From positions 63,595-127,594 of the forward strand of contig SWJS01000003.1 of the NCBI GenBank assembly GCA_007556525.1: 64,000 bases of DNA, read 5' to 3'. The notes beneath the pieces were generated by a model, which did no database searches, was not told the DNA's origin, and saw nothing but the letters and a program-made list of their open reading frames with translations. The translations under genes were made by a program, and so were the position numbers. Below, one piece after another: positions 1 to 64,000 of the stretch. Source of the stretch: Lysobacteraceae bacterium CU05-9 (GTDB lineage Bacteria; Pseudomonadota; Gammaproteobacteria; Xanthomonadales; Xanthomonadaceae). How positions within the stretch are numbered: position 1 is the first letter of the stretch; each line of letters opens with the position of its first letter.

Positions 1-1197
1 AGGCTGCGCTTTCCGGAGTTTCAGTGCGAGTCCGGCTGGGACTCTGAATTAGGAAATATGGTGTTTGATCAAATTTCTAATAAAGATCACAACTCCGATC
101 TCCCTGTTCTTGCCATAACACAAGACCAAGGAGCGATCCCGCGGGAAATGATTGACTACCATGTTTCCGTCACTGACAAAAGCCTAGAAAGTTACAAGGT
201 GGTTGAAGTCGGTGACTTCATCATTAGCCTGCGTTCTTTTCAGGGAGGCATTGAGTTTTCTAGATATAAGGGGATTTGCAGTCCTGCTTATGTAATTCTA
301 CGACTGAGAGATGGATACTCTGCTGATTACTTTAGGCATTACCTGAAGACCGAGCGATTCATAGCCCAGATGACTAAAAACCTTGAGGGGCTTCGCGATG
401 GAAAGATGGTCAGTTTCAAGCAGTTTTCAGAGCTTGAACTACCAGTCCCTTCACACGCTGAACAACAAAAAATTGCCGACTTCCTCGACACCCTCAACGA
501 TCGAATCCGACTGGAAGCGGAAAAGCTCGATAACATGAAGAACGATCAGAGAGGCGTTATACAGCAGCTTTTCTCCGCCAACGGCGAAACCATGCCCAAG
601 CTGCGCTTTCCGGAGTTTCAGTGCGAGTCCGGCTGGGACTCTGAATTAGGAAATATGGTGTTTGATCAAATTTCTAATAAAGATCACAACTCCGATCTCC
701 CTGTTCTTGCCATAACACAAGACCAAGGAGCGATCCCGCGGGAAATGATTGACTACCATGTTTCCGTCACTGACAAAAGCCTAGAAAGTTACAAGGTGGT
801 TGAAGTCGGTGACTTCATCATTAGCCTGCGTTCTTTTCAGGGAGGCATTGAGTTTTCTAGATATAAGGGGATTTGCAGTCCTGCTTATGTAATTCTACGA
901 CTGAGAGATGGATACTCTGCTGATTACTTTAGGCATTACCTGAAGACCGAGCGATTCATAGCCCAGATGACTAAAAACCTTGAGGGGCTTCGCGATGGAA
1001 AGATGGTCAGTTTCAAGCAGTTTTCAGAGCTTGAACTACCAGTCCCTTCACGCGCTGAACAACAAAAAATTGCCGACTTCCTCGACACCCTCAATGCGAT
1101 CATAGATGCCCAGTCGCAAAAGATTGAATCACTCAAGACGTACAAAAATGGCTTAATGCAACAGATGTTCCCGAGGTTGAATGAGGTGGAAAAATGA
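1..1197 (+). CDS. hsdS: Type I restriction-modification specificity subunit HsdS (5' end outside window)
   Basis: DNA-recognition subunit of a type I restriction-modification complex. The frame is open from base 1, and the residues before the first ATG (58) read LRFPEF, the usual opening of an HsdS target-recognition domain, so the true start lies a few codons upstream and the ATG at 58 is internal. The product is two halves of about 199 residues, each a target-recognition domain followed by a helical spacer that begins AEQQKIADFLDTLN. The halves are almost identical (see the repeat entry), whereas normal HsdS proteins carry two different domains for two half-sites. The stop overlaps the next start as ATGA, so the operon is translationally coupled. 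Family assignment is firm; the symmetric structure is what is unusual. Confidence 0.93.
   Translation, partial: RLRFPEFQCESGWDSELGNMVFDQISNKDHNSDLPVLAITQDQGAIPREMIDYHVSVTDKSLESYKVVEVGDFIISLRSFQGGIEFSRYKGICSPAYVILRLRDGYSADYFRHYLKTERFIAQMTKNLEGLRDGKMVSFKQFSELELPVPSHAEQQKIADFLDTLNDRIRLEAEKLDNMKNDQRGVIQQLFSANGETMPKLRFPEFQCESGWDSELGNMVFDQISNKDHNSDLPVLAITQDQGAIPREMIDYHVSVTDKSLESYKVVEVGDFIISLRSFQGGIEFSRYKGICSPAYVILRLRDGYSADYFRHYLKTERFIAQMTKNLEGLRDGKMVSFKQFSELELPVPSRAEQQKIADFLDTLNAIIDAQSQKIESLKTYKNGLMQQMFPRLNEVEK
4..1094 (+). repeat. Tandem 597-bp duplication inside hsdS
   Basis: Bases 4-497 and 601-1094 are the same sequence offset by exactly 597 bases (199 codons). By eye I find one mismatch, at 455 versus 1052, changing His to Arg. 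The copies diverge right after the shared DFLDTLN coding segment. Frame is kept, so both recognition domains are intact. The near-identity points to a recent duplication or gene conversion, or less likely an assembly artefact. Confidence 0.95.
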
Positions 1198-2324
1198 GTA
1201 TCCAGCCAAAGCTTATTCATTTTGCCTCCTTCGACCGACTGGTTACGCGCCTCAGGGATGACTTCTATAGTGGCGGGCAGGATTTCATCTTGCTCTATGC
1301 ATACAACGGCACTGGCAAGACCAGACTTTCGATGGAGTTCAAATCTGCCGGCAAAACAAAGAACAGCGGGTCACCAGATACACTCTATTTTAATGCTTAC
1401 ACCGAAGATCTCTTTATCTGGGACAACGATCTACAAGGTGACAGCAAGCGCATCCTTCGTATGAACTCAGATTCCCGTTTTTTTTCGGGACTAAAGGATC
1501 TAGCACTTGATGAAAGTATCCAGTCCTATCTAAGCCGTTACACGGACTTCGATTTCGATATCGATTACACCGATTGGACAGTCTCGTTCCGAAAAGCCGA
1601 CGCTGAACACATCAAAGTGTCTCGTGGTGAAGAGAATATCTTCGTTTGGTGCCTATTCATGGCGATCTGCGAGCGGGTAATCGATTCGCATCCGTCCTAT
1701 GACTGGGTTGAGTACGTCTACATTGATGACCCAATCTCGTCGTTGGATGACAACAACGCCATTGCGGTTGCCAGTGATCTGGCCAAATTACTGGGGAAAG
1801 CCAAAAATCGAATCAAGGTAGTTGTCTCGTCGCATCATGCCTTGTTTTTCAACGTCGTTTGCAACGAGCTGAAAACATCGAAGACGAAGCGATATTTTCT
1901 GCATCGGCCGAAAGATAGCGGAGATTTCACGCTTCGCGCAACAGACGACACACCATTCTTCCATCACGTAGCAATGCTGAGTGAAATTCGCAAGGCCGCT
2001 GATTCGGGCAATCTCTACACATACCACTTCAATATGCTGCGCAGTATCCTTGAGAAAACGGCAACGTTCTTTGGGAAAAAGGATTTTTCGGCGTGCCTTG
2101 AAGGCGTGGAGGATGAAGCGTTATTTGCCCGTGCAATGAATCTACTGAGCCATGGCAGGTATGCGCTGTATGAGCCAACTGAGATGGGGGAAGACAACAA
2201 GCGGCTCTTCAGAGACATTCTTTCTGCGTTTCTTTCAAAGCATCAGTTTGATTTGCCCGTTCTGATAAATGAATCAATCGCAACTGCTCAGCCAGTTGCT
2301 ACAACTTCAGAGACAATACCATGA
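1194..2324 (+). CDS. prrC: PrrC-type tRNA anticodon nuclease
   Basis: Predicted anticodon nuclease that cleaves a tRNA (tRNA-Lys in the E. coli prototype) when the partner restriction enzyme is inhibited by a phage. The 376 residues are close to the 396 of E. coli PrrC. The N-terminal NTPase part has Walker A (AYNGTGKT, about 36-43), the PrrC-type segment NAYTEDLFIWDNDL (67-80), an ABC-like signature VSRGEEN (about 142-148) and Walker B YIDDPISSLDD (about 176-186). The C-terminal part keeps the nuclease triad as Arg283 and Glu287 in LRSILEKTA and His320 in LLSHG, with the spacing of E. coli Arg320/Glu324/His356. It overlaps hsdS and hsdM by ATGA on both sides. In E. coli prrC follows hsdS and precedes hsdR; here it sits between hsdS and hsdM. 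Recognition is by remembered motif comparison, not a database search. Confidence 0.88.
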   Translation: MSIQPKLIHFASFDRLVTRLRDDFYSGGQDFILLYAYNGTGKTRLSMEFKSAGKTKNSGSPDTLYFNAYTEDLFIWDNDLQGDSKRILRMNSDSRFFSGLKDLALDESIQSYLSRYTDFDFDIDYTDWTVSFRKADAEHIKVSRGEENIFVWCLFMAICERVIDSHPSYDWVEYVYIDDPISSLDDNNAIAVASDLAKLLGKAKNRIKVVVSSHHALFFNVVCNELKTSKTKRYFLHRPKDSGDFTLRATDDTPFFHHVAMLSEIRKAADSGNLYTYHFNMLRSILEKTATFFGKKDFSACLEGVEDEALFARAMNLLSHGRYALYEPTEMGEDNKRLFRDILSAFLSKHQFDLPVLINESIATAQPVATTSETIP

Positions 2325-3928
2325 CCGAAGCAGATCAAAAACAATTGGGTACCACCCTCTGGGGCATTGCCGACACATTGCGTGGTTCGATGAATGCGGA
2401 CGACTTCCGCGACTACATGCTGTCCTTCCTGTTTCTGCGCTATTTGTCTGACAATTACGAGACAGCAGCGCAGAAGGAACTAGGCTCTGACTACCCGAAG
2501 CTAGAAGCGGGCGACCGCCGGGCGCCGCTCGCGCTGTGGTATGCAGAGAACCCCGAGGATGCAACCGAGTTCGAAAGGCAGATGCGCCGAAAGACGCACT
2601 ACGTGATACAGCCCGCGTACTTATGGAGCAGCATCGCTGAGATGGCACGCACGCAAAACCGCGAGCTGCTGCAGACCCTGCAAAAGGGTTTTGTTTACAT
2701 CGAGAACGAATCCTTCGCCAGCACCTTTGGCGGGTTGTTCTCTGAAATCAATCTAAACTCAGAAAAGCTGGGCAAAAACTACACCGCGCGTAATGCGGCG
2801 CTCTGCAACGTGATCAAGGCGATTGCAGATGGTTTGGAAAAATTCTCTACCGACAAAGATATGCTGGGCGATGCTTATGAATATCTCATCGGCCAGTTTG
2901 CGGCAGGAAGCGGCAAGAAGGCGGGTGAGTTTTACACCCCGCAGCAGATTTCCAGCATCCTCTCGGGCATTGTTACCCTGGACAGTCAGGAGCCAGCCAC
3001 CGGCCAAAGGAAGCATCTGGAAAGCGTGTACGACTTCGCCTGCGGCTCAGGCTCCTTGTTGCTCAATGTGCGCCATCGGATGGGCGCAGACGGCATCGGC
3101 AAGATTGTCGGGCAGGAGAAAAACGTCACCACATACAACCTAGCGCGCATGAATATGCTGCTGCATGGGGTGAAGGATTCCGAGTTTGAGATTTATCACG
3201 GAGATACACTCACCAACGAATGGGATGCGCTGCGTGAAATGAACCCGGCCAAGATGCCGAAGTTTGATGCTGTGGTGGCCAACCCGCCGTTCAGCTATCG
3301 CTGGGAGCCGACCGAGGCGCTAGCGGACGATATGCGCTTCAAGAATTACGGATTGGCACCCAAATCGGCCGCCGATTTCGCCTTCCTGCTGCACGGCTTC
3401 CACTACCTGAAACAAGACGGTGTTATGGCTATCATCCTGCCTCATGGCGTGCTGTTCCGCGGTGGTGCGGAAGAGCGAATCCGTACCAAGCTGCTGAAGG
3501 ACGGTCATATCGACACAGTGATCGGCCTTCCTGCCAACTTGTTCTTCTCCACCGGTATCCCAGTCTGCATTCTGGTGCTGAAGAAGTGCAAGAAGCCCGA
3601 CGACGTGTTGTTCATCAATGCCGCCCAAAACTTCGAGAAAGGCAAGCGGCAGAATAGGCTGCTGCCGGAACACATCGACAAGATCCTCGACACCTACCAA
3701 CACCGCCGGGAAGAAGAGCGCTATTCGATGCGTGTATCGATGGAGCGCATCGAGAAAGAAGGCTACAACCTGAACATCTCGCGCTACGTGAATACAGCAG
3801 AGGTTGAAGAAGAAGTTGACCTGCGGGCGGTGCATTCGGAACTGGTTTCGCTCGACCAAAAGATTGACGCAGCCACCAAGCGACATAACGAGTTCCTCAA
3901 GGAACTGGGTCTGCCGTTGCTGCCGTGA
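2321..3928 (+). CDS. hsdM: Type I restriction-modification methyltransferase subunit HsdM
   Basis: N6-adenine DNA methyltransferase subunit that works with HsdS to protect host DNA and, with HsdR, forms the restriction complex. It is 535 residues, full length. The N-terminal HsdM helical domain covers about 1-150. The Rossmann-type methyltransferase domain has GEFYTP (about 202-207), the S-adenosylmethionine motif FACGSG (about 239-244) and the catalytic NPPF (about 321-324). The start is the ATG of the ATGA overlap with prrC, so S, C and M are likely made from one message. HsdR is absent from the window and probably lies upstream. Confidence 0.97.
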   Translation: MTEADQKQLGTTLWGIADTLRGSMNADDFRDYMLSFLFLRYLSDNYETAAQKELGSDYPKLEAGDRRAPLALWYAENPEDATEFERQMRRKTHYVIQPAYLWSSIAEMARTQNRELLQTLQKGFVYIENESFASTFGGLFSEINLNSEKLGKNYTARNAALCNVIKAIADGLEKFSTDKDMLGDAYEYLIGQFAAGSGKKAGEFYTPQQISSILSGIVTLDSQEPATGQRKHLESVYDFACGSGSLLLNVRHRMGADGIGKIVGQEKNVTTYNLARMNMLLHGVKDSEFEIYHGDTLTNEWDALREMNPAKMPKFDAVVANPPFSYRWEPTEALADDMRFKNYGLAPKSAADFAFLLHGFHYLKQDGVMAIILPHGVLFRGGAEERIRTKLLKDGHIDTVIGLPANLFFSTGIPVCILVLKKCKKPDDVLFINAAQNFEKGKRQNRLLPEHIDKILDTYQHRREEERYSMRVSMERIEKEGYNLNISRYVNTAEVEEEVDLRAVHSELVSLDQKIDAATKRHNEFLKELGLPLLP

Positions 3929-3938
3929 TGGAGGTCCT

Positions 3939-5168
3939 GTGAACGCCAGGAATTACTTCTCCACCGTCGCGAGCAAGATGGGGCAGATAGAAGCCGATCG
4001 CGCTTCTTGGCGGGAAGCGCTTGCTCCGACTGATTTTTTCGCCAGACAAGTTCGAGACTTGTCGCAAATGAGTCTCGCGTCCGAGCAGATTTCCAAAGCA
4101 ATGAAGGCGTTGCATTCGCCTGCAATAACAATTGCGCAGCAGTACCAAGACCAGCTATCTGCAAATTCTTCAGCCATGAAAGCGGTCATGGCTTGGCAGG
4201 ATGCCGAACGCATTCAGAGCGATCAAATGCGCCGGATGATCGATCATATGGATGCTATACGCAAGAGTATTCTTGCGAGCAACGCAACTCAAAAGTTCGT
4301 CAGAGAGTTTACAGCAGCCAGTTCAATTGAAGATCACATGATGAAGCTGGCAAATCAGTACTCTGGCATCAGTACATATGCGGAAACACTTGCACTCAAA
4401 GCCCATCAGTCGCGGGAGCAGTCCCGGCGGCTTCTCGATATCGTGAAGCGTTCTAACAGCATCCAGACCTACCTCAACGAGTTTGAGACCGTCAACAAGC
4501 AGTGGAAGGTTCCCAATGAGGTGTTGGGCCTCGTCGGCTCCTTCAAGGAAATTCAAGAGCAGCTAGGTAGAGTCGCTTTGCCGACCATCGACTGGGGATC
4601 TGCTGGAGCATTGGCACATCTGCTGGGGCAAGAAGGCATCGAAGAGCAGCTGACTCTCGTCGGCATTATGCCCGATGGCACAATGCATATGCCCTGTGAG
4701 ATGCAGGAACGAGGCATCTTCAGTCGCCAACGGCCCGACCCCTTATCTCTTGTAAGTCTTTTGCTGACAATCTTGATTTTCATTTATCAAGAGGTATCGA
4801 ACCTGCAAGAATTGGCCAGGGCTGAAGCATTTCAGGCGCAGACGACAGCAAGGTTGCAGGTTCAGTCCCAGCAGATTCTAAACCTCACAGTTCTTATTGA
4901 ACAGGCGCTCACGCAAGCCGCTCATCGACCCGAGGAACGTTTTGTTGTACGTGAGCGAACCGCAACTGTGAGGACAGAGCCTGAACACGGAGCTTCTGTT
5001 GAAGCGAAGCTGCTGCCCAACGAAGTTATGCGTTCAGTTGATCGCAAGGGGCGCTGGGTTGAGGTCGAGTACTATCACTGGTTGCACGAGCAGTACCGCA
5101 CCGGATGGGTCTTGAAGCATTACTTGGAACGTGTTCCCTCAAGTTATTCGACAAACGACGAGGAATAG
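3939..5168 (+). CDS. Membrane-anchored protein with C-terminal SH3 domain
   Basis: Function unknown. I start it at the GTG at 3939, preceded by GGAGG at 3930-3934, because the longer frame runs into the hsdM end; this gives 409 residues. The first about 270 residues are charged and helical with many Gln and Ser, coiled-coil-like. One hydrophobic segment follows (LSLVSLLLTILIFIY), then a helical linker and a C-terminal bacterial SH3-like domain (VRTEPEHGASVEAKLLP, then GRWVEVEY and GWVLKHYL). Ten bases downstream of hsdM, it is probably in the same operon and a candidate accessory factor of the defence locus. It is not HsdR; no helicase or nuclease motif is visible. Confidence 0.75.
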   Translation: MNARNYFSTVASKMGQIEADRASWREALAPTDFFARQVRDLSQMSLASEQISKAMKALHSPAITIAQQYQDQLSANSSAMKAVMAWQDAERIQSDQMRRMIDHMDAIRKSILASNATQKFVREFTAASSIEDHMMKLANQYSGISTYAETLALKAHQSREQSRRLLDIVKRSNSIQTYLNEFETVNKQWKVPNEVLGLVGSFKEIQEQLGRVALPTIDWGSAGALAHLLGQEGIEEQLTLVGIMPDGTMHMPCEMQERGIFSRQRPDPLSLVSLLLTILIFIYQEVSNLQELARAEAFQAQTTARLQVQSQQILNLTVLIEQALTQAAHRPEERFVVRERTATVRTEPEHGASVEAKLLPNEVMRSVDRKGRWVEVEYYHWLHEQYRTGWVLKHYLERVPSSYSTNDEE

Positions 5169-5448
5169 GACACGTTTGTAGGGGGGTGCTTTTGCCTAAG
5201 GCAGCGGCGCCACTGTCATCGACTCTTACCAGTTACTCTGGGAATGCGTACATTTCGCTGCATCGTCCTCAATTGCTCGGTGTCCTCGTGGCTGGTTGGG
5301 TAATTGTCGGAAGAAGTTTCGGCGCCGGCACGTTACGGCCTGCTTCGCGGGGGAAAACAATGATCTATTCGAATGTAACTCGCTTCTCCATTTTGAATAT
5401 CTATTCTCTTTTGGTTGTGTAATGCCTGTACATGCCTAACGATAGGTC

Positions 5449-6183
5449 TTAATCGTCAAGCAGATCATTCAGCCAGTGCTGGTATGCAATGTTGTCTGCG
5501 ATTGTCTTTTCGTGCTCAGCAAGCATGGTAGCTCGGGATGCGTATATTTCACTCAGGACAGACTCTCTTTCTTCAGGATTGTCGATCAACCATGCAATCT
5601 CGACGCGCTGTGCCGCGGCTTCTTTCGTAGCTTCACATTGGGAGACCGCGTCAAAAATTGCCAACCCGACATCCTTATCGCAACGAAAGACCTCTCTAGA
5701 AAGTTGTTGGCGGCCGCCTTTCTGGTAATTTCTCCTTTCCATGAAGGGCGACAGTAGAGAATGAACCTTGAACTCTTCGGCGCCTGATTCTTCAGCGAAA
5801 TAATGCGAAATGAGCACCCAATCACTCGCACCGGCATAGGAATGTTTGCACAGATCATCAACGCGGTCGAAAGAGTCGGTCGCTTGTCCGACCTTGCAGA
5901 GTCCCTCAGTGTCGCTGTATGCAAAGTAGACATATCCAGGTGCACCATGCCGTTTCTGAAAAGCAATCTTGCTTGTATCACATTGAATGCAGTGACCTGC
6001 TCGCGTTTTCAGGCGGTGTCCATAAGTGCATGGATTGTGATAAACAAAATCACAGCCATGATCCTTTGCCACCCACCCGTAGTCAGCCTTCTTTACACCT
6101 CTGGCATCAAGTACCGATGAAGTTCTAATTCCTTGGGACTGGAGAAATACTAACTCCTCGGGAGAAAATTCAGATTCTTGCAT
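5449..6183 (-). CDS. T5orf172/GIY-YIG-like nuclease-domain protein
   Basis: A 244-residue protein. Residues 83-101 read GYVYFAYS then KVGQA, the signature pair of the T5orf172 (MUG113) branch of the GIY-YIG nuclease superfamily, followed by a helical part with FKVHSLL where the metal-binding Glu region is expected. Before it is a cysteine-rich patch (C52, H55, C65, C68) that may bind zinc. The C-terminus is helical and charged. GIY-YIG relatives cut DNA in phage, mobile-element and defence contexts; activity here is inferred from the fold only. It is encoded opposite to the hsd operon at the edge of the defence locus, with 280 bases between containing no gene I can support. Confidence 0.7.
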   Translation of the reverse strand: MQESEFSPEELVFLQSQGIRTSSVLDARGVKKADYGWVAKDHGCDFVYHNPCTYGHRLKTRAGHCIQCDTSKIAFQKRHGAPGYVYFAYSDTEGLCKVGQATDSFDRVDDLCKHSYAGASDWVLISHYFAEESGAEEFKVHSLLSPFMERRNYQKGGRQQLSREVFRCDKDVGLAIFDAVSQCEATKEAAAQRVEIAWLIDNPEERESVLSEIYASRATMLAEHEKTIADNIAYQHWLNDLLDD

Positions 6184-6401
6184 GCGGCTATCCTTGTACG
6201 CTAACTGCCCAAATTAGAAGTCTGGTCATGAGAGCGGATCTCTTGGTGACTAATTTTAGGTGAAACACCGTTACTGTCATGGAGTAGGAACATGAAGCAA
6301 TGATGCAAGTGACCTTACCCTTATTTAGTCATCCGACAACATGAAATGTCAGGATTGCATACAAGGTCGCACTTCAATCAAACGTATTCCCGCATTACGC
6401 A

Positions 6402-6462
6402 TTGCAAGCGAATGTGAATGCAATATAAATTAATTCACGTGGCGCTTTTTGCACGAATTAAT
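6402..6462 (+). promoter_or_regulatory. Candidate sigma-70 promoter with inverted repeat
   Basis: TTGCAA (6402-6407) and TATAAA (6424-6429) are separated by 16 bases. Just after the -10, ATTAATTC (6429-6436) and GAATTAAT (6455-6462) form a perfect 8-bp inverted repeat around the expected transcription start. It would drive the lipoprotein gene at 6488. The rest of the about 300-base gap to the preceding gene shows nothing else I can name. Confidence 0.45.
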
Positions 6463-6487
6463 CAAAATTCTTAATAGGGGACAAATG

Positions 6488-7168
6488 ATGAAATTTAAGT
6501 TGGCGATTTTTGTCGCTATCTCGGCATTGCTTTCGGCGTGCGCAACCGTTTATACAGCGCAGGATTTTTCTCAGCACCAATCGCAGCACAAGACAGTGGC
6601 GATTCTGCCATTTCGTGTCGACATCGAACTCAAAAAGCTTCCTGACGGTATGACTCAAGAGATGCTGACAAGCATGGAAATGGATGAAGCTTATCTTTTT
6701 CAAAAGCAACTCTACAATCAGCTGCTCGTTCAATATGGGAAGCAACGTTATACAGTTGATTTTCAAGACATCGACAAGACTAATGTGATGCTTGAGCGTG
6801 CGGGTGTGAAATATGACAACATCTCGAGCCACACGCGCGATGAAATCGCGAAGATCCTAGGGGTCGACGCAGTTATCTCTGGTCAAATCAAGCGTGAAAA
6901 GCCAATGAGCACCGGCGCTGCAGTCGCGTCGTTGCTGTTCTTAGGTTTTAGCAATACCAATACCGTCACTATCAATATGGCCATTCATGACGGCAAGTCT
7001 GCGAATTTGATCTGGAGCTTTGATCACATTGTTGCGGGTGGACTTGGTAGCTCGCCTGAAGGAATTGCGAAATCGCTGATGTCCAGCATTTCCAAGAAGT
7101 TCCCTTACAACAGAAAGAATCAGCAAGCAATTCTTACGAACTACAAGCTGGCTGAGACTTACGTGTAA
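6488..7168 (+). CDS. CsgG/GNA1162-like lipoprotein of unknown function
   Basis: Begins at an ATG seven bases after AGGGG (6476-6480); ATG 6485 is an in-frame alternative. The N-terminus KLAIFVAISALLSACATV is a lipoprotein signal with lipobox LSAC, so the mature protein is lipid-anchored to the envelope. The next segment KTVAILPF is the opening strand typical of CsgG-like and GNA1162-type periplasmic lipoproteins, and the middle has KILGVDAVISGQI, also typical of that fold. A hydrophobic stretch (AAVASLLFLGFS) lies near residue 150. It is monocistronic, followed by a strong terminator. The exact role is unknown. Confidence 0.75.
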   Translation: MKFKLAIFVAISALLSACATVYTAQDFSQHQSQHKTVAILPFRVDIELKKLPDGMTQEMLTSMEMDEAYLFQKQLYNQLLVQYGKQRYTVDFQDIDKTNVMLERAGVKYDNISSHTRDEIAKILGVDAVISGQIKREKPMSTGAAVASLLFLGFSNTNTVTINMAIHDGKSANLIWSFDHIVAGGLGSSPEGIAKSLMSSISKKFPYNRKNQQAILTNYKLAETYV

Positions 7169-7237
7169 CTTTGTTTAACGTCTGGCGCTTACATACGGTT
7201 ATCGTTGAGCGCGCTCAGACGTGAGTCTTGAATTAAG

Positions 7238-7262
7238 AACCCCGAGCGATCGGGGTTTTTTC
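7238..7262 (+). terminator. Rho-independent terminator
   Basis: AACCCCG (7238-7244) pairs with CGGGGTT (7251-7257) around the loop AGCGAT, followed by a T-run. It ends the lipoprotein gene at 6488-7168. Confidence 0.9.
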
Positions 7263-7347
7263 ATTGATTGATCAAAACGTGTTCAGGTCGACAGGCGTCG
7301 CGTGAGATAGCACCAAGAACAATGCTTTATGCGGACAGGTACTGACG

Positions 7348-7605
7348 TTACGGCGTGAGGTTCGGGGTTGAGGGGGGCTTGGATTTCGGTTTGATGTTGG
7401 AGAGGGTGGTGCGGACGCGACGGCGGATGGCGCCGCCGAACAGCCAGGTAACGACGCCGGCGATGGCTGCGAAAATTTTCCAGAGGTCGATCCATTTTTC
7501 CTCGAAGTCCATCACGAGGCCCTTGAGTTTGCCGACTTCGATGGTCATGTCTTTTTCGAAAGTTTTGACGGGGTAGGAGGTTTCCTCGCCGTCGACGTTG
7601 ACCAT
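7348..7605 (-). CDS. Small single-span membrane protein, possibly 5'-truncated
   Basis: 85 residues from the first ATG: an acidic N-terminal part with a short helical segment, one membrane segment (FAAIAGVVTWLFGG, about 46-59) and a basic tail ending in a proline-rich stretch. The frame stays open and coding-like upstream of this ATG (DALRRGTAKLFLNLYA precedes it) until a stop near 7690, with no obvious start codon. The coding-like part ends where the 58-bp repeat begins. It may therefore be the 3' remnant of a longer gene cut by that repeat, or the ATG may be the true start. Function unknown. Confidence 0.45.
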   Translation of the reverse strand: MVNVDGEETSYPVKTFEKDMTIEVGKLKGLVMDFEEKWIDLWKIFAAIAGVVTWLFGGAIRRRVRTTLSNIKPKSKPPSTPNLTP

Positions 7606-7676
7606 GGCGTAGAGGTTGAGGAAGAGTTTGGCGGTGCCGCGGCGTAGCGCATCGCGAATTGGCGCGGGGTGGTGTG

Positions 7677-7734
7677 TCGCATCATGCGGGTGTCACAAAT
7701 GTAGCTAAATTCCCCGAAATGGTTGCAAAATGGT
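7677..7734 (+). repeat. 58-bp direct repeat, copy 1
   Basis: Matches 8801-8858. Both copies contain TCGCAT, then CGGGTGTCACAAATGTAGC, then CCCCGAAATGGTTGC; across the last 48 bases I count three differences. The copies lie 1,124 bases apart, each in non-coding sequence. Origin unknown. Confidence 0.85.
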
Positions 7735-7760
7735 GGTGGGTTACCGAGGAGGCTGGCGTG

Positions 7761-8375
7761 GTGGGGAGATTGAAATTTGCGGCGGTGGTTTTGGCGGTGA
7801 TTGTGGGTTTGGTCGGGTGCCAAAAGCAGTCCGCGGGTGATGTGGACGCGGCGAAGGCGGCGGATGCGACGCATTTTGCGAATGCGGAAATCGAGAGGAT
7901 TAGGGCGGAGGCGAAGCGGCGGTACCCGCATTTGAGTGAGGACGAGGCGATCAAGATCGTCGCGGACGAGGCGGGGGAGCGCAGGCTGTCGGAGGGGAGC
8001 GAGGCGGAGCGGAAAGTCACGGCAGCGAGTGCCTTCATGGCGGTCTACGTGAAGCACACAGAGGCGTACGTGTCGGTGTGCCGGGATTTCGGGGTGGATG
8101 TGTCGGGTTTTGGGTCGGCGGTTTCGCGGCGGTTTGCCGGTGAGAGGGCGAGGGCGATGTCGATTTTGGGCGATGCGGGCGCGAATGAAACGGTTTTGCG
8201 AACGTTGTGGGACAACATGATGCCGACGATCGTCAGCACGACGCAGCGGGAGCTGACGCAGATGGCTCCCGGTGGTCCTGAGGAGGCCTGCGAGGTTTTG
8301 CGGGATGAGCCGCAGGAAGTTGCGGAGTCGATTGAGTTGCATAAAACGTTGACGGAGGTTTTGCAGGCGCCATGA
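7761..8375 (+). CDS. Lipoprotein of unknown function
   Basis: I start at GTG 7761 (GTG 7758 is equally possible), eight bases after a perfect AGGAGG (7747-7752). The N-terminus LKFAAVVLAVIVGLVGCQK is a lipoprotein signal with lipobox LVGC. The mature part is about 185 residues, mostly helical and charged, with many Ala, Glu and Arg, and a single further Cys pair region (SVCRDF, EEACEVL). No domain recognised. It overlaps the next gene by four bases (ATGA), so the two are a transcription unit. It lies between the two 58-bp repeats. Confidence 0.72.
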   Translation: MGRLKFAAVVLAVIVGLVGCQKQSAGDVDAAKAADATHFANAEIERIRAEAKRRYPHLSEDEAIKIVADEAGERRLSEGSEAERKVTAASAFMAVYVKHTEAYVSVCRDFGVDVSGFGSAVSRRFAGERARAMSILGDAGANETVLRTLWDNMMPTIVSTTQRELTQMAPGGPEEACEVLRDEPQEVAESIELHKTLTEVLQAP

Positions 8376-8761
8376 AAGTTGAGTTGAAGCAGCAGTTGTT
8401 CGAAAAATATCCGCGTATGTTCCCGGGGTCTGCTCAGCCGGGGGCGGCGGCGATTGGGCGGGCGATCACGGTGGGGGATGGGTGGTTTGGGCTGGTGGAT
8501 GTTTTGTGTGAGCAGTTGCAGGGTGAGACGGACCAAAACGGTGCGCCGCAAGTCGTCGTGTCGGAGGTCAAGGAGAAGTATGGGGAGTTGCGGTTTTATG
8601 TGGGCTCGGCCAGTGAGCGGCAGGAGGCGATGATCGAGTTCGCGGAGGCGTTGTCGTGTCGCGTGTGTGAGGCGTGCGGTTCACCGGGGTCGGTGCGGTC
8701 GTCGACGGGGTGGTATGCGACGCGGTGTGATGAGCATGCGGGAGCGCGCGGCGCGCCGTGA
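8372..8761 (+). CDS. Conserved hypothetical protein with C-terminal Cys/His cluster
   Basis: 129 residues. The pattern FEKYPRMF at the N-terminus, GDGWFGLVD in the middle, VKEKYGELRFYV, and a final cluster CRVCEACGSPG ... GWYATRCDEH match a widespread uncharacterised proteobacterial family often found in accessory and phage-derived regions. The cysteines and histidine could form a zinc site. It is coupled to the lipoprotein gene by an ATGA overlap. The high G content and GTG/GCG-rich codon use match its partner gene and differ from the core genes later in the window. Confidence 0.72.
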   Translation: MKVELKQQLFEKYPRMFPGSAQPGAAAIGRAITVGDGWFGLVDVLCEQLQGETDQNGAPQVVVSEVKEKYGELRFYVGSASERQEAMIEFAEALSCRVCEACGSPGSVRSSTGWYATRCDEHAGARGAP

Positions 8762-8800
8762 GACGGTGGGGTGTGGCGCGTGGCGGTGCGCGGGGAGTTG

Positions 8801-8858
8801 TCGCATTTTTCGGGTGTCACAAATGTAGCCAAAATCCCCGAAATGGTTGCGAAATGGT
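8801..8858 (+). repeat. 58-bp direct repeat, copy 2
   Basis: Second copy of the repeat at 7677-7734. Its final element GAAATGGTTGC is followed at once by a second copy of the same 11 bases. It lies in the about 300-base gap before the toxin-antitoxin promoter, which otherwise holds no gene I can support. Confidence 0.85.
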
Positions 8859-9003
8859 TGCGAAAACCTGGCCGAGATAAGCCGGACTCGCTGAAGACTG
8901 TTCCGGTCGATTTGGAATCTGAACGAACTATTCGGTAACTCCGAATGGTTCAAATCGTGGCGGCTCAATGTGTGTAGCGTGCGTGATTGCGAGGCGTAAA
9001 TTT

Positions 9004-9043
9004 TTGACAAGAATTTGAATGTACGGTAAAATTACCGTACATT
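9004..9043 (+). promoter_or_regulatory. Toxin-antitoxin promoter with overlapping operator
   Basis: A near-consensus promoter: TTGACA (9004-9009), 17-base spacer, TAAAAT (9027-9032). A perfect inverted repeat, AATGTACGGTAA (9018-9029) and TTACCGTACATT (9032-9043), covers the -10 box. This is the standard layout for autorepression by an antitoxin or toxin-antitoxin complex. Confidence 0.85.
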
Positions 9044-9060
9044 AATTTGGAGCGGTGAGG

Positions 9061-9366
9061 GTGACAATTTCGACTGATCGTTTGGATATCCGTCTTTCGG
9101 CGGAGGATAAGGATTACATTCGGCTTGCGGCGGAGGCAGTGGGTGCGCCCGTGGCGTCGTTTGTGAGGGAGGCGGCGATGAGTTATGCGGTGGAGGTTTT
9201 GGGTAAGCCTGTCCATAGTGAGAAGAAGAAGCCTGCGCGAGACGACCGGCCGCTTTCAGAGCGGATGCGAGGTAAGGCGACGTGGGCGCGTCGGATGCGT
9301 GGGACTGCGGGACCTGGGTTGACGACGGATGAGATCATGAAGTTGATGCGCGATTACGGGAAGTGA
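9061..9366 (+). CDS. Antitoxin of a VapBC-like pair
   Basis: About 101 residues. GTG 9061 is preferred because GGAG at 9049-9052 is eight bases upstream; GTG 9055 is an alternative. The N-terminus reads TISTDRLDIRLSAEDKDYIR followed by VASFVREAAM, the pattern of DUF1778/ribbon-helix-helix antitoxins that bind DNA as dimers. The C-terminus is basic and likely wraps the toxin. The stop overlaps the toxin start (GTGA). With the palindrome upstream, it most likely represses its own operon. Confidence 0.78.
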   Translation: MTISTDRLDIRLSAEDKDYIRLAAEAVGAPVASFVREAAMSYAVEVLGKPVHSEKKKPARDDRPLSERMRGKATWARRMRGTAGPGLTTDEIMKLMRDYGK

Positions 9367-9788
9367 ATGTGTCCCGTGTTCTGGTGGACGCCAATGTGTT
9401 GCTGGATGTGTTGACGGATGATCCGCGTTGGTTCGAATGGTCCGCATCGCAAATTGAGAAATTGGAAGGGGAATACGAGCTCTGTATTAATCCGCTGATT
9501 TACGCGGAAGTGTCGGTTCGTTATGACACTATCGAAGCATTGGAAGCTGCGTTGCCTGAGAGCGAGTTCAATCGCGTGGAGTTGCCGTGGGCGGCGGGGT
9601 TTTTGGCGGGTAAGGCATATCTGGATTATCGCCGTCGACGTGGCGTACGTCGGTCGCCATTGGCTGATTTTTATATCGGTGCGCACGCAGCGATATCGGG
9701 GATGGCGTTGTTGACGCGTGATGCGGCTAGGTACCGGACCTACTTTCCGACGGTTGAGATCATCGCGCCGGATGGTGGTGGCGAGTAG
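9363..9788 (+). CDS. vapC: PIN-domain toxin (VapC-like ribonuclease)
   Basis: 141-residue PIN-domain endoribonuclease predicted to cleave RNA unless bound by the antitoxin encoded just upstream. The acidic metal-binding set is visible: Asp9 in LVDANVLLD, Glu49 in LIYAEV, Asp102 in LADFYIG and Asp120 in LLTRDAARY. It starts at GTG 9363, overlapping the antitoxin stop by four bases. Family assignment is firm; the RNA target cannot be read from sequence. Confidence 0.9.
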   Translation: MNVSRVLVDANVLLDVLTDDPRWFEWSASQIEKLEGEYELCINPLIYAEVSVRYDTIEALEAALPESEFNRVELPWAAGFLAGKAYLDYRRRRGVRRSPLADFYIGAHAAISGMALLTRDAARYRTYFPTVEIIAPDGGGE

Positions 9789-9819
9789 CATTTTCAGTCT
9801 GTGTTTAGAGGTTTCAGTG

Positions 9820-10008
9820 ATGAATCAGTTGAACGAATTTGGTGATGATGAAGTTGTCGGGAAGTTTCTCAAGCTGCTCGCGAAAGACATTGCGATGCAT
9901 CCGGAGCGTTTGCACAAGATGGATTCGCAGTTGACGGACTTGTTGCTCGGCTTGACGGCTGATGTCGATTTTGATTTGGACGAGCCGTTGGATCCTGCGA
10001 ACGAGTAG
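9820..10008 (+). CDS. Small PrlF-C-terminus-like protein
   Basis: 62 residues from ATG 9820. The sequence VVGKFLKLLAKDIAMHPERL followed by VDFDLDEPLDPANE resembles the C-terminal half of PrlF/SohA-type antitoxins, which normally carry an N-terminal AbrB-like DNA-binding domain that is missing here. No YhaV-type toxin is adjacent. It may be a standalone neutraliser, a truncated antitoxin, or part of the VapC operon, whose stop is 31 bases upstream. The resemblance is from memory and the function is uncertain. Confidence 0.6.
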   Translation: MNQLNEFGDDEVVGKFLKLLAKDIAMHPERLHKMDSQLTDLLLGLTADVDFDLDEPLDPANE

Positions 10009-10075
10009 CCACGTGGCGTGAAACGCTGTAGCGATCGTGGAAGCGATGCGCAGTTGTTGTGGGCTGCCCAAAGAT

Positions 10076-10105
10076 GAAGGCCCGAGTGGGTGTTCTCAGG
10101 CCTTC
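10076..10105 (-). terminator. Terminator hairpin downstream of the tRNA-like element
   Basis: GAAGGCC (10076-10082) pairs with GGCCTTC (10099-10105). Read on the minus strand it begins three bases after the tRNA-like element and is followed by a short T-rich stretch. Confidence 0.6.
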
Positions 10106-10108
10106 GGC

Positions 10109-10188
10109 GCAGTGGTGGCAGGACTCGAACCTACATCATGCTGTGTCTAAGGGACAAAACAACCTTTCCACTAGGAAACTCCCACTGC
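10109..10188 (-). tRNA. tRNA-like element, anticodon not assignable
   Basis: On the minus strand the ends form a perfect 7-bp helix, GCAGTGG (plus 10182-10188 complement) with CCACTGC (plus 10109-10115 complement). Near the 3' end is a canonical T arm: stem GTAGG/CCTGC around TTCGAGT. The D region TTTCC-TAGT-GGAAA and a stem TGTTT/AGACA around TGTCCCTT are irregular: the D loop is too short or its stem unusual, the anticodon loop would have eight bases, and two extra bases sit between T arm and acceptor. It may be a degenerate tRNA, a decoy or an integration-related remnant. Confidence 0.42.
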
Positions 10189-10217
10189 AAGTTGGACTAT
10201 ACCGATATTTCGTTGGC

Positions 10218-10805
10218 TTAGCAGCCGTCGTCGCTGTAATAACGGTCTTCCATTCGTTCGTTGTGTGCGGTGAGCCAGTCCTCGTAGTGGCGACCGCGGA
10301 TGCCGGGGTACGTTTCATCGAGGCGGCGCGCATGGATAATGCCTTTGTGCAGGAATTGTCGGTAGTCCTGGCGAAGCTCGCACCACGCGGCGATGCGGGT
10401 GTAGCCAGTGGCGAATGGCCAAATGACGCGGCTAGTTTCGCGGTCGTGGAGGTCGCGGTACTTGATTGAAATTTTCGCCTGTACCGTCATTGCTTCTGCA
10501 TACAGTTCGCGAAGTACACGATATTCAGCCTGCGGTGACCAGAATCTGGGGTTGGTGATATCGAGCCAAAACCCACACTGTTCATCCACCTTTACGCGCT
10601 GATCGTTGTCATGTAAGTTGCGAAGAGCAATGTCAATGAGCCCGTCGACTTGCCGTTTGTCGAGGTGCGGCAGTGCACGCGAAACGGGATAGTTGAAGCG
10701 CCAGGGTGGGGCCGGCAGATGTAAGTCCTTCATGACTTCCATGATGGTCTGCTGTGCGATGTCTACGTCGTTCGCTTGTGTGTCGGGCATGTCGCTACGA
10801 TCCAT
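10218..10805 (-). CDS. WYL-domain protein without a recognisable HTH
   Basis: 195 residues. The part from about residue 108 (AKISIKYRDLHDRETSRVIW, then PFATGYTRIAAWCELRQDYR and a DERYP-like ending) is a WYL domain, a ligand-sensing module of transcription regulators that often control defence genes. These regulators normally have an N-terminal winged helix; here the first about 95 residues do not look like one (it includes PPWRFNYPVSRALPHL and FWLDITNPRFWSPQ). It is divergent from the 581-residue protein at 10882 with 76 bases between, including an inverted repeat, so it may regulate that gene. Complete loss of DNA binding is also possible. Confidence 0.72.
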   Translation of the reverse strand: MDRSDMPDTQANDVDIAQQTIMEVMKDLHLPAPPWRFNYPVSRALPHLDKRQVDGLIDIALRNLHDNDQRVKVDEQCGFWLDITNPRFWSPQAEYRVLRELYAEAMTVQAKISIKYRDLHDRETSRVIWPFATGYTRIAAWCELRQDYRQFLHKGIIHARRLDETYPGIRGRHYEDWLTAHNERMEDRYYSDDGC

Positions 10806-10843
10806 ATTTCGACTGTGTTGTTGATGATGATCGGGCTCTCACG

Positions 10844-10871
10844 TCTCACCATTTGAGAATTGATGGTGGGA
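10844..10871. promoter_or_regulatory. Candidate operator between divergent genes
   Basis: TCTCACCAT (10844-10852) and ATGGTGGGA (10863-10871) form an inverted repeat with 8 of 9 matching positions and a 10-base spacer, just upstream of the start at 10882 and between two divergent genes. Confidence 0.4.
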
Positions 10872-10881
10872 CACTGCCAGT

Positions 10882-12627
10882 ATGAGTGACTTGATACGAA
10901 TTCCGGAAGGCGAGCATTTGTCCGCGCGTGAATCTGTGTTCGGCAAATTTGACGGGCCTGCGCTAAACGCACATGAGCGTGCCGAACTGCTGAATGTCAT
11001 TTGGGCTGATGGGCAGAGCTGGCTGGTGCCGCTTTTGGAAGAAATTTTTCGGGGGAATTACCGCTGCGATCATGGTGTCGTGGCGGTTCCGCATCTGCTG
11101 CGGGTTGAGTGTGTCCGCGATTCCGTCAATGGGCCGACGCGATTGCGGATTTGGATCGAAGGTCTGAAGGAGCCGCGGGAGATCGAGACGCACGCCTTGC
11201 CGTTATGGTTGAAGAATTTCAATTGGGGTCTGCCCTTGCGGTGGGTGGTGGAGTCGTTGGCGATTCGTGAGCTTGAACGCATGGACCTAGTTCAGCAACT
11301 ATATGCAGGCGTCACTGACGGACCGCAACGCTTACGCAAGATATCCGGGAGCATCCTGACGCAGGCAACCAAGCAGGCGTCGAAACAACAGGATCCGGAT
11401 TTCGGCATGCTCGCGAAGCCGATTTGGTCTGCGCTCGGTTTGGATGCGGAAGGACTTAAATTGGCTGCAGTGGAGGCGTCACGAACTCGCGGACGACCGA
11501 ATCGAATTGAGAGGCTGAAGGAGATTGCGCCAATTCTAATGGGGGCCGTGATGGAGCAACGGCGTCAATGGCTGCAGGTGTACGCGGCGGCACTTGAGAC
11601 AGGGTATGTGCAAGAGCAAACGGAAGCAGTTGACGTGACCCACTTGATGCAGAACGTTCTGGTAGATGAATTTGATGTGCCCGTGTCAGGCTTTGAACTG
11701 CTAGTTGAGATTACGGAAGGACTGGGAAACCGCTATTGGTTTTCCTCAATTTATGGCGAGTTGCCCGTTGCGGATTTCATTCCGACGTTATCGCTCGTAG
11801 TACGGTTTCTTTCCGGCGATGACGAAAGCATGATGGCAGCTCGGGCGCTGGAACGTGTTCGCGACATCGATCATCGATGGTTAGTTTGGCGCCTGTGGGC
11901 GCTTGCTCGTGAAGTCGGCTTCGATGACGCTCATGCGATCGTCGGGAAGTTGAGTGGGTGGCTCTATGCAGAAAGCCAAGCGGATTTGTCCACCGATTGC
12001 CGGGACAATTTATCGGAAATATATAAGTTTCACGATTGGAAGCCGTTTTTGGCGTCATGCCGTATTGATGTTATGGAAAATCGACCGAATGATGTCGGTC
12101 CTTCCGGGTTTGCGCAGGCATGGCAGCGTGACCTCCATCGGTGGGTGGCGCGGTTGACAATATTGCGGCAGTCTTGGCCGAGTGAGTTCGATGCGTGCGG
12201 GCGTCCGACTGTTCCACTGCTGGAGCGCGTCGCTTTGGACGATCAGCATTCCGAGCTTCAGGAAGGAATCGGACCGTTGTGCGCATTCTTACCGCATTAC
12301 CGGGATATGAATGTGATCGGGCGGTCGCTAGTGTGCGAGGCCGATCATGAGTACGAAGTTGATCACAAACTGATGTTTGATGTCGATTTGCTGGACGATG
12401 ACGGCTCGTTTCCGTCGCGTGTTTGCTTGGAATTGGACTTTGACGGCGATTCCCGCTTGTTGCCGTGGGTGCATGGGTTACACCGTATCGATGGGATTTG
12501 GGTGGACGAGATGCCGTCAGAGCAACGTGCTAAAGCTCTGCGCCTTTTCACGCCGATTGTTGACGCGTGGAATCTATCGGTTCTCGCTCAGTTCCATGGG
12601 GCTTTATCGCCCAGCGTGGTGAGGTGA
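10882..12627 (+). CDS. Unknown 581-residue protein
   Basis: No family recognised. The protein is soluble, with no signal peptide or membrane segment, and acidic overall. It is rich in Trp and Leu and looks largely helical, with a short basic stretch near 198-215 (EASRTRGRPNRIERLKEI). The C-terminal part is acidic (FDVDLLDDDGSFPSR and LELDFDGDSRLLPW). No catalytic motif stands out. It is divergent from the WYL protein and is followed by a Fic gene 91 bases downstream. A role in a WYL-controlled stress or defence unit is only a guess from position. Confidence 0.7.
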   Translation: MSDLIRIPEGEHLSARESVFGKFDGPALNAHERAELLNVIWADGQSWLVPLLEEIFRGNYRCDHGVVAVPHLLRVECVRDSVNGPTRLRIWIEGLKEPREIETHALPLWLKNFNWGLPLRWVVESLAIRELERMDLVQQLYAGVTDGPQRLRKISGSILTQATKQASKQQDPDFGMLAKPIWSALGLDAEGLKLAAVEASRTRGRPNRIERLKEIAPILMGAVMEQRRQWLQVYAAALETGYVQEQTEAVDVTHLMQNVLVDEFDVPVSGFELLVEITEGLGNRYWFSSIYGELPVADFIPTLSLVVRFLSGDDESMMAARALERVRDIDHRWLVWRLWALAREVGFDDAHAIVGKLSGWLYAESQADLSTDCRDNLSEIYKFHDWKPFLASCRIDVMENRPNDVGPSGFAQAWQRDLHRWVARLTILRQSWPSEFDACGRPTVPLLERVALDDQHSELQEGIGPLCAFLPHYRDMNVIGRSLVCEADHEYEVDHKLMFDVDLLDDDGSFPSRVCLELDFDGDSRLLPWVHGLHRIDGIWVDEMPSEQRAKALRLFTPIVDAWNLSVLAQFHGALSPSVVR

Positions 12628-12653
12628 TTATTTAGGCTAATCACTGCAGGGTC

Positions 12654-12713
12654 TGCGGTGATTGTTGCATTTGCGGTGAATGTGGGGGATAATTACCGCA
12701 AAATATGCGGTGA
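12654..12713 (+). promoter_or_regulatory. TGCGGTGA operator array upstream of Fic gene
   Basis: TGCGGTGA occurs three times, at 12654, 12672 and 12706. The last copy is also the right arm of an inverted repeat, ACCGCA (12695-12700) and TGCGGT (12706-12711), with AAT and ATT at the outer edges. The palindrome ends eight bases before the Fic start codon, so a bound regulator would block the transcript start or the ribosome site. Confidence 0.6.
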
Positions 12714-12718
12714 TTAAG

Positions 12719-13819
12719 ATGTATATACACAGGCGTGGGGAGTGGCCGGATTTTTGGTGGGATGATGCATCGGTGCTGCCGGTGCTGGCGGCTGTGCGTC
12801 ATCGGCAGGGGCGGCTGATTGGGCGGTTGGAGTCGTTGGGGTTTGGACTGCAGCAGGAGGCGACGCTGGCGGCGGTGTCTGAGGAGGTCATCAAGACGAG
12901 CGAGATCGAGGGTGAGGTGCTTGATCAGGATGAAGTGCGGTCGTCGGTGGCGCGGCACATGGGGATGGACGTGGCTGGGTTGGTCGCGTCGGACCGCGTG
13001 GTGGATGGCGTTGTGGAGATGACGTTGGATGCGGCGAGGAATTTTGGGGAGGCGTTGACGGTCGAGCGGTTGTTCGCGTGGCATGCCGCGTTGTTTCCGA
13101 CGGCGCGCAGTGGGATGCGGCAGATTTCGGTGGGGCGGTGGCGCACGGATGAGAGTGGGCCGATGCAGGTTGTGTCGGGTCCGATCGGCCGCGAAAAAAT
13201 TCACTTCGAAGCTCCCACTGCTGCGCTGGTGGATTATGAGATGGCGCGATTTGCTGCCTGGTTCGATGACAATGATTTGGACTCGGTGTTGCAGGCGGCG
13301 GTTGCGCATTTTTGGGTCGTGACGATTCACCCGTTCGATGAAGGGAACGGTCGCATTGCACGTGCGATTGCGGATCTCGCGTTGGCGAGGGGCGAAAGAA
13401 CTTCGGCGCGTTTTTACAGTATGTCTGCGCAAATCCGTGCGGAACGTAAGGGGTATTACGACATTCTTGAGCGCACGCAGAAAGGTGATCTCAACATCAC
13501 CGCGTGGATTCTGTGGTTCCTCGAATGTTTGGATGGTGCGTTTGACCGTGCGGAATCGACGTTGGAGTCTGTGATGGCGAAGGCGGCTTTTTGGAATTTG
13601 CATCGCGATCAGGCATTGAACGCGCGTCAGTTGAAAGTGGTGAACCGTTTGCTCGATGGCTTTGAAGGAAAGCTGACGACCTCGAAGTACAAGGCATTGG
13701 CGAAAACATCCGCAGACACGGCGTTGCGCGACATCAATGATCTCGTTGCGCGTGGCATTTTGGTGCGTGGAGATGCGAGCGGGCGGAGCACGAGTTACAG
13801 CATCCTGTTTCCTGGGTGA
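12719..13819 (+). CDS. Fic family AMP-transferase with DUF4172-type N-terminus
   Basis: 366 residues from ATG 12719. Fic proteins transfer AMP or related groups from a nucleotide to protein side chains. The N-terminus (GEWPDFWWDDASVLPVL) is of the DUF4172 type. TSEIEG (60-65) fits the autoinhibitory (S/T)xxxE(G/N) helix, and the catalytic motif HPFDEGNGRIAR is at 204-215 with the expected His. The C-terminus looks like a winged helix (SADTALRDINDLVARGIL), suggesting it can bind DNA and perhaps its own operator array. Its target is unknown. A second, unrelated-architecture Fic protein lies at 20346. Confidence 0.92.
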   Translation: MYIHRRGEWPDFWWDDASVLPVLAAVRHRQGRLIGRLESLGFGLQQEATLAAVSEEVIKTSEIEGEVLDQDEVRSSVARHMGMDVAGLVASDRVVDGVVEMTLDAARNFGEALTVERLFAWHAALFPTARSGMRQISVGRWRTDESGPMQVVSGPIGREKIHFEAPTAALVDYEMARFAAWFDDNDLDSVLQAAVAHFWVVTIHPFDEGNGRIARAIADLALARGERTSARFYSMSAQIRAERKGYYDILERTQKGDLNITAWILWFLECLDGAFDRAESTLESVMAKAAFWNLHRDQALNARQLKVVNRLLDGFEGKLTTSKYKALAKTSADTALRDINDLVARGILVRGDASGRSTSYSILFPG

Positions 13820-13860
13820 TTTAAGCTATGGGCTGATGCCGATGTTGAGAGAGTGCCGCT

Positions 13861-15024
13861 GTGGGTAAGTTGATTGTCACGAAGCCGTTGATGAATTTTC
13901 TCGGGAGGCGCAATGAAGCGGCGGCCTTGCCGGTGTATGCGCCGGAGTCGTATGGCGATGATGATTGGGCGTTGGCGTTTAAGGGCGACTATGGGTATGG
14001 CGTTTTGATTGGAATGCACGTCAAAACGAAGTTCGCATTTTTGTTGAAGTCCGTGCATCGGAAGGAAGGCGTTGATCTTGTAAGGCTGTTTGGAATGGCA
14101 TTGGATCAGTCGTTGTTTCATATTGGATTGACTGAAGCCGATGTTGAGAAGCTGCGGAGCGATGCGGGTGAGTTTGAGTTGGTGCGGACTCAGGACTCGA
14201 CGTTGATGGGTCAGTTGAATGCGACGGCGGGTGAGGCGGATGAGATTCTTTTTGAAGCTGGCGAAAACAATGAGCGGCTAACTGCAGATGAGCTGACGGA
14301 AGCACTCAATTTCCGCAGGGTGAAAGCGATGGGGCGCGTGACGCCACATGAGGCGTTTGAGGAATGGCTCGGAAATTATCCCGGCATTGATCGTGGTCCG
14401 CGCTTGCCCGATGACTTGAGTTCAACGGAAGGTCTTGCGAACGTGATGAATGTGACGCTCGATGGGCCGGTGGATTTGCGGGTAATTGATGAGGTTTTTG
14501 ACCGGTATCAAACTCGTGGGCATGGCATGCGGTCGTTGATGGAGTCGGAAGGATTCATGTGTGCGGTGATTGCGTCGCCGCGGATGATGTCGCCGTTCGC
14601 GATGATGCATGGGTTGCTCGGCGATCAGGAAATTAAGTGGCGCGACGAAAATGATGTGCGCGATTTTCTGACGACGGTGCTTGGTTGGTCGAATCATTTG
14701 GCGCAGACGTTGGGTGGTGCATCTGGTTCGTTTAGTCCTTTGTTTGAAGGGCTTTCGGGTAAAGCTTACAAAACCGGCGTAGCAGACTGGTGCATGGGCT
14801 TCGCGCGTGGTTGGTTCTATAAGTTTGGCGAAATGCCGAATGATGAGTTGGCGCATGCGGTCGTTGTCATTTTGTCGTTGGCCGGTCGCACGGCGCGTGC
14901 GCAGGCGCGGTCCGTGGAGTTCGATGGTCGCGAGTATGACGTCGCGGGTTCAAGTGTGGCGCCGTTGGTGCAGGCGTTGTTCAAGCATTCGCAGAAGCGG
15001 GCGGATTGGTCCGAGCAGATTTAG
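13861..15024 (+). CDS. Two-domain protein with C-terminal UPF0149/YecA-like domain
   Basis: 387 residues, GTG start. The first about 140 residues (IVTKPLMNFLG ... GVLIGMHVKTKFAFLLKSVH ... DSTLMGQLNATAGEADEIL) resemble small standalone proteins of the DUF6933 type, at low confidence. The C-terminal about 190 residues look like UPF0149/YecA: a helical domain starting LMESEGFMCAVIASP, then FSPLFEG and the typical ending ADWCMGFARGWFY. Function of either part is unknown. It follows the Fic gene by 41 bases on the same strand and could be cotranscribed. The fusion itself is what is notable. Confidence 0.7.
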   Translation: MGKLIVTKPLMNFLGRRNEAAALPVYAPESYGDDDWALAFKGDYGYGVLIGMHVKTKFAFLLKSVHRKEGVDLVRLFGMALDQSLFHIGLTEADVEKLRSDAGEFELVRTQDSTLMGQLNATAGEADEILFEAGENNERLTADELTEALNFRRVKAMGRVTPHEAFEEWLGNYPGIDRGPRLPDDLSSTEGLANVMNVTLDGPVDLRVIDEVFDRYQTRGHGMRSLMESEGFMCAVIASPRMMSPFAMMHGLLGDQEIKWRDENDVRDFLTTVLGWSNHLAQTLGGASGSFSPLFEGLSGKAYKTGVADWCMGFARGWFYKFGEMPNDELAHAVVVILSLAGRTARAQARSVEFDGREYDVAGSSVAPLVQALFKHSQKRADWSEQI

Positions 15025-15131
15025 TGGCGTGCGATGGATGGAGCTTCAAGCGAATCTGCGGTGAATCGGGGAACTTGGAAGCTATCGAGCAGTCTTAAGT
15101 ACTAACTTCCAACACAATGTCGAGAGGGATG

Positions 15132-16043
15132 ATGGGTCGGTTGCATCGAGTGTGCGGAAATCATTTTTTGTTGAAGGCATTCGTTGTCGTGGCGACGATC
15201 GCGTTGTCAGCGTGTGCGCAGAAGACGGAGACGGAAGCTGGGAAGTCGAAGTGGCGTGCGGGTTGCGGGCCGGAAGTCAGCCAATTGGCTTGGCCGGATA
15301 AGTTGCGCGAAGATGCACGATTGGTCGCCGATCCGGAGATATCACCGCGGCCTGCAGTTGATGTGAGTTACACCTGTTTGATGAAAGCAGTTGCTCAGCC
15401 GACACCGGAAATGCTCAATGATCTCGTTGCTCGTGCTGCGGCCAAACCCGGCGCTTGGTCGCGCGACTTTTATCAGTTGAACGTGAGTGCCGGGACGTTG
15501 GAAGCAGTTTTTTGGCCACGAAATTGCGTCAAGTTTCCGTCACTTTCGGCGCGTCAGTGGACCGCCATTTTCATGGACAATTTTCGAGTTCCGGGGCCGC
15601 CAAGGATGCGTACTGCGGTTGCAAGTTTTCCCGGTGGGAGTGAGAGTGTCGGGGATTGCATTCATGCAATTAGGATCACACCAGGAGTCAATGCCGATGC
15701 GAAAATCCTTTCTGGCAAGGGTTTGAATGAGGTGGCGTTGGGTCGACTTTTTCGGATGATGATCCAGGATCCAACGGGCGAGTCCATGACGGAATACGTC
15801 AACAAGCGCGCAATGCGTGCTGACAAATATAAGCTCGGTTGGCAGATGATCGGCAATGAGTCGTACGTGCTGACGTTCGACACGGATGGTCCATGCGTAC
15901 CCATTGGACTGTTCAACGGAATCACTCCGGATTGGGACAGCGAGAAATACATGCAGGTCAGGGCTAACGTTGTGCCACGTCCCGATGATCCACGATGCAT
16001 CTCGTCCGTTCAAACCATGTGGATTAAAAGATGGAGAGGTTGA
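15132..16043 (+). CDS. Lipoprotein with two-cysteine repeat units (module A, gene 1)
   Basis: I start at ATG 15132 after GAGAGGG; ATG 15117 and 15129 are in frame. The signal peptide ends with lipobox LSAC, so it is lipid-anchored. The mature protein has three units, each with two cysteines: GCGPEVSQL/YTCLMKAVA, FWPRNCVKF/GDCIHAIRI and DGPCVPIG/PRCISSVQTMW. After each second cysteine comes an alternating hydrophobic strand. The same units occur in the next gene and in the pair at 28120-29777. No known domain recognised. The stop overlaps the next start as TGATG. Confidence 0.72.
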   Translation: MGRLHRVCGNHFLLKAFVVVATIALSACAQKTETEAGKSKWRAGCGPEVSQLAWPDKLREDARLVADPEISPRPAVDVSYTCLMKAVAQPTPEMLNDLVARAAAKPGAWSRDFYQLNVSAGTLEAVFWPRNCVKFPSLSARQWTAIFMDNFRVPGPPRMRTAVASFPGGSESVGDCIHAIRITPGVNADAKILSGKGLNEVALGRLFRMMIQDPTGESMTEYVNKRAMRADKYKLGWQMIGNESYVLTFDTDGPCVPIGLFNGITPDWDSEKYMQVRANVVPRPDDPRCISSVQTMWIKRWRG

Positions 16044-16483
16044 TGCACTATTTCCTGGCTGCGCTCGTCATGCTTGTCGTTGGATTGCCTGGCAATTCGA
16101 ATACTCGTGGCGCGGACGCGTACAAACCGATCAACGAAATTCGATCGATCGCGTCGTTGGTTTCGGGAACGCGTGCGAATACTCGTGCGGACGCGGATCG
16201 ATTCCTGCGGGCACTGAATGAACTCACCTTGGTACGCCCTTATCCGTTGAAGCTTGACGATGGCATCGTGATCTGGCGGATGGAGCTGGAGGCTGCGGAC
16301 ACTTATCGCGTCCGTCTGATGGATCAGCCCTGTCTCGAGTGGAATTCGCTCGCAAATCGCTTTGGCGCCAAATTCGTACTCTCGCCACATTGGGAGATCT
16401 ACGAAGCTGAAGGACGCTATTTCAAAACCGGCTTCATGCGCGAGAGTCTGTGCGCCAATGAATTTACCATCAAGGTACGGTAG
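16043..16483 (+). CDS. Secreted protein with one two-cysteine unit (module A, gene 2)
   Basis: 146 residues from ATG 16043, with GGAGAGG at 16033-16039 as ribosome site; the ATG at 16031 is less likely. N-terminal signal sequence (FLAALVMLVVGLPG). The mature part opens YKPINEIRSIASLVSG, continues with RPYPLKLDDG and holds one cysteine pair (DQPCLEW and SLCANEF). It is a short paralogue of the first half of the protein at 28941 (YRPINGIRTMADIISG, RPFPLRLEDG). Coupled to the lipoprotein upstream by a one-base overlap, so the two likely act together in the envelope. Function unknown. Confidence 0.72.
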   Translation: MHYFLAALVMLVVGLPGNSNTRGADAYKPINEIRSIASLVSGTRANTRADADRFLRALNELTLVRPYPLKLDDGIVIWRMELEAADTYRVRLMDQPCLEWNSLANRFGAKFVLSPHWEIYEAEGRYFKTGFMRESLCANEFTIKVR

Positions 16484-16603
16484 TGCTAGAGGATGAAACA
16501 TCTTTAATGTGCAGATTCAGCGTCGGTGCGTGCGGCGGCGGGCGGGGTGTGGGACACTTTGCGTAACAGCCAAATGGCGTTATTTGACTTAAGGATCACA
16601 GTG

Positions 16604-17029
16604 ATGAATTCCCGCAACATTCGATTGACCGCATTCGCGATTGCACTTGCGATTGCGCCTATGTCTCCTTCTGCTTATGCGCTGGATCCCGCTGCAGCGA
16701 GCATGACGGTGGAGCAGGCGGTGAAGGCTGCCACGCCGGGTCAGGGTGTTTTCGCGCAGGTGACGTTTGTGGTCGCGTCGCTTGGCGGTCAGAAAAATTT
16801 ACATCTCAACTCGCAGGCCGACTTCAAGGATCCGAATAATTTTTCGGTGATGGTGAAGCCGGACGTGGCGCAGGAATTGCAGGCGCGGTTTAAGGCGGAT
16901 CCGAGGACGTTTTTGCTCGGCAAAAATATCACCGTCACCGGCGACGTCACCGCAAGCAAGGGCCGTTTCGCGAACCCGCACATCGACTTGAAATCCGCGG
17001 ATCAGCTGCAGGTTGCGCCGTCGCCTTGA
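16604..17029 (+). CDS. Periplasmic OB-fold-like protein
   Basis: 141 residues from ATG 16604, preceded by AAGGA. A signal peptide (LTAFAIALAIAPMSPSAYA) predicts export. The mature part has the strand pattern of a small OB-like domain: GVFAQVTFVVAS, then LLGKNITVTGDVTASKGR and a closing DLKSADQLQV. Such domains are found in secreted stress proteins of the YdeI type and in tRNA-anti-like families; I cannot place it more exactly. It stands alone between other envelope genes. Confidence 0.65.
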   Translation: MNSRNIRLTAFAIALAIAPMSPSAYALDPAAASMTVEQAVKAATPGQGVFAQVTFVVASLGGQKNLHLNSQADFKDPNNFSVMVKPDVAQELQARFKADPRTFLLGKNITVTGDVTASKGRFANPHIDLKSADQLQVAPSP

Positions 17030-17142
17030 TGGGTTAGTTACGTTGCGGAACTTTGTTAGGGTTTCGTTGGTCAGAGATTTCGAGCATGCCGTTTCGTGTG
17101 ACGCGCGGGCGGCGTATTTGTTTGGATGATTCGATATGAGGG

Positions 17143-17550
17143 ATGTCCGTGCGAAATCGTAAGTTTGTGGCGGTGTTTGTTGGAGCGATGTTGGTGGGTG
17201 TGCCGGGGGTGGTTTTGGCACAGGATGCTCCGAAGGCTGGTACGAAGGTGACGGTGAAGTCGTCTGGTGATGGTGCGATCAGCGAAGACGCAGTGCGTAA
17301 AGCGCTGGAGGCGGCGCGTGCGAATGGTGGGAGCAATGATCCGGAGGCGATTCGGGCGGCGATCATGCAGCAGCTCGGTCGTAGCGGAAATAGCGATGTC
17401 AAGATCCGTGTCGTCCAAGGCAGCGAGCGTGGCAAGGAGAGTGGTGTCACGAAACCGAGAACGGTGACGAAGATTGCCTCGGATGATGCGGCTGGCGAGA
17501 AGTTTCCTGAGCTACCACCGGTTCCGGTGCCTCCACCAAATCCGATGTGA
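17143..17550 (+). CDS. Small secreted protein related to the N-terminus of the adjacent TonB receptor
   Basis: 135 residues with a signal peptide (FVAVFVGAMLVGVPGVVLA). ATG 17143 is chosen; GTG 17149 is an alternative. The mature part contains DAVRKALEAARANG and EAIRAAIMQQLGRSGNSDVKI, closely matching EVQKAVKEARMKN and EEQLKRDIMRQLGLRPDQNV in the N-terminal extension of the TonB receptor encoded 110 bases downstream. It ends in a proline-rich tail (ELPPVPVPPPNPM). A shared interaction surface with the receptor, or a recent split or duplication, is inferred. No known family recognised. Confidence 0.68.
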   Translation: MSVRNRKFVAVFVGAMLVGVPGVVLAQDAPKAGTKVTVKSSGDGAISEDAVRKALEAARANGGSNDPEAIRAAIMQQLGRSGNSDVKIRVVQGSERGKESGVTKPRTVTKIASDDAAGEKFPELPPVPVPPPNPM

Positions 17551-17660
17551 TTTGAAGATTTGTTGAGCGACGCGGCCATTGCGTCTGTGACTTTTGGGCT
17601 TAGCCAAAATACGCGCTGCAACGTACAGTCTTTGCATCGCATGGAAAACATAGGGAAATT

Positions 17661-20303
17661 ATGCGTTTTCAGTTGAAAGTTCTTTCGGCGGCTGTGGTTT
17701 CGTCATGTGTGTTTATTGCTGCACCATCGTTTGCGCAGGAGCAGCGGATTGTTTTGATGCAGCAGATGGAGGCGCCGCCGCCGTCATCGTCATCGTCATC
17801 GACGAGTGAGAAGCCTGCGGAAGGTGAGAAGCCAGCAGCGCAGACGGTAACGCGCATCACCGGTAATTCGAAGGAAGAAGTGCAGAAGGCGGTGAAGGAA
17901 GCGCGGATGAAGAATCCGATTCCTGAGTCTTTGGAGCCGAGCGCGGAAGTGAAGAACGTTGGTAAGGTCAACGTCACCGGCAGTACGAGTCGCGTTCCGC
18001 AAGCGCCGATTGATGAAGAGCAACTCAAGCGCGACATCATGCGTCAGCTGGGTTTGCGTCCCGACCAAAACGTCACGATCCGAATCGAGCGGAGCACCGA
18101 GCCGCGTTTGGCAGCGGAAGCAGAAGTCGTCAAGGCCAAAGACTTGAAGCCAGGCACGTCGACGACCACCACGACGAACACGGGTCCGTTGAGCAAAAGC
18201 ACCGTCAGCACGACGACAACGGAATTGCCTTCGTCATCGCAGGCCGTTGATCCCAAACTTGCTGATGCGACGAATGTTGGCGCGGTGAAGGTGACGGGGA
18301 AGGCGGAGGATTTTCGTGACCCGACGAAAACCATCATCGGTGCTGAGCAACTGAAGGATCCGGCCGATCGCAACTTGTTGGACGTTCTCGAAAAACAAAG
18401 TGGCATCATCGTTCGCGATGGCGGTGTGTCGATTAACGGGTTGCCACCGAGTTATACGCAGGTTTTGTACGATGGTCGCAAAATGCCTGCGGGCACGAGT
18501 CTTTCGACGTTGCATCCCGATGAAATTGAGCGCATGGAAATTTCGCTCGGCGCGGATGCGACGCAAGGTGCCGGCGGAATGGCGGGCACGATTAACGTGA
18601 TCCCGAAGAAGAAAATCTCGCAACGCAACGGCATGGTCGGCGGAAATGCCTCAACCGGTAATCGCGTTTCGCAAGCGATGTTCGCGAACGTGCGAGACCG
18701 TTTCAGGAATGGCAGCAATTATTCCGTCGCGGGAAGTTTCAGTAATTCGTCGAACGGTTACTCAAATGGCAATGACAAACTGTGGCGCATTGCCAATGGT
18801 CCGTCAGGCAGTGAGAGTCTGGTGAGTGAAAGCAAATTCGATTCGAAGTATGCATCGCTCAACACTCGTGGCAATTTCATCATGCCGGATGGCTCGTGGC
18901 TCGGTCTCTCGTTGAACATGACGAAGATGTCGAATGATGGGTATGGGGAGAGTTTTTTTGCGCTGCCTAATTTGGCGCGCTTGTCGCGTGGCCTGAGTAC
19001 GAACTCGAGCAACAATACATCCATGAGTCCGGAAATCACTTGGGACAAGACGTTTAATCCGAAGTGGTCGTTGAAAACGAGTGCGCGTTACACGGATTAC
19101 CAGTCGAAAGGAAGCAACACCTTTGCGTATCAGCAGCGTGTCGGCAGCAGTGTGTCGGAGTCGCGAAGTGATTCGAAGTCGTCGTTTATCGATGCATCGT
19201 TGACGTATCAACCTGGCGAAGGGAAGCAGCTGACGTTTGGTGGCTCGACGGAGCAGTATGACGATGTCTCGCGATCGCAAACATTGACGTCGGTTCCTGG
19301 TATTAACGATTATTTCCGCTTGCGCGAAACAACGCGCGGTGAAGATGCATTGTTCGTGCGATGGGCGCAGGGTATTTCCCCGAATGTTGGTTTGAATACT
19401 GGTGTGCGTTGGACTTCGGTCGACATGTACAACATCAATCCTGTTGCACCGATGCGTCCGTATCGTTTCAAAGAGTCGTTCCTCACGCCTTCGTTGAATT
19501 TGACCTACCGCCAAAATTCCCAGAACAACTGGTCGTTCAACTACTCGCGGACATTCCAGACGCCTCCGCAATCGAATCTGGACATGAGTGATGGTGCGCC
19601 GTCGATTTCGGATTTTAACCGTCCGTTGAATACGATTTATCGCGGTAACTCGGCGTTGAAAGCAGAGGTCACGGATTCCTTCATCGGTACGTTGAGCCGT
19701 CGTTGGACGCCGACGATCGACACCAATCTCAATGTGAGTTATCGCCGCCTCGAAAATCCGTTGTCCTCCATCATCTTCAACGAAGGTGGTACGTGGTTTA
19801 GCAGTCCGGTGAATCTCGATTCGACCTCGTACTATTCGATCTCGATGAGCGGGAAGTATTGGCGTACGTTTGGCAGCACGAATAAGTACACGGTTTTGGT
19901 AACGCCGTCGTTCACACGTAGCTGGAACAAAATCGACGGCATCGACACTTCCGCTGGTGGTATCAAAGACTTCACGCCAATCTCGGCGTATCTCGGTGTT
20001 CAAGTCAAAAATGGCCCCATGGTCTTCCGCGGTCGCATTAACTACACCTCCAGTGTGACGACGTTCGGTGGTCTGCAAACGTTGACGTACAAGGAGTCGA
20101 CGACGTCCGGTTCTCTGAGTGCTTCGTGGGCCGCAACACCGAAATTGATTCTCGGTGCAGACGTTTCCGGCATCGGTGCTTCGCGTTCGCCACTGAGCCG
20201 CACGATCTATCAAGACGGATTAAGCTTTGAATCCTCGGAATCGTGCTCGCTGATCAATCCGATGGGCCCAACCGCGAGCGTGAACGTGCGGTATCGGTTT
20301 TAA
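17661..20303 (+). CDS. TonB-dependent outer-membrane receptor with N-terminal extension
   Basis: 880 residues. A signal peptide ends near FAQE. Then comes an unusual extension of about 200 residues rich in Ser, Thr and Glu (a Ser run near 45, a Thr-rich block near 170) holding the IMRQLG segment shared with the upstream small protein. The plug domain follows (EQLKDPADRNLLDVLEKQSG, GLPPSYTQVLYDG, DEIERMEISLGADATQGAGG) and then a 22-strand-type barrel ending in the aromatic signature VNVRYRF. It imports an unknown ligand using TonB energy. No classical TonB box could be picked out in the extension, and no neighbouring transporter identifies the substrate. Confidence 0.88.
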   Translation: MRFQLKVLSAAVVSSCVFIAAPSFAQEQRIVLMQQMEAPPPSSSSSSTSEKPAEGEKPAAQTVTRITGNSKEEVQKAVKEARMKNPIPESLEPSAEVKNVGKVNVTGSTSRVPQAPIDEEQLKRDIMRQLGLRPDQNVTIRIERSTEPRLAAEAEVVKAKDLKPGTSTTTTTNTGPLSKSTVSTTTTELPSSSQAVDPKLADATNVGAVKVTGKAEDFRDPTKTIIGAEQLKDPADRNLLDVLEKQSGIIVRDGGVSINGLPPSYTQVLYDGRKMPAGTSLSTLHPDEIERMEISLGADATQGAGGMAGTINVIPKKKISQRNGMVGGNASTGNRVSQAMFANVRDRFRNGSNYSVAGSFSNSSNGYSNGNDKLWRIANGPSGSESLVSESKFDSKYASLNTRGNFIMPDGSWLGLSLNMTKMSNDGYGESFFALPNLARLSRGLSTNSSNNTSMSPEITWDKTFNPKWSLKTSARYTDYQSKGSNTFAYQQRVGSSVSESRSDSKSSFIDASLTYQPGEGKQLTFGGSTEQYDDVSRSQTLTSVPGINDYFRLRETTRGEDALFVRWAQGISPNVGLNTGVRWTSVDMYNINPVAPMRPYRFKESFLTPSLNLTYRQNSQNNWSFNYSRTFQTPPQSNLDMSDGAPSISDFNRPLNTIYRGNSALKAEVTDSFIGTLSRRWTPTIDTNLNVSYRRLENPLSSIIFNEGGTWFSSPVNLDSTSYYSISMSGKYWRTFGSTNKYTVLVTPSFTRSWNKIDGIDTSAGGIKDFTPISAYLGVQVKNGPMVFRGRINYTSSVTTFGGLQTLTYKESTTSGSLSASWAATPKLILGADVSGIGASRSPLSRTIYQDGLSFESSESCSLINPMGPTASVNVRYRF

Positions 20304-20309
20304 TCATTG

Positions 20310-20332
20310 TCCAAAATTTGGATTAATTTGGA
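20310..20332 (+). promoter_or_regulatory. TTTGGA palindrome and repeat upstream of second Fic gene
   Basis: TCCAAA (20310-20315) and TTTGGA (20317-20322) form a perfect palindrome around one A, and TTTGGA recurs at 20327-20332, one helical turn later. It ends 13 bases before the GTG start, an operator-like position. Confidence 0.5.
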
Positions 20333-20345
20333 GTAAAGTGGGAGT

Positions 20346-21626
20346 GTGAAGCTCCCCGTCAAACCGCCATCCACCATTGCCACCCTCGCAAAGCTGCGTT
20401 CGCGCGGAGATACGTTGGCGCGTTTGCTGTCGGTGCCATGGGATGTCGCGCCCGACGAGCGTTATCGGCACTGGGACACGTTCCGACACGCGTTGCCACG
20501 GTCCGGGTTTACTGCAGAACAGCAGTGGTTGATGGTCAAAACTGCGCGTCGCCAACAATATCGCCCGCTGCCTTTGGTTGACACGTCGGGTGAGCCGTTT
20601 GTGTTTTGCTTGCCGCTTCCGGCATTGGAGATGATTGCGTCGGTTGATCGTTTCGCGCACGGTGTCGATGATTCTGATGTGGAGCTTGAGGGGTCGTATT
20701 CGTTTTTGTTCGATTCCATTGCAGAGGAAGCGATCACGTCGAGTCAGTTGGAAGGCGCTTCGACAACGCGCGCTGTGGCGAAGGAGATGCTCGCCAGTGG
20801 ACGCGCCGCGCGCACGAACAGTGAGCGGATGATTCTCAGTAATTTCCAGGCGTTGGAATACGTGCGCGAAATTGCATCCTTGCCATTGACGCCGGAAAGG
20901 GTGCTCGAGCTGCATCGACGTGTGACGGAAGGAACGTTGGATGAGCCGACGGCATCCGGTCGTTTGCGTCGTGCTGACGAGGACATCGTGATCGATGATG
21001 AAATTGGCAATCGTTTGCATACGCCTCCGCCGTATCCGCAGTTAGAAGAACGGATGAAGTTGATGTGCCGCTTTGCGAATGGTGTTGGCTTCGACGGATA
21101 CATGCCGCCGGTCGTAAGGGCGATCTTGCTGCATTTCTGGTTGGCGTACGATCATCCGTTCTATGACGGCAATGGCCGGACGGCGAGGGCGCTGTTTTAT
21201 TGGAGCCTGTTGAATCAAGGGTACTCATTGATTGAATATGTGTCGATCTCGAATATCCTGCGTCGTGCGCGGGCGAAGTATTCGCGGGCGTTCTTGTATG
21301 TTGAGAACGACGAAAATGACGCGACGTACTTTGTCTTGTACCAGTTGAAGGTGCTGTTGCGTGCGATTGAATCATTGCAGTCGTGGGCGACGCGCAAGCT
21401 CGCTGAGCGTTCACACGTCCGGGATTCGTCGCTGAATTTACGGCAGTTGGAGACATTGGAGTTTCTTCTGGGCGGAAAGTCGCGGCAAGTCACAACGCCG
21501 TCTCACGCGCGCAAGTATAGTGTGGGGATTGAGACGGCCCGTTTGGATCTCAACGAGCTGGTCTCGCGTGGATTGGCGATTCGTGTACGGGATGGGCGTT
21601 CTTTTGTTTACGTTGCAGTGAGATAG
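20346..21626 (+). CDS. Fic family protein with DUF4062/Fic_N-like N-terminus
   Basis: 426 residues from a GTG start with GGGAG just upstream. The catalytic motif HPFYDGNGRTAR is at 270-281 with the catalytic His270, and SSQLEG (132-137) fits the N-terminal autoinhibitory helix, so this is a self-inhibited AMP-transferase type. The C-terminus has a winged-helix-like part (YSVGIETARLDLNELVSRGL). Its architecture is typical of the long, chromosomal Fic proteins and differs from the shorter Fic at 12719; the exact N-terminal family name is uncertain. It is followed after nine bases by an oxidoreductase gene. Target unknown. Confidence 0.9.
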   Translation: MKLPVKPPSTIATLAKLRSRGDTLARLLSVPWDVAPDERYRHWDTFRHALPRSGFTAEQQWLMVKTARRQQYRPLPLVDTSGEPFVFCLPLPALEMIASVDRFAHGVDDSDVELEGSYSFLFDSIAEEAITSSQLEGASTTRAVAKEMLASGRAARTNSERMILSNFQALEYVREIASLPLTPERVLELHRRVTEGTLDEPTASGRLRRADEDIVIDDEIGNRLHTPPPYPQLEERMKLMCRFANGVGFDGYMPPVVRAILLHFWLAYDHPFYDGNGRTARALFYWSLLNQGYSLIEYVSISNILRRARAKYSRAFLYVENDENDATYFVLYQLKVLLRAIESLQSWATRKLAERSHVRDSSLNLRQLETLEFLLGGKSRQVTTPSHARKYSVGIETARLDLNELVSRGLAIRVRDGRSFVYVAVR

Positions 21627-21635
21627 GAGTTCTTG

Positions 21636-22649
21636 ATGCGTGCTTTTGTCATGACACGGTACGGTGGCGCTGATGCTGCGGAGATTCGTGATGATATTCC
21701 GATGCCGGAGGTTGGGCCGAATGATGTGCTGGTCAAGGTGCATGCGGCCGGTGTGAATCCGGTTGATTTCAAAATCCGCGAAGGCAAACTCAAGGCCATC
21801 AAGAAAGTGTCGTTCCCCGCTGTGATGGGCAATGAGATTGCGGGTGTCGTTGAATCGGTTGGCTATGCGGTGACTGCGTTCCATCAGGGGCAACGTGTTT
21901 ATGCGCGCCTTGATAAGGACGCAATGGGTGGCATCGCTGAGTACGTCGCGGTGAATCAGGACATCCTCGCGCGTATGCCTGCTTCGTTGACGTTTGAAGC
22001 GGCGGCTGCGGTCCCGTTGGCCGGACTGACTGCGCTGCAGGCGTTGCGTGACGAATTGCATTTGAAGCCTGGATACAAGGTGTTTATCTCCGCAGGTGCC
22101 GGTGGGGTTGGAACGTTCGCCATCCAGATCGCGAAGCATCTCGGCGCATACGTTGCAACAACGGCGTCGCCACGCGGTGATGCGTTGGTGCGCTCGTTGG
22201 GAGCCGATGAAGTCATTGATTACACGTCGACGAAGTTCGAAGACGTGTTGCACGAATACGACGGTGCGTTTGATTTGATCGGTGGTGATGATTTGTTGCG
22301 GACGTTTAAGGTCGTGCGAAAAGGTGCAACCGTCGTATCGATTTCCGCGGTGCCTGAGCCCGTGACTGCAACCAAGGATCTCGGGCGCGGCAAGGTGATG
22401 GCGGCGTTGTTCTGGTTGGTGAGCCGGAAGGTTCGCAAGGCAGCGGCGGCATTGGGCGTGAAGTATCGGTTTTTGTTTATGCATCCATCGCGTTCAGATT
22501 TGGAGTTGTTCGCGAAGTTGATCGACGATGGCACGGTCAACGTGATTGTCGACAAGGTGTTTCCATTTGCGGAGTCGGCGGAGGCGTTCGCGTATCTCGA
22601 ATCGGGGCGCGCCAAGGGCAAGGTCGTGATCGATATGGGTGGTGCGTAG
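21636..22649 (+). CDS. NADP-dependent zinc-free alcohol dehydrogenase/quinone oxidoreductase
   Basis: 337-residue medium-chain dehydrogenase/reductase. ATG 21636 follows AGGAGT. The GroES-like N-terminal half has VKVHAAGVNPVDFKIREG, and the nucleotide-binding half has SAGAGGVGTFAIQIAKHLGA. The cysteine and histidine ligands of the zinc-containing alcohol dehydrogenases are not in place, which fits the quinone oxidoreductase branch that reduces quinones or enones with NADPH. Immediate neighbours on both sides are on the same strand with short gaps, so it may share a transcript with the Gdx-type exporter. Confidence 0.88.
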   Translation: MRAFVMTRYGGADAAEIRDDIPMPEVGPNDVLVKVHAAGVNPVDFKIREGKLKAIKKVSFPAVMGNEIAGVVESVGYAVTAFHQGQRVYARLDKDAMGGIAEYVAVNQDILARMPASLTFEAAAAVPLAGLTALQALRDELHLKPGYKVFISAGAGGVGTFAIQIAKHLGAYVATTASPRGDALVRSLGADEVIDYTSTKFEDVLHEYDGAFDLIGGDDLLRTFKVVRKGATVVSISAVPEPVTATKDLGRGKVMAALFWLVSRKVRKAAAALGVKYRFLFMHPSRSDLELFAKLIDDGTVNVIVDKVFPFAESAEAFAYLESGRAKGKVVIDMGGA

Positions 22650-22656
22650 GAATTTT

Positions 22657-22974
22657 ATGGGTTGGATCTATCTGATTTTCGCGGGGCTGTTTGAAATCGG
22701 TTGGCCGGTTGGATTGAAGTTGTCGCAATCGAATGAGACGCGCATCCTGGGTTTATCGATTGCGGTCGTCTTCATGGCAGTAAGTGGCTTGCTGCTATGG
22801 ATGGCCCAGAAAACAATCCCCATCGGCACGGCCTACGCGGTGTGGACAGGCATCGGTGCGGCGGGGACTTTTTTGATCGGTGTTGTCTATTTCGGCGATG
22901 CGACATCGTTGGCGCGGTACGTTGGAGTTGCGTTGATTATCGCGGGTGTGATTACACTGAAGGTTGCCAGTTAA
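22657..22974 (+). CDS. gdx: SugE/Gdx-type small multidrug-resistance exporter
   Basis: 105 residues with four membrane segments. The first opens WIYLIFAGLFEIGWPVGLKL, holding the conserved membrane Glu of the SMR family, and TAYAVWTGIGAAGTFLIGVV is the signature of the guanidinium-exporter (Gdx, formerly SugE) branch rather than the EmrE branch. It works as an antiparallel dimer exchanging guanidinium for protons. No guanidine riboswitch is seen; it lies seven bases after the oxidoreductase and is probably read from upstream. Confidence 0.88.
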   Translation: MGWIYLIFAGLFEIGWPVGLKLSQSNETRILGLSIAVVFMAVSGLLLWMAQKTIPIGTAYAVWTGIGAAGTFLIGVVYFGDATSLARYVGVALIIAGVITLKVAS

Positions 22975-22987
22975 TGGAGTGCGTGAA

Positions 22988-23479
22988 ATGAAGAAGTTAT
23001 TTTTTGGAATGTCACTGTTCGTGCTTACTCTCACTGGATGCGCGAGTGCGCCGTCCTCGGCAATCCCGGAAATTGATTCGTTTCAGATCACGCGTGGCGT
23101 CTGTTATGGCACGTGTCCGGCGTACGAGCTGGAAGTGTTCAAGGATGGCCGTGTGCGTTATTTCGGGTCGGACTTCGTGGAAGTCAAAGGCGCGCAGCAA
23201 TCAAAGGTAGACGCGGCTCAGTTCAAACGAATTACGAATCAGCTTGCGGCGTTGGATTTTTTCAACCTGAATTCGAGTTATTACTCAGAGCAGGACGGTT
23301 GCGAAGCGACGCCGACGGACATGCCGTCCGTTGTTTTCACGGCGAAAACAGGCGGCGAAAAAAAGGAAGTCGGTTACTACTACGGCTGTCACATCAAGGG
23401 ATTGACGGACAGCCTTCGTAAGCTTGCGGATCTGGTCGACGAAGTTGGTCAGTCGCAGCAGTGGGTGGTCAAGAAGTAA
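22988..23479 (+). CDS. DUF6438-like lipoprotein
   Basis: 163 residues from ATG 22988. Signal with lipobox LTGC. The mature part has the segment RGVCYGTCPAYELEVFKDG and DGRVRYFG, characteristic of the DUF6438 family, plus a second cysteine pair (DGCEATP and GCHIKG) that may form disulfides. Envelope-located, function unknown. It follows the exporter gene by 13 bases and converges on the small lipoprotein gene at 23487. Confidence 0.78.
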   Translation: MKKLFFGMSLFVLTLTGCASAPSSAIPEIDSFQITRGVCYGTCPAYELEVFKDGRVRYFGSDFVEVKGAQQSKVDAAQFKRITNQLAALDFFNLNSSYYSEQDGCEATPTDMPSVVFTAKTGGEKKEVGYYYGCHIKGLTDSLRKLADLVDEVGQSQQWVVKK

Positions 23480-23486
23480 CGCGCGA

Positions 23487-23735
23487 TCATTCGTCCTGCG
23501 GCTTTAGGTCTTCGCAGTAGATGCGCTTGTCTTTCTTCTGATCCTTCAAGCACTTCTGGTAGTCGTGGTCCGGTGAGTTGGGAACGACTGCGCGCACTGC
23601 TGCTGCGGTGCCTTTCACGGCTAACTTGCCTGTGCCGTATGCGACCTTTGCCGGCACGGTAACGACGGATGTGATGCAGCCCGACAAGGACACAACCGCA
23701 ACTGAGGTGATGAGCAGGGCGGCGAATCTGTGCAT
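23487..23735 (-). CDS. Small lipoprotein
   Basis: 82 residues from the ATG at 23735; in-frame ATGs at 23759 and 23813 make the start uncertain because none has a clear ribosome site. Signal with lipobox LSGC (RFAALLITSVAVVSLSGC). The mature part is short: SVVTVPAKVAYGTGKLAVKG, a type seen in small NF038104-like lipoproteins, and a lysine-rich tail with two cysteines (QKCLKDQKKDK, YCEDLKPQ). Function unknown. Confidence 0.6.
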   Translation of the reverse strand: MHRFAALLITSVAVVSLSGCITSVVTVPAKVAYGTGKLAVKGTAAAVRAVVPNSPDHDYQKCLKDQKKDKRIYCEDLKPQDE

Positions 23736-23871
23736 CGCTGGAACTTTAGACTTGATCATGATGTCCATGATAATAAGGTTTGATCGTGCCAAAATGAACG
23801 CTATCACCTTCATTCAGCCGGTTCCCCGGAAATAGCATCAATGCTGCAGATTGCAGCTGGGAGTGTGAACG

Positions 23872-24438
23872 ATGTTGTATCGCAACGTTTTGGCGTTATT
23901 GCTCGGCTTCGTTGTTTCGGTTGGCGCGGTTCATGCGCAAGATGCCGCACATGTGGCTGCGGACGTCTCCACGGAGAAGTGGACTTACGATACCGCTTTT
24001 GATTACGAAGCTGAGCATCCGGGGTTAGGTTATTCCGAGGGATATCGTTCCCTTGATGGGTACGCGACGGCGTATGTTTACACGCAAGGTATGACGTGGC
24101 GCAATGGAATCTCGGATCCCAAGCTGCGGGATGAGTTGGAAGCGACATTGGATGAAGTCCGAGGGGCTTCTCACGATTTCTATCAAGATTTGAACATCGG
24201 TGTACCGACGACGGTCAGGATTGCCGGGCATGAATTTCTGACGGTGGTGATGAGTTTCACCGGTTATGGTGTGCCCTCGATTTCACAAACATATCTCACG
24301 GTGAAGCAGGGTAATCTCGTGAAGTATCGGATCACGATGCGCCTACCAAAGGATGAGGCCATTCGCGAGGCTGTCGAGTTCATCGCTGACGACATCGCTT
24401 CACGTGGAGCAAAGCTGAAAGACAGCAAGATCCTCTAA
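23872..24438 (+). CDS. Exported protein of unknown function
   Basis: 188 residues with a cleavable signal peptide (LALLLGFVVSVGAVHA then QDA). The mature part alternates strands and helices: GYSEGYRSLDGYATAYVYTQ, a helical LRDELEATLDEVRGASHDFY and a strand-rich end (EFLTVVMSFTGYG, LTVKQGNLVKYRITMRLP). No cysteines, no catalytic motif and no family recognised. It stands alone and ends in a strong bidirectional terminator. Confidence 0.7.
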   Translation: MLYRNVLALLLGFVVSVGAVHAQDAAHVAADVSTEKWTYDTAFDYEAEHPGLGYSEGYRSLDGYATAYVYTQGMTWRNGISDPKLRDELEATLDEVRGASHDFYQDLNIGVPTTVRIAGHEFLTVVMSFTGYGVPSISQTYLTVKQGNLVKYRITMRLPKDEAIREAVEFIADDIASRGAKLKDSKIL

Positions 24439-24447
24439 AAAAATTAT

Positions 24448-24485
24448 GCCCTCCCTGGCTGATTCCAGGGAGGGCCCGCTTTTTT
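24448..24485. terminator. Bidirectional terminator between convergent genes
   Basis: GCCCTCCCTGG (24448-24458) pairs perfectly with CCAGGGAGGGC (24465-24475). A T-run follows on the plus strand and an A-run precedes it, so it can stop the exported-protein gene and rtcB. Confidence 0.92.
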
Positions 24486-24508
24486 CCGCTTGTTGCAACG
24501 TTTGATGA

Positions 24509-25705
24509 TTAACCCTTGACGCAGATGATCTGCTTCAAGGTGTGGAGGACTTCGGTGAGGTCGCTTTGGTTTGCCATGACTTCATCAATGTCCTTGTACG
24601 CGCCCGGGATTTCGTCGAGCACGCCACCGTCCTTACGGCAGAGGACGCCTTCGGTTTGAGCGATCAAGTCTTCATTGCTGAAGACCTTCCGTGCTTGACC
24701 ACGGCTCATGCGACGTCCGGCCCCGTGTGCACTCGACTCGAAGCTGTCGGCGTTGCCGAGACCACGCACGATGTAGCTGCGTGTTCCCATGCTGCCTGGA
24801 ACGATTCCCAGTTCACCCTTGCCGGCGCGGATGGCGCCCTTACGGGTCACCCAGACGTCGGCACCGAAGTGATGTTCGCGCGCCACATAGTTGTGGTGGC
24901 AGTTCACGGCTTCAGTGGTGATCGTGAACTCCGGCAAGTGACGGCGCATCGCTGCCAAAACAATCGTCAACATCTCCTCACGGTTCGCCATGGCGTAACG
25001 TTGTGCCCAGTCCACCGCTTCGACGTAATCGTTGAAGTGCTTCGTGCCCTCAGGGAAGTAAGCCAAGTCAGCATCCGGCAATTGCTGTTGCAGTTGCATC
25101 ATGTCTTCCTTCGCACGGGCGATGAAGTAGTTGCCGATGGCATTACCGATTCCGCGGCTACCCGAGTGGAGCATCACCCAGACGCGATCCATTTCATCCA
25201 GGCAAATCTCGATGAAGTGGTTACCGCTGCCGAGAGTACCGATCTGTGAGATCCAGTTGGAGTTTTTGCCGGCCATCTTACGAATGTCGGGGTGACGTTC
25301 GAGAATGGATGTATGTTGTTCGGCAAAAGGCAACGCTGCCTCCACCCTTGCATACTTGCTTCCATGCTGACCGCGTCCGACCGGGACGTCTCGGCAGATC
25401 TGGTGATACAGCGCCTTGAGTGCCCTGTCGTCGATGTCGTTCGCCGTGAGGCTGGTGCGTGCAGCGATCATTCCGCAACCAATGTCCACGCCGACAGCGG
25501 CGGGAATGATTGCTTCCTTCGTTGCAAGCACGCTGCCCACCGTTGCACCGATACCCATGTGGGCGTCCGGCATGGCGGCGACGTGACTGTGGATGATCGG
25601 CAGTTGCGCGATGTTACGCAATTGCTGTTCGGCTTGTGACTCGAGCTCGTCTGCCCAAATCTTGATTGGAACCTTGTTTCCTTCGATGTGTTGATGAATT
25701 GGCAT
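24509..25705 (-). CDS. rtcB: RtcB family RNA ligase
   Basis: 398 residues. RtcB joins RNA 2',3'-cyclic phosphate or 3'-phosphate ends to 5'-OH ends using GTP and manganese, in RNA repair. Motifs in order: DIGCG (74-78), GTLGSGNHFIE (156-166), HSGSRGIG (180-187), CHHNYV (269-274), GSMGTRSYIV (304-313) and SSAHGAGR (324-331), where His327 is the expected guanylylated histidine. Length equals the E. coli enzyme. No RtcA cyclase, archease or PrfH gene is next to it. Given the PrrC-like nuclease at 1194 it is tempting to link them, but that is only inference. The 5' flank is long and structured. Confidence 0.95.
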   Translation of the reverse strand: MPIHQHIEGNKVPIKIWADELESQAEQQLRNIAQLPIIHSHVAAMPDAHMGIGATVGSVLATKEAIIPAAVGVDIGCGMIAARTSLTANDIDDRALKALYHQICRDVPVGRGQHGSKYARVEAALPFAEQHTSILERHPDIRKMAGKNSNWISQIGTLGSGNHFIEICLDEMDRVWVMLHSGSRGIGNAIGNYFIARAKEDMMQLQQQLPDADLAYFPEGTKHFNDYVEAVDWAQRYAMANREEMLTIVLAAMRRHLPEFTITTEAVNCHHNYVAREHHFGADVWVTRKGAIRAGKGELGIVPGSMGTRSYIVRGLGNADSFESSAHGAGRRMSRGQARKVFSNEDLIAQTEGVLCRKDGGVLDEIPGAYKDIDEVMANQSDLTEVLHTLKQIICVKG

Positions 25706-26187
25706 GATTGCCTTCCTTGTTGTTGCGTACAGCTTGTTGCGTTGGTTTAGAACGCGTGCGCGCCAGTTGACGCATGTTGCGCCAGCTTCAAGTTCATCTT
25801 GGAGGATTGAGGTTCCCGGTGTTTCCGCGAGTTCACAATGCGCTGTACGTTGGCGTTGTGACGTTGTTGAAACGGGGAGTCTTGCGATGATCTAGCCGCT
25901 GGCTTCAAGAGCCTGCGGACGGATGTTCTCGTTCAGTAGACTCTTAAATCTTCGGGGTGCGCCCGCTAAGTTGCGGTTTGAGCGAATCGTTCTTACGGTC
26001 AAGTTCGAATCGCAGGTACGCGCACGCATTCGCTGCTGCGGGTGAGCGCAGTTGCGTTGCATGGTTATTCGCGTTGGCGATTCTTGATGACACTTCGTCA
26101 GTTCCGTAAGTGACCGATGATCGGTCGAGGTTTAAGTGGCAGATGATAACGCATTTTTCGCGATGCGCAAGTGAGCGCGCAACAAAT
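25706..26187. other. 482-base gap upstream of rtcB, no gene supported
   Basis: Contains an 8-bp inverted repeat, CGTACAGC (25726-25733) and GCTGTACG (25842-25849), that would close a loop of about 108 bases in an rtcB leader transcript, and a perfect short palindrome GACCGAT-G-ATCGGTC (26112-26126). The short reading frames here do not look coding. No tRNA was found. Confidence 0.5.
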
Positions 26188-26730
26188 CTACCGATAGCGT
26201 TCCAGTTTAATGCTCTGAAACTGCTCGCCACTGAACGTGATGGTGTAGATTCTGTCGTACTCAGCGTCGTCAATTCGGGGTTGCTTCGGCGCACCTAATG
26301 CCTCGGCGATCTCCGTCAACGTGTTGCTGTGTCCCACGAGAAGTATGTTTCCCTGACTTGCGTCGCGCAGTGCATTGCTGACATTCAATTTGGCCTCATC
26401 CGTCAGTACATAAACATCATCTGGCATCGTCGGTGTCTGCAAAGTCCGGACTGTTATTCCCAGTTTCTGCGCGAGTGGAGCGGCGGTTTGTTGGGTGCGC
26501 TTGAACTCTGTCGAGTAGATCGTTTGAATGTTTGCATTGCGCAGGCGCCGGGCCAACCGTTCCGCGCGTTGCTTGCCAATTTCGCTGAGATCCGGATCCT
26601 TACTTCCATCGATGACTTTCTCAGCATGACGCACGAGATATACCTTGCGGACGTTGGATGCATCAGGCATGGATGCACATCCGACGATCATTGCAACTAA
26701 GATGACCAACGCAAATTTGAGCATATTCAT
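26188..26730 (-). CDS. Histidine phosphatase (phosphoglycerate mutase-like) lipoprotein
   Basis: 180 residues from ATG 26730 (26724 also possible; a longer frame reaches 26775). Signal with lipobox IVGC (FALVILVAMIVGC). The histidine phosphatase motif LVRHAEK holds the phosphohistidine; STEFKRTQQTA and LLVGHSNTLTEIAEALG supply the second Arg and His of the site. The substrate is a small phosphate ester or phosphohistidine outside the cytoplasm, not determinable. It is divergent from the lipoprotein at 26795 with about 64 bases between. Confidence 0.83.
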   Translation of the reverse strand: MNMLKFALVILVAMIVGCASMPDASNVRKVYLVRHAEKVIDGSKDPDLSEIGKQRAERLARRLRNANIQTIYSTEFKRTQQTAAPLAQKLGITVRTLQTPTMPDDVYVLTDEAKLNVSNALRDASQGNILLVGHSNTLTEIAEALGAPKQPRIDDAEYDRIYTITFSGEQFQSIKLERYR

Positions 26731-26794
26731 CCAATCATTATGCGTGAGATTGAATCTGCTAACCTTGAAGGTCATTCATGCATAGGATTATTGG

Positions 26795-27391
26795 GTGAAA
26801 AAGACTATTTTTGCAGTATTTTCCGCAACGTTGATTGCGAGTGGTTGTGCGCAGCCGGTCCAGACGATGACCGCGCAGGATGCGTTCATGGCGAACATCG
26901 CACAACATTGTGGCAAGGCTTATGAAGGCCGCATCGTTGCGAATCAACCGAAGTCCGCAACGCCGGATCCATTCGAAGGCAAGAAGCTCGTCATGCATGT
27001 GCGTGGTTGCGAAAATCCAACGCAGGAACTCCGCATTCCATTTCATGTTGGCGATGATCACTCACGTACGTGGGTTGTAACGCGCACCGCAAACGGTCTG
27101 CGATTGAAGCATGATCACCGTCATCAGGATGGATCGCCGGATGCAACGACGATGTATGGTGGTGATACCGCGAAGCAAGGTACTGCAGTTCGTCAGGAAT
27201 TTCCCGTCGATGCCGAATCGATCGTGACGTTCAAACGCGAAGGGCTCAATGCATCGTTGGAGAACGTTTGGGCGATGGAGATTGAGCCGTCGAAACGGTT
27301 TTTGTATGAGCTGGCACGTCCGAATGGACGCTTGTTCCAAGTTGAATTTGATCTGAGCAAGCCAGTCACTTTGCCGCCGGATCCCTGGTGA
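26795..27391 (+). CDS. Lipoprotein of unknown function
   Basis: 198 residues, GTG start. Signal with lipobox ASGC (TIFAVFSATLIASGC). The mature part contains a Cys-containing opening (IAQHCGKAYEGRIV) and a second Cys (VRGCENPTQELR), then DHSRTWVVTRTANGLRLKHDH and HQDGSPDATTMYGG. This His/Asp-rich pattern is found in an uncharacterised family of secreted proteins common in Xanthomonadales and sphingomonads, which I cannot name. It ends in LPPDPW. Monocistronic. Confidence 0.7.
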   Translation: MKKTIFAVFSATLIASGCAQPVQTMTAQDAFMANIAQHCGKAYEGRIVANQPKSATPDPFEGKKLVMHVRGCENPTQELRIPFHVGDDHSRTWVVTRTANGLRLKHDHRHQDGSPDATTMYGGDTAKQGTAVRQEFPVDAESIVTFKREGLNASLENVWAMEIEPSKRFLYELARPNGRLFQVEFDLSKPVTLPPDPW

Positions 27392-27422
27392 AAAATAGCC
27401 GCACCATGACGATGCGGCTATT
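27391..27422 (-). terminator. Terminator for the minus-strand lipoprotein gene
   Basis: AATAGCCGCA (27394-27403) pairs perfectly with TGCGGCTATT (27413-27422). Read on the minus strand a T-run follows, so it terminates the gene at 27436-27960. Confidence 0.8.
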
Positions 27423-27435
27423 CCAAGTGCCTTGT

Positions 27436-27960
27436 TTATGGGCATTTAACGCGATTTTTGCCCTGAGGTGCGCCATCGACGACCATGCTCAATTCCTTGC
27501 CATTGACCAGATAAAACTCAGGCTTCCCATCCCACGTCTCTCCCTCGCCTTCGAACTTGCCGAACGTTTGAATGTGAGTGGGTGAGTATGCATCCACGCG
27601 TGTGATCGCGCCATGCGATTCCAAGAACTGCAATTCGTTTGGCTTGATGACCAATCGTGTTTCCATGCCGGGCGCACAATCAGCCATCGAGTTTGCCCAC
27701 GTTCCTTGAAACGCCACCGGAATTGATTTCAATTGATCCGGCGGCGTTTTCGGATTCGATGGCGGTGCCTTATCCGATGGCAATGTCATACCATCTTTCG
27801 TCGGAGGTGTTGCATCTTTCACAGGCGTTGCGTCTGCTACCGGCGGCGCGTCCGGTGCGACTTCTGCAACCGATTCACCCTTCGCGTCTTCAACACGTGG
27901 TGATTCGGAGCTGCAGGCTGCCAAGCCGAGTGCGAAACAAAATGCGAGTGGTAACTTCAC
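27436..27960 (-). CDS. Lipoprotein with Pro/Ala-rich linker
   Basis: 174 residues. Lipobox LAAC (LPLAFCFALGLAAC). Residues about 17-80 are a low-complexity Pro/Ala/Asp/Lys linker (EVAPDAPPVADATPVKDATP). The C-terminal globular domain of about 95 residues has a cysteine pair (MADCAPGME and the last residues VKCP) and the segment GTWANSMADC, typical of small secreted domains of unknown role. Envelope anchored; the linker would let the domain reach into the periplasm. Confidence 0.75.
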   Translation of the reverse strand: MKLPLAFCFALGLAACSSESPRVEDAKGESVAEVAPDAPPVADATPVKDATPPTKDGMTLPSDKAPPSNPKTPPDQLKSIPVAFQGTWANSMADCAPGMETRLVIKPNELQFLESHGAITRVDAYSPTHIQTFGKFEGEGETWDGKPEFYLVNGKELSMVVDGAPQGKNRVKCP

Positions 27961-28119
27961 GATGTGATCCTTCCTCTTGCGGGTGTATTCCCAGCATAGG
28001 CATCGGACGTAACGTGCCGATCAATACTTCGTTACGGTCGAGGCAAGACAGGCGAAATTGTTCACGATAACTTGTTGTGCTTTTGATACGATGATCCAAG
28101 ATCAAGCATTGGGGATTCG

Positions 28120-28944
28120 ATGAGGGTTTTTCACGCAGCGCTTTACGTCATTTTATCGATGGGGTTGCCGACAATTGCCAACGCGCAGAACCTTCCAGCT
28201 GAGTCTTCACGGCCAACTCTCAAGATAAATCTTGAAACACTTATGGCAGCTGCAAGTTCCGAAACCTCTGCACAACTCGTGCGACTCATTGAACAGATTC
28301 GCCGACATCCGAATGCGAAGTCAGATGACTTTCATTCCTTTCAGTTCACCGATGAGGCACTGACAGGTTGGCTTTGGCCGCGTCAGTGCGTGAGTTTTGA
28401 TGAACTCAAGCAAAAAACAGCTGGCTTCATTGACCAGCCCATGTACGAAGAGCCTTCGCTCAGGTCACCTCAAACGGTAACGAGATTTAGGCAAGCCACC
28501 ACGGCTTGCATACTTTCGATTACCGTGCAGATCAACAAATCACCAGGCGACTGGTGGGTTTTCTACACGGACAAAGGGCAATCGATTAGCTTTGAACAAG
28601 TCCTCAATTTGCTATCCGAGGATCGCGCCGTATCGAAATCAGAAGTGGGAAATCTTCGCAACGGCAACCGCAACGCACCACGCGCCAATCGCGCAACTTA
28701 TCCGGTCAGTTGGCTGCGAAGCGCGAAGGGCGAGTACGGCTCCCAAGTGATGCAAGTCCGGTTCGCCGATAACGGTCGCTGCGTGAAAACATCTGACCTG
28801 GAAGCACAAGGTTTCATACTCAGGAGCGACAGTTGGTTCGGTAACGTGGTGACGAAGAAGGACAGCCGAATCGCAGTACTTGGTGGTTTTTCAATGGATC
28901 CGAAGCGGCCAGGATGTATTTCTGCACTGGAGGTCGGACGATGA
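28120..28944 (+). CDS. Secreted protein with two two-cysteine units (module B, gene 1)
   Basis: 274 residues, cleavable signal peptide (LYVILSMGLPTIANA). Two units: LWPRQCVSF/TTACILSITVQI and NGRCVKTS/PGCISALEV. It is a paralogue of the lipoprotein at 15132, clearest in LWPRQCVSF versus FWPRNCVKF, but lacks the lipobox and the first unit. The stop overlaps the next start as ATGA. No known domain recognised; likely periplasmic with disulfide bonds. Confidence 0.74.
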   Translation: MRVFHAALYVILSMGLPTIANAQNLPAESSRPTLKINLETLMAAASSETSAQLVRLIEQIRRHPNAKSDDFHSFQFTDEALTGWLWPRQCVSFDELKQKTAGFIDQPMYEEPSLRSPQTVTRFRQATTACILSITVQINKSPGDWWVFYTDKGQSISFEQVLNLLSEDRAVSKSEVGNLRNGNRNAPRANRATYPVSWLRSAKGEYGSQVMQVRFADNGRCVKTSDLEAQGFILRSDSWFGNVVTKKDSRIAVLGGFSMDPKRPGCISALEVGR

Positions 28945-29777
28945 AACGACGTTGGATCTTGGGCATTCTGCTACTACCTTGCATCGCTGTCGCAGCACCC
29001 CAACGTGACGCGGAATTCTACCGGCCGATCAACGGAATTCGAACGATGGCAGACATTATTTCCGGCGTTCAATCGCAATCACTCGAAGCCCATCAGCAAT
29101 TCGAAAGTCAACTTCGTGAACTTGCATCCCAACGTCCATTTCCGTTGAGACTGGAGGATGGGAATGAGGTCTTCAGGCTTGTTCTCTTCAGAAGCCCTGG
29201 TCAAGGCGATCAGTACTTCCTGTTTTTTCGCGACAAACCATGCATCGATTCGGCACCTATTTTCAAGGCACTTGGTTCCAAGATCGGTTACGTCACCCAC
29301 AGCCCTCTGCAAATGTTTGCTTCCGACGCATACGTGGAAACGCGAGCGCCAGCGGATAAATGTCTCTCGAGTCTCAGATTGACGATGAAAGAGATTCCGG
29401 ACCGTGCCGATGGCAGGACAATCCTCAATGGCTCAGTGTCTGCATCCCAGGTTGCAACGCTCGTCAGTGATATGGCAATGGCGCTGAAAGGCGATGCCCC
29501 GTACGAACCGTTGGAACGCCTTTGGAGATCGCAGGGTGAAGCGCACGATGACGCCGTCAGGGTCCTCAAAGCCGATTTCTGGCACCCGAATCGTGGCTAC
29601 GCTACGAAATATAACTACGTATTCGCGGACGGTCGGTGCATTGACGTTGCGCCGTTTCACGATGTCATGAAAGAAGCCCGCCCGTGGAGCGTTGTAACAT
29701 TTCCCAATAGATCGAATTGCGTCAAGTCCTTGACGTACTACGTACCTACATCCAGTCAAAAGCAACTATCGAAATAG
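28941..29777 (+). CDS. Secreted protein with two two-cysteine units (module B, gene 2)
   Basis: 278 residues from the ATG of the ATGA overlap at 28941. Signal peptide (ILGILLLPCIAVAA). The first half (YRPINGIRTMADIISG, RPFPLRLEDG, DKPCIDS/DKCLSSLRL) matches the short protein at 16043. The second half adds another unit (DGRCIDVAPF/SNCVKSLTYYV) that copy A lacks. Together with 28120 it forms a second, longer version of the two-gene module. Function unknown; envelope location inferred from the signal peptide. Confidence 0.74.
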   Translation: MKRRWILGILLLPCIAVAAPQRDAEFYRPINGIRTMADIISGVQSQSLEAHQQFESQLRELASQRPFPLRLEDGNEVFRLVLFRSPGQGDQYFLFFRDKPCIDSAPIFKALGSKIGYVTHSPLQMFASDAYVETRAPADKCLSSLRLTMKEIPDRADGRTILNGSVSASQVATLVSDMAMALKGDAPYEPLERLWRSQGEAHDDAVRVLKADFWHPNRGYATKYNYVFADGRCIDVAPFHDVMKEARPWSVVTFPNRSNCVKSLTYYVPTSSQKQLSK

Positions 29778-29953
29778 AACCAATTATCCTGTGGAGCCAT
29801 GATGTTTACAGTTGCAGTTTTGTTTGCAGCGTCGTTGATTACAATCGACCGGAATGCCTCGAGCGAGTGACCTTTATCTCTGAGCCACCTAAGGGGCGTG
29901 TGTTGGAACTTGTGTTGCCGAAGACCAAGCCCACGAGATAAAGTCGTCACAAC

Positions 29954-29969
29954 TGTCACAATTGTGACA
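29954..29969. promoter_or_regulatory. Perfect 16-bp palindrome
   Basis: TGTCACAATTGTGACA reads the same on both strands, and GTCACAAC directly precedes it. It lies between convergent genes, 14 bases before a terminator, so a promoter-proximal role is not obvious. Confidence 0.6.
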
Positions 29970-29982
29970 CCCCAAGAAAAAA

Positions 29983-30016
29983 AACGCCGCGAATTCAAAA
30001 CTCGCGGCGTTTGTTT
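29983..30016. terminator. Bidirectional terminator
   Basis: AACGCCGCGA (29983-29992) pairs with TCGCGGCGTT (30002-30011), with an A-run before and a T-rich run after. It separates the two-gene module from the cytochrome bd operon. Confidence 0.88.
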
Positions 30017-30039
30017 TTGCAAAATTCAATGATCGAAGA

Positions 30040-30336
30040 TCACATCCGGCTCATCGTCCATAAGACGGCTGCGCCAACGAACGTCAGGAACGCCGCCCAG
30101 CCACCGAAGATGTACCGGAAAAACCGATGCTTCGGAATGAAACCCAGTCCGCGGATGAAGCCTGCAGACATCGACCAAAAAATCAGTGTCGCAATCCAAT
30201 GGTCAGGTTTGCCCTGACCATCGGCGAACACGATTGGAACAAATGATCCAAGCAACATGCAGGTGATTCCCAACAGCAAGCAAGGGATGTGCATCTTCGC
30301 GTGCTTGGGCGTTTCATTTGGAACCGGTTGATTCAT
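30040..30336 (-). CDS. ybgE: YbgE-like cytochrome bd operon protein
   Basis: 98-residue small inner-membrane protein with three hydrophobic segments (CLLLGITCMLLGSFVPIVFA, ATLIFWSMSAGFIRGLGF and FGGWAAFLTFVGAAVLW). The GLGFIPKHRFFRYIFGG segment matches the GxGFRP...WRxxF core of YbgE, a protein of unknown role encoded with cytochrome bd oxidases. Its start overlaps the cydX stop (TAATG), so it is translationally coupled and the last gene of the operon. Confidence 0.72.
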   Translation of the reverse strand: MNQPVPNETPKHAKMHIPCLLLGITCMLLGSFVPIVFADGQGKPDHWIATLIFWSMSAGFIRGLGFIPKHRFFRYIFGGWAAFLTFVGAAVLWTMSRM

Positions 30337-30446
30337 TATTCTGCGTCTGGATTTTCACGGAACTGGCGGCTTTCCATCCAGATCGCGTTGAGAATGCCGA
30401 GCAGGACTGCGAAGCCCAGACCAAGAACCCATGCGAAATACCACAT
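30336..30446 (-). CDS. cydX: Cytochrome bd oxidase small subunit CydX
   Basis: 36 residues, too short for usual gene calling. It begins MWYFAWVLGLGFAVLLGILN, the family signature with one membrane helix, and ends in a short charged tail (ESRQFRENPDAE). CydX binds CydA and stabilises the haem groups of the oxidase. AGGAG lies six bases upstream of the start. It sits 18 bases after cydB and overlaps ybgE by one base. Confidence 0.95.
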   Translation of the reverse strand: MWYFAWVLGLGFAVLLGILNAIWMESRQFRENPDAE

Positions 30447-30464
30447 AGTGTTTCTCCTAAATAA

Positions 30465-31601
30465 TCAGTACAGATACTTGTCCTTGGCTTCGATCTGATC
30501 CACGGTAATCTTGCCGCGCATCATCCGGTAAGCCCAGGACGTGTATGCCAAAACAATCGGTACGAAGATCGCAACGCCGCCCAGCATGATTCCCAGCGTC
30601 AGATGGCTGCTGCTGGCATCCCACACCGTCAAGCTCGATGGCATGTGGTTGTAGGAAGGCATCATGAACGGGAACATCGCTACCGCAGGCGTCACAATCG
30701 TGCCGATCACCGAAAGCGAAGAAGCGACGAAGGATGCCAGCGTCTTCTTCCGGCCAACCAACATGGCAGCTGCGAGAGCACCACCGACTGCAAGCAGCGG
30801 GAAGATCCACAGCAATGGATTCGCATTGTAGTTCGCGAACCAATCCGGCGTGCGTTCAACCGTCTTCAGCAATGGATTGGCGATGCCGTTCGGATCAACC
30901 GTCGACGTGATGCCATAGCCTTGCATGCCACCGAACTTCAGCCACAGGCCTGCGGCGACGAACAATGCGATGAAGGCATAAACCGCAAGCTTCGTGTACT
31001 TGATCGTACGCGACTGGATGTCACCGACCGTGCGGTGAGCCAAATACGTACCGCCTTGCATCGTGACCATCGCGCTCGAGACGAGACCGCACACCAGCGC
31101 AAACGGATTGAGCAGGTGGAACAGGTTGTCCTGGAAGTGCAGGATCATGTCGCGGTCGAAAGCGAAGTTCACACCTTGCAGCAAGTTGCCGAATGCAACG
31201 CCGAAGATGATTGGCGGAACGAAGCCACCGACGAACAACGCCCAATCCCAGAAGTTGCGCCACTTCGGATTCTGGATCTTGCTGCGGTAGTCAAATCCGA
31301 CCGGGCGGAAAAACAGCGCGAACAAAACCAGCATCATCGCCCAGTAGAAGCCCGAGAAGGCTGCTGCGTAGATCAATGGCCAAGCGGCAAACAATGCACC
31401 ACCACCGGTCAGGAACCAGACTTGGTTGCCGTCCCAGTGAGGAGCGATGGAGTTGATGGCGACACGGCGTTCTTCATCCGTCTTGCCAACAAATGGGAGC
31501 AGGGTGCCCACTCCCATGTCGTGACCGTCCATGATGGCGAAGCCGATCAGCAGCACGCCGACCAACAACCACCAGATGACTTTAAGTGTTGCGTAATCCA
31601 T
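30465..31601 (-). CDS. cydB: Cytochrome bd ubiquinol oxidase subunit II
   Basis: 378 residues, the length of E. coli CydB, with about eight membrane helices. It opens LKVIWWLLVGVLLIGFAIMD with the conserved DGHDMGVG, and FFRPVGFDYR is also characteristic. CydB pairs with CydA in the inner membrane to oxidise quinol and reduce oxygen at low oxygen tension. The cydA stop is 12 bases upstream. Confidence 0.97.
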   Translation of the reverse strand: MDYATLKVIWWLLVGVLLIGFAIMDGHDMGVGTLLPFVGKTDEERRVAINSIAPHWDGNQVWFLTGGGALFAAWPLIYAAAFSGFYWAMMLVLFALFFRPVGFDYRSKIQNPKWRNFWDWALFVGGFVPPIIFGVAFGNLLQGVNFAFDRDMILHFQDNLFHLLNPFALVCGLVSSAMVTMQGGTYLAHRTVGDIQSRTIKYTKLAVYAFIALFVAAGLWLKFGGMQGYGITSTVDPNGIANPLLKTVERTPDWFANYNANPLLWIFPLLAVGGALAAAMLVGRKKTLASFVASSLSVIGTIVTPAVAMFPFMMPSYNHMPSSLTVWDASSSHLTLGIMLGGVAIFVPIVLAYTSWAYRMMRGKITVDQIEAKDKYLY

Positions 31602-31613
31602 GATCAGTCTCCT

Positions 31614-33182
31614 TTAGTACGCCGCAGCGCCGTCTTTGTCGTCTTCAACATAACGACCGGTGCCGAGGGAGCCTGGACCTTGCTTCACATACTTGATCAT
31701 CAAGTACATTTCGACAATGAGCAGGAAGGTATAGAAAATCACGAAGCCTGCCAGCGAGCCCCAAACGTTGGCCGCCGAGAAGTTCGACGCCGAGAGATGC
31801 GTCGGCAAAATGCCGTAAATCGTCCACGGTTGACGGCCATACTCAGCCAGGAACCAACCAACGTGAATTGCGATCCATGGGAATGGCAAGCTATACAGTG
31901 CCCAACGCAGCAACCATGGCTTGTTCTGGAAGGTGCCCTTCAGCGAGTAGTAGAACGATGCGGCAAACAAGGCGAGCATCAAGATACCCAAGCCGACCAT
32001 GATGCGGAACGACCAGAACAGTGGTGCGATCTTCGGAATCGAATCATCAACTGCTTTCTCGATCATTTCCGGCGTTGCAGCACCGACGTCCGTCGTGTGA
32101 CGCTTCAACAGCAGACCGAATCCAAGGTCATCGATGCGGCTTTCCAATGCTTGCTTCGTAGCAGGATCCGTGTCGCCGTTACGCAGCTTCTCGAGGGCGA
32201 CTACCGCAGGGATACCATTCTGGATGCGTTCGCGGTTGCGCTTCTCAATGTCGTGCAGACCCGGAATTTGTTCATCCAGTGAGCGAGTGCCGATGATGCC
32301 GAGGACGTAAGGAATTTTCACTTCCCAATCATTCTTCTTCTCAGCTTCGTTGATGCCGGCAATCAAGTTCAGGCCAGCAGGTGCCGGTTCCGTTTCCCAC
32401 ATGCCTTCCATCGCGGCCAGCTTCGTTTGTTGTGCTTCACCGGTCGTGTAACCGGATTCGTCGCCCAGCACCAGCACGCAGAGGATCGAAGCGAGTCCGA
32501 ACGCCGCGGCAACCTGGAACGAACGGATTGCAAACTCAACGTTCTTACGGCGCAGCAAGTACAGCGCGGAGATCGACAGTACGAACATCGCACCCGTCAC
32601 GTAACCTGCGGAAACCATGTGCACGAACTTCGCCTGTGCGATTGGGTTGAAAATGATTTCGCTGAAGCTCGTCATTTCCATCCGCATGGTTTCCCAGTTG
32701 AACTGCGAGCCAACCGGATTCTGCATCCAGCCGTTTGCAATCAGGATCCACAATGCGGAAAGGTTCGTTCCCAATGCCAGCAAAATCGTGGTCATCAAGT
32801 GCTGGACCTTGCTCAAACGATCCCAGCCGAAGAAGAACAGGCCGACGAACGTCGATTCAAGGAAGAACGCCATGAGCCCTTCGAGTGCGAGCGGTGCACC
32901 GAAAATGTCGCCAACGTAGTGCGAGTAGTAGGCCCAGTTCGTGCCGAACTGGAATTCCATCGTGATGCCGGTCGTAACGCCGAGGGCGAAGTTGATGCCG
33001 AACAATTTGCCCCAGAAGCGCGTCATGTCTTTCCAGATCACGCGACCTGTCATCACGTAAACGGATTCCATGATCACCATGAGCCAACAAAGGCCCAGTG
33101 TGAGAGGCACGAAAATGAAGTGATACATGATCGTCACGGCAAACTGCACCCGTGACAGCATCACCAGCTCTTCAGAGATCAT
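31614..33182 (-). CDS. cydA: Cytochrome bd ubiquinol oxidase subunit I
   Basis: 522 residues, as in E. coli. It carries haems b558, b595 and d and the quinol site. The periplasmic Q-loop is the long type (from about TGEAQQTKLAAMEGMWETEP to GFGLLLKRH), and the GRQPW motif (EYGRQPWTIYG) near residue 445 is intact. Reduces oxygen to water without pumping protons. It lies second in the operon cydP-cydA-cydB-cydX-ybgE. Confidence 0.97.
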   Translation of the reverse strand: MISEELVMLSRVQFAVTIMYHFIFVPLTLGLCWLMVIMESVYVMTGRVIWKDMTRFWGKLFGINFALGVTTGITMEFQFGTNWAYYSHYVGDIFGAPLALEGLMAFFLESTFVGLFFFGWDRLSKVQHLMTTILLALGTNLSALWILIANGWMQNPVGSQFNWETMRMEMTSFSEIIFNPIAQAKFVHMVSAGYVTGAMFVLSISALYLLRRKNVEFAIRSFQVAAAFGLASILCVLVLGDESGYTTGEAQQTKLAAMEGMWETEPAPAGLNLIAGINEAEKKNDWEVKIPYVLGIIGTRSLDEQIPGLHDIEKRNRERIQNGIPAVVALEKLRNGDTDPATKQALESRIDDLGFGLLLKRHTTDVGAATPEMIEKAVDDSIPKIAPLFWSFRIMVGLGILMLALFAASFYYSLKGTFQNKPWLLRWALYSLPFPWIAIHVGWFLAEYGRQPWTIYGILPTHLSASNFSAANVWGSLAGFVIFYTFLLIVEMYLMIKYVKQGPGSLGTGRYVEDDKDGAAAY

Positions 33183-33202
33183 GACGTTGATTCCTCTTTA
33201 AG

Positions 33203-33388
33203 TTAGTTAGTTGTGGTTTGAGATGAAAGGATTTGGTCAGCTGCACGATCGGCGTCCACTTCGACGTTATTGCCGCGGAAGAATGCGTACCAGATGCAAT
33301 ACAGCAAAATGATCTTGAGAATGCCGACCCATACGAGATGTCGCAGTAGGTTATTCTTGATCGGCAAATTCGGAAAATTGAAACTCAT
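33203..33388 (-). CDS. cydP: Cytochrome oxidase small subunit CydP
   Basis: 61 residues from ATG 33388, which follows GGAG; a longer in-frame opening to 33496 would run into the upstream promoter and is rejected. One membrane helix (WVGILKIILLYCIWYAFFRG) with the K-[IL]-xLLYxxWYAFF pattern of the CydP family, then an acidic tail. It is the first gene of the cytochrome bd operon, 20 bases before cydA. Confidence 0.85.
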   Translation of the reverse strand: MSFNFPNLPIKNNLLRHLVWVGILKIILLYCIWYAFFRGNNVEVDADRAADQILSSQTTTN

Positions 33389-33430
33389 CAATCGACTCCG
33401 GCATCGAAACAACTCGATGTCTCTAAACGA

Positions 33431-33460
33431 ATTATAACTCGCATGTAAACTATTTGTGAA
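33431..33460 (-). promoter_or_regulatory. Promoter of the cytochrome bd operon
   Basis: On the minus strand TTCACA (plus 33455-33460) and TATAAT (plus 33431-33436) are 18 bases apart. It lies 42 bases upstream of cydP. No clear FNR or ArcA site was seen. Confidence 0.55.
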
Positions 33461-33490
33461 GAAACCCCTTAAAAATAAGCGCCAATACAA

Positions 33491-34387
33491 ATGCAACTCA
33501 ATCGTATCCTCCTCTATTATTTGTTCACACCGATCGCTGATCCGGAAGCCGTCCGCCTATGGCAGAAAGCGCTTTGCGAGAAGCTCGGGATGACGGGGCG
33601 CATTTTGATTTCGAAGGATGGCATCAACGGCACGGTTGGCGGTTCAATGGACAGTGCCAAAAAATACGTGCGTGCCATGAAGGAATACGCTCCGTTCAAA
33701 TTGATGGAGTTCAAATGGTCGGAAGGTGGCGCGGAAGATTTTCCACGGTTGTCGATCAAGGTTCGCAAGGAAATTGTTTCGTTCGGTGCGCCGGACGAAT
33801 TGCTCGTCGATGAGAACGGTGTCGTCGGTGGCGGCGTGCATTTGAAGCCTCAGGAATTGCACGCGATGCTGGATGAGAAGAAGGCGGCGGGTGAGGAGGT
33901 TGTGTTTTTTGATGGGCGCAATGCGATGGAGGCCGAGATCGGCCGCATGAAGGACGCGATCGTGCCGGATGTTGAAACGACGCATGATTTCAAGACGGAA
34001 CTCGACAGCGGCAAGTACGATCACTTGAAGGACAAACCTGTGGTGACGTATTGCACGGGTGGGATTCGGTGTGAAGTTTTGTCACGGATGATGGTGAACC
34101 GCGGTTTCAAGGAGGTTTACCAAATGGATGGTGGCATCGTGCGTTACGGCGAAGCGTTCGGTGATAAAGGCTTGTGGGAAGGTTCGCTGTATGTGTTTGA
34201 TAAGCGCATGCACATGGAGTTTTCGGATGACGCGAAGGTGATCGGCAAATGTTCGTGTTGCGGTGAGCCGACGAATGATTATGTTGATTGCGGTAATGAC
34301 GAGTGCGGTTCACTGCGTTTGATTTGTCCATCGTGCGTGGCTTCCGGTGCCGCGAATTCCTGTCCGAAGTGCCGTGACGCTGCCTGA
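33491..34387 (+). CDS. trhO: tRNA uridine-34 hydroxylase, rhodanese-like
   Basis: 298 residues of the TrhO (YceA) family, which uses oxygen to make 5-hydroxyuridine at tRNA position 34. The N-terminal domain has [17 protein letters not shown]; the rhodanese domain has [13 protein letters not shown] and the active-site loop CTGGIRCE (Cys near residue 190). The C-terminal zinc-binding part ([24 protein letters not shown]) is present. It is divergent from the cytochrome bd operon. Confidence 0.95.
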
Positions 34388-37064
34388 GCCGTCATTTGAA
34401 CAAAATCTAGAGCGCGTCCTCGACGCGAGCGATTTGTTTCGGTCGGTTTTGTCGAAGCAGCCGGAGTTGCGTGAGCGTTTGCGCGACGATGATGGTGCGG
34501 ATTGGGCACCGCCCTTGCTGGATGATGCGAACTTCGCGCAGTGGGGTCTGTTGTTACGTCGATTTCGTTACGCTTCGTCCGCTCGAATTATTTATCGCGA
34601 CGTTATGGGACTCGACTCCATTGACGATACGCTGCGTCGGCAAACGTTGCTCGCGGATGTGTGTTTGCAGACGGCCCTGGCAGCGTTGGAGCAGCGCATG
34701 ATTGCGCAGCATGGTGAAGTGATTGGTGCGTCGTCGGGCGCGCCCGTTGGGTTAGTTGTGTTCGCGCTGGGCAAGTTGGGTGGGGAGGCGCTGAATTTTT
34801 CGTCGGACATCGATTTGATCATCGGTTATGAGGAAAACGGCGAGTCCAACGGTGCGCGTCCGTTGTCTGCGGAGCCTTACTTCACGCGTCTGTCGCAGCA
34901 GTTGATCAAGTTGCTGGATGAAGTGACGGCGGAAGGGTTTGTTTTTCGCGTGGATATGCGCTTGCGTCCGTTCGGTCAGAGTGGGCGTCTCGTGTGGTCA
35001 TTCCCCGCGATGGAAACCTACTATCAGCGTGAGGGGCGCGATTGGGAGCGTTATGCCTGGCAAAAAGCCCGCGTCGTCGCCGGTGATTTTGGCGCTGGTG
35101 CAGAGTTCCTGAAACTGTTGAGGCCGTTCGTGTATCGGCGGTATCTGGATTTCTCGGCGCTGGAAGGCGTGCGCACGATGAAGGATTCCATCCAGCAGGA
35201 AGTCGCGCGCAAGGACCGCGGTGATGACATCAAGTTGGGCCCGGGCGGTATCCGTGAAGTCGAGTTTCTCGTGCAAGCCTTGCAGTTGATTCGCGGTGGT
35301 CGTGAACCGTTGTTGCGCACGCCGCGTTTCCAGGAGGCGTTGAACGCGTTGGTTGAAACACATCAGCTGGATGCGGAGACCGCTTCTTCGCTGCGCAATG
35401 CTTACCGTTTCCTGCGCATCGTCGAGAATCGCGTGCAGATGTTACGGGATGAGCAGACGCATGTTTTGCCGTCGAATGAAGCGGATCGGTTGCGTATTGC
35501 ACGTGGCATGGGTTATTCGGATTGGTCGGCGTTGCTGAGTGATCTTGAACCTGTTCGCGCCGTGGTGCAGCAAGAATTCAATGGTTTGATGGCACCGCAG
35601 GATCAACCGGAAACGCCGGATGATCTCAAACAATATTGGAATGCGTTGCCCGAAGGTGGCGATGGGAAAGTGCTTGCGGGCAAGGGTTTTCGTGATGCGC
35701 ACTCAGCCGACGCCGCGTTGCGCGACTTCACGCGTGGACCTGCTGTTCGCCAGTTGAACAATGCCGCAAAGGCGCGCTTGGATCGCGTCATGCCGGTGAT
35801 GCTCGAGGCATCCGCGCATACGGTAGAGCCAAACATCACGTTGCGGCGGTTGTTGAGTTTGATGCAGGCGATTTTGAAGCGCAGTGCATACATCGCGTTG
35901 TTAGATGAGCAGCCGTCGGCTTTGCAGCGTCTCGTCGATGTCGTCACCGAGTCGGCGTTGATGAGCGGGCGATTGACATTGCATCCGATGTTGCTCGACG
36001 AACTGCTGGATTCACGCGTCGTTGGCTTGGGCGTTGAAGCGGATGAGTTCGCGGCGAGTGTTGCATCGATTGTGTTCGATGGCGACATTGAAGCGGCTTT
36101 GGCGCAACTCAACGAGCTGAGGCAGATTGCGAGTTTCCGCGCGGCGATGGCGTTTCGCGATGGACGGCAAACCGCGTTGCAGACCACGCAGCAACTCGCG
36201 TTCCTCGCGCAAACGTGCGTCGCGAAAGCGGTTGAGTGGGTCGAAGCGGAAATGCGCGAGGCGCACGGAGATGTGCCAGGTGGCGCGTTTGCGGCGATCG
36301 GTTACGGCAGCGTAGGTGCGCAGGAGTTGAGCTTCGGATCGGATTTGGATCTGGTTTTTCTTTATGATGCGGCGCCGAATGCGATGTCGGTCGGCGCTCG
36401 GTCGGTTGATGCGGGACGCTACTACGCGCGCGTTGCTCAGAAGGTTGTTTCGTATCTCGGTGTGCAGACCGCAGCAGGTCGATTGTTTGAAGTCGACATG
36501 CGTCTGCGGCCGGACGGCGCGAAAGGATTATTAGTCTCGACGATTCAATCGTTCAGCGCTTATCAGCGTGAGCGTGCGTGGACGTGGGAGCATCAAGCGC
36601 TGGTGCGTGCGCGTGCGTTGTGCGGTGATGCGAAATTGCTTGAGGCGTTCAATGCAGTGCGTGCGGAGTTTTTGCAACGGGATCGCGATGAAAGCACATT
36701 GCAAAAAGACATCATCGACATGCGCCGCAAGATGCGCAAGGAACTGGACCGCTCAAGCGAAGCCCAATTCGATCTCAAGCAAGGTCGTGGTGGGTTGGTG
36801 GATTTGGAGTTTTGGCTGCAGTTCCAAGTGTTGAAGGACTCCGCGACGCATCCTGATTTGTTGAGCAGCACGCGCACGATTGATTTGTTGCAACTGACGA
36901 ATGCCTCAAGCGAAGTCGTCGATGCTTACGAAAATCTCCTGAAACAAGGCATTAACTGTACCCTCGACCGTCGCAAGCGCATCGTCGCGCGCACGGATGA
37001 TCTCAAGGCAACAATCGACGTTATTAAGGATGCAACGTCGCTGCTAGATGATGCAGGCGCGTAA
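34374..37064 (+). CDS. glnE: Glutamine synthetase adenylyltransferase/deadenylase
   Basis: About 896 residues; GTG 34374 is preferred over 34347 because it overlaps trhO by only 14 bases, though ribosome sites are weak for both. Two nucleotidyltransferase domains are visible, each with its metal site: [17 protein letters not shown] near residue 145 and [18 protein letters not shown] near 655. The N-terminal domain removes AMP from glutamine synthetase, the C-terminal one adds it, under PII control, so nitrogen supply sets glutamine synthetase activity. The 3' end overlaps the convergent ELM1-family gene by 41 bases. Confidence 0.96.
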
Positions 37065-38058
37065 CGAGATCGCCATTCGTATCGAGCGGTGTGACTTCTG
37101 CTAAAGCCGCATCTCCAGTCCAAACCTGCGCGCGACCCAATTCAATCAATTGCCGTGCAAACTTCGACGGCGCACTCGTGCCCGACACGTCGCCAAACAC
37201 GAACAACTGCGCGCGCGTAGCGGCCGCCTCTGACAACATCGACACGGAGTCCGCGCTGCAGATGATCACATCGCTCAGTGCGAGGTAATGCGAGTAGGGG
37301 TTATGCGGAAACTCACCGAGCCGCGCGGCATCGTCGGCACCGGTCCAAACATACGACGGCAAATCATCGACCGCGTCGCGCAAACCATCGGAGACAACTT
37401 GCGGTGTGCGTCGCGAATTGCTGATCAACAACGAGCCGTCGGTGCGCCGGACAAACGCCTTAACCTCTTCAAGCAACGCGGCAAATGCAGTTTGATCAAA
37501 TGATTGGTTGTGCGTGTCGCCGCCGATCAACAATGCAACACGCGGGGAGGGCATCGATTGAAATGCGTGGGGCGTCTGGGCAACCGTAGCGAGACGCGAT
37601 GGCGTGACGTCATGGATGCTGCCGGGCAAGGTCAGGATATTTTGGCCATGAACTCCATCATGCTCGGGCGCAATCACGATATCCCAATGCGAGGAAGGCA
37701 AGCGCGGATTGAGGATCTGGATCGCGAACGAACCGCGCGCACGAAGTAACCGAGTTGCCAACGCGGCTTGACGGCCGCACCCGATCACCAGCGCAGGCGC
37801 TTGCGAAGCACCCGAGAGAACGCGACGAATCGGATCTTCAAACGCACGGGACGCAAACGGCAAAACCCGCGGCGCAGCATAAGACCACGGCTTGCGCGTT
37901 GTGACGAGAATCTCAGTTGCCGCGCGATGCAAGTGATGCGCAAGAGCCAGTGCCTGGCGGTGATTGCCCGCGCGGCCGTCGCTGATGACCCACGTCTGGC
38001 GCGGATCTTCACTGGCACGCAACGGCGCCACGGCTTCAATGGCGGGTGATTGTTGCAT
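37024..38058 (-). CDS. ELM1-family (mitochondrial fission-type) glycosyltransferase-like protein
   Basis: 344 residues of the bacterial ELM1 family, with a GT-B-like fold. Key segments: TWVISDGRAGNHRQALALA near the start, PALVIGCGRQAALATRLLR, RVALLIGGDTHNQSF and DVIICSADSVSMLSEAAAT. Bacterial members are usually found beside lipopolysaccharide genes; enzymatic function is unproven. Its 3' end overlaps glnE. The ORF is intact. Confidence 0.88.
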   Translation of the reverse strand: MQQSPAIEAVAPLRASEDPRQTWVISDGRAGNHRQALALAHHLHRAATEILVTTRKPWSYAAPRVLPFASRAFEDPIRRVLSGASQAPALVIGCGRQAALATRLLRARGSFAIQILNPRLPSSHWDIVIAPEHDGVHGQNILTLPGSIHDVTPSRLATVAQTPHAFQSMPSPRVALLIGGDTHNQSFDQTAFAALLEEVKAFVRRTDGSLLISNSRRTPQVVSDGLRDAVDDLPSYVWTGADDAARLGEFPHNPYSHYLALSDVIICSADSVSMLSEAAATRAQLFVFGDVSGTSAPSKFARQLIELGRAQVWTGDAALAEVTPLDTNGDLVTRLHHLAATLHP

Positions 38059-38153
38059 AAACAGGACGACTACGTTGCATTAATTCTATTGTGGGTATTT
38101 TTAGGAATCATACAATGAACGCATCCTTTTACGAATGATATGGAAAATCCACG

Positions 38154-38741
38154 ATGTACAACCCATTGAACACGGCTGCTTTGGAACAACTGTTTACGCA
38201 CGCTCGCACTCATAACGTGTTGCGTGGTGAAGTGACGGATGAGCAACTGCGCAAGCTGTACGATCTCACGAAGTTTGGTCCAACGTCTGCGAACATGTCG
38301 CCGGCACGTTTTGTGTTCGTCAAATCCGCGGAAGGGAAGAAGCGTCTCGAGCCATTCCTCGATGAAGGCAACCGTGAGAAGACGATGGCCGCACCCGTCA
38401 CCGTGATTGTCGCGCATGACGAAGAGTTTTACGACAAGCTTCCATATCTCTTCCCGCATGTTGATGCACGTTCGTGGTTCGCCGGCAATGAGCCGCTGAT
38501 TGAGAGCGCATCGTTCCGCAATGGCACACTGCAAGGTGCATACATGATCATCGCCGCGCGCGCTTTGGGTTTGGATACCGGTCCAATGTCGGGCTTCAAT
38601 AATGCGGGCGTCGACGAAGAATTTTTCAAGGGAACCAAAATCAAATCCAACTTCCTCATCAATCTCGGTGACGGGGATCCATCGCAATTGTTCCCACGTT
38701 CGCCACGACTGCCCTTCGATGAAGCGGCTGAAATCCTGTAA
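38154..38741 (+). CDS. Nitroreductase-family protein, RutE/HadB type
   Basis: 195 residues of the FMN-dependent nitroreductase family, in the branch of malonic semialdehyde reductase RutE. The segments [19 protein letters not shown] and [26 protein letters not shown] are typical. No other rut pyrimidine-degradation gene is nearby, so it may act on another aldehyde or nitro substrate. It is followed 18 bases later by a YceI gene and may share its transcript. Confidence 0.85.
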
Positions 38742-38759
38742 CTCACCGGAGAAATACTT

Positions 38760-39329
38760 ATGAAAAAACTAATCCTCGCCCTTGCACTTTCCAGCGTCAC
38801 CGGCATCGCAGTTGCTGCACCGGTTTCCTACGACATGGATCCTGGCCACACGATGGTGCTCGCGCAGTGGAACCATTTCGGCTTCTCGAATCCAACCGCG
38901 AACTTCGGCATCGATAAGGGCACGATCATTTATGACGAGAAAGCCCCTGCGAAATCGTCAGTCGAAGTCAGCATGCCATTAAATTTGCTGAGCTCGTTTA
39001 GCGACAAGTTCAACGCGCATTTGAAGAGCGCGGACTTCTTCGAAGCGGAAGTGTTTCCAACGGCAATGTTCAAAAGCACCGGCGTCAAAGTCAAAGGTCC
39101 GAACAAGCTCGAAGTCACCGGCAACTTGACGATTAAGAACAACACCAAGCCAGTTAAGTTGGACGTGACCTTGAACAAGAAGGGCGTCAATCCAATGAAC
39201 AAAAAACAAGGCATCGGCTTCGACGCAACGACAACGATCAAGCGCAGTGATTTTGGCGTGGGCAAATACGTGCCGAACGTCAGCGACGAAGTGAAGTTGC
39301 GCATTACGACGGAGGCATACGCAAAGTGA
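38760..39329 (+). CDS. YceI family periplasmic protein
   Basis: 189 residues with signal peptide (ILALALSSVTGIAVAA). The mature lipocalin-like barrel opens with YDMDPGHTMVLAQWNHFGFSN and contains VTGNLTIKNNTKPVKLDVTL and KRSDFGVGKYVPNVSDEV, the YceI signature. Members bind polyisoprenoid lipids, such as quinones or carotenoid-like molecules. The stop overlaps the pirin start (GTGA). Confidence 0.95.
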   Translation: MKKLILALALSSVTGIAVAAPVSYDMDPGHTMVLAQWNHFGFSNPTANFGIDKGTIIYDEKAPAKSSVEVSMPLNLLSSFSDKFNAHLKSADFFEAEVFPTAMFKSTGVKVKGPNKLEVTGNLTIKNNTKPVKLDVTLNKKGVNPMNKKQGIGFDATTTIKRSDFGVGKYVPNVSDEVKLRITTEAYAK

Positions 39330-40045
39330 TCATTCAACGTCCTTCAAACGAACGCGGTCCTGCGGATCACGGTTGGTTGAAGTCGCAGCACACGTTTTCG
39401 TTTGCGAATTATTACGATCCCGCGTGGATGGGCTTCGGCCCGCTGCGCGTGATCAACGAAGACCGCGTTGCCGAAGGCGGTGGTTTCGCACCGCACGGTC
39501 ACGCCAACATGGAAATCATTTCCGTTGTGTTGAGTGGTCAGTTGGCGCACAAGGATAGCGAAGGCAATCACGGCATCATCAAAGCCGGCGATGTGCAATG
39601 GATGAGTGCCGGCAGTGGTGTGCAGCATTCCGAAATGAATGGCAGCAGTGACGAGCCTGTTCACTTCCTGCAGATCTGGATTCAACCGAATCAAGTCAAC
39701 GCCAAACCCATGTACGGACAGAACCACTACGCCTTCAACGACCGCCTGCATCAATGGATCACGTTGGCGGCACCGAATGGCGAAGACGGTGGTTTACCGA
39801 TAAGGCAAGACGCGAAGCTGTTCGGTCGCGGTCTGGAAGTCGGCGCGAAAGCAACGCGCGATCTCGACACGGCCAAGAAATACTGGCTGCAAGTCATCGA
39901 CGGCGGCGTGACGGTGAAGCTTGGCGATCACGTCCAGATGCTGGAGCAGGGCGATGCGCTCGGCTTCGACAACGAAAATGGCACGCTGGAATTGTCCAAC
40001 GACACCGAGGCGGAAACGCAGCTGCTTTGGTTTGAACTCGCTTAA
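39326..40045 (+). CDS. Pirin family protein
   Basis: 239-residue bicupin of the pirin/YhaK type. The N-terminal cupin has the metal-ligand pattern FGPLRVINEDRVAEGGGFAP, HGHANMEIISVV, and MSAGSGVQHSE. Such proteins can act as quercetin dioxygenases or iron-dependent regulators. Translation is coupled to the YceI gene through the GTGA overlap. The operon ends in a terminator 22 bases on. Confidence 0.93.
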   Translation: MIIQRPSNERGPADHGWLKSQHTFSFANYYDPAWMGFGPLRVINEDRVAEGGGFAPHGHANMEIISVVLSGQLAHKDSEGNHGIIKAGDVQWMSAGSGVQHSEMNGSSDEPVHFLQIWIQPNQVNAKPMYGQNHYAFNDRLHQWITLAAPNGEDGGLPIRQDAKLFGRGLEVGAKATRDLDTAKKYWLQVIDGGVTVKLGDHVQMLEQGDALGFDNENGTLELSNDTEAETQLLWFELA

Positions 40046-40067
40046 ACCGCGGATTCCGTTATAAAAT

Positions 40068-40097
40068 GAGCCGTTAATGTCAGCGGCTCTTTTTTTT
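40068..40097 (+). terminator. Terminator between pirin and CHCC zinc-finger genes
   Basis: GAGCCG (40068-40073) pairs with CGGCTC (40084-40089), followed by a run of T. The run ends only a few bases before the next start codon at 40103. Confidence 0.75.
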
Positions 40098-40102
40098 ACG
40101 AA

Positions 40103-40303
40103 ATGAACGATCAACTTCCAACGCAAGTGTCCCAGTCCAACACGGAGAAGCTCTACAAGGTTCGCCGCGATGAGTTGCCGTTGAGCTGCCCAACGAATGA
40201 GATGGCTTTATGGAATTCCCACCCACGTGTGTACCTGCCGATTGAAGCCGAGAAGGACGTCACGTGTCCTTACTGCGGTGCGCGGTACATTTTGGAAGAA
40301 TAA
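40103..40303 (+). CDS. CHCC zinc-finger domain protein
   Basis: 66 residues. Conserved CHCC set: Cys in LSCPTNEMALWN, His in SHPRVYLPIE, and the pair CPYCGARY. This matches the small zf-CHCC family related to the respiratory complex I subunit NDUFS6; its bacterial role is uncertain. There is no clear ribosome site before the ATG, and a terminator hairpin sits directly upstream. A TATAAA at 40060 could be a -10 box whose leader would contain that hairpin. Confidence 0.88.
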   Translation: MNDQLPTQVSQSNTEKLYKVRRDELPLSCPTNEMALWNSHPRVYLPIEAEKDVTCPYCGARYILEE

Positions 40304-40329
40304 TTCCTATAAAAAGTGAAGGGTGGCGG

Positions 40330-41463
40330 ATGAACGAAGATTCGAGAATAACCGTCATGCAGTTGCTACCGGATTTGAATTCCGGTGGCGTTGAGAAGTC
40401 GACGATTGAAATGGCGCAGGCTCTGATCGAAAAGGGTCATCGCGCCATCGTCGTCTCTGCGGGCGGCACACTCGTTCCGCAACTTGAAGCGATCGGTGCC
40501 GAGCATATCACGATGGACATCGGACGCAAGTCGTTCGCGACGTTGAAGCTCGTAACGCCACTGCGCGAATTGATCCTGCGCGAAAAGCCCGACATCGTCC
40601 ACGCCCGTTCGCGTCTGCCCGCCTGGATTGGTTGGTTGGCGTTGAAGAAACTCCCGCGCAAGGAACGACCACTGTGGATCACCACGGTGCATGGTCTGAA
40701 TTCGCCGAGTTTTTATTCGAAAATCATGACCTCCGGTGACAAGGTCATCGTGGTCTCCAACGTCGTTCGCGATTATGTCCTCAAACATTACAAGGGACTC
40801 GACGTCACGAAGCTCGTTGTCGTTCCGCGCGGCATCAATCCCGAGAAATATCCTTTGCGCACCATGGGTGAAGGCAAGGAAGCGCGCGCGTTACTCGCCG
40901 AAACGATTCCGGAAATTGGCGGCGATGGTCCGCTGTTGTTGATGCCCGGTCGCGGCACTCGTTTGAAAGGTCATCACGTTGCGATTGAATTGACGCGAAA
41001 GTTACGCGATCAAGGTGTTGATGCGAGGTTGTGGTTGCTCGGTACGGATGATCCAGTGCGCGCCGCTTACGTCAACGAATTGCGCGCGCTGGTGCGACGC
41101 CTGCAGTTGGAAGACTTTGTTGCGATCACCGAATACGTGCCCGATGTTGCACAGGCGTTGTCGGCAAGCCGTGTAGTGTTGCAGTTGTCGCGCAAGCCCG
41201 AAGCATTCGGCCGCACGGTGATTGAAGCATTGAGCACCGGCCGTCCGGTGGTGGGATGGAATCACGGAGGCGTCGGTGAAATTCTCGGGGCGCTGTATCC
41301 GCAGGGGCTAGTGAGGGCTTTTGACGCGAATGAACTCGCCGAGAAAACCATGGAATCCCTTGACGCGGATTACTGGCGCAAATCCGAAATCCCCTATACT
41401 TTGAGTGCAATGCAGGAAGCCACGTTGCGTGTCTATCTTGATGCTTTAGCCAACCGTCCTTAA
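40330..41463 (+). CDS. Family 4 glycosyltransferase
   Basis: 377 residues from ATG 40330 after GGGTGGCGG. GT-B fold with LPDLNSGGVEKSTIEMAQAL in the N-terminal domain, and in the C-terminal nucleotide-sugar domain LLMPGRGTRLKGHHVAIEL and RKPEAFGRTVIEALSTGRPV with the E-x7-E motif. Likely transfers a sugar to the lipopolysaccharide core or O-chain, as the next genes are an O-antigen ligase, a lipid A acyltransferase and waaA. Cytoplasmic face of the inner membrane. Confidence 0.93.
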   Translation: MNEDSRITVMQLLPDLNSGGVEKSTIEMAQALIEKGHRAIVVSAGGTLVPQLEAIGAEHITMDIGRKSFATLKLVTPLRELILREKPDIVHARSRLPAWIGWLALKKLPRKERPLWITTVHGLNSPSFYSKIMTSGDKVIVVSNVVRDYVLKHYKGLDVTKLVVVPRGINPEKYPLRTMGEGKEARALLAETIPEIGGDGPLLLMPGRGTRLKGHHVAIELTRKLRDQGVDARLWLLGTDDPVRAAYVNELRALVRRLQLEDFVAITEYVPDVAQALSASRVVLQLSRKPEAFGRTVIEALSTGRPVVGWNHGGVGEILGALYPQGLVRAFDANELAEKTMESLDADYWRKSEIPYTLSAMQEATLRVYLDALANRP

Positions 41464-41479
41464 AGCCCGGTAATGCACG

Positions 41480-42814
41480 ATGAGTTCGAACGCCAACACA
41501 ATTCCGTCTGAGTCTCCGGCGAATCCGGTCGCCGCGAGTGGTTGGCGTTGGGCGCCGGCGTTTGTGCTCGCGTTTGTCGCGTTGTTCCCGGCACCGGGGT
41601 ATGCGGAAGGCATTCTCGTTCTTGGTTCGCTGTTCGCAATCGCGCGTTTGCTGATGACGAAGTTCCGCGGTGGTGCGGAGCTGCTCAGTGGCCCGGCGTG
41701 GGCGCTGACGAGTGTGTTGTTTTTTGCGTATTGGTTGCCGCAGTTCTTCTCATCGTTTGATGCGATCAATTCGGCCGGCGCGATCACGAAAGTGTTGAAG
41801 GGCTTAAGGTATCTGCCGTTCCTGTGGCTTGCCGCGTCGGCTGTTGCAACACCGCGTAACCGAGATGTGACATTCAAAGGTCTCGCGATCATCGTCGGCA
41901 TCTGGGTGCTGGATGCGTTGGCGCAGGTTTTGTTCGGGACCAGCCCGGTGTTCTGGGGCATCGATGCGCTGAAGTTGGTGATCGATGGTCATCGCATGTG
42001 CACGCCGGAAGAGACTGCGGCACTTGATCGTTTGAGTGGATTCCTTGGTCCCTGCAATTTGAAGTTGGGTCAGGTCGTTGCGAGTTTCTCGCCATTCTTG
42101 CTGTTCTTCGTCTCGCAGCGTGGCACGAAGATTGCTTGGATCATCGCAGCTGCGCTGATCGGTGTTGTGATCTTGCTTGCGGGTTCGCGCGGCTCATGGA
42201 TCACTTACGGGATCGTTTTGTTGCTGTCTGGTTGGCGTGTGCTCGGCGCGAAGGGCTTGCTCGGCATCATGCTGTTCGGTGCGCTGAGCTTGGTCGCGAT
42301 GTATTTCACGGTACCGCAAGTGACGCAACGCGTTGACCGCACGCTGACCGCTTTGACGGGAGATAACGATGGTGTCGATAACGCACTGTCCGGTCGCGGT
42401 CGAATCTGGAGCGCCGCAGGTTGCATGATTGCGGAGCATCCTATCAACGGTGTTGGTATCCGTGGATTCCGTGATGCTTTCACGCAGTGCGATCCGGAAC
42501 CTGGCTCGCTGGAAGAGTGGGGCGAAGGTCCGGCATTCCATGCGCATCAGATTGTTTTGGAAATCCTTTCGGAAACCGGGATTCTCGGCTTGATCCTGTG
42601 GTTGATGGGCGCAGCGATGGCAATCCGTGCGTGGCGTTATGCGCCTGCGTATGCGAAGCAACGCTCGTTGCCGGCAATGTGGGCGTTGGTGGCGACGGTG
42701 TTTCCGCTCAACACTTCGCTTGCTTTCTATTCAACGTTCTGGGGCAGCGTCACATTGCTGCTGTCCGCCCTATTCGTCGGCGCATTGCTCGCGCGCGATC
42801 AGGAATCGGCGTAA
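41480..42814 (+). CDS. O-antigen ligase (Wzy/WaaL family) protein
   Basis: 444 residues with about ten membrane helices. The large periplasmic loop between RIWSAAGCMIAEHPINGVGI and FHAHQIVLEILSETG is the signature of the O-antigen ligase/polymerase family, which joins undecaprenyl-linked polysaccharide to lipid A-core. The family cannot separate WaaL from Wzy by sequence alone. It follows the glycosyltransferase by 16 bases and its end overlaps the convergent acyltransferase by 16 bases. Confidence 0.88.
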   Translation: MSSNANTIPSESPANPVAASGWRWAPAFVLAFVALFPAPGYAEGILVLGSLFAIARLLMTKFRGGAELLSGPAWALTSVLFFAYWLPQFFSSFDAINSAGAITKVLKGLRYLPFLWLAASAVATPRNRDVTFKGLAIIVGIWVLDALAQVLFGTSPVFWGIDALKLVIDGHRMCTPEETAALDRLSGFLGPCNLKLGQVVASFSPFLLFFVSQRGTKIAWIIAAALIGVVILLAGSRGSWITYGIVLLLSGWRVLGAKGLLGIMLFGALSLVAMYFTVPQVTQRVDRTLTALTGDNDGVDNALSGRGRIWSAAGCMIAEHPINGVGIRGFRDAFTQCDPEPGSLEEWGEGPAFHAHQIVLEILSETGILGLILWLMGAAMAIRAWRYAPAYAKQRSLPAMWALVATVFPLNTSLAFYSTFWGSVTLLLSALFVGALLARDQESA

Positions 42815-43752
42815 AGATTGCGACCATCCGGTTGACGCTTGAAGCGTCGATGGATCCAAAGGTATTGTTCGGGCGCTTGACGTGCCATCTCTTCGATTGC
42901 GCTGATGATCACGGCGGTATCCTGCGTCGCGTCCTTGCTCGGATATGGATCCAATGCCGGCGATAAACTCATTCGATAAGTTCCGTCCTGCAACCGTGCA
43001 TGGCTGAAGCAAATCACTTTCGATCCTGACAATCTTGCGAGCGAATGCGTTGACGCCAATGAATTTGCAGGAATTCCAAAAAAATCCACAAACACCGTAT
43101 CTCCCCGCGAAGGATCCTGATCCGGCGCATACCAGAGCACACCACCTTGTTTGAGGAATTTGACGGCGGGGCGCATCTCGGTTTTTTGGAACATGGCGGA
43201 CGCGTAGCGTAAACGTCCACGCTTCACGGCCCATTCCATCGCTTTCGAACTGTACGGTCGATACATGCCGGCGACCGGCAAAAATTGCGTGAGCAAGCGT
43301 CCGCACACTTCCAATGTCGTGAAGTGACCGCTCACGAGAATCACGCCTTTGCCTGCGTCGACCGCCGCTTGAAGATGCTCGAGACCTTCGATCTGCAATT
43401 TGCGTTGCAGTGGTTTGATGGATCCCCACCAAGCACGGCTGAACTCAAACAACGATGTACCAAGCGCCACGAAGTGCTTGCGCACCAATGCGTCGCGCTC
43501 TGCAGCGCTCAGTGATGGAAACGTCAATTCGATATTGCGCGCAGCAACTTTACGTCGCGAACCCATCAACGCATGGAGTATCTTGCCAATGCCTTTACCC
43601 AGGGCACGCTGCATCACCCAAGGAATTCTCGCCATCAACCACAAAATTCCAACGCCAATCCAAACCGGCCACTCACGCGGACTTAATGGCACGGGACCTG
43701 CATCCGTGGGTGTGGGATTGTGCGTCGAAGTCGCAGAGTTTGAATCGGACAT
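42799..43752 (-). CDS. LpxL/HtrB-type lysophospholipid acyltransferase
   Basis: 317 residues of the late lipid A acyltransferase family, which adds a secondary acyl chain to Kdo-lipid A using acyl-ACP. A short membrane segment (WIGVGILWLMARIPWVM) is followed by the catalytic HxxxxE motif SGHFTTLEVCG, and the ligand motif MYRPYSSKAME. The C-terminus (MARQAPEQYLWIHRRFKRQP) is also typical of LpxL. Convergent with the O-antigen ligase and 36 bases from the divergent waaA. Confidence 0.92.
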   Translation of the reverse strand: MSDSNSATSTHNPTPTDAGPVPLSPREWPVWIGVGILWLMARIPWVMQRALGKGIGKILHALMGSRRKVAARNIELTFPSLSAAERDALVRKHFVALGTSLFEFSRAWWGSIKPLQRKLQIEGLEHLQAAVDAGKGVILVSGHFTTLEVCGRLLTQFLPVAGMYRPYSSKAMEWAVKRGRLRYASAMFQKTEMRPAVKFLKQGGVLWYAPDQDPSRGDTVFVDFFGIPANSLASTHSLARLSGSKVICFSHARLQDGTYRMSLSPALDPYPSKDATQDTAVIISAIEEMARQAPEQYLWIHRRFKRQPDGRNLYADS

Positions 43753-43788
43753 TCTGCGATTTTAGCCCTGCAAGGTTATGATTTGCAG

Positions 43789-45090
43789 ATGAGAATGGAT
43801 TGGACCGAAAAATTACTGCGCGCGTTATACACGCTCGTGCTGTATTTATTGGTGCCGATTACCGTGTATCACTTGGTCTGGCGCGGTTTCCGCCAAAATG
43901 CATACTTCCAACGTTGGTCCGAGCGCTACGGTTTTTATTCCGGTGCGGCGACCAAGGGTGTTTTGTGGATTCACGCGGTTTCCGTCGGTGAAGTGAACGC
44001 CGCCATTCCGCTGATCAATGCATTGCGCAAGCGACGTCCGGATCTGCGCTTGCTCGTTACGACGATCACGCCAACCGGATCCGAACGCGTCCGCGCCTTG
44101 TGGGGTCACGAGGTCGAACATGTTTACTTGCCTTACGATTTACCGGGGGCGGTGACGCGTTTTCTCAAGCATTACCAGCCGTTGCTGGGCGTCATCATGG
44201 AAACGGAAATCTGGCCGAGCTTGTTATTCGCATGTCGCGACGCGAAAGTTCCGGTCGTCATCGTCAACGCGCGTCTCTCCGCAAACTCGTTGCGCGGTTA
44301 CCGTGTGCTGGCTCCTCTGATCAGCCGCGCTGTCCGCACTGTCACGAAGATCGCCGCGCAATCCGTCAACGATGCGAAACGTTTCATCGAACTCGGCGCA
44401 CGCGAAGATCAAGTCGATGTGCTTGGCAATTTGAAGTTCGATGTCACCGCGCCAACGGACACGACTCTGTTCCGCGAGGCATTCCGTTCGCACAGCGGCC
44501 AGCGTCCAATCTGGATTGCCGCGAGTACGCATGAGGAAGAGGAAGGTCCTGTTTTCTCGATTCACCGCAAAATCCGCGCCAAATATCCCAACGCATTGTT
44601 GATCTGGGCACCACGCCATCCCGAACGTTTCCGCGCAGTCGCCATTAGCGGTCAATCACTCGGCTTCCGCATCTCAAATCGTTCAACTGCCACGTGGCCG
44701 TCTGCGTCCGACGATATTTTCCTGCTCGACACGATCGGTGAACTTGCCAAAATGTTCTCCGCCGCCGACGTCGCCTTCATCGGTGGAAGTCTGCAGCCCA
44801 TTGGCGGTCACAACCTGCTCGAGCCCGCCGCCGCCGGTGTCCCGACCGTCACCGGTCCGCACCTGCACAACTTCGTCGACATCTCGAAGCGCTTGCGCGA
44901 AGCCGACGCGCTGATCATCGCCGACGACGAGCCCGCCGTCGCCACCGCTTTACTCTCGCTTCTCGAAGACCCTGCGCGCGCTCAAGCCATGTCCGCCGCG
45001 GGTCTGCGTTTGATCGAGGAAGGGAAGGGTGCACTGGATCGCTGCATCGCGTTGATTCTGCCGATGCTGCCCCCGCCGCCGCGGGCCTAA
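43789..45090 (+). CDS. waaA: 3-deoxy-D-manno-octulosonic acid transferase
   Basis: 433 residues from ATG 43789 (43795 possible). Adds Kdo to lipid IV-A at the inner membrane. Signal-anchor helix near the N-terminus (LYTLVLYLLVPITVYHLVW), WIHAVSVGEVNAAIPLINAL with the conserved catalytic Glu, VIMETEIWPSLLFAC, and the C-terminal GGHNLLEPAAAGVPTVTGP. Standard GT30 length. It is divergent from the acyltransferase gene. Confidence 0.96.
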   Translation: MRMDWTEKLLRALYTLVLYLLVPITVYHLVWRGFRQNAYFQRWSERYGFYSGAATKGVLWIHAVSVGEVNAAIPLINALRKRRPDLRLLVTTITPTGSERVRALWGHEVEHVYLPYDLPGAVTRFLKHYQPLLGVIMETEIWPSLLFACRDAKVPVVIVNARLSANSLRGYRVLAPLISRAVRTVTKIAAQSVNDAKRFIELGAREDQVDVLGNLKFDVTAPTDTTLFREAFRSHSGQRPIWIAASTHEEEEGPVFSIHRKIRAKYPNALLIWAPRHPERFRAVAISGQSLGFRISNRSTATWPSASDDIFLLDTIGELAKMFSAADVAFIGGSLQPIGGHNLLEPAAAGVPTVTGPHLHNFVDISKRLREADALIIADDEPAVATALLSLLEDPARAQAMSAAGLRLIEEGKGALDRCIALILPMLPPPPRA

Positions 45091-45095
45091 CTAAA

Positions 45096-45123
45096 CCTGA
45101 AACCTGAAACCTGAAACCTGAAA
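45096..45123 (+). repeat. CCTGAAA heptamer array, left end
   Basis: Four perfect tandem copies of CCTGAAA. An inverted array lies at 45566-45593, and the four-helix-bundle gene sits between. Confidence 0.92.
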
Positions 45124-45201
45124 GAGTTCTCAGCGAAATCTTACGCCTGAGAGCGTACTTTCCTGATGGCGTGTGCTTGTAGAACTCAATATCGTTTCAG
45201 A

Positions 45202-45561
45202 ATGAGGTTCGAAAAAACTACTTTCTGGACACGCAGCTCGCAGCTCGCAGACGAATGTTACCGGCTGACTTCGCTTTTGCCGCCAGCAGAAACTTATGGA
45301 CTCAGTTCCCAAATCCGTCGTGCAGCCTGTTCTGTGTACGCTAATTTCGCAGAAGGCTGGGGGCGTGAATCGAAGCGTGATAGTGCCCATTTCATGACAA
45401 TGGCACGCGGCTCACTTTCGGAGCTGAAAGCACATCTACTCTTCTGCGTCATGCGCCGTTATTTCAACGAGCAGGATATCGGTCCCCTATGTCAGGAAAT
45501 TGATGAGCTGTCGAGAATACTAAACACCGTGCGGCTTAATCTTCTGCGCAACGCGCGATAA
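45202..45561 (+). CDS. Four-helix-bundle protein of the 23S rRNA-intervening-sequence family
   Basis: 119 residues from ATG 45202; an upstream in-frame start at 45166 is disfavoured because family members begin with M-R-F-E. Segments SQLADECYRLTSLLP, YGLSSQIRRAACSVYANFAEG, and MARGSLSELKAHLLF follow the four-helix-bundle family also found inside 23S rRNA intervening sequences and as Avd proteins in diversity-generating retroelements. Molecular role unknown. The gene is flanked by inverted CCTGAAA/TTTCAGG arrays 4-105 bases from its ends and interrupts a run of core genes, suggesting an inserted unit. Confidence 0.9.
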   Translation: MRFEKTTFWTRSSQLADECYRLTSLLPPAETYGLSSQIRRAACSVYANFAEGWGRESKRDSAHFMTMARGSLSELKAHLLFCVMRRYFNEQDIGPLCQEIDELSRILNTVRLNLLRNAR

Positions 45562-45565
45562 ACCG

Positions 45566-45593
45566 TTTCAGGTTTCAGGTTTCAGGTTTCAAG
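45566..45593 (-). repeat. TTTCAGG heptamer array, right end
   Basis: Three perfect copies of TTTCAGG and one degenerate copy (TTTCAAG), the inverse complement of the array at 45096-45123. Starts four bases after the stop of the four-helix-bundle gene. Confidence 0.9.
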
Positions 45594-45595
45594 TT

Positions 45596-46318
45596 TCATT
45601 CCACGCGCTTGAGCGTAATCACCAGCACATCCCGCCAAGCCAGTTCGGACGGATCATCCGGACTGACTGCGGTGACACCGTGCGCCAAACGTTGGTCGTC
45701 GATCAAGACCGTATCCAGCGGACGCGTCAACGTGAAGTGCGCGAGCTCTTCGCCCGACAGAGAATGCACGCTCGTCGTACCGCTGAGAATGTTGTGGCGT
45801 TCGATCAACGTCACGGCGACGAAGTCCACACCATCGCGGTGAGTGCCTTCGGGTGTCGGTTGACCAGCCTTCTCCGGTAGCGCCTCGATCCGGAACTGAT
45901 GGATCTCGATTTTCCATAACTCCACCGAGGGCGCTTGCTCGACGAACAATCCCGCGCAAAAGGCCAGTAAACCTTGGAGGCAGACGTTGTTTTTGATGTC
46001 GTCGGTGATCGGCTCGAACCAACGGTCGATGCCACCTTGCAACGCGTTGTAGACCTGCGACTGATAATGCGGCTCGTGTGGGCCGAAGGTCACGGCACCA
46101 TCTTCCATGTCGAGATATGCGACTGCGTGACGGCGACGACGTGTCAAACCCACTGAAGCCAGATACGGATCCGGCTCCAGATGATTCCATGATTCAACGA
46201 ACGCCTGCCACTCCGAATCAAATGCAGGACCGACTGCGCGAGAGAGCTGATCGTGCATTGAGCCGGCGCCGAGGATGGCGTAACCATCCAGGGCGATTGC
46301 GTGTTGCGCGGTGGCCAT
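45596..46318 (-). CDS. 2OG-Fe(II) dioxygenase family protein (BsmA/IDO-type)
   Basis: 240 residues. The segments YLASVGLTRRRRHAVAYLDM, FEPITDDIKNN and GTHRDGVDFVAVTLIERHNI give the HxD part of the iron site, and DDQRLAHGVTAV supplies the second His and the Arg for 2-oxoglutarate. This matches the family that includes amino acid hydroxylases such as isoleucine 4-hydroxylase. The substrate here is unknown. The start codon directly abuts the stop of the MAPEG gene, so the two are coupled. Confidence 0.88.
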   Translation of the reverse strand: MATAQHAIALDGYAILGAGSMHDQLSRAVGPAFDSEWQAFVESWNHLEPDPYLASVGLTRRRRHAVAYLDMEDGAVTFGPHEPHYQSQVYNALQGGIDRWFEPITDDIKNNVCLQGLLAFCAGLFVEQAPSVELWKIEIHQFRIEALPEKAGQPTPEGTHRDGVDFVAVTLIERHNILSGTTSVHSLSGEELAHFTLTRPLDTVLIDDQRLAHGVTAVSPDDPSELAWRDVLVITLKRVE

Positions 46319-46723
46319 TTACGCGGCTGCGGTGATGTGCAACGCCGACTGCACAATCAGGTAAAACACCGCACCAATGCCGACGAACCAAACAAGACTG
46401 CGCAGAGCGTGTTGCGCCGAGATGTAGAACACCCCGTGCAAAACACGCGCGATCACGTAGATGATCGAGCACAGCGCGATGGTCTGTTCCGGCAAGTGCG
46501 CAAACTGTGCCATCAAAACGGAACCGATGAAAACCGGATTCGATTCGAAACTGTTGAGCTGCGCGCCATTGGCGTAACGGGTGCGTGGATTTTCCTGACG
46601 TGCAGTCCAACCACGCGGATCCTTGTTGTTATAGCCCTTGCCGCCGGACTTCGCGATCGTCGTCCAGACGTACGGCAAGATCACCGCGATGACAATGCAC
46701 CAATATGCGACGGAAATCGTCAT
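46319..46723 (-). CDS. MAPEG family membrane protein
   Basis: 134 residues with four membrane helices. The signature ENPRTRYANGAQLNSFESNP lies in the first cytoplasmic loop. The family includes glutathione-dependent membrane enzymes; bacterial members of this branch are mostly uncharacterised. It is followed without a gap by the dioxygenase gene (TAA then ATG) and preceded, 21 bases away, by the M28 peptidase gene on the same strand. Confidence 0.9.
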   Translation of the reverse strand: MTISVAYWCIVIAVILPYVWTTIAKSGGKGYNNKDPRGWTARQENPRTRYANGAQLNSFESNPVFIGSVLMAQFAHLPEQTIALCSIIYVIARVLHGVFYISAQHALRSLVWFVGIGAVFYLIVQSALHITAAA

Positions 46724-46744
46724 GGGATTTTTCCTTAAATAAAA

Positions 46745-48451
46745 TTACTTACGCAACGCATCCTGTGCGCCACGGAATGCACTGGTTGGATACCACAGCG
46801 GCCACTTTTCCGAAAATGCCAACTCATGACCCACTGCGTACAGCACTTGCAGATCTTGAATCGCACCCTCAAGGTTCCACTTCGGATCGAACTCATCGGA
46901 CGTCTTGTGGTAATGGTTCAAGCGGTAATCTTCGAGCATTTCGCGGCCGCGCGCGATGCCGCCGTCGATCAAGTCATCACCGCCCTTGATGTACAGCGCA
47001 GGCACGCCGGCTTTCGCAAAGTTGAAATGATCAGAGCGGAAATAGAATCCATCTTGCGGTGTATTTTCGGGAGCTAACGCGCGGCCTTGAATCGCCGCAT
47101 ACGGCTTCAATGTGTCTTCAAGATCCGACATGCCGTTACCGATGATCACGAGATTACGTGCCTTGCCGAGCATTGCCATTGCGTCGATGTTGATGACAGC
47201 GACGGTATTTTTCAGCGGGACTGCAGGATGCGCGACGAAATATTTCGAGCCGAGCAAACCGGATTCTTCCAGCGTTGGTGCAAAGAAAATCAACGAACGC
47301 TCAGGTTTCACCGACGCGCGCATGAAGCCTTGTGCAATCGTCATGATCGCAGCAACGCCGGATGCATTGTCGACCGCGCCGTTGTAGATATGGTCTTCGC
47401 CTGCGGAACCGTCATTGGTGCCGAGGTGATCCCAGTGCGCTTGATAGATGATGGCTTCGTCAGGACGCTTGGTGCCCGGAAGTTTGGCGACGAAATTTTG
47501 GGAGGACTTCATCGCAATGGAAGTCTTCAATGATGCGGAAGCCTTCGACTTCAATGGAATTGCTTTAAAGCCTTTGCGCGATGCGCTGGTGTATTGATCG
47601 GTCAAGCGCAGGCCTGCATCGGCGAACAATTGCGATGCCGCTTCCTGAGTCAACCAACCACGAATTGGAAGGCGCGGTGCCGGATCATCGGCAGGGGTCA
47701 GATCAAATTGCTTGCCGGTCCAGCCGTTATCAACGACGCTCCAGCCGTAAGCCGCACCTTCGTTGTCATGGACGATGAAAGCCGCGGATGCGCCTTGACG
47801 TGCAGCTTCTTCGAACTTGTAGGTCCAGCGGCCGTAGTAGGTCATGCGACGGCCTTCGAACAAATTCTCGTCCTTGATTTGGAAACCCGGATCGTTGACC
47901 AGGATCACAACGGTTTTGCCCTTAACGTCCAAGCCCGCGTAATCATTCCAACCGAGTTCCGGCGCGTTGACGCCATAGCCCACGAACACGACGTCGCTGT
48001 CTTTCAACGTGACCAACGGCTTGCCGGTCGTGGTGCCGATCACCATGTCCTTGCTAAACGACAACGTGCGCTTGCCGGCAGGTGTGTTCAAAACCAACTT
48101 CGTCGAGAGGTCGGTTTCGCTTTCGATCATCGGGACATTTTGGACAAAAGAACCATTGATGCCCGGCTGCAAACCAATCGACTTGGCCTGTGCGATCAGA
48201 TAATCAATCGTCTTCATCTCACCGATGCTGCCCGGTGCGCGACCTGCGAATTCATCTGATGCCAATGTCTTCATGCGGTCCGCAAATTCTGCGGCGGTGA
48301 AGCGAGCTTCCGGCAACTTCTGGACGGGTGCGACTTCCTGCGCGGCTTCCGATGCGATGCCTGAGGCGGCAGGCGTTTGGCAGGCAGATAATGCAAAAAG
48401 CGCCGCAACACCACTCACTGCAACGGCGCATATTCCGGTTCGACGGTTCAT
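46745..48451 (-). CDS. M28 family metallopeptidase lipoprotein
   Basis: 568 residues. The signal carries lipobox LSAC (VAALFALSAC), so the enzyme is envelope-anchored. An inserted PA-like domain (about 150-300) precedes the di-zinc aminopeptidase domain: YQAHWDHLGTNDG, GAVDNASGVAAIM, the catalytic Glu in LEESGLLGS, DAMAMLGKA and HKTSDEFDP give the five ligands. Cleaves N-terminal residues of peptides in the periplasm. It is the first of three same-strand genes ending in the dioxygenase. Confidence 0.94.
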   Translation of the reverse strand: MNRRTGICAVAVSGVAALFALSACQTPAASGIASEAAQEVAPVQKLPEARFTAAEFADRMKTLASDEFAGRAPGSIGEMKTIDYLIAQAKSIGLQPGINGSFVQNVPMIESETDLSTKLVLNTPAGKRTLSFSKDMVIGTTTGKPLVTLKDSDVVFVGYGVNAPELGWNDYAGLDVKGKTVVILVNDPGFQIKDENLFEGRRMTYYGRWTYKFEEAARQGASAAFIVHDNEGAAYGWSVVDNGWTGKQFDLTPADDPAPRLPIRGWLTQEAASQLFADAGLRLTDQYTSASRKGFKAIPLKSKASASLKTSIAMKSSQNFVAKLPGTKRPDEAIIYQAHWDHLGTNDGSAGEDHIYNGAVDNASGVAAIMTIAQGFMRASVKPERSLIFFAPTLEESGLLGSKYFVAHPAVPLKNTVAVINIDAMAMLGKARNLVIIGNGMSDLEDTLKPYAAIQGRALAPENTPQDGFYFRSDHFNFAKAGVPALYIKGGDDLIDGGIARGREMLEDYRLNHYHKTSDEFDPKWNLEGAIQDLQVLYAVGHELAFSEKWPLWYPTSAFRGAQDALRK

Positions 48452-48525
48452 TGACTCTCCGATGATTGATCAAATGAAGGGAAAAACTCTATCCCACCAT
48501 TTAATCACGAAGCGCCACTTCAGGC

Positions 48526-49245
48526 TTAGTTCTTCGGCGCAGTGTCGCCGCTGTAAGGGATTGCCGATGCGCCGGTGATGTTGCCGACCTTCGCCGTGCT
48601 GTGCACGTAAAGTCTCACTTCACGCTCGAAATTCAAGTCGCCGCGCACCGTGGCTTTGGGGCCGATGATGACGCGGGGGATTCTTTTGGTGTTGAGGCCA
48701 ACTGAGAAGCCCTTTGGCTTGATGTAATGCACCGCGCCGACCGACGAATTGATGCCGATGGTTGTGTTGCCGTTGACATTCTCGACGCGTCCTTTAACGT
48801 TCGTCGCGATCAAGCCAATTGCGCCGTTGACGCTGGTCACATCACCATCGATCACCGATTGCGCATTCGACAAAATTCCGCCATTCACCGAAGTGATGTC
48901 GTCTTTGACGTGAACATTGCGCGCCAGGTTGATCTCACCGTTGACGACGGCAATCTCGCCGACCGTTGAATTTTCGCCAATCGAAACTTCGCCATTCACG
49001 GTGGAAACATCGCTCAGTTTCGACGCTGCGCCGACCGAGACAGTGCCATTGACGACCGAGATGTCATCGCGGATGGTGGCATTTTTGCCAATGTTGATAG
49101 TGCCGTTGACGGAACTGATCGAGTCTGCGGATTGACCGTCGGCGATCGTGACGCTGCCGTTGACCTTGCTGAAAGACTGCGCATTGACCGAAAAGCTGAT
49201 TGCCAAACCGGTCACTACCGTGGCCATTAGATTCAGCTTATTCAT
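48526..49245 (-). CDS. Exported beta-solenoid protein with VNG repeats
   Basis: 239 residues from ATG 49245, with a longer in-frame opening to 49308 that has a non-signal leader. Signal peptide MATVVTGLAISFSVNA. The mature protein has eight tandem repeats of about 17-26 residues, each with VNG preceded by a Ser-rich or Thr-rich step: KVNGSVTI, SVNGTINI, VVNGTVSV, TVNGEVSI, VVNGEINL, SVNGGILS, SVNGAIGL, NVNGNTTI. This predicts a right-handed beta-solenoid, as in bactofilin-like and DUF4097-like proteins. The C-terminal part (IPRVIIGPKATVRGDLNFER) continues the fold. Function unknown. Confidence 0.82.
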   Translation of the reverse strand: MNKLNLMATVVTGLAISFSVNAQSFSKVNGSVTIADGQSADSISSVNGTINIGKNATIRDDISVVNGTVSVGAASKLSDVSTVNGEVSIGENSTVGEIAVVNGEINLARNVHVKDDITSVNGGILSNAQSVIDGDVTSVNGAIGLIATNVKGRVENVNGNTTIGINSSVGAVHYIKPKGFSVGLNTKRIPRVIIGPKATVRGDLNFEREVRLYVHSTAKVGNITGASAIPYSGDTAPKN

Positions 49246-49360
49246 GTGGGAAACTCCAAGTTTGGATAGGGCTTCGTTACAATTACATGGAACGGATGCG
49301 GCTTCCAATGCCCAAAGTCATAGGGACTTCCGTCTATCACCTTCGGGAAATGGAAACATC

Positions 49361-50881
49361 GTGTCAGTCAAACCGGTAGTGCTGTTGATTTTGGATGGTT
49401 GGGGTCACCGTGAGGAGACTCAGGACAATGCCCTCGCAATGGCGGACTTGCCGAACTGGCACAATTTGCTCGCGCATCATCCGCATACGTTGATCCATAC
49501 CGAAGGCAAGCACGTTGGTTTGCCGGACGGTCAGATGGGCAACTCCGAAGTTGGTCACATGAATCTCGGCGCCGGCCGCATCGTCTATCAAGATCTCACG
49601 CGTGTCGACGCGTCGATTGAAGATGGTTCGTTCTTCGGCAATGAAACGTTGTTGAAGGCGTGTGATTCGGTCCGAAACTCCAGCGGCACTCTTCACATCA
49701 TGGGTCTGCTGTCACCGGGTGGCGTGCACTCGCATGAGCGCCATCTGTTCGCTTTGTTGAAGCTCGCGAAAGAACAGAACGTCGCGCACGTTGTCGTGCA
49801 TGCGTTCCTCGATGGCCGCGATACGCCTCCACGTTCCGCGCTCGCAAGTTTGAAGCGCCTTGATCAAGTCATGTCGGAAGTCGGCAACGCAACGCTTGGT
49901 AGTGTTGTCGGACGTTACTACGCGATGGACCGCGATCAACGTTGGGAACGTGTTGGTGCTGCGTACCAAGCGATCGTGGATGCCGAAGCGGACTTCAACG
50001 CGCCGAACGGTGTCGATGCGCTCGCAGCGGCGTATGCACGTGACGAAAATGATGAGTTCGTTTCGCCCACCGTCATCGATGGTGCGAAGCCGATGGTGGA
50101 TGGGGATGCGGTGATTTTCTTCAATTTCCGTGCAGACCGTGCGCGTGAAATGGCGGCGGCATTCACCGTGCCGAACTTCGATGGCTTTGCCGCACGACGT
50201 CCGAAGCTCGCAAGCTTCACGGGCTTGAGCGAATACTCCGCCGACTTGCCAATGAGCGTTGCATTTGGATCGGATGATCTGCGAAACACTTTAGGCGAAG
50301 TGATCCAAAATCATGGAATGAAACAACTGCGCATCGCGGAGACGGAGAAGTATGCGCACGTGACGTTTTTCTTCAGTGGTGGTCGCGAGGAACCGTACGA
50401 CGCCGAAACGCGGACATTGATTCCATCGCCGAAAGTTGCGACGTACGACATGCAACCGGAGATGTCGTGCCCGGAAGTCACCGCGAAATTAACGGCTGCG
50501 ATTCGCAGCGGCGAGATCGATGTGGCGATTTGCAACATCGCGAATCCCGATATGGTCGGACATACCGGCGTGCTGGAAGCTGCGATCAAAGCCGCGGAAG
50601 CGGTCGACGTTGCGATCGGTGCGGTGGCGCAAGCAGTCACGGAAGTGGGTGGTGCGCTGTTGATCACCGCGGATCATGGCAACCTGGAAATGATGCGCGA
50701 TCCAAGTACGGGACAGCCGCATACGGCGCACACGGTTGGACCGGTTCCATTCGTGTATGTTGGAGAACGTAAGGCAACTTTGCGCGCGGGCGGATCGTTG
50801 CGTGACGTTGCGCCGACAATCCTGGATTTGCTCGGCATCGCCAAACCCGCAGAAATGTCCGGAGATTCCTTACTGCAATGA
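49361..50881 (+). CDS. gpmI: Cofactor-independent phosphoglycerate mutase
   Basis: 506 residues from GTG 49361, directly before SVKPVVLLILDGWG. Interconverts 3- and 2-phosphoglycerate using two manganese ions, in glycolysis. The phosphoserine loop is MGNSEVGHMNLGAGR, and the metal-binding HAFLDGRDTPP and ITADHGNLEMM segments are intact. The upstream extension of the frame is non-coding. The stop overlaps the envC start as ATGA, so the two are translationally coupled. Confidence 0.96.
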   Translation: MSVKPVVLLILDGWGHREETQDNALAMADLPNWHNLLAHHPHTLIHTEGKHVGLPDGQMGNSEVGHMNLGAGRIVYQDLTRVDASIEDGSFFGNETLLKACDSVRNSSGTLHIMGLLSPGGVHSHERHLFALLKLAKEQNVAHVVVHAFLDGRDTPPRSALASLKRLDQVMSEVGNATLGSVVGRYYAMDRDQRWERVGAAYQAIVDAEADFNAPNGVDALAAAYARDENDEFVSPTVIDGAKPMVDGDAVIFFNFRADRAREMAAAFTVPNFDGFAARRPKLASFTGLSEYSADLPMSVAFGSDDLRNTLGEVIQNHGMKQLRIAETEKYAHVTFFFSGGREEPYDAETRTLIPSPKVATYDMQPEMSCPEVTAKLTAAIRSGEIDVAICNIANPDMVGHTGVLEAAIKAAEAVDVAIGAVAQAVTEVGGALLITADHGNLEMMRDPSTGQPHTAHTVGPVPFVYVGERKATLRAGGSLRDVAPTILDLLGIAKPAEMSGDSLLQ

Positions 50882-52302
50882 AGTTTCGCGTTTTTGTCGG
50901 AGTTGCGTTGATATCTGCTTTGGTCGGAATGCCATTGCAAACGACGCATGCGCAATCCAAGGATGCGAAGTCGTTGCAGCAGCAGTTGGCAAAGAAGAAG
51001 AAGGAACTCAACGCTGTCGCCGCCGACCGCCGCAAGATCGACACGCAGCGCGGTGGTGCCGTGAAAGAGTTGCGAGCCGTCGAAGAGAAAGTCGGCCAAA
51101 CCGCGAAGGCACTGGTTGAAACGCAGCAGAAGATTGCAGTCGAAACGAACAACCTCGGCAAGTTGAACACGCAACAGCAACAACTGCGATTGACCCTCGG
51201 CGATAAGGAAGCGGAGCGCGCGGAGTTATTGAAAGCCGCATATCGCCAAAATCGTTCGGGTCCATTGAAAGCATTCTTGTCACAGGACACTTTGGCGGCA
51301 TCGAACCGCAATCTGCGTTATCACCGTTATCTGCAGCAAGATCGCAGCGGACGCATCAACGTACTCAACACGCAATTGAAAGAACTCGACGCCGTTCAAT
51401 CGCAAATCAAAGTACGCACCACGAACCTCACCGCATATCAGAAGGCGCAGCAGCAACAAGCGTTGCAGTTGCAGAAAGATCGCGAGGCTCGCAATCAGAT
51501 CGTTGGCAAGCTCAACAAGCAGTTTGCCGATGCACAAAGCCGCGAGAAGGCGCTCGGTAAAGATGTTGCAGGCTTAAACAAACTGCTCGCGCAACTGCGG
51601 GCTGCAGCCGCGAAGGCTGAAAGGGAACGTAAGGCCGCCGCAGCACAGCGCGCCAAGCAAGAAGCCGCAGCGCGCGCACAGGCTGCGCGAGAAGCACGCG
51701 CGGAGCAGCAACGCATCGCGAGAGCGAACGCCGCAAATGCCAAGGCTGCGCGTGAGACTGCGGCGAAGCAAGCGAATACGCGCTCGGGTGTACGCACAAC
51801 GCAAGCCGCGCGACCCGCTCCAGCCGCACAGGCTATTGCCACGGAAGAGCCCGCATCCACGCAACCGATCCGCAAACCGCAAGTCGTGGCGACGAAGCCG
51901 GTCGTTGCAACGGCAACGGGTCCGAGTGTCGGTGGCATGGGTTGGCCCGCGAACGGAAGTTTGCTTGCAGGATTCGGCGGTACGATGCCAGACGGCCGCA
52001 AGAGTAGCGGCTTGTTGATCGCAGCGCCGGCAGGATCGCCCGTCAGAGCGGTTGCGAGTGGTGAAGTGGTTTACGCACAGTGGATGACGGGTTACGGACA
52101 GCTGCTCATCATCGATCACGGTGGTGGACGCATGAGCTTGTACGCGTATAACGAAGCGTTGCTGAAGCGTGCCGGCGATCGTGTCAACCGTGGTGATGCG
52201 ATTGGCACCGTTGGGAATAGCGGTGGACATGGGCGTCCGGCGGTGTATTTTGAATTGCGCAGTAACGGCGCGCCGATCAATCCGCGCTCCATGCTGAATT
52301 GA
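50878..52302 (+). CDS. EnvC-type murein hydrolase activator
   Basis: 474 residues with a signal peptide ending at THAQ. Two long coiled-coil segments (about 25-135 and 170-260) with Gln/Lys heptads, an Ala/Arg-rich linker, and a C-terminal LytM (M23-like) domain from GMGWPANGSLLAGFGG on. The usual zinc ligands are not kept (no HxH; the place reads VYFELR), as in E. coli EnvC, which activates amidases AmiA and AmiB at the septum rather than cutting itself. It is coupled to gpmI and followed by ctpA. Confidence 0.9.
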   Translation: MKFRVFVGVALISALVGMPLQTTHAQSKDAKSLQQQLAKKKKELNAVAADRRKIDTQRGGAVKELRAVEEKVGQTAKALVETQQKIAVETNNLGKLNTQQQQLRLTLGDKEAERAELLKAAYRQNRSGPLKAFLSQDTLAASNRNLRYHRYLQQDRSGRINVLNTQLKELDAVQSQIKVRTTNLTAYQKAQQQQALQLQKDREARNQIVGKLNKQFADAQSREKALGKDVAGLNKLLAQLRAAAAKAERERKAAAAQRAKQEAAARAQAAREARAEQQRIARANAANAKAARETAAKQANTRSGVRTTQAARPAPAAQAIATEEPASTQPIRKPQVVATKPVVATATGPSVGGMGWPANGSLLAGFGGTMPDGRKSSGLLIAAPAGSPVRAVASGEVVYAQWMTGYGQLLIIDHGGGRMSLYAYNEALLKRAGDRVNRGDAIGTVGNSGGHGRPAVYFELRSNGAPINPRSMLN

Positions 52303-52341
52303 TGGACTAAACTGAAACGTCATCGGATTGCAGGACTGTTG

Positions 52342-53610
52342 ATGTTTTTTCGCAAATCAATCTTGGGCATTGCCATCGCGTTGTCGCTGACGACAACCGT
52401 CTACGCACAAACGAAAGTGACGGCAACGCCGACGGCGACCGATGCGAAGTCGGATATTCCCTTGGATGAAATCCGTCGTTACGTGCAGGTCTATCAGGCG
52501 ATCAAGCAAGCTTACGTGGAGCCCGTTGACGATAAGGAACTGATGCAATCTGCGGTGCGTGGATTGGTCAAGAGCCTCGATCCGCATAGCGTGTATTTTG
52601 ACCGTGAGGATGCGGATGATTTCGATGAACGTTCGCGCGGAAATTATCAGGGTATTGGCGTTGAAGTTTTGACGCTGGAAGATGGCACGCTGCGCATCAT
52701 TGCACCGATTGATGGATCTCCGGCGAAAGCTGCGGGCATCAAGGCGGGCGACTTGGTGATTGCGGTGGATGGCAAACCGTTGACGGATGAGAACGATAGC
52801 GAAACGGATTTGCGCGGACCCGATGGCAGCGAGATTACGTTGACCGTCATTCGTAAGGGCGCGAAAGAACCCCTGAAAATTAAGGTGAAACGCGGCACGA
52901 TCAAGATTGCGAGCGTCCGTTCGAAAGTTCTCGAGCCAGGTTACGGCATGATCCGAATCAGTTCGTTCCAGGCAGATACGGCAACGGATTTTGAAAGCGC
53001 GGTGGAATCGTTACAAAAAAGCGGTCCATTGAAAGGCGTTGTTCTCGACCTGCGAAGCAATCCTGGTGGACTGTTGAATACGGCAGTGCAGATTGCAGAC
53101 GACATGCTCGATAGCGGTGCGATTGTCAGCACGCGTGGACGCATCAAGGACAGCGATACCAAATACGATGCAACGCGAGGCGATATGCTCAAAGGCACGA
53201 AGATTGTTGTGTTGGCGGATGTCGGATCGGCGAGTGCGTCGGAAGTTTTGGCAGGTGCTTTAAGGGACAACAAACGCGCAACGATTGTTGGATCCCGCAC
53301 GTTCGGCAAGGGCAGTGTGCAAACGTTATTGCCGTTGGATAACGGTGACTCGGTGAAACTCACGACTGCGCGTTACTACACGCCGAATGGCCAATCAATT
53401 CAAGCGATTGGTATCGCACCGGACATCAAGTTCGAAGCGACGAAGGATGGCAAAGTCTCCGGCGAACCCGGTTACAGCGAAGTGACTTTGCCGGGGCACA
53501 TCGGTGCAGCGACACGCGGCGCAGATCCTGCCAGCAAGATTGTGCCGGGCGATATCCTCGAAGGCGATCAATACATCACACAGGCATTGAAGGTGCTGAA
53601 AGGTCAGTAG
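52342..53610 (+). CDS. ctpA: S41 family C-terminal processing peptidase
   Basis: 422 residues from ATG 52342 (TTG 52339 possible). Signal peptide, then the tail-binding region (LDEIRRYVQVYQAI), a PDZ domain near 90-175 (YQGIGVEVLTLEDG, GSPAKAAGIKAGDLVIAVDG) and the protease core with the catalytic Ser in VGSASASEVLAGAL and Lys in SRTFGKGSVQT. Degrades or processes exported proteins at their C-termini. Same operon as envC and gpmI; this triple is a common gammaproteobacterial and Xanthomonad arrangement. Confidence 0.94.
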   Translation: MFFRKSILGIAIALSLTTTVYAQTKVTATPTATDAKSDIPLDEIRRYVQVYQAIKQAYVEPVDDKELMQSAVRGLVKSLDPHSVYFDREDADDFDERSRGNYQGIGVEVLTLEDGTLRIIAPIDGSPAKAAGIKAGDLVIAVDGKPLTDENDSETDLRGPDGSEITLTVIRKGAKEPLKIKVKRGTIKIASVRSKVLEPGYGMIRISSFQADTATDFESAVESLQKSGPLKGVVLDLRSNPGGLLNTAVQIADDMLDSGAIVSTRGRIKDSDTKYDATRGDMLKGTKIVVLADVGSASASEVLAGALRDNKRATIVGSRTFGKGSVQTLLPLDNGDSVKLTTARYYTPNGQSIQAIGIAPDIKFEATKDGKVSGEPGYSEVTLPGHIGAATRGADPASKIVPGDILEGDQYITQALKVLKGQ

Positions 53611-54302
53611 CCTTTCTCGCGGCGGACCATTTGCGCGATGGCTTTACGCGAGCCCAACGCAAAAAGGACCCCGATCAAGAATCCTGCAACGTGTCCGATC
53701 CATGCGACTGATGAATTCTGCGTTCCCACGAACACGAATGCGATTTGCATCACAACCCAAAGGGACACAAGCACGATCGCCGGCGCTTCAATCACCTTGA
53801 GATAAAGACCCAACGGCAAAAAAATTCCCAATTTCGCCCGAGGCAGCAGCGTAATGTAAGCGCCCATCACGGCCGAGATAGCTCCGCTTGCGCCAATCAC
53901 GAAGTGACTCGTTCCATCCAGCGCCATCACGGTAATGGCATTCGACAAAACACCCGCGACGATAAACAACAACGCGAAACGCAGGCTTCCCAGAATTCGT
54001 TCGGTCGGCGGTCCGAAAATAATCAGGAACACCACATTCCCGATCAAGTGCGACCAGTTCAAGTGCATGAATATTGCCGTGTAGAGCCGCAACGCGCGTC
54101 CGCTCCGAATCGCCTGATCCCACTCTGCCCACGTCGAGAGGTTGCCGCTGAGCATTCCCCATTTGAGCTGCATCTGACGTTCGATGCTGTCGTCCATCGG
54201 CTGCATCCACAGGTAGATCCCAACCATCAGCAGGACCAAAATCGGAGCGACCCAGCTGCGGCGGCGGCGCATCTTTTGTGGCAGTGCAACAAATAAAGTC
54301 AA
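53604..54302 (-). CDS. Rhomboid family intramembrane serine protease
   Basis: About 232 residues. I start at a TTG (54302) because AAGGA lies about eight bases upstream; TTG 54317 and ATG 54272 are alternatives. Six membrane helices with GASGAISAVMGAY (catalytic Ser) and the catalytic His in VAWIGHVAGFLIG, plus HLNWSHLIGNVVF between helices 2 and 3. Cleaves membrane proteins within their helices. The 3' end overlaps ctpA by seven bases. Confidence 0.9.
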   Translation of the reverse strand: MTLFVALPQKMRRRRSWVAPILVLLMVGIYLWMQPMDDSIERQMQLKWGMLSGNLSTWAEWDQAIRSGRALRLYTAIFMHLNWSHLIGNVVFLIIFGPPTERILGSLRFALLFIVAGVLSNAITVMALDGTSHFVIGASGAISAVMGAYITLLPRAKLGIFLPLGLYLKVIEAPAIVLVSLWVVMQIAFVFVGTQNSSVAWIGHVAGFLIGVLFALGSRKAIAQMVRREKGY

Positions 54303-54449
54303 CAAAAATCCTTGCAACCGCGTGCGGAAAACGTTAAAAAGACGTAACGGCTCAATTTGTAGGCGTAGGTATGCGCATCGCGCGGCCCGTCATGTATTGT
54401 GCCAAATCCCAGAGTAAGTTGTTTAAACCATTTCCGTAAGAGAGTGAAA

Positions 54450-55874
54450 ATGAAGAATCATAAGACCGCCCTGCGCATGACCGCATTGGCACTTGGCGTG
54501 TTTGGTGTTGTGTCCGTTGCTAGCGCTTCGGGTTTCCAAATTCGCGAAAATAGCATCAAGTCGCTCGGACGCGCCTTCTCCGGTACAACGACTGCTCAGC
54601 AGGACGCAACCGTTGCCATCTCGAACCCTGCAGCGATGGTCAACATCGACCGCACGACGGTCAGCCAGAACTTGAGCTTGATCGACATGAACGGTGACTT
54701 CACCGGTTCGGCGATTGCAGGTGCGCCGTTCGCGGCTTCGACCAACCTGGCTGTCAAGGCTCTGGCACGTCCAGTGACCGGCGGCAACGGTGGTGATCCA
54801 GGCGACCTGACTCCGGTTCCTTCGTTCGCGGCAGTCATGCCATTGCACGGCGCGTTTGAGAACATGACGATCGGTTTCGGTGTCAATGCTCCATTCGGCT
54901 TGAAGACGGAATGGGAAAAGGATTGGGTCGGCCGCTACAACGCAGTCACCTCGGATGTAAAGGTCATCGACGCAACTTTGTCGGCTGCCTGGAAGGTTAA
55001 CGACGAGTTCTCGCTTGGCGCAAGCTTCATTTTCCAGCGCTCAGACGTCACTTTGACGAACGCTTTGGATCTGGGCACCGCAGTTTGTTCGCAACTGTCG
55101 GCCGGTGCTGGCACCGCTGCTGGTTTGGCTGCATTCTCGCAAATGTGCTTGGCTCCAACCGCTCCTTATAAGCCAGGTGCGAACGACGGTTTCTTCTCGG
55201 TCTCGGGTAAGGACAACGGCATCGGTTACTCGCTCGGCATGTTGTGGAAGCCAACGGCAAACCTGTCGATGGGCTACAACTACAAGTCGGAAATCGATCA
55301 TGAGCTGAAGGGTGACGTTGAGTTCACCATTCCTGCAAACGTCATGGCATTGCCAGGCATGTCGGCTCGCTTCGCGAACGGCAAGGGTGGCGCACTGTTG
55401 ACCACGCCAAGCACGCACACGTTCTCGGCACAGTACAACATCACCCCAACCGCACGCGTCATGGGTGAATACCAGCGCACCGGTTGGTCGTCGCTGCGTT
55501 CGGTCGACATCAAGCGCGACACGGGTGTTGTGATCGGTCAGGAACCCTTTAACTGGTCGGATTCGAACATGTACTCGCTCGGCGGTGAAGTTGATCTGAG
55601 CCCAGCGTTCACGCTGCGCGCCGGTATCGGCCGTGACGAAACGCCGACGCACGATTCGCATCGTTCGCCACGCCTCCCGGACAACGACCGTACGTTGCTG
55701 AGCATCGGTGGTACGTGGAACGTCAACGATCGCATGAGCCTGGACGTTGCTTACATGCGCGTCAACCTGAAGGACTCGCCGTTGTACGCAACGTCGTCGA
55801 CCGGCACCCTGTTCACGGGTAAGGTCGAAGGTGGCGCGAACATCTTCGGTATTGGTGGTCAGATCAAGTTCTAA
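54450..55874 (+). CDS. FadL/OmpP1 family outer-membrane channel
   Basis: 474 residues from ATG 54450. Signal peptide ALGVFGVVSVASA, then SGFQIRENSIKSLGRAFSGT and a stretch ending in ISNPAAM, the typical FadL opening (N-terminal plug, NPA motif). The rest is a 14-strand barrel ending GGANIFGIGGQIKF with a C-terminal aromatic. Moves long-chain fatty acids or other hydrophobic molecules across the outer membrane. It has its own transcript ending in a strong terminator. Confidence 0.93.
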   Translation: MKNHKTALRMTALALGVFGVVSVASASGFQIRENSIKSLGRAFSGTTTAQQDATVAISNPAAMVNIDRTTVSQNLSLIDMNGDFTGSAIAGAPFAASTNLAVKALARPVTGGNGGDPGDLTPVPSFAAVMPLHGAFENMTIGFGVNAPFGLKTEWEKDWVGRYNAVTSDVKVIDATLSAAWKVNDEFSLGASFIFQRSDVTLTNALDLGTAVCSQLSAGAGTAAGLAAFSQMCLAPTAPYKPGANDGFFSVSGKDNGIGYSLGMLWKPTANLSMGYNYKSEIDHELKGDVEFTIPANVMALPGMSARFANGKGGALLTTPSTHTFSAQYNITPTARVMGEYQRTGWSSLRSVDIKRDTGVVIGQEPFNWSDSNMYSLGGEVDLSPAFTLRAGIGRDETPTHDSHRSPRLPDNDRTLLSIGGTWNVNDRMSLDVAYMRVNLKDSPLYATSSTGTLFTGKVEGGANIFGIGGQIKF

Positions 55875-55896
55875 TACTTGTCTCTCCGCTGCAAAA

Positions 55897-55928
55897 AAAC
55901 CGGCCCCTATGGGTCGGTTTTTTTTTTT
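55897..55928 (+). terminator. Terminator of the FadL-type gene
   Basis: AAACCGGCCC (55897-55906) pairs with GGGTCGGTTT (55911-55920), one G-T pair, followed by a long T-run. Confidence 0.92.
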
Positions 55929-56017
55929 GCGGACTCGACGCTGAGTTGGAGTCGGAGTTAGAGGAGTGAGTAACAGCGGGTCTGCGGCGTGGAACTCCGA
56001 AGATTCGCACGCCAAAA

Positions 56018-56047
56018 AAACCACGCGTGAGGGCGTGGTTTGTTTTT
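56018..56047. terminator. Bidirectional terminator near the end of putA
   Basis: AAACCACGC (56018-56026) pairs with GCGTGGTTT (56033-56041), with A-rich and T-rich flanks on opposite sides. Confidence 0.85.
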
Positions 56048-56055
56048 GAGTAGAT

Positions 56056-56103
56056 TTTCAAAGGTTGAATCCGTGTCAATGGACGCAAGTTCAACCTTTG
56101 AAA
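56056..56103. repeat. Perfect 14-bp inverted repeat after putA
   Basis: TTTCAAAGGTTGAA (56056-56069) and TTCAACCTTTGAAA (56090-56103) with a 20-base loop. It lies between the putA stop and the terminator; it may protect the 3' end of the message. Confidence 0.75.
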
Positions 56104-56147
56104 CCGTGCTCAGCGAGACGGGCGCGCCGTTCCCCCGAGCACCCGAC

Positions 56148-59100
56148 TCAATCTGTCAGTGTCAGGAGTGATGCGTTGCCGCCGGCGGCGGTGGTGTTGA
56201 TGGTGATGGTCTTCTCGGTGGTGAAGCGCGGGAGGTAGTGAGGGCCGCCGGCTTTGGGGCCGGTGCCGGAGAGGTTTTGGCCGCCGAAGGGTTGCACGCC
56301 GACGACCGCGCCGATTTGGTTGCGGTTGACGTAGCAGTTGCCGACGCGGACGCGCGAGGTGATTTTGTCAACGGTCTCATCGATGCGCGAGTGCACGCCG
56401 AGGGTGAGGCCGTAGCCGGTCGCGTTGATTTGGTCGATGACGTTGTCGAGGTCTGCGGCGTTCCAACGGATGACGTGGAGGATGGGGCCGAAGTTTTCCT
56501 TCGTCAGTTGCGACAGATCCTTCAATGCGTAGGCGCGTGGGATGAAAAATGTGCCGTGCGCTTCCGAGCCGTCGGTTGGGACCTTGGCGATGAGGGTGGC
56601 TTCGCGGTCCATGCGTGCGGCGTGTTCTTGCAGCCCTGCGAGCGCGTCCTGGTCGATGACTGGGCCGACGTCGGTGGAGAGCAAGCCGGGGTTGCCGACG
56701 CGCAGTTCCTGCATCGCACCGGCGAGCATGCCGGTGACCTTGTCCGCGATCTCGTCTTGCACGAACAAAACACGCGCAGCCGAACAGCGTTGACCGGCTG
56801 ATGTAAACGCCGAACCCATGGCATCCTTGACGACTTGCTCGGGCAGGGAAGAGGAGTCGGCGATCAAAGCGTTCTGGCCGCCGGTTTCCGCGATCAAAAC
56901 ACCAATCGCCGCATCACGTGCAGCCAGCGCGCGGTTGATGGCGCGGGCGGTTTCGGTCGAGCCGGTGAAGACGACCCCGGCAACGCGAGGATCCTTCGTC
57001 AACGCGGCACCGACGACGGCGCCGTCGCCTGGGACGAATTGCAGAACGTTCGCTGGGACGCCCGCTTCATGCAGCAACTCGACGGCTGCGTAGCCGATGA
57101 GATTGGTTTGTTCGGCAGGCTTGGCGATGACGGTGTTGCCCGTGACCAATGCGGCTGCGATCTGTCCGAGGAAAATCGCCAACGGGAAATTCCATGGCGA
57201 GATCGCAACGAACACACCGCGACCGGAGAGTTGCAGCGTGTTGGATTCGCCGGTTGGGCCAGGCAACTTCTCCACGGTGAACAAACCGCGCGCTTCGGCT
57301 GCGTAGTAACGCAGGAAGTCGACTGCTTCACGGACTTCGGCGACGCCGTCGGGGATGGTTTTGCCAGCCTCGCGTGTGCACAGAGCAATGAACTCCGGCA
57401 TGCGTGCTTCGAGCAAGTCCGCAGCGTGTTCGAGGATCGATGCGCGACCTGCGGCGGACGTTGCGTTCCAAGCTTCGAAACCTTCAACCGCATTCGACAG
57501 CGCGTGCTCTACGGCGGACGCATCGGCAGCAACCCATGAGCCGACAACTTCGCGACGGTCAGCAGGATTGGTCACGACGACCGCATCCGCAGACGACGCA
57601 TATCCAGGCACCAGTGGCTTCGCGGAGAAATTCTTCGTAACGGAAGTCGCAACGCTCGACGCCAGTTCGCGCAGTTGATTATCGTTGGCGAGATTGACGC
57701 CCATGGAGTTGCTCCTTTCAAAGCCGAAGCTGCGATACAAATCGATCGGCAGCGGAATTTGTGTGTGTGGGATGGAGTCGAACGACTGCACCAACTTGAC
57801 AGGATCTTCAATCAAGCTATCAATCGAAACAGTCTCATCGGTGATGCGGTTGACGAACGAGGAGTTCGCACCGTTCTCAAGCAAACGTCGTACGAGATAC
57901 GGCAAAAGATCTTCATGCGACCCCACCGGTGCGTACACGCGGCAAGGCACATCAAAACGATCCGCCGGAATCACATTGGCATAGAGATCGTCGCCCATGC
58001 CGTGGAGTTTTTGGAATTCAAATTGACCCAGGCGGTTGAGCAACTTCGCGCGTTGATGCACGGCTGCAATCGTCTGCGCGTTATGCGTTGCGAACATCGG
58101 ATAGATGACATCTGCGTTGTCGAGCAAACGGTGCGCATTCGCAAGATAGGACACGTCGGTATTCGGCTTACGCGTAAACACCGGATAGCCTTCGAGACCA
58201 TCGACTTGCGCCTTTTTGATTTCGGAATCCCAATACGCGCCCTTGACCAAACGCACCGGAATCTTGCGTCCGACTTCGCGCGCTAACGCTGCGATGAAAT
58301 CGATGACTTGGCCGCAACGTTTTTGGTAAGCCTGCACCGCAAGTCCATAACCTTCCCAGCCTTCCAACGATGCATCACGATACGCGGCAGCGATGACGTC
58401 CAGCGACAATTCAAGACGCTCGGATTCTTCGGCATCCACGGTAAAACCAATGCCATACGTCTTCGACAATTGCGCCAGTTCCAAAACCCGCGGCACCAAC
58501 TCCTTCATCACGCGCTCGCGTTTGGCATGCTCGTAACGTGGGTGCAAAGCGGACAACTTCACCGAGATCGATGGCGTTCCAAACACCGACGCTTCACGGT
58601 AATGACCCTGCGCACTCGATTGTCCGATCGCATGAATCGCATCGCGGTATGCCTGCATGTAACGCTCGGCATCGGCCGCCGTCAACGCAGACTCACCCAG
58701 CATGTCGAAGCTGTAACGGTAACCGGCGGCATCACCTTTCTGGGAGCGGTCCAACGCTTCCTTGATCGTCCGGCCCATCACGAATTGATGACCCATGATT
58801 TTCATCGCTTGATACGTGGCGCGGCGAATCACCGGCTCACCCATCTTGCCCAGCAAGCGCTTAAACGCGCTATGCGAATCGCGTTTCGTGTCGTCCGCGA
58901 GGTTGACCAACTTGCCCGTGAGCATGAGGCCCCACGTGGATGCATTCACAAAAATCGAATCCGACTCCCCCATGTGCCGCTTCCAATCAGCTTCACCGAG
59001 TTTGTCGCGAATCAGCTTGTCAGCCGTTTCCGCATCGGGAATGCGCAGGAGCGCCTCGGCCACGCACATCAACAAAATCCCTTCCTGCGAGCCCAAATCG

Positions 59101-59336
59101 TACTGCCGCATGAAGGCTTCGATGGCGCCCTGGTCCTTCGTCATCTTGCGGACACGCTCGACGAGGTCACGTGCATTGGCCTGCGCCTGCGCTTGCGCGT
59201 CGGCGGGCAATTCGGCGATGGAGAGGAGTTCGCGGACCAGCGTCGTTTCGTCGACACTCCAGTGGTCCGTCAAATTTTGGCGCACTTGCGCCGGTCGATT
59301 GGGCAATTCGGGCGCAATCAGGGCGGGGTTGTTCAT
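56148..59336 (-). CDS. putA: Bifunctional proline dehydrogenase/P5C dehydrogenase PutA
   Basis: 1,062 residues. Oxidises proline to glutamate through P5C, feeding electrons to the quinone pool. The N-terminal proline dehydrogenase barrel includes TYGIGFTVDAEESERLELSL and RLVKGAYWDSEIKKAQ; the aldehyde dehydrogenase half has TGSTETARAINRALA, the Glu in IAETGGQNALI and the catalytic Cys in SAGQRCSAARVLFVQD. The N-terminal ribbon-helix-helix domain of E. coli PutA, which represses its own gene, is absent; the protein starts with a short helical segment instead. The cytochrome c oxidase operon runs divergently. Confidence 0.97.
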   Translation of the reverse strand: MNNPALIAPELPNRPAQVRQNLTDHWSVDETTLVRELLSIAELPADAQAQAQANARDLVERVRKMTKDQGAIEAFMRQYDLGSQEGILLMCVAEALLRIPDAETADKLIRDKLGEADWKRHMGESDSIFVNASTWGLMLTGKLVNLADDTKRDSHSAFKRLLGKMGEPVIRRATYQAMKIMGHQFVMGRTIKEALDRSQKGDAAGYRYSFDMLGESALTAADAERYMQAYRDAIHAIGQSSAQGHYREASVFGTPSISVKLSALHPRYEHAKRERVMKELVPRVLELAQLSKTYGIGFTVDAEESERLELSLDVIAAAYRDASLEGWEGYGLAVQAYQKRCGQVIDFIAALAREVGRKIPVRLVKGAYWDSEIKKAQVDGLEGYPVFTRKPNTDVSYLANAHRLLDNADVIYPMFATHNAQTIAAVHQRAKLLNRLGQFEFQKLHGMGDDLYANVIPADRFDVPCRVYAPVGSHEDLLPYLVRRLLENGANSSFVNRITDETVSIDSLIEDPVKLVQSFDSIPHTQIPLPIDLYRSFGFERSNSMGVNLANDNQLRELASSVATSVTKNFSAKPLVPGYASSADAVVVTNPADRREVVGSWVAADASAVEHALSNAVEGFEAWNATSAAGRASILEHAADLLEARMPEFIALCTREAGKTIPDGVAEVREAVDFLRYYAAEARGLFTVEKLPGPTGESNTLQLSGRGVFVAISPWNFPLAIFLGQIAAALVTGNTVIAKPAEQTNLIGYAAVELLHEAGVPANVLQFVPGDGAVVGAALTKDPRVAGVVFTGSTETARAINRALAARDAAIGVLIAETGGQNALIADSSSLPEQVVKDAMGSAFTSAGQRCSAARVLFVQDEIADKVTGMLAGAMQELRVGNPGLLSTDVGPVIDQDALAGLQEHAARMDREATLIAKVPTDGSEAHGTFFIPRAYALKDLSQLTKENFGPILHVIRWNAADLDNVIDQINATGYGLTLGVHSRIDETVDKITSRVRVGNCYVNRNQIGAVVGVQPFGGQNLSGTGPKAGGPHYLPRFTTEKTITINTTAAGGNASLLTLTD

Positions 59337-59586
59337 TTAAACCTGCAAAATTAGGGTCGCAAAACGCAGTCCCTCATTCTAGTCGGTGGGACGGTTTTTT
59401 GCCATGTAACGGCGTAGCCATGCGGTTCGTGTTGGGATGCAGTTCGCGTTGTTTGGGGGTCGGTGCATCCGCTGGCTTGATTAGGACTCCGTTAAGAATG
59501 TAAACTTAATCGGTTAATGCGGTCCGGTTTCGGATGGCATTGGGATTTTTTACCTTATTCACCTAGTTTTTCCGGGACTCTGTCTG

Positions 59587-60486
59587 ATGAATTCAGGTCG
59601 TACCAAAGCTCTTACAGCCGGCTTGCTGGCCATGATGGCGCCACTCGCTGCGTTCGCGCAATCCGCTGACCCTAAGCGTTGGCAACTCAACATGCCACGG
59701 GGCGTCACACCCTCGTCGATTAACGCGTATGACGCTCACATGCAAGTGCTGTGGCTTTGCGTCGTCATCGGTGTCATCGTCTTCGCGGCGATGTTCTACG
59801 CGATGTTCAAGTTCCGCAAGTCCAAGGGCGCGGTTGCTGACACGTCGTTTACGCACAGCACCAAGCTGGAAACGATCTGGACGATCATTCCGGTCATCTT
59901 GCTGTTGATCATGGCGTTCCCGGCAACGGACAAGCTGATCAAGATGTATGACTACCGCAAGTCGGAAATGACGGTGAAGATCACCGGCTTCCAGTGGCTG
60001 TGGCAGTACGACTATCTGGACAACGGCATCTCGATTACGAGCCGCCTTGCTCAGAAGGACGACGAAATGCGTCAGTCGGGTAAGTCCGTGCCGAAGGATT
60101 TCGAACATTACCTGTTGAACGTTGATAACGAATTGATTTTGCCAGTTGATACGAAGATCCGCTTCGTCATCACTGCGGACGACGTCATCCACGCTTGGTG
60201 GGTTCCTGCACTGGGTTGGAAGCAAGACGCCGTGCCGGGCATCATCAACGAGGCATGGACGCAAATTGATACGCCGGGCGTTTACCGCGGTCAGTGCGCA
60301 GAATTGTGCGGTAAGGACCACGGCTTCATGCCGATCGTTGTCCGCGCGGTCAGCAAGGAAGACTATGCGAAGTGGGTAGCGTCGAAGACGGCACCTGCTG
60401 CTGAACCAGCACCTGCGGCGCCAGCGCCAGCACCAACGACTCCTGCAGCGGCTGCTCCGGCAGCACCAGTTGCAGTCGTCAAATAA
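59587..60486 (+). CDS. coxB: Cytochrome c oxidase subunit II
   Basis: 299 residues. Signal peptide (LLAMMAPLAAFAQ), two membrane helices (VLWLCVVIGVIVFAAMFYAM and ETIWTIIPVILLLIMAFPAT) and a periplasmic cupredoxin domain with the CuA ligands in DDVIHAWWVPALGWK and QCAELCGKDHGFMPI. It passes electrons from cytochrome c to subunit I. There is an Ala/Pro-rich tail (EPAPAAPAPAPTTPAAAAP). First gene of the coxB-coxA-small-ctaG-coxC operon, preceded by about 250 bases without a gene. Confidence 0.97.
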   Translation: MNSGRTKALTAGLLAMMAPLAAFAQSADPKRWQLNMPRGVTPSSINAYDAHMQVLWLCVVIGVIVFAAMFYAMFKFRKSKGAVADTSFTHSTKLETIWTIIPVILLLIMAFPATDKLIKMYDYRKSEMTVKITGFQWLWQYDYLDNGISITSRLAQKDDEMRQSGKSVPKDFEHYLLNVDNELILPVDTKIRFVITADDVIHAWWVPALGWKQDAVPGIINEAWTQIDTPGVYRGQCAELCGKDHGFMPIVVRAVSKEDYAKWVASKTAPAAEPAPAAPAPAPTTPAAAAPAAPVAVVK

Positions 60487-60516
60487 TTCACGTTGAGACA
60501 GAGATAGAGATCGATC

Positions 60517-62136
60517 ATGGCTGTTACACACACAGATCACATCGCCCACGACGACCATCACGGGCATAAGCAGAGCTTCATTGAGCGCTGGCTGTTCTCG
60601 ACGAACCACAAGGACATCGGAACGCTGTATTTGCTCTTCAGTTTCATGATGGTGATTTTGGGTGCCGCAATGTCGGTCATCCTGCGAACCGAATTGATGA
60701 CGCCGGGCTTGCAGCACGTCACGCCACAGTTCTTCAACCAGATGACGGCAATGCACGCACTCGTCATGATCTTCGGCGCGGTCATGCCAGCGTTCGTCGG
60801 TTTGGCGAACTGGATGATTCCACTGCAGATCGGCGCACCGGACATGGCGTTGCCGCGTATGAACAACTGGTCCTTCTGGATCTTGCCATTCGCATTCGCC
60901 ATCCTGCTGTCGACGTTGTTCATGCCAGGCGGCGCACCAGCCGGTGGTTGGACGATGTATCCGCCGCTGTCGCTGGAAGGCGGTCAGAACGTGTCGTTCG
61001 CGATTTTCGCAATCCACATGATGGGTATCTCCTCGATCATGGGCGCGATCAACGTGATTGCAACGGTTTTGAACATGCGCGCTCCGGGCGTTGACTTGCT
61101 CAAGATGCCAATTTTCTGCTGGACCTGGTTGATCACCGCATTCTTGCTGATCGCCGTGATTCCAGTTCTGGCTGGCGCAGTCACCATGTTGCTGACGGAC
61201 AAGTACTTCGGTACGTCGTTCTTCAACGCAGCGGGTGGTGGTGATCCGGTCATGTACCAACACATCTTCTGGTTCTTCGGACACCCAGAGGTGTACATCA
61301 TGATTTTGCCGGCGTTCGGTATCGTTTCCGAAATCGTGCCGACGTTCTCGCGTAAGCCTTTGTTTGGTTACCAAGCCATGGTCTACGCAACCGCAGCGAT
61401 CGCGTTCCTGTCGTTCATCGTGTGGGCTCACCACATGTTCACCGCAGGCATGCCGCTGGGTGGCGAACTGTACTTCATGTTCGCGACGATGTTGATCTCG
61501 ATCCCGACGGGCGTGAAGATCTTCAACTGGGTCACGACAATGTGGCGTGGTTCGTTGACGTTCGAAGCACCGATGCTGTGGTCGATCGCGTTCATCATTT
61601 TGTTCGCAATCGGAGGTTTCTCGGGTCTGATGCTCGCCATCGTTCCGGCTGACTTCCAGTACCACGATACATACTTCGTTGTGGCTCACTTCCACTACGT
61701 TCTGGTGACGGGCGCATTGTTCGCCATCATCGCGGCAATCTACTACTGGTGGCCGAAGTGGACGGGTCGCATGTACAGCGAGAAGCTGGCAGGCATCCAT
61801 TTCTGGTGGACGATCGTCTTCTCGAACTTGCTGTTCTTCCCGCAACACTTCCTGGGTCTGGCCGGCATGCCGCGCCGTATCCCGGATTACTCGGTCGTGT
61901 TCGCGGATTGGAACTTCATTTCGTCGATCGGTGCGTTCGGTATGTTCGCGACGCCGTTCTTCATGATCTTCGTCCTGTGGCATTCGCTGAAGTTCGGCGC
62001 GAAGGCATCGGCAAGCCCATGGGAAGGCGCGCATGGTCTGGAATGGACGGTCCCATCGCCAGCTCCACACCACACGTTCGAAGTGCCACCAGTCATCAAG
62101 CCAGGTGATTTGGCGCACGGCGACGTGACGCACTAA
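60517..62136 (+). CDS. coxA: Cytochrome c oxidase subunit I
   Basis: 539 residues with twelve membrane helices. The haem and CuB site is visible: FFGHPEVYIMILPAFG (His and the cross-linked Tyr), WAHHMF and VAHFHYV histidines, plus MHALVMIFGAVMPAFVG. Reduces oxygen to water and pumps protons. The segment around GGGDPVMYQH is typical of the A1-type aa3 enzymes. It is followed after 20 bases by a small membrane-protein gene. Confidence 0.98.
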   Translation: MAVTHTDHIAHDDHHGHKQSFIERWLFSTNHKDIGTLYLLFSFMMVILGAAMSVILRTELMTPGLQHVTPQFFNQMTAMHALVMIFGAVMPAFVGLANWMIPLQIGAPDMALPRMNNWSFWILPFAFAILLSTLFMPGGAPAGGWTMYPPLSLEGGQNVSFAIFAIHMMGISSIMGAINVIATVLNMRAPGVDLLKMPIFCWTWLITAFLLIAVIPVLAGAVTMLLTDKYFGTSFFNAAGGGDPVMYQHIFWFFGHPEVYIMILPAFGIVSEIVPTFSRKPLFGYQAMVYATAAIAFLSFIVWAHHMFTAGMPLGGELYFMFATMLISIPTGVKIFNWVTTMWRGSLTFEAPMLWSIAFIILFAIGGFSGLMLAIVPADFQYHDTYFVVAHFHYVLVTGALFAIIAAIYYWWPKWTGRMYSEKLAGIHFWWTIVFSNLLFFPQHFLGLAGMPRRIPDYSVVFADWNFISSIGAFGMFATPFFMIFVLWHSLKFGAKASASPWEGAHGLEWTVPSPAPHHTFEVPPVIKPGDLAHGDVTH

Positions 62137-62156
62137 GATTTTATTGAGGCAAAAAG

Positions 62157-62294
62157 ATGAACCGCCCTTCCAACAAACCCGCTGACAAGGACCCGCGCCG
62201 TAACAGCGCGCGCCGCACAGCGATTACGGTGGTGTTGATTGTGGCGGCCATCTATGTCGGTTTCATGATCCTGGTTTGGTCCAGGCACCACTGA
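62157..62294 (+). CDS. Small membrane protein between coxA and ctaG
   Basis: 45 residues, too short for the usual length limit: a basic N-terminus (MNRPSNKPADKDPRRNSARR) then one membrane helix (TAITVVLIVAAIYVGFMILV) and a short tail. AGGC lies about nine bases before the ATG. Its place between coxA and ctaG matches the small cytochrome oxidase assembly proteins annotated in other Gram-negatives; a role in assembly is inferred from position and length. Confidence 0.75.
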   Translation: MNRPSNKPADKDPRRNSARRTAITVVLIVAAIYVGFMILVWSRHH

Positions 62295-62320
62295 TACTTC
62301 GGAGTTAACAGCAGAACGTA

Positions 62321-62968
62321 ATGAACGACCAGTCGCAACAACCAGAAACTCAGCGCAAGGAAGCCGAAAAGAAGACGGCAGGCCTTGGCAAGATGCTGAT
62401 TGTCACGCTGATCGCGTTCGCCTTCACGTTCAGCCTGATTCCGATTTATCGCATTGCGTGTGAGAAATTGCTCGGCACCAAGCTTGAGCGCGAAGCAACG
62501 ATCATCAAGGAATCCGACAGGCTCGCTGCGGCCAAGCCGGGTGAGAAGCGTTTTGTGACGGTCGAATTCGACGGCACGGTGAACTCGATGTTGCCGTGGC
62601 AGTTCCACCCGAATCAAACGCGGATGGAAGTTGAAGTCGGCAAGCCGTATGAGACGACGTATTTTGCGAAGAATACGTGGCGCACGGCGGTCGTTGGCAG
62701 TGCAACGCCATCGGTGGCTCCGGCGCGGGCGTCGGCGTTTTTTAACAAAACCGAATGTTTCTGCTTTACTGCTCAAACGCTGGAGGCGGGCGAGAAGAAG
62801 GACATGCCAGTTCGATTCATCATCGATCCGGCATTGCCGAAGGACATCAAGACGATCACGTTGTCGTATACGTTCTTTAAGAACGATATCCTCACCGATG
62901 AGCTGAAGGCACAGAGCCCTCACGCCACGTCGGGCAACGCGGCCGCGGCGGTCAAGACCGCTCCTTGA
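62321..62968 (+). CDS. ctaG: Cytochrome c oxidase assembly protein CtaG/Cox11
   Basis: 215 residues. One N-terminal membrane helix (MLIVTLIAFAFTFSLIPIY) and a periplasmic immunoglobulin-like domain. Inserts copper into the CuB centre of subunit I. The copper motif NKTECFCFTAQTLEAGE holds the Cys-x-Cys pair, and MPVRFIIDPALP is also conserved. A 26-base gap separates it from the small upstream gene. Confidence 0.96.
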   Translation: MNDQSQQPETQRKEAEKKTAGLGKMLIVTLIAFAFTFSLIPIYRIACEKLLGTKLEREATIIKESDRLAAAKPGEKRFVTVEFDGTVNSMLPWQFHPNQTRMEVEVGKPYETTYFAKNTWRTAVVGSATPSVAPARASAFFNKTECFCFTAQTLEAGEKKDMPVRFIIDPALPKDIKTITLSYTFFKNDILTDELKAQSPHATSGNAAAAVKTAP

Positions 62969-63036
62969 TGTTTGCTGTAACGTATTTGTAGTTGTTTAAC
63001 CCTTTGTAATTCACATTATTTTTGGAAGAAGTTGCC

Positions 63037-63921
63037 ATGGCTCAACAGCATTCGCCAGACGCAGATCCTAATCGCTATTACGTCCCAGCCGGCAGTAAGT
63101 GGCCATTCCTGGGTTCGATCGCATTGTTCATTGCGATGGTTGGTTTTGGCTCGATGTTGGATGATTTCTCGTTCGGCAAGCCGATGTTCATCGGCGGTCT
63201 CTTTCTGATCGCGACCGTCCTGTTCTTCTGGTTCCGCGACGTCATCCGCGAGTCGGAGTCGGGCAAGTACAACAAGCGCGTGGACGTGTCGTTCCGCCTC
63301 GGCATGATGTGGTTCATCATGTCGGAAGTGTTCTTCTTCGGCGCGTTCTTCGCAGCTTTGTTCTACACGCGCCAATTCGCGTTGCCTTGGATGGGCGGCG
63401 AAGGTGGCAAGGCGATGACCAACGAAATCCTGTGGCAAGGTTTCTCGGGCGGTTGGCCGAGCTCCGGTCCAGGTAACGTCGGTGGTCAGTTCACGACGAT
63501 TCCAGCTTGGGGTCTGCCACTGCTCAACACGTTGATCCTGTTGACGTCGGGTGTCACGATCACGATTGCTCACCACGCCTTGCGCGCGAACAACCGTAAC
63601 CAGCTCAAGATCTTCTTGGGTCTGACGGTTCTGTTGGGCATGATCTTCTTGTTCTTCCAAGCGGAAGAATACATCCACGCCTACTCGGAATTGAACCTGA
63701 CGCTCGGCTCGGGCATCTACGGTTCGACGTTCTTCATGCTGACGGGCTTCCACGGTCTGCACGTTTTGCTCGGTACGATCATGTTGTTCGTGATCTGGTG
63801 CCGCGTCATGAAGGGTCACTTCACGCCAAAGAATCACTTCGGTTTCGAAGCGGTCGCGTGGTATTGGCACTTCGTCGACGTGGTGTGGTTGGGCTTGTTC
63901 CTGTTCGTCTACGTGCTGTAA
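63037..63921 (+). CDS. coxC: Cytochrome c oxidase subunit III
   Basis: 294 residues from ATG 63037 (a longer frame begins at 63022). Seven membrane helices; conserved FRLGMMWFIMSEVFFFGAFF with the Glu and the subunit III ending FGFEAVAWYWHFVDVVWLGLF. It stabilises subunit I and the proton path. Last gene of the operon visible here, followed by a terminator. Confidence 0.97.
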   Translation: MAQQHSPDADPNRYYVPAGSKWPFLGSIALFIAMVGFGSMLDDFSFGKPMFIGGLFLIATVLFFWFRDVIRESESGKYNKRVDVSFRLGMMWFIMSEVFFFGAFFAALFYTRQFALPWMGGEGGKAMTNEILWQGFSGGWPSSGPGNVGGQFTTIPAWGLPLLNTLILLTSGVTITIAHHALRANNRNQLKIFLGLTVLLGMIFLFFQAEEYIHAYSELNLTLGSGIYGSTFFMLTGFHGLHVLLGTIMLFVIWCRVMKGHFTPKNHFGFEAVAWYWHFVDVVWLGLFLFVYVL

Positions 63922-63953
63922 GCGCTTCGCTTAAACCGTAAATCGAAAATCAA

Positions 63954-63994
63954 AAATCGCCGCGAGCTGGAAGGTTCGCGGCGATTTCTTTTTT
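63954..63994 (+). terminator. Terminator of the cytochrome c oxidase operon
   Basis: AAATCGCCGCGA (63954-63965) pairs perfectly with TCGCGGCGATTT (63976-63987), followed by a T-run. Confidence 0.92.
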
Positions 63995-64000
63995 TGTGCG

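Follow-up and report, generated by a model that had tools for sequence, protein, structure and literature searches.

The first 3928 positions of the analyzed stretch of DNA very probably belong to an ordinary chromosomal restriction–modification operon of type IC-like kind, which carries a PrrC anticodon nuclease and represents the lineage with the gene order hsdR-hsdS-prrC-hsdM (R-S-C-M); we put the probability of this reading at about 0.88. The stretch, called here the window, is 64,000 nucleotides long and comes from a contig of Lysobacteraceae bacterium CU05-9 that is 320,681 bases long; the 2.35-Mb genome is assembled in 15 contigs. The list of open reading frames showed that three plus-strand genes fill positions 1–3928, which are the 3′ part of hsdS (1–1197), prrC (1194–2324, 376 aa), and hsdM, encoding the type I methyltransferase subunit (2321–3928, 535 aa). 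As described in the original prediction, which had been made from the letters of the window, the genes follow each other in the order S-C-M and are joined on both sides of prrC by four-base ATGA overlaps, within AAATGAG at the hsdS/prrC junction (1194–1197) and within CCATGAC at the prrC/hsdM junction (2321–2324). The HsdS protein matched Methylase_S in two stretches, as well as the PADLOC Specificity_I model, while the hsdM product scored above the NCBIfam hsdM equivalog cut-off (TIGR00497) and also matched N6_Mtase and HsdM_N. The original prediction had proposed looking for hsdR upstream of the window, and an intact hsdR of 1000 aa was indeed found there, at about window −3280 to −278, with HSDR_N, SWI2/SNF2, and EcoR124_C matches (E 2.2e-64 for the last). 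The genes hsdR and hsdS overlap, as hsdS starts at about window −289, 11 bases before hsdR ends.

EcoR124 is a type IC enzyme, and complementation is the classical criterion for this type. Because the EcoR124-type hsdR lies directly upstream of the window, the operon is read as hsdR-hsdS-prrC-hsdM, and these data suggest that all parts of a type IC restriction–modification system are present, namely an HsdR of the EcoR124 kind, HsdM, and HsdS. The prrC gene is thus linked to a type IC hsd locus, in which an hsdR with the EcoR124_C domain is found together with the adjoining hsdS and hsdM, and such linkage has been reported to be invariable (PMC3874168). Upstream of hsdR and in the same direction (8055–9937 of locus L002, about 0.4–2.3 kb away) are genes for a 218-aa protein that matched nothing in Pfam and for a protein with helix-turn-helix and IrrE-like metallopeptidase (M78) domains, either of which could be a regulator. 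The gene directly after hsdM (about 3948–5168) gave a weak bacterial SH3 domain match, just below the cut-off, and a T5orf172 domain protein is encoded on the minus strand at 5449–6183.

The one unusual feature of the locus is the near identity of the two halves of hsdS. The first target-recognition domain (3–497) and the second one (595–1094) are 98.8% identical in protein sequence, and their DNA is the same over about 450 bases and differs at the ends alone, while in 56 further HsdS proteins that could be aligned comparably the half-to-half identity had a median of 33% and reached at most 38%. The closest relative of the repeated domain is the N-terminal domain of a prrC-adjoining HsdS from Hydrogenophaga taeniospiralis (67% identity, L033), which suggests overwriting of the C-terminal domain by a copy of the N-terminal one, and hence a recent N-to-C copy probably made the halves equal. 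Since the recognition domains are near-identical, a symmetric target is predicted. The movement of such domains is known from Helicobacter pylori, in which two copies of a single domain occur in one type IIG allele (PMC3077401). Symmetric targets, as predicted where both recognition domains are the same, are seen with truncated EcoR124I and EcoDXXI and with NgoAV, which in 2013 was the only natural type I system listed as palindromic; however, these systems use half-length S subunits that pair, in contrast to the HsdS described here, which is a full-length fused chain with two copies of one domain (PMC3874165). We give about an even chance to the further proposal that PrrC guards a type IC enzyme with such a single-chain, full-length HsdS, formed by a recent N-over-C copy and directed to a palindromic bipartite site. 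A second Methylase_S match, perhaps from another type I or a type IIG system, is located outside the window in the same genome (G000:C9:205463–205810).

An assembly gap of 97 N interrupts hsdS at window −97 to 0, immediately ahead of the first letter of the window, so that hsdS is incomplete within the window, a point which was absent from the original prediction. The same 127 bases are present on both sides of the gap (L002 13372–13722, window −224 to 127), so that the gap looks like a joint left unmerged by the assembly, with no sequence missing and with a reading frame that would continue across it. The possibility that these 127 bases mark a third repeat of hsdS, located ahead of the window, was rejected in favor of the assembly joint. 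A simple artifact of the hsdS repeat is argued against by the fact that the starts and the ends of both copies differ and are assembled; a repeat of such length beside a scaffold gap could be an artifact, and the twin domains are provisional and need resequencing. The gap and the near-identical halves could also be taken to mean that hsdS is damaged or misassembled and the system inactive, with prrC left as a relic or as an unregulated gene, and PrrC orthologs tied to a cryptic restriction–modification system are indeed known to be without anticodon nuclease (ACNase) activity (PMC3874168). This explanation is very unlikely, because identical bases on the two sides of a gap are the usual sign of an unmerged joint, the frame is kept, and hsdR, prrC, and hsdM are open, as is hsdS wherever it can be read.

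To place the R-S-C-M order, relatives were collected by a scan with a nine-protein PrrC alignment, using one genome per species, and among at least 557 relatives the best 80 were fetched with their flanks and their R, M, S, and C genes labeled by iterated profiles. The data showed a plain R-S-C-M order in 64 of 81 loci (these best 80 of at least 557, which are close to the query by choice, and the window locus), most of the others being cut by contig ends, and the labeled gene after prrC was hsdM in all 77 loci of the same set where it could be counted. Among the loci fetched, the R-S-C-M order was counted in 73, a four-base ATGA overlap between hsdS and prrC was present in 53, and the sole complete order seen besides R-S-C-M and M-S-C-R was R-C-M-S, in two Bacteroidota loci (L048, L083). 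A fairer sample came from 398 genomes drawn evenly across the phylum, of which 17, the source genome included, gave a PrrC match. The 14 other prr loci typed in this draw were divided equally, with seven in the M-S-C-R order of Escherichia coli and seven in the R-S-C-M order. In a tree of 49 PrrC proteins a branch with an SH-aLRT support of 100 separated all those from M-S-C-R loci from all others, so that the gene order switches once on the tree, between two deep branches. The PrrC proteins of these two branches are about 33% identical to each other, and a single PADLOC PrrC model scores both alike. Hence, R-S-C-M is the standard order in one entire deep PrrC branch and is normal for about half of the family.

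The original prediction that the order differs from that of the prototype is correct with respect to EcoprrI, which is arranged as hsdM-hsdS-prrC-hsdR (PMC3014915), but the difference is not special to this locus, and the idea of a unique order was rejected, both on the order in the relatives and on the already characterized R-S-C-M arrangement of the PrrC170 system (PMC11555353). Similarly, prrC does have the position between hsdS and hsdM that had been described as an insertion, but it is better read as part of a conserved pair: hsdS followed by prrC is a stable unit, while hsdR and hsdM have exchanged their flanking positions between two old lineages. It had further been proposed that this placement couples the dose of the nuclease to both S and M, which the ATGA overlaps flanking prrC on both sides could favor. 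Such a special arrangement is very unlikely, because the R-S-C-M order is general in its PrrC branch, prrC follows hsdS in the E. coli prototype too, and in several relatives extra genes separate prrC from hsdM, or hsdS from prrC. The loci with extra operon genes in the prrC–hsdM gap or around hsdS are L055, L080, L059, L086, L040, and L036, and the genes encode proteins of the RhuM family, a YhcG/DUF1016-type PDDEXK nuclease, or Fic.

The assignment of the middle gene, for which a PrrC-family protein with NTPase motifs had been predicted, was confirmed by a profile search, in which the protein matched the PADLOC PrrC model over residues 10–355 of 376 (E 4.6e-139, 461.6 bits), and Pfam AAA_13 was also matched above the cut-off. 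In the protein an ABC-ATPase domain precedes an anticodon-nuclease (HEPN-type) domain, which contains the predicted triad of Arg283, Glu287, and His320. This triad aligns with Arg320, Glu324, and His356 of E. coli B1 PrrC and is invariant in an alignment of 65 sequences; among 96 homologs the arginine and the glutamate were each present in 96 and the histidine in 94. The motifs NGTGKT, SRGEE, and YIDDP, and H214, which make up the Walker A, signature, Walker B, and H-motif set of the ABC-ATPase, are conserved in the alignment, and a block of the N-domain, YFNAYTEDLFIWDND, a candidate PrrC box, is conserved in all the PrrC proteins compared. Within Walker A (position 39 of the window protein), 27 of the 96 relatives have NRTGKT in place of NGTGKT, which is unusual for a phosphate-binding loop. 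An AlphaFold model had a mean pLDDT of 81.6 and an ABC-type fold. Judged by these features, the middle gene is predicted to encode a typical bacterial PrrC anticodon nuclease, of the “suicide” tRNA-cutting family, within a restriction operon.

Weaker matches to the PDC-S06 (E 6.8e-15) and LmuB profiles, and PtuA and Rad50 at the top of the Foldseek list for the model, could speak for RloC or another ABC-ATPase defense protein, of the Septu PtuA-like or the PDC-S06-like kind. Such an identity is highly improbable, because the PrrC match is more than 400 bits stronger, and the fold hits have in common with the model the ABC core alone, at a low TM-score; a sequence search of the PDB with the window protein, or with a profile of nine PrrC proteins, found no solved PrrC structure. 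The RloC and Septu-like identities were rejected on the profile scores and on a missing insert: RloC shares its ABC motifs and its nuclease triad with the window PrrC, but the long coiled-coil/zinc-hook insert in the ATPase domain of RloC is missing from the 376-aa protein, which aligns lengthwise with E. coli PrrC. The type I operon setting is also rare for RloC (PMC2610378).

By analogy with the characterized relatives EcoPrrC and PrrC170, HsdR, HsdM, and HsdS would form the restriction enzyme, and PrrC would be held silent on this complex. A phage product or an anti-restriction protein that disables the enzyme would release PrrC, and the freed nuclease would cut host tRNA in the anticodon loop, which would stop translation and abort the infection. 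The tRNA cut is likely to be tRNA-Lys if the analogy holds, although this is less certain than the other steps. In E. coli PrrC, residues 284–294, with Asp287, form the segment that contacts the tRNA-Lys anticodon, and this segment varies within the family (PMC3014915). Its counterpart in the branch studied here, TDDT--PFFHHV, is two residues shorter and otherwise different, with an aspartate of the window PrrC aligned at or near Asp287. Because the segment for tRNA-Lys recognition is shorter and different, the tRNA that is cut may differ from that in E. coli.

The EcoprrI PrrC resembles the window protein in having an ABC-ATPase and a nuclease domain with the Arg/Glu/His triad, in being encoded right after hsdS, and in its type IC partner, while it differs in the exchanged positions of hsdR and hsdM, in the tRNA-recognition segment, and in belonging to the other PrrC branch. 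The system of PrrC170 from Klebsiella quasipneumoniae consists of HsdR, HsdS, PrrC, and HsdM and has been cloned; it was shown in 2024 to be antiphage, with activity against phages T1 and T7. Expression of its PrrC by itself halts growth, and the nuclease targets tRNA-Lys and is 35% identical to EcoPrrC (PMC11555353). The likeness to the operon described here lies in the same four genes in the same listed order and in a PrrC that is about one-third identical to EcoPrrC, as is the window protein, while the organism and HsdS are different, and the activity and the tRNA-Lys target were measured for PrrC170 and are predicted for the window locus. From its gene order and its identity to EcoPrrC, PrrC170 presumably belongs to the R-S-C-M branch.

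These data suggest a changed view of the PrrC family, in which the prototype order hsdM-hsdS-prrC-hsdR is one of two arrangements, equally common in the even sample, each with a deep PrrC branch of its own. The R-S-C-M branch is widespread and includes enterobacterial plasmids, as its PrrC proteins were found on plasmids of Klebsiella and E. coli, some of them conjugative; on the IncC plasmid pNDM102337 (L131) the order is R, two other genes, S, C, and M. The ten best plasmid matches of this branch are all labeled “AAA family ATPase,” whereas among the six best E. coli matches to a prrC of the M-S-C-R order five are labeled anticodon nuclease, and hence part of the PrrC family may be hidden by its labels. 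With regard to the restriction enzyme itself, the identical recognition domains of this HsdS would make it possible to examine directly whether, in nature, a fused type I S subunit can function with two equal halves.
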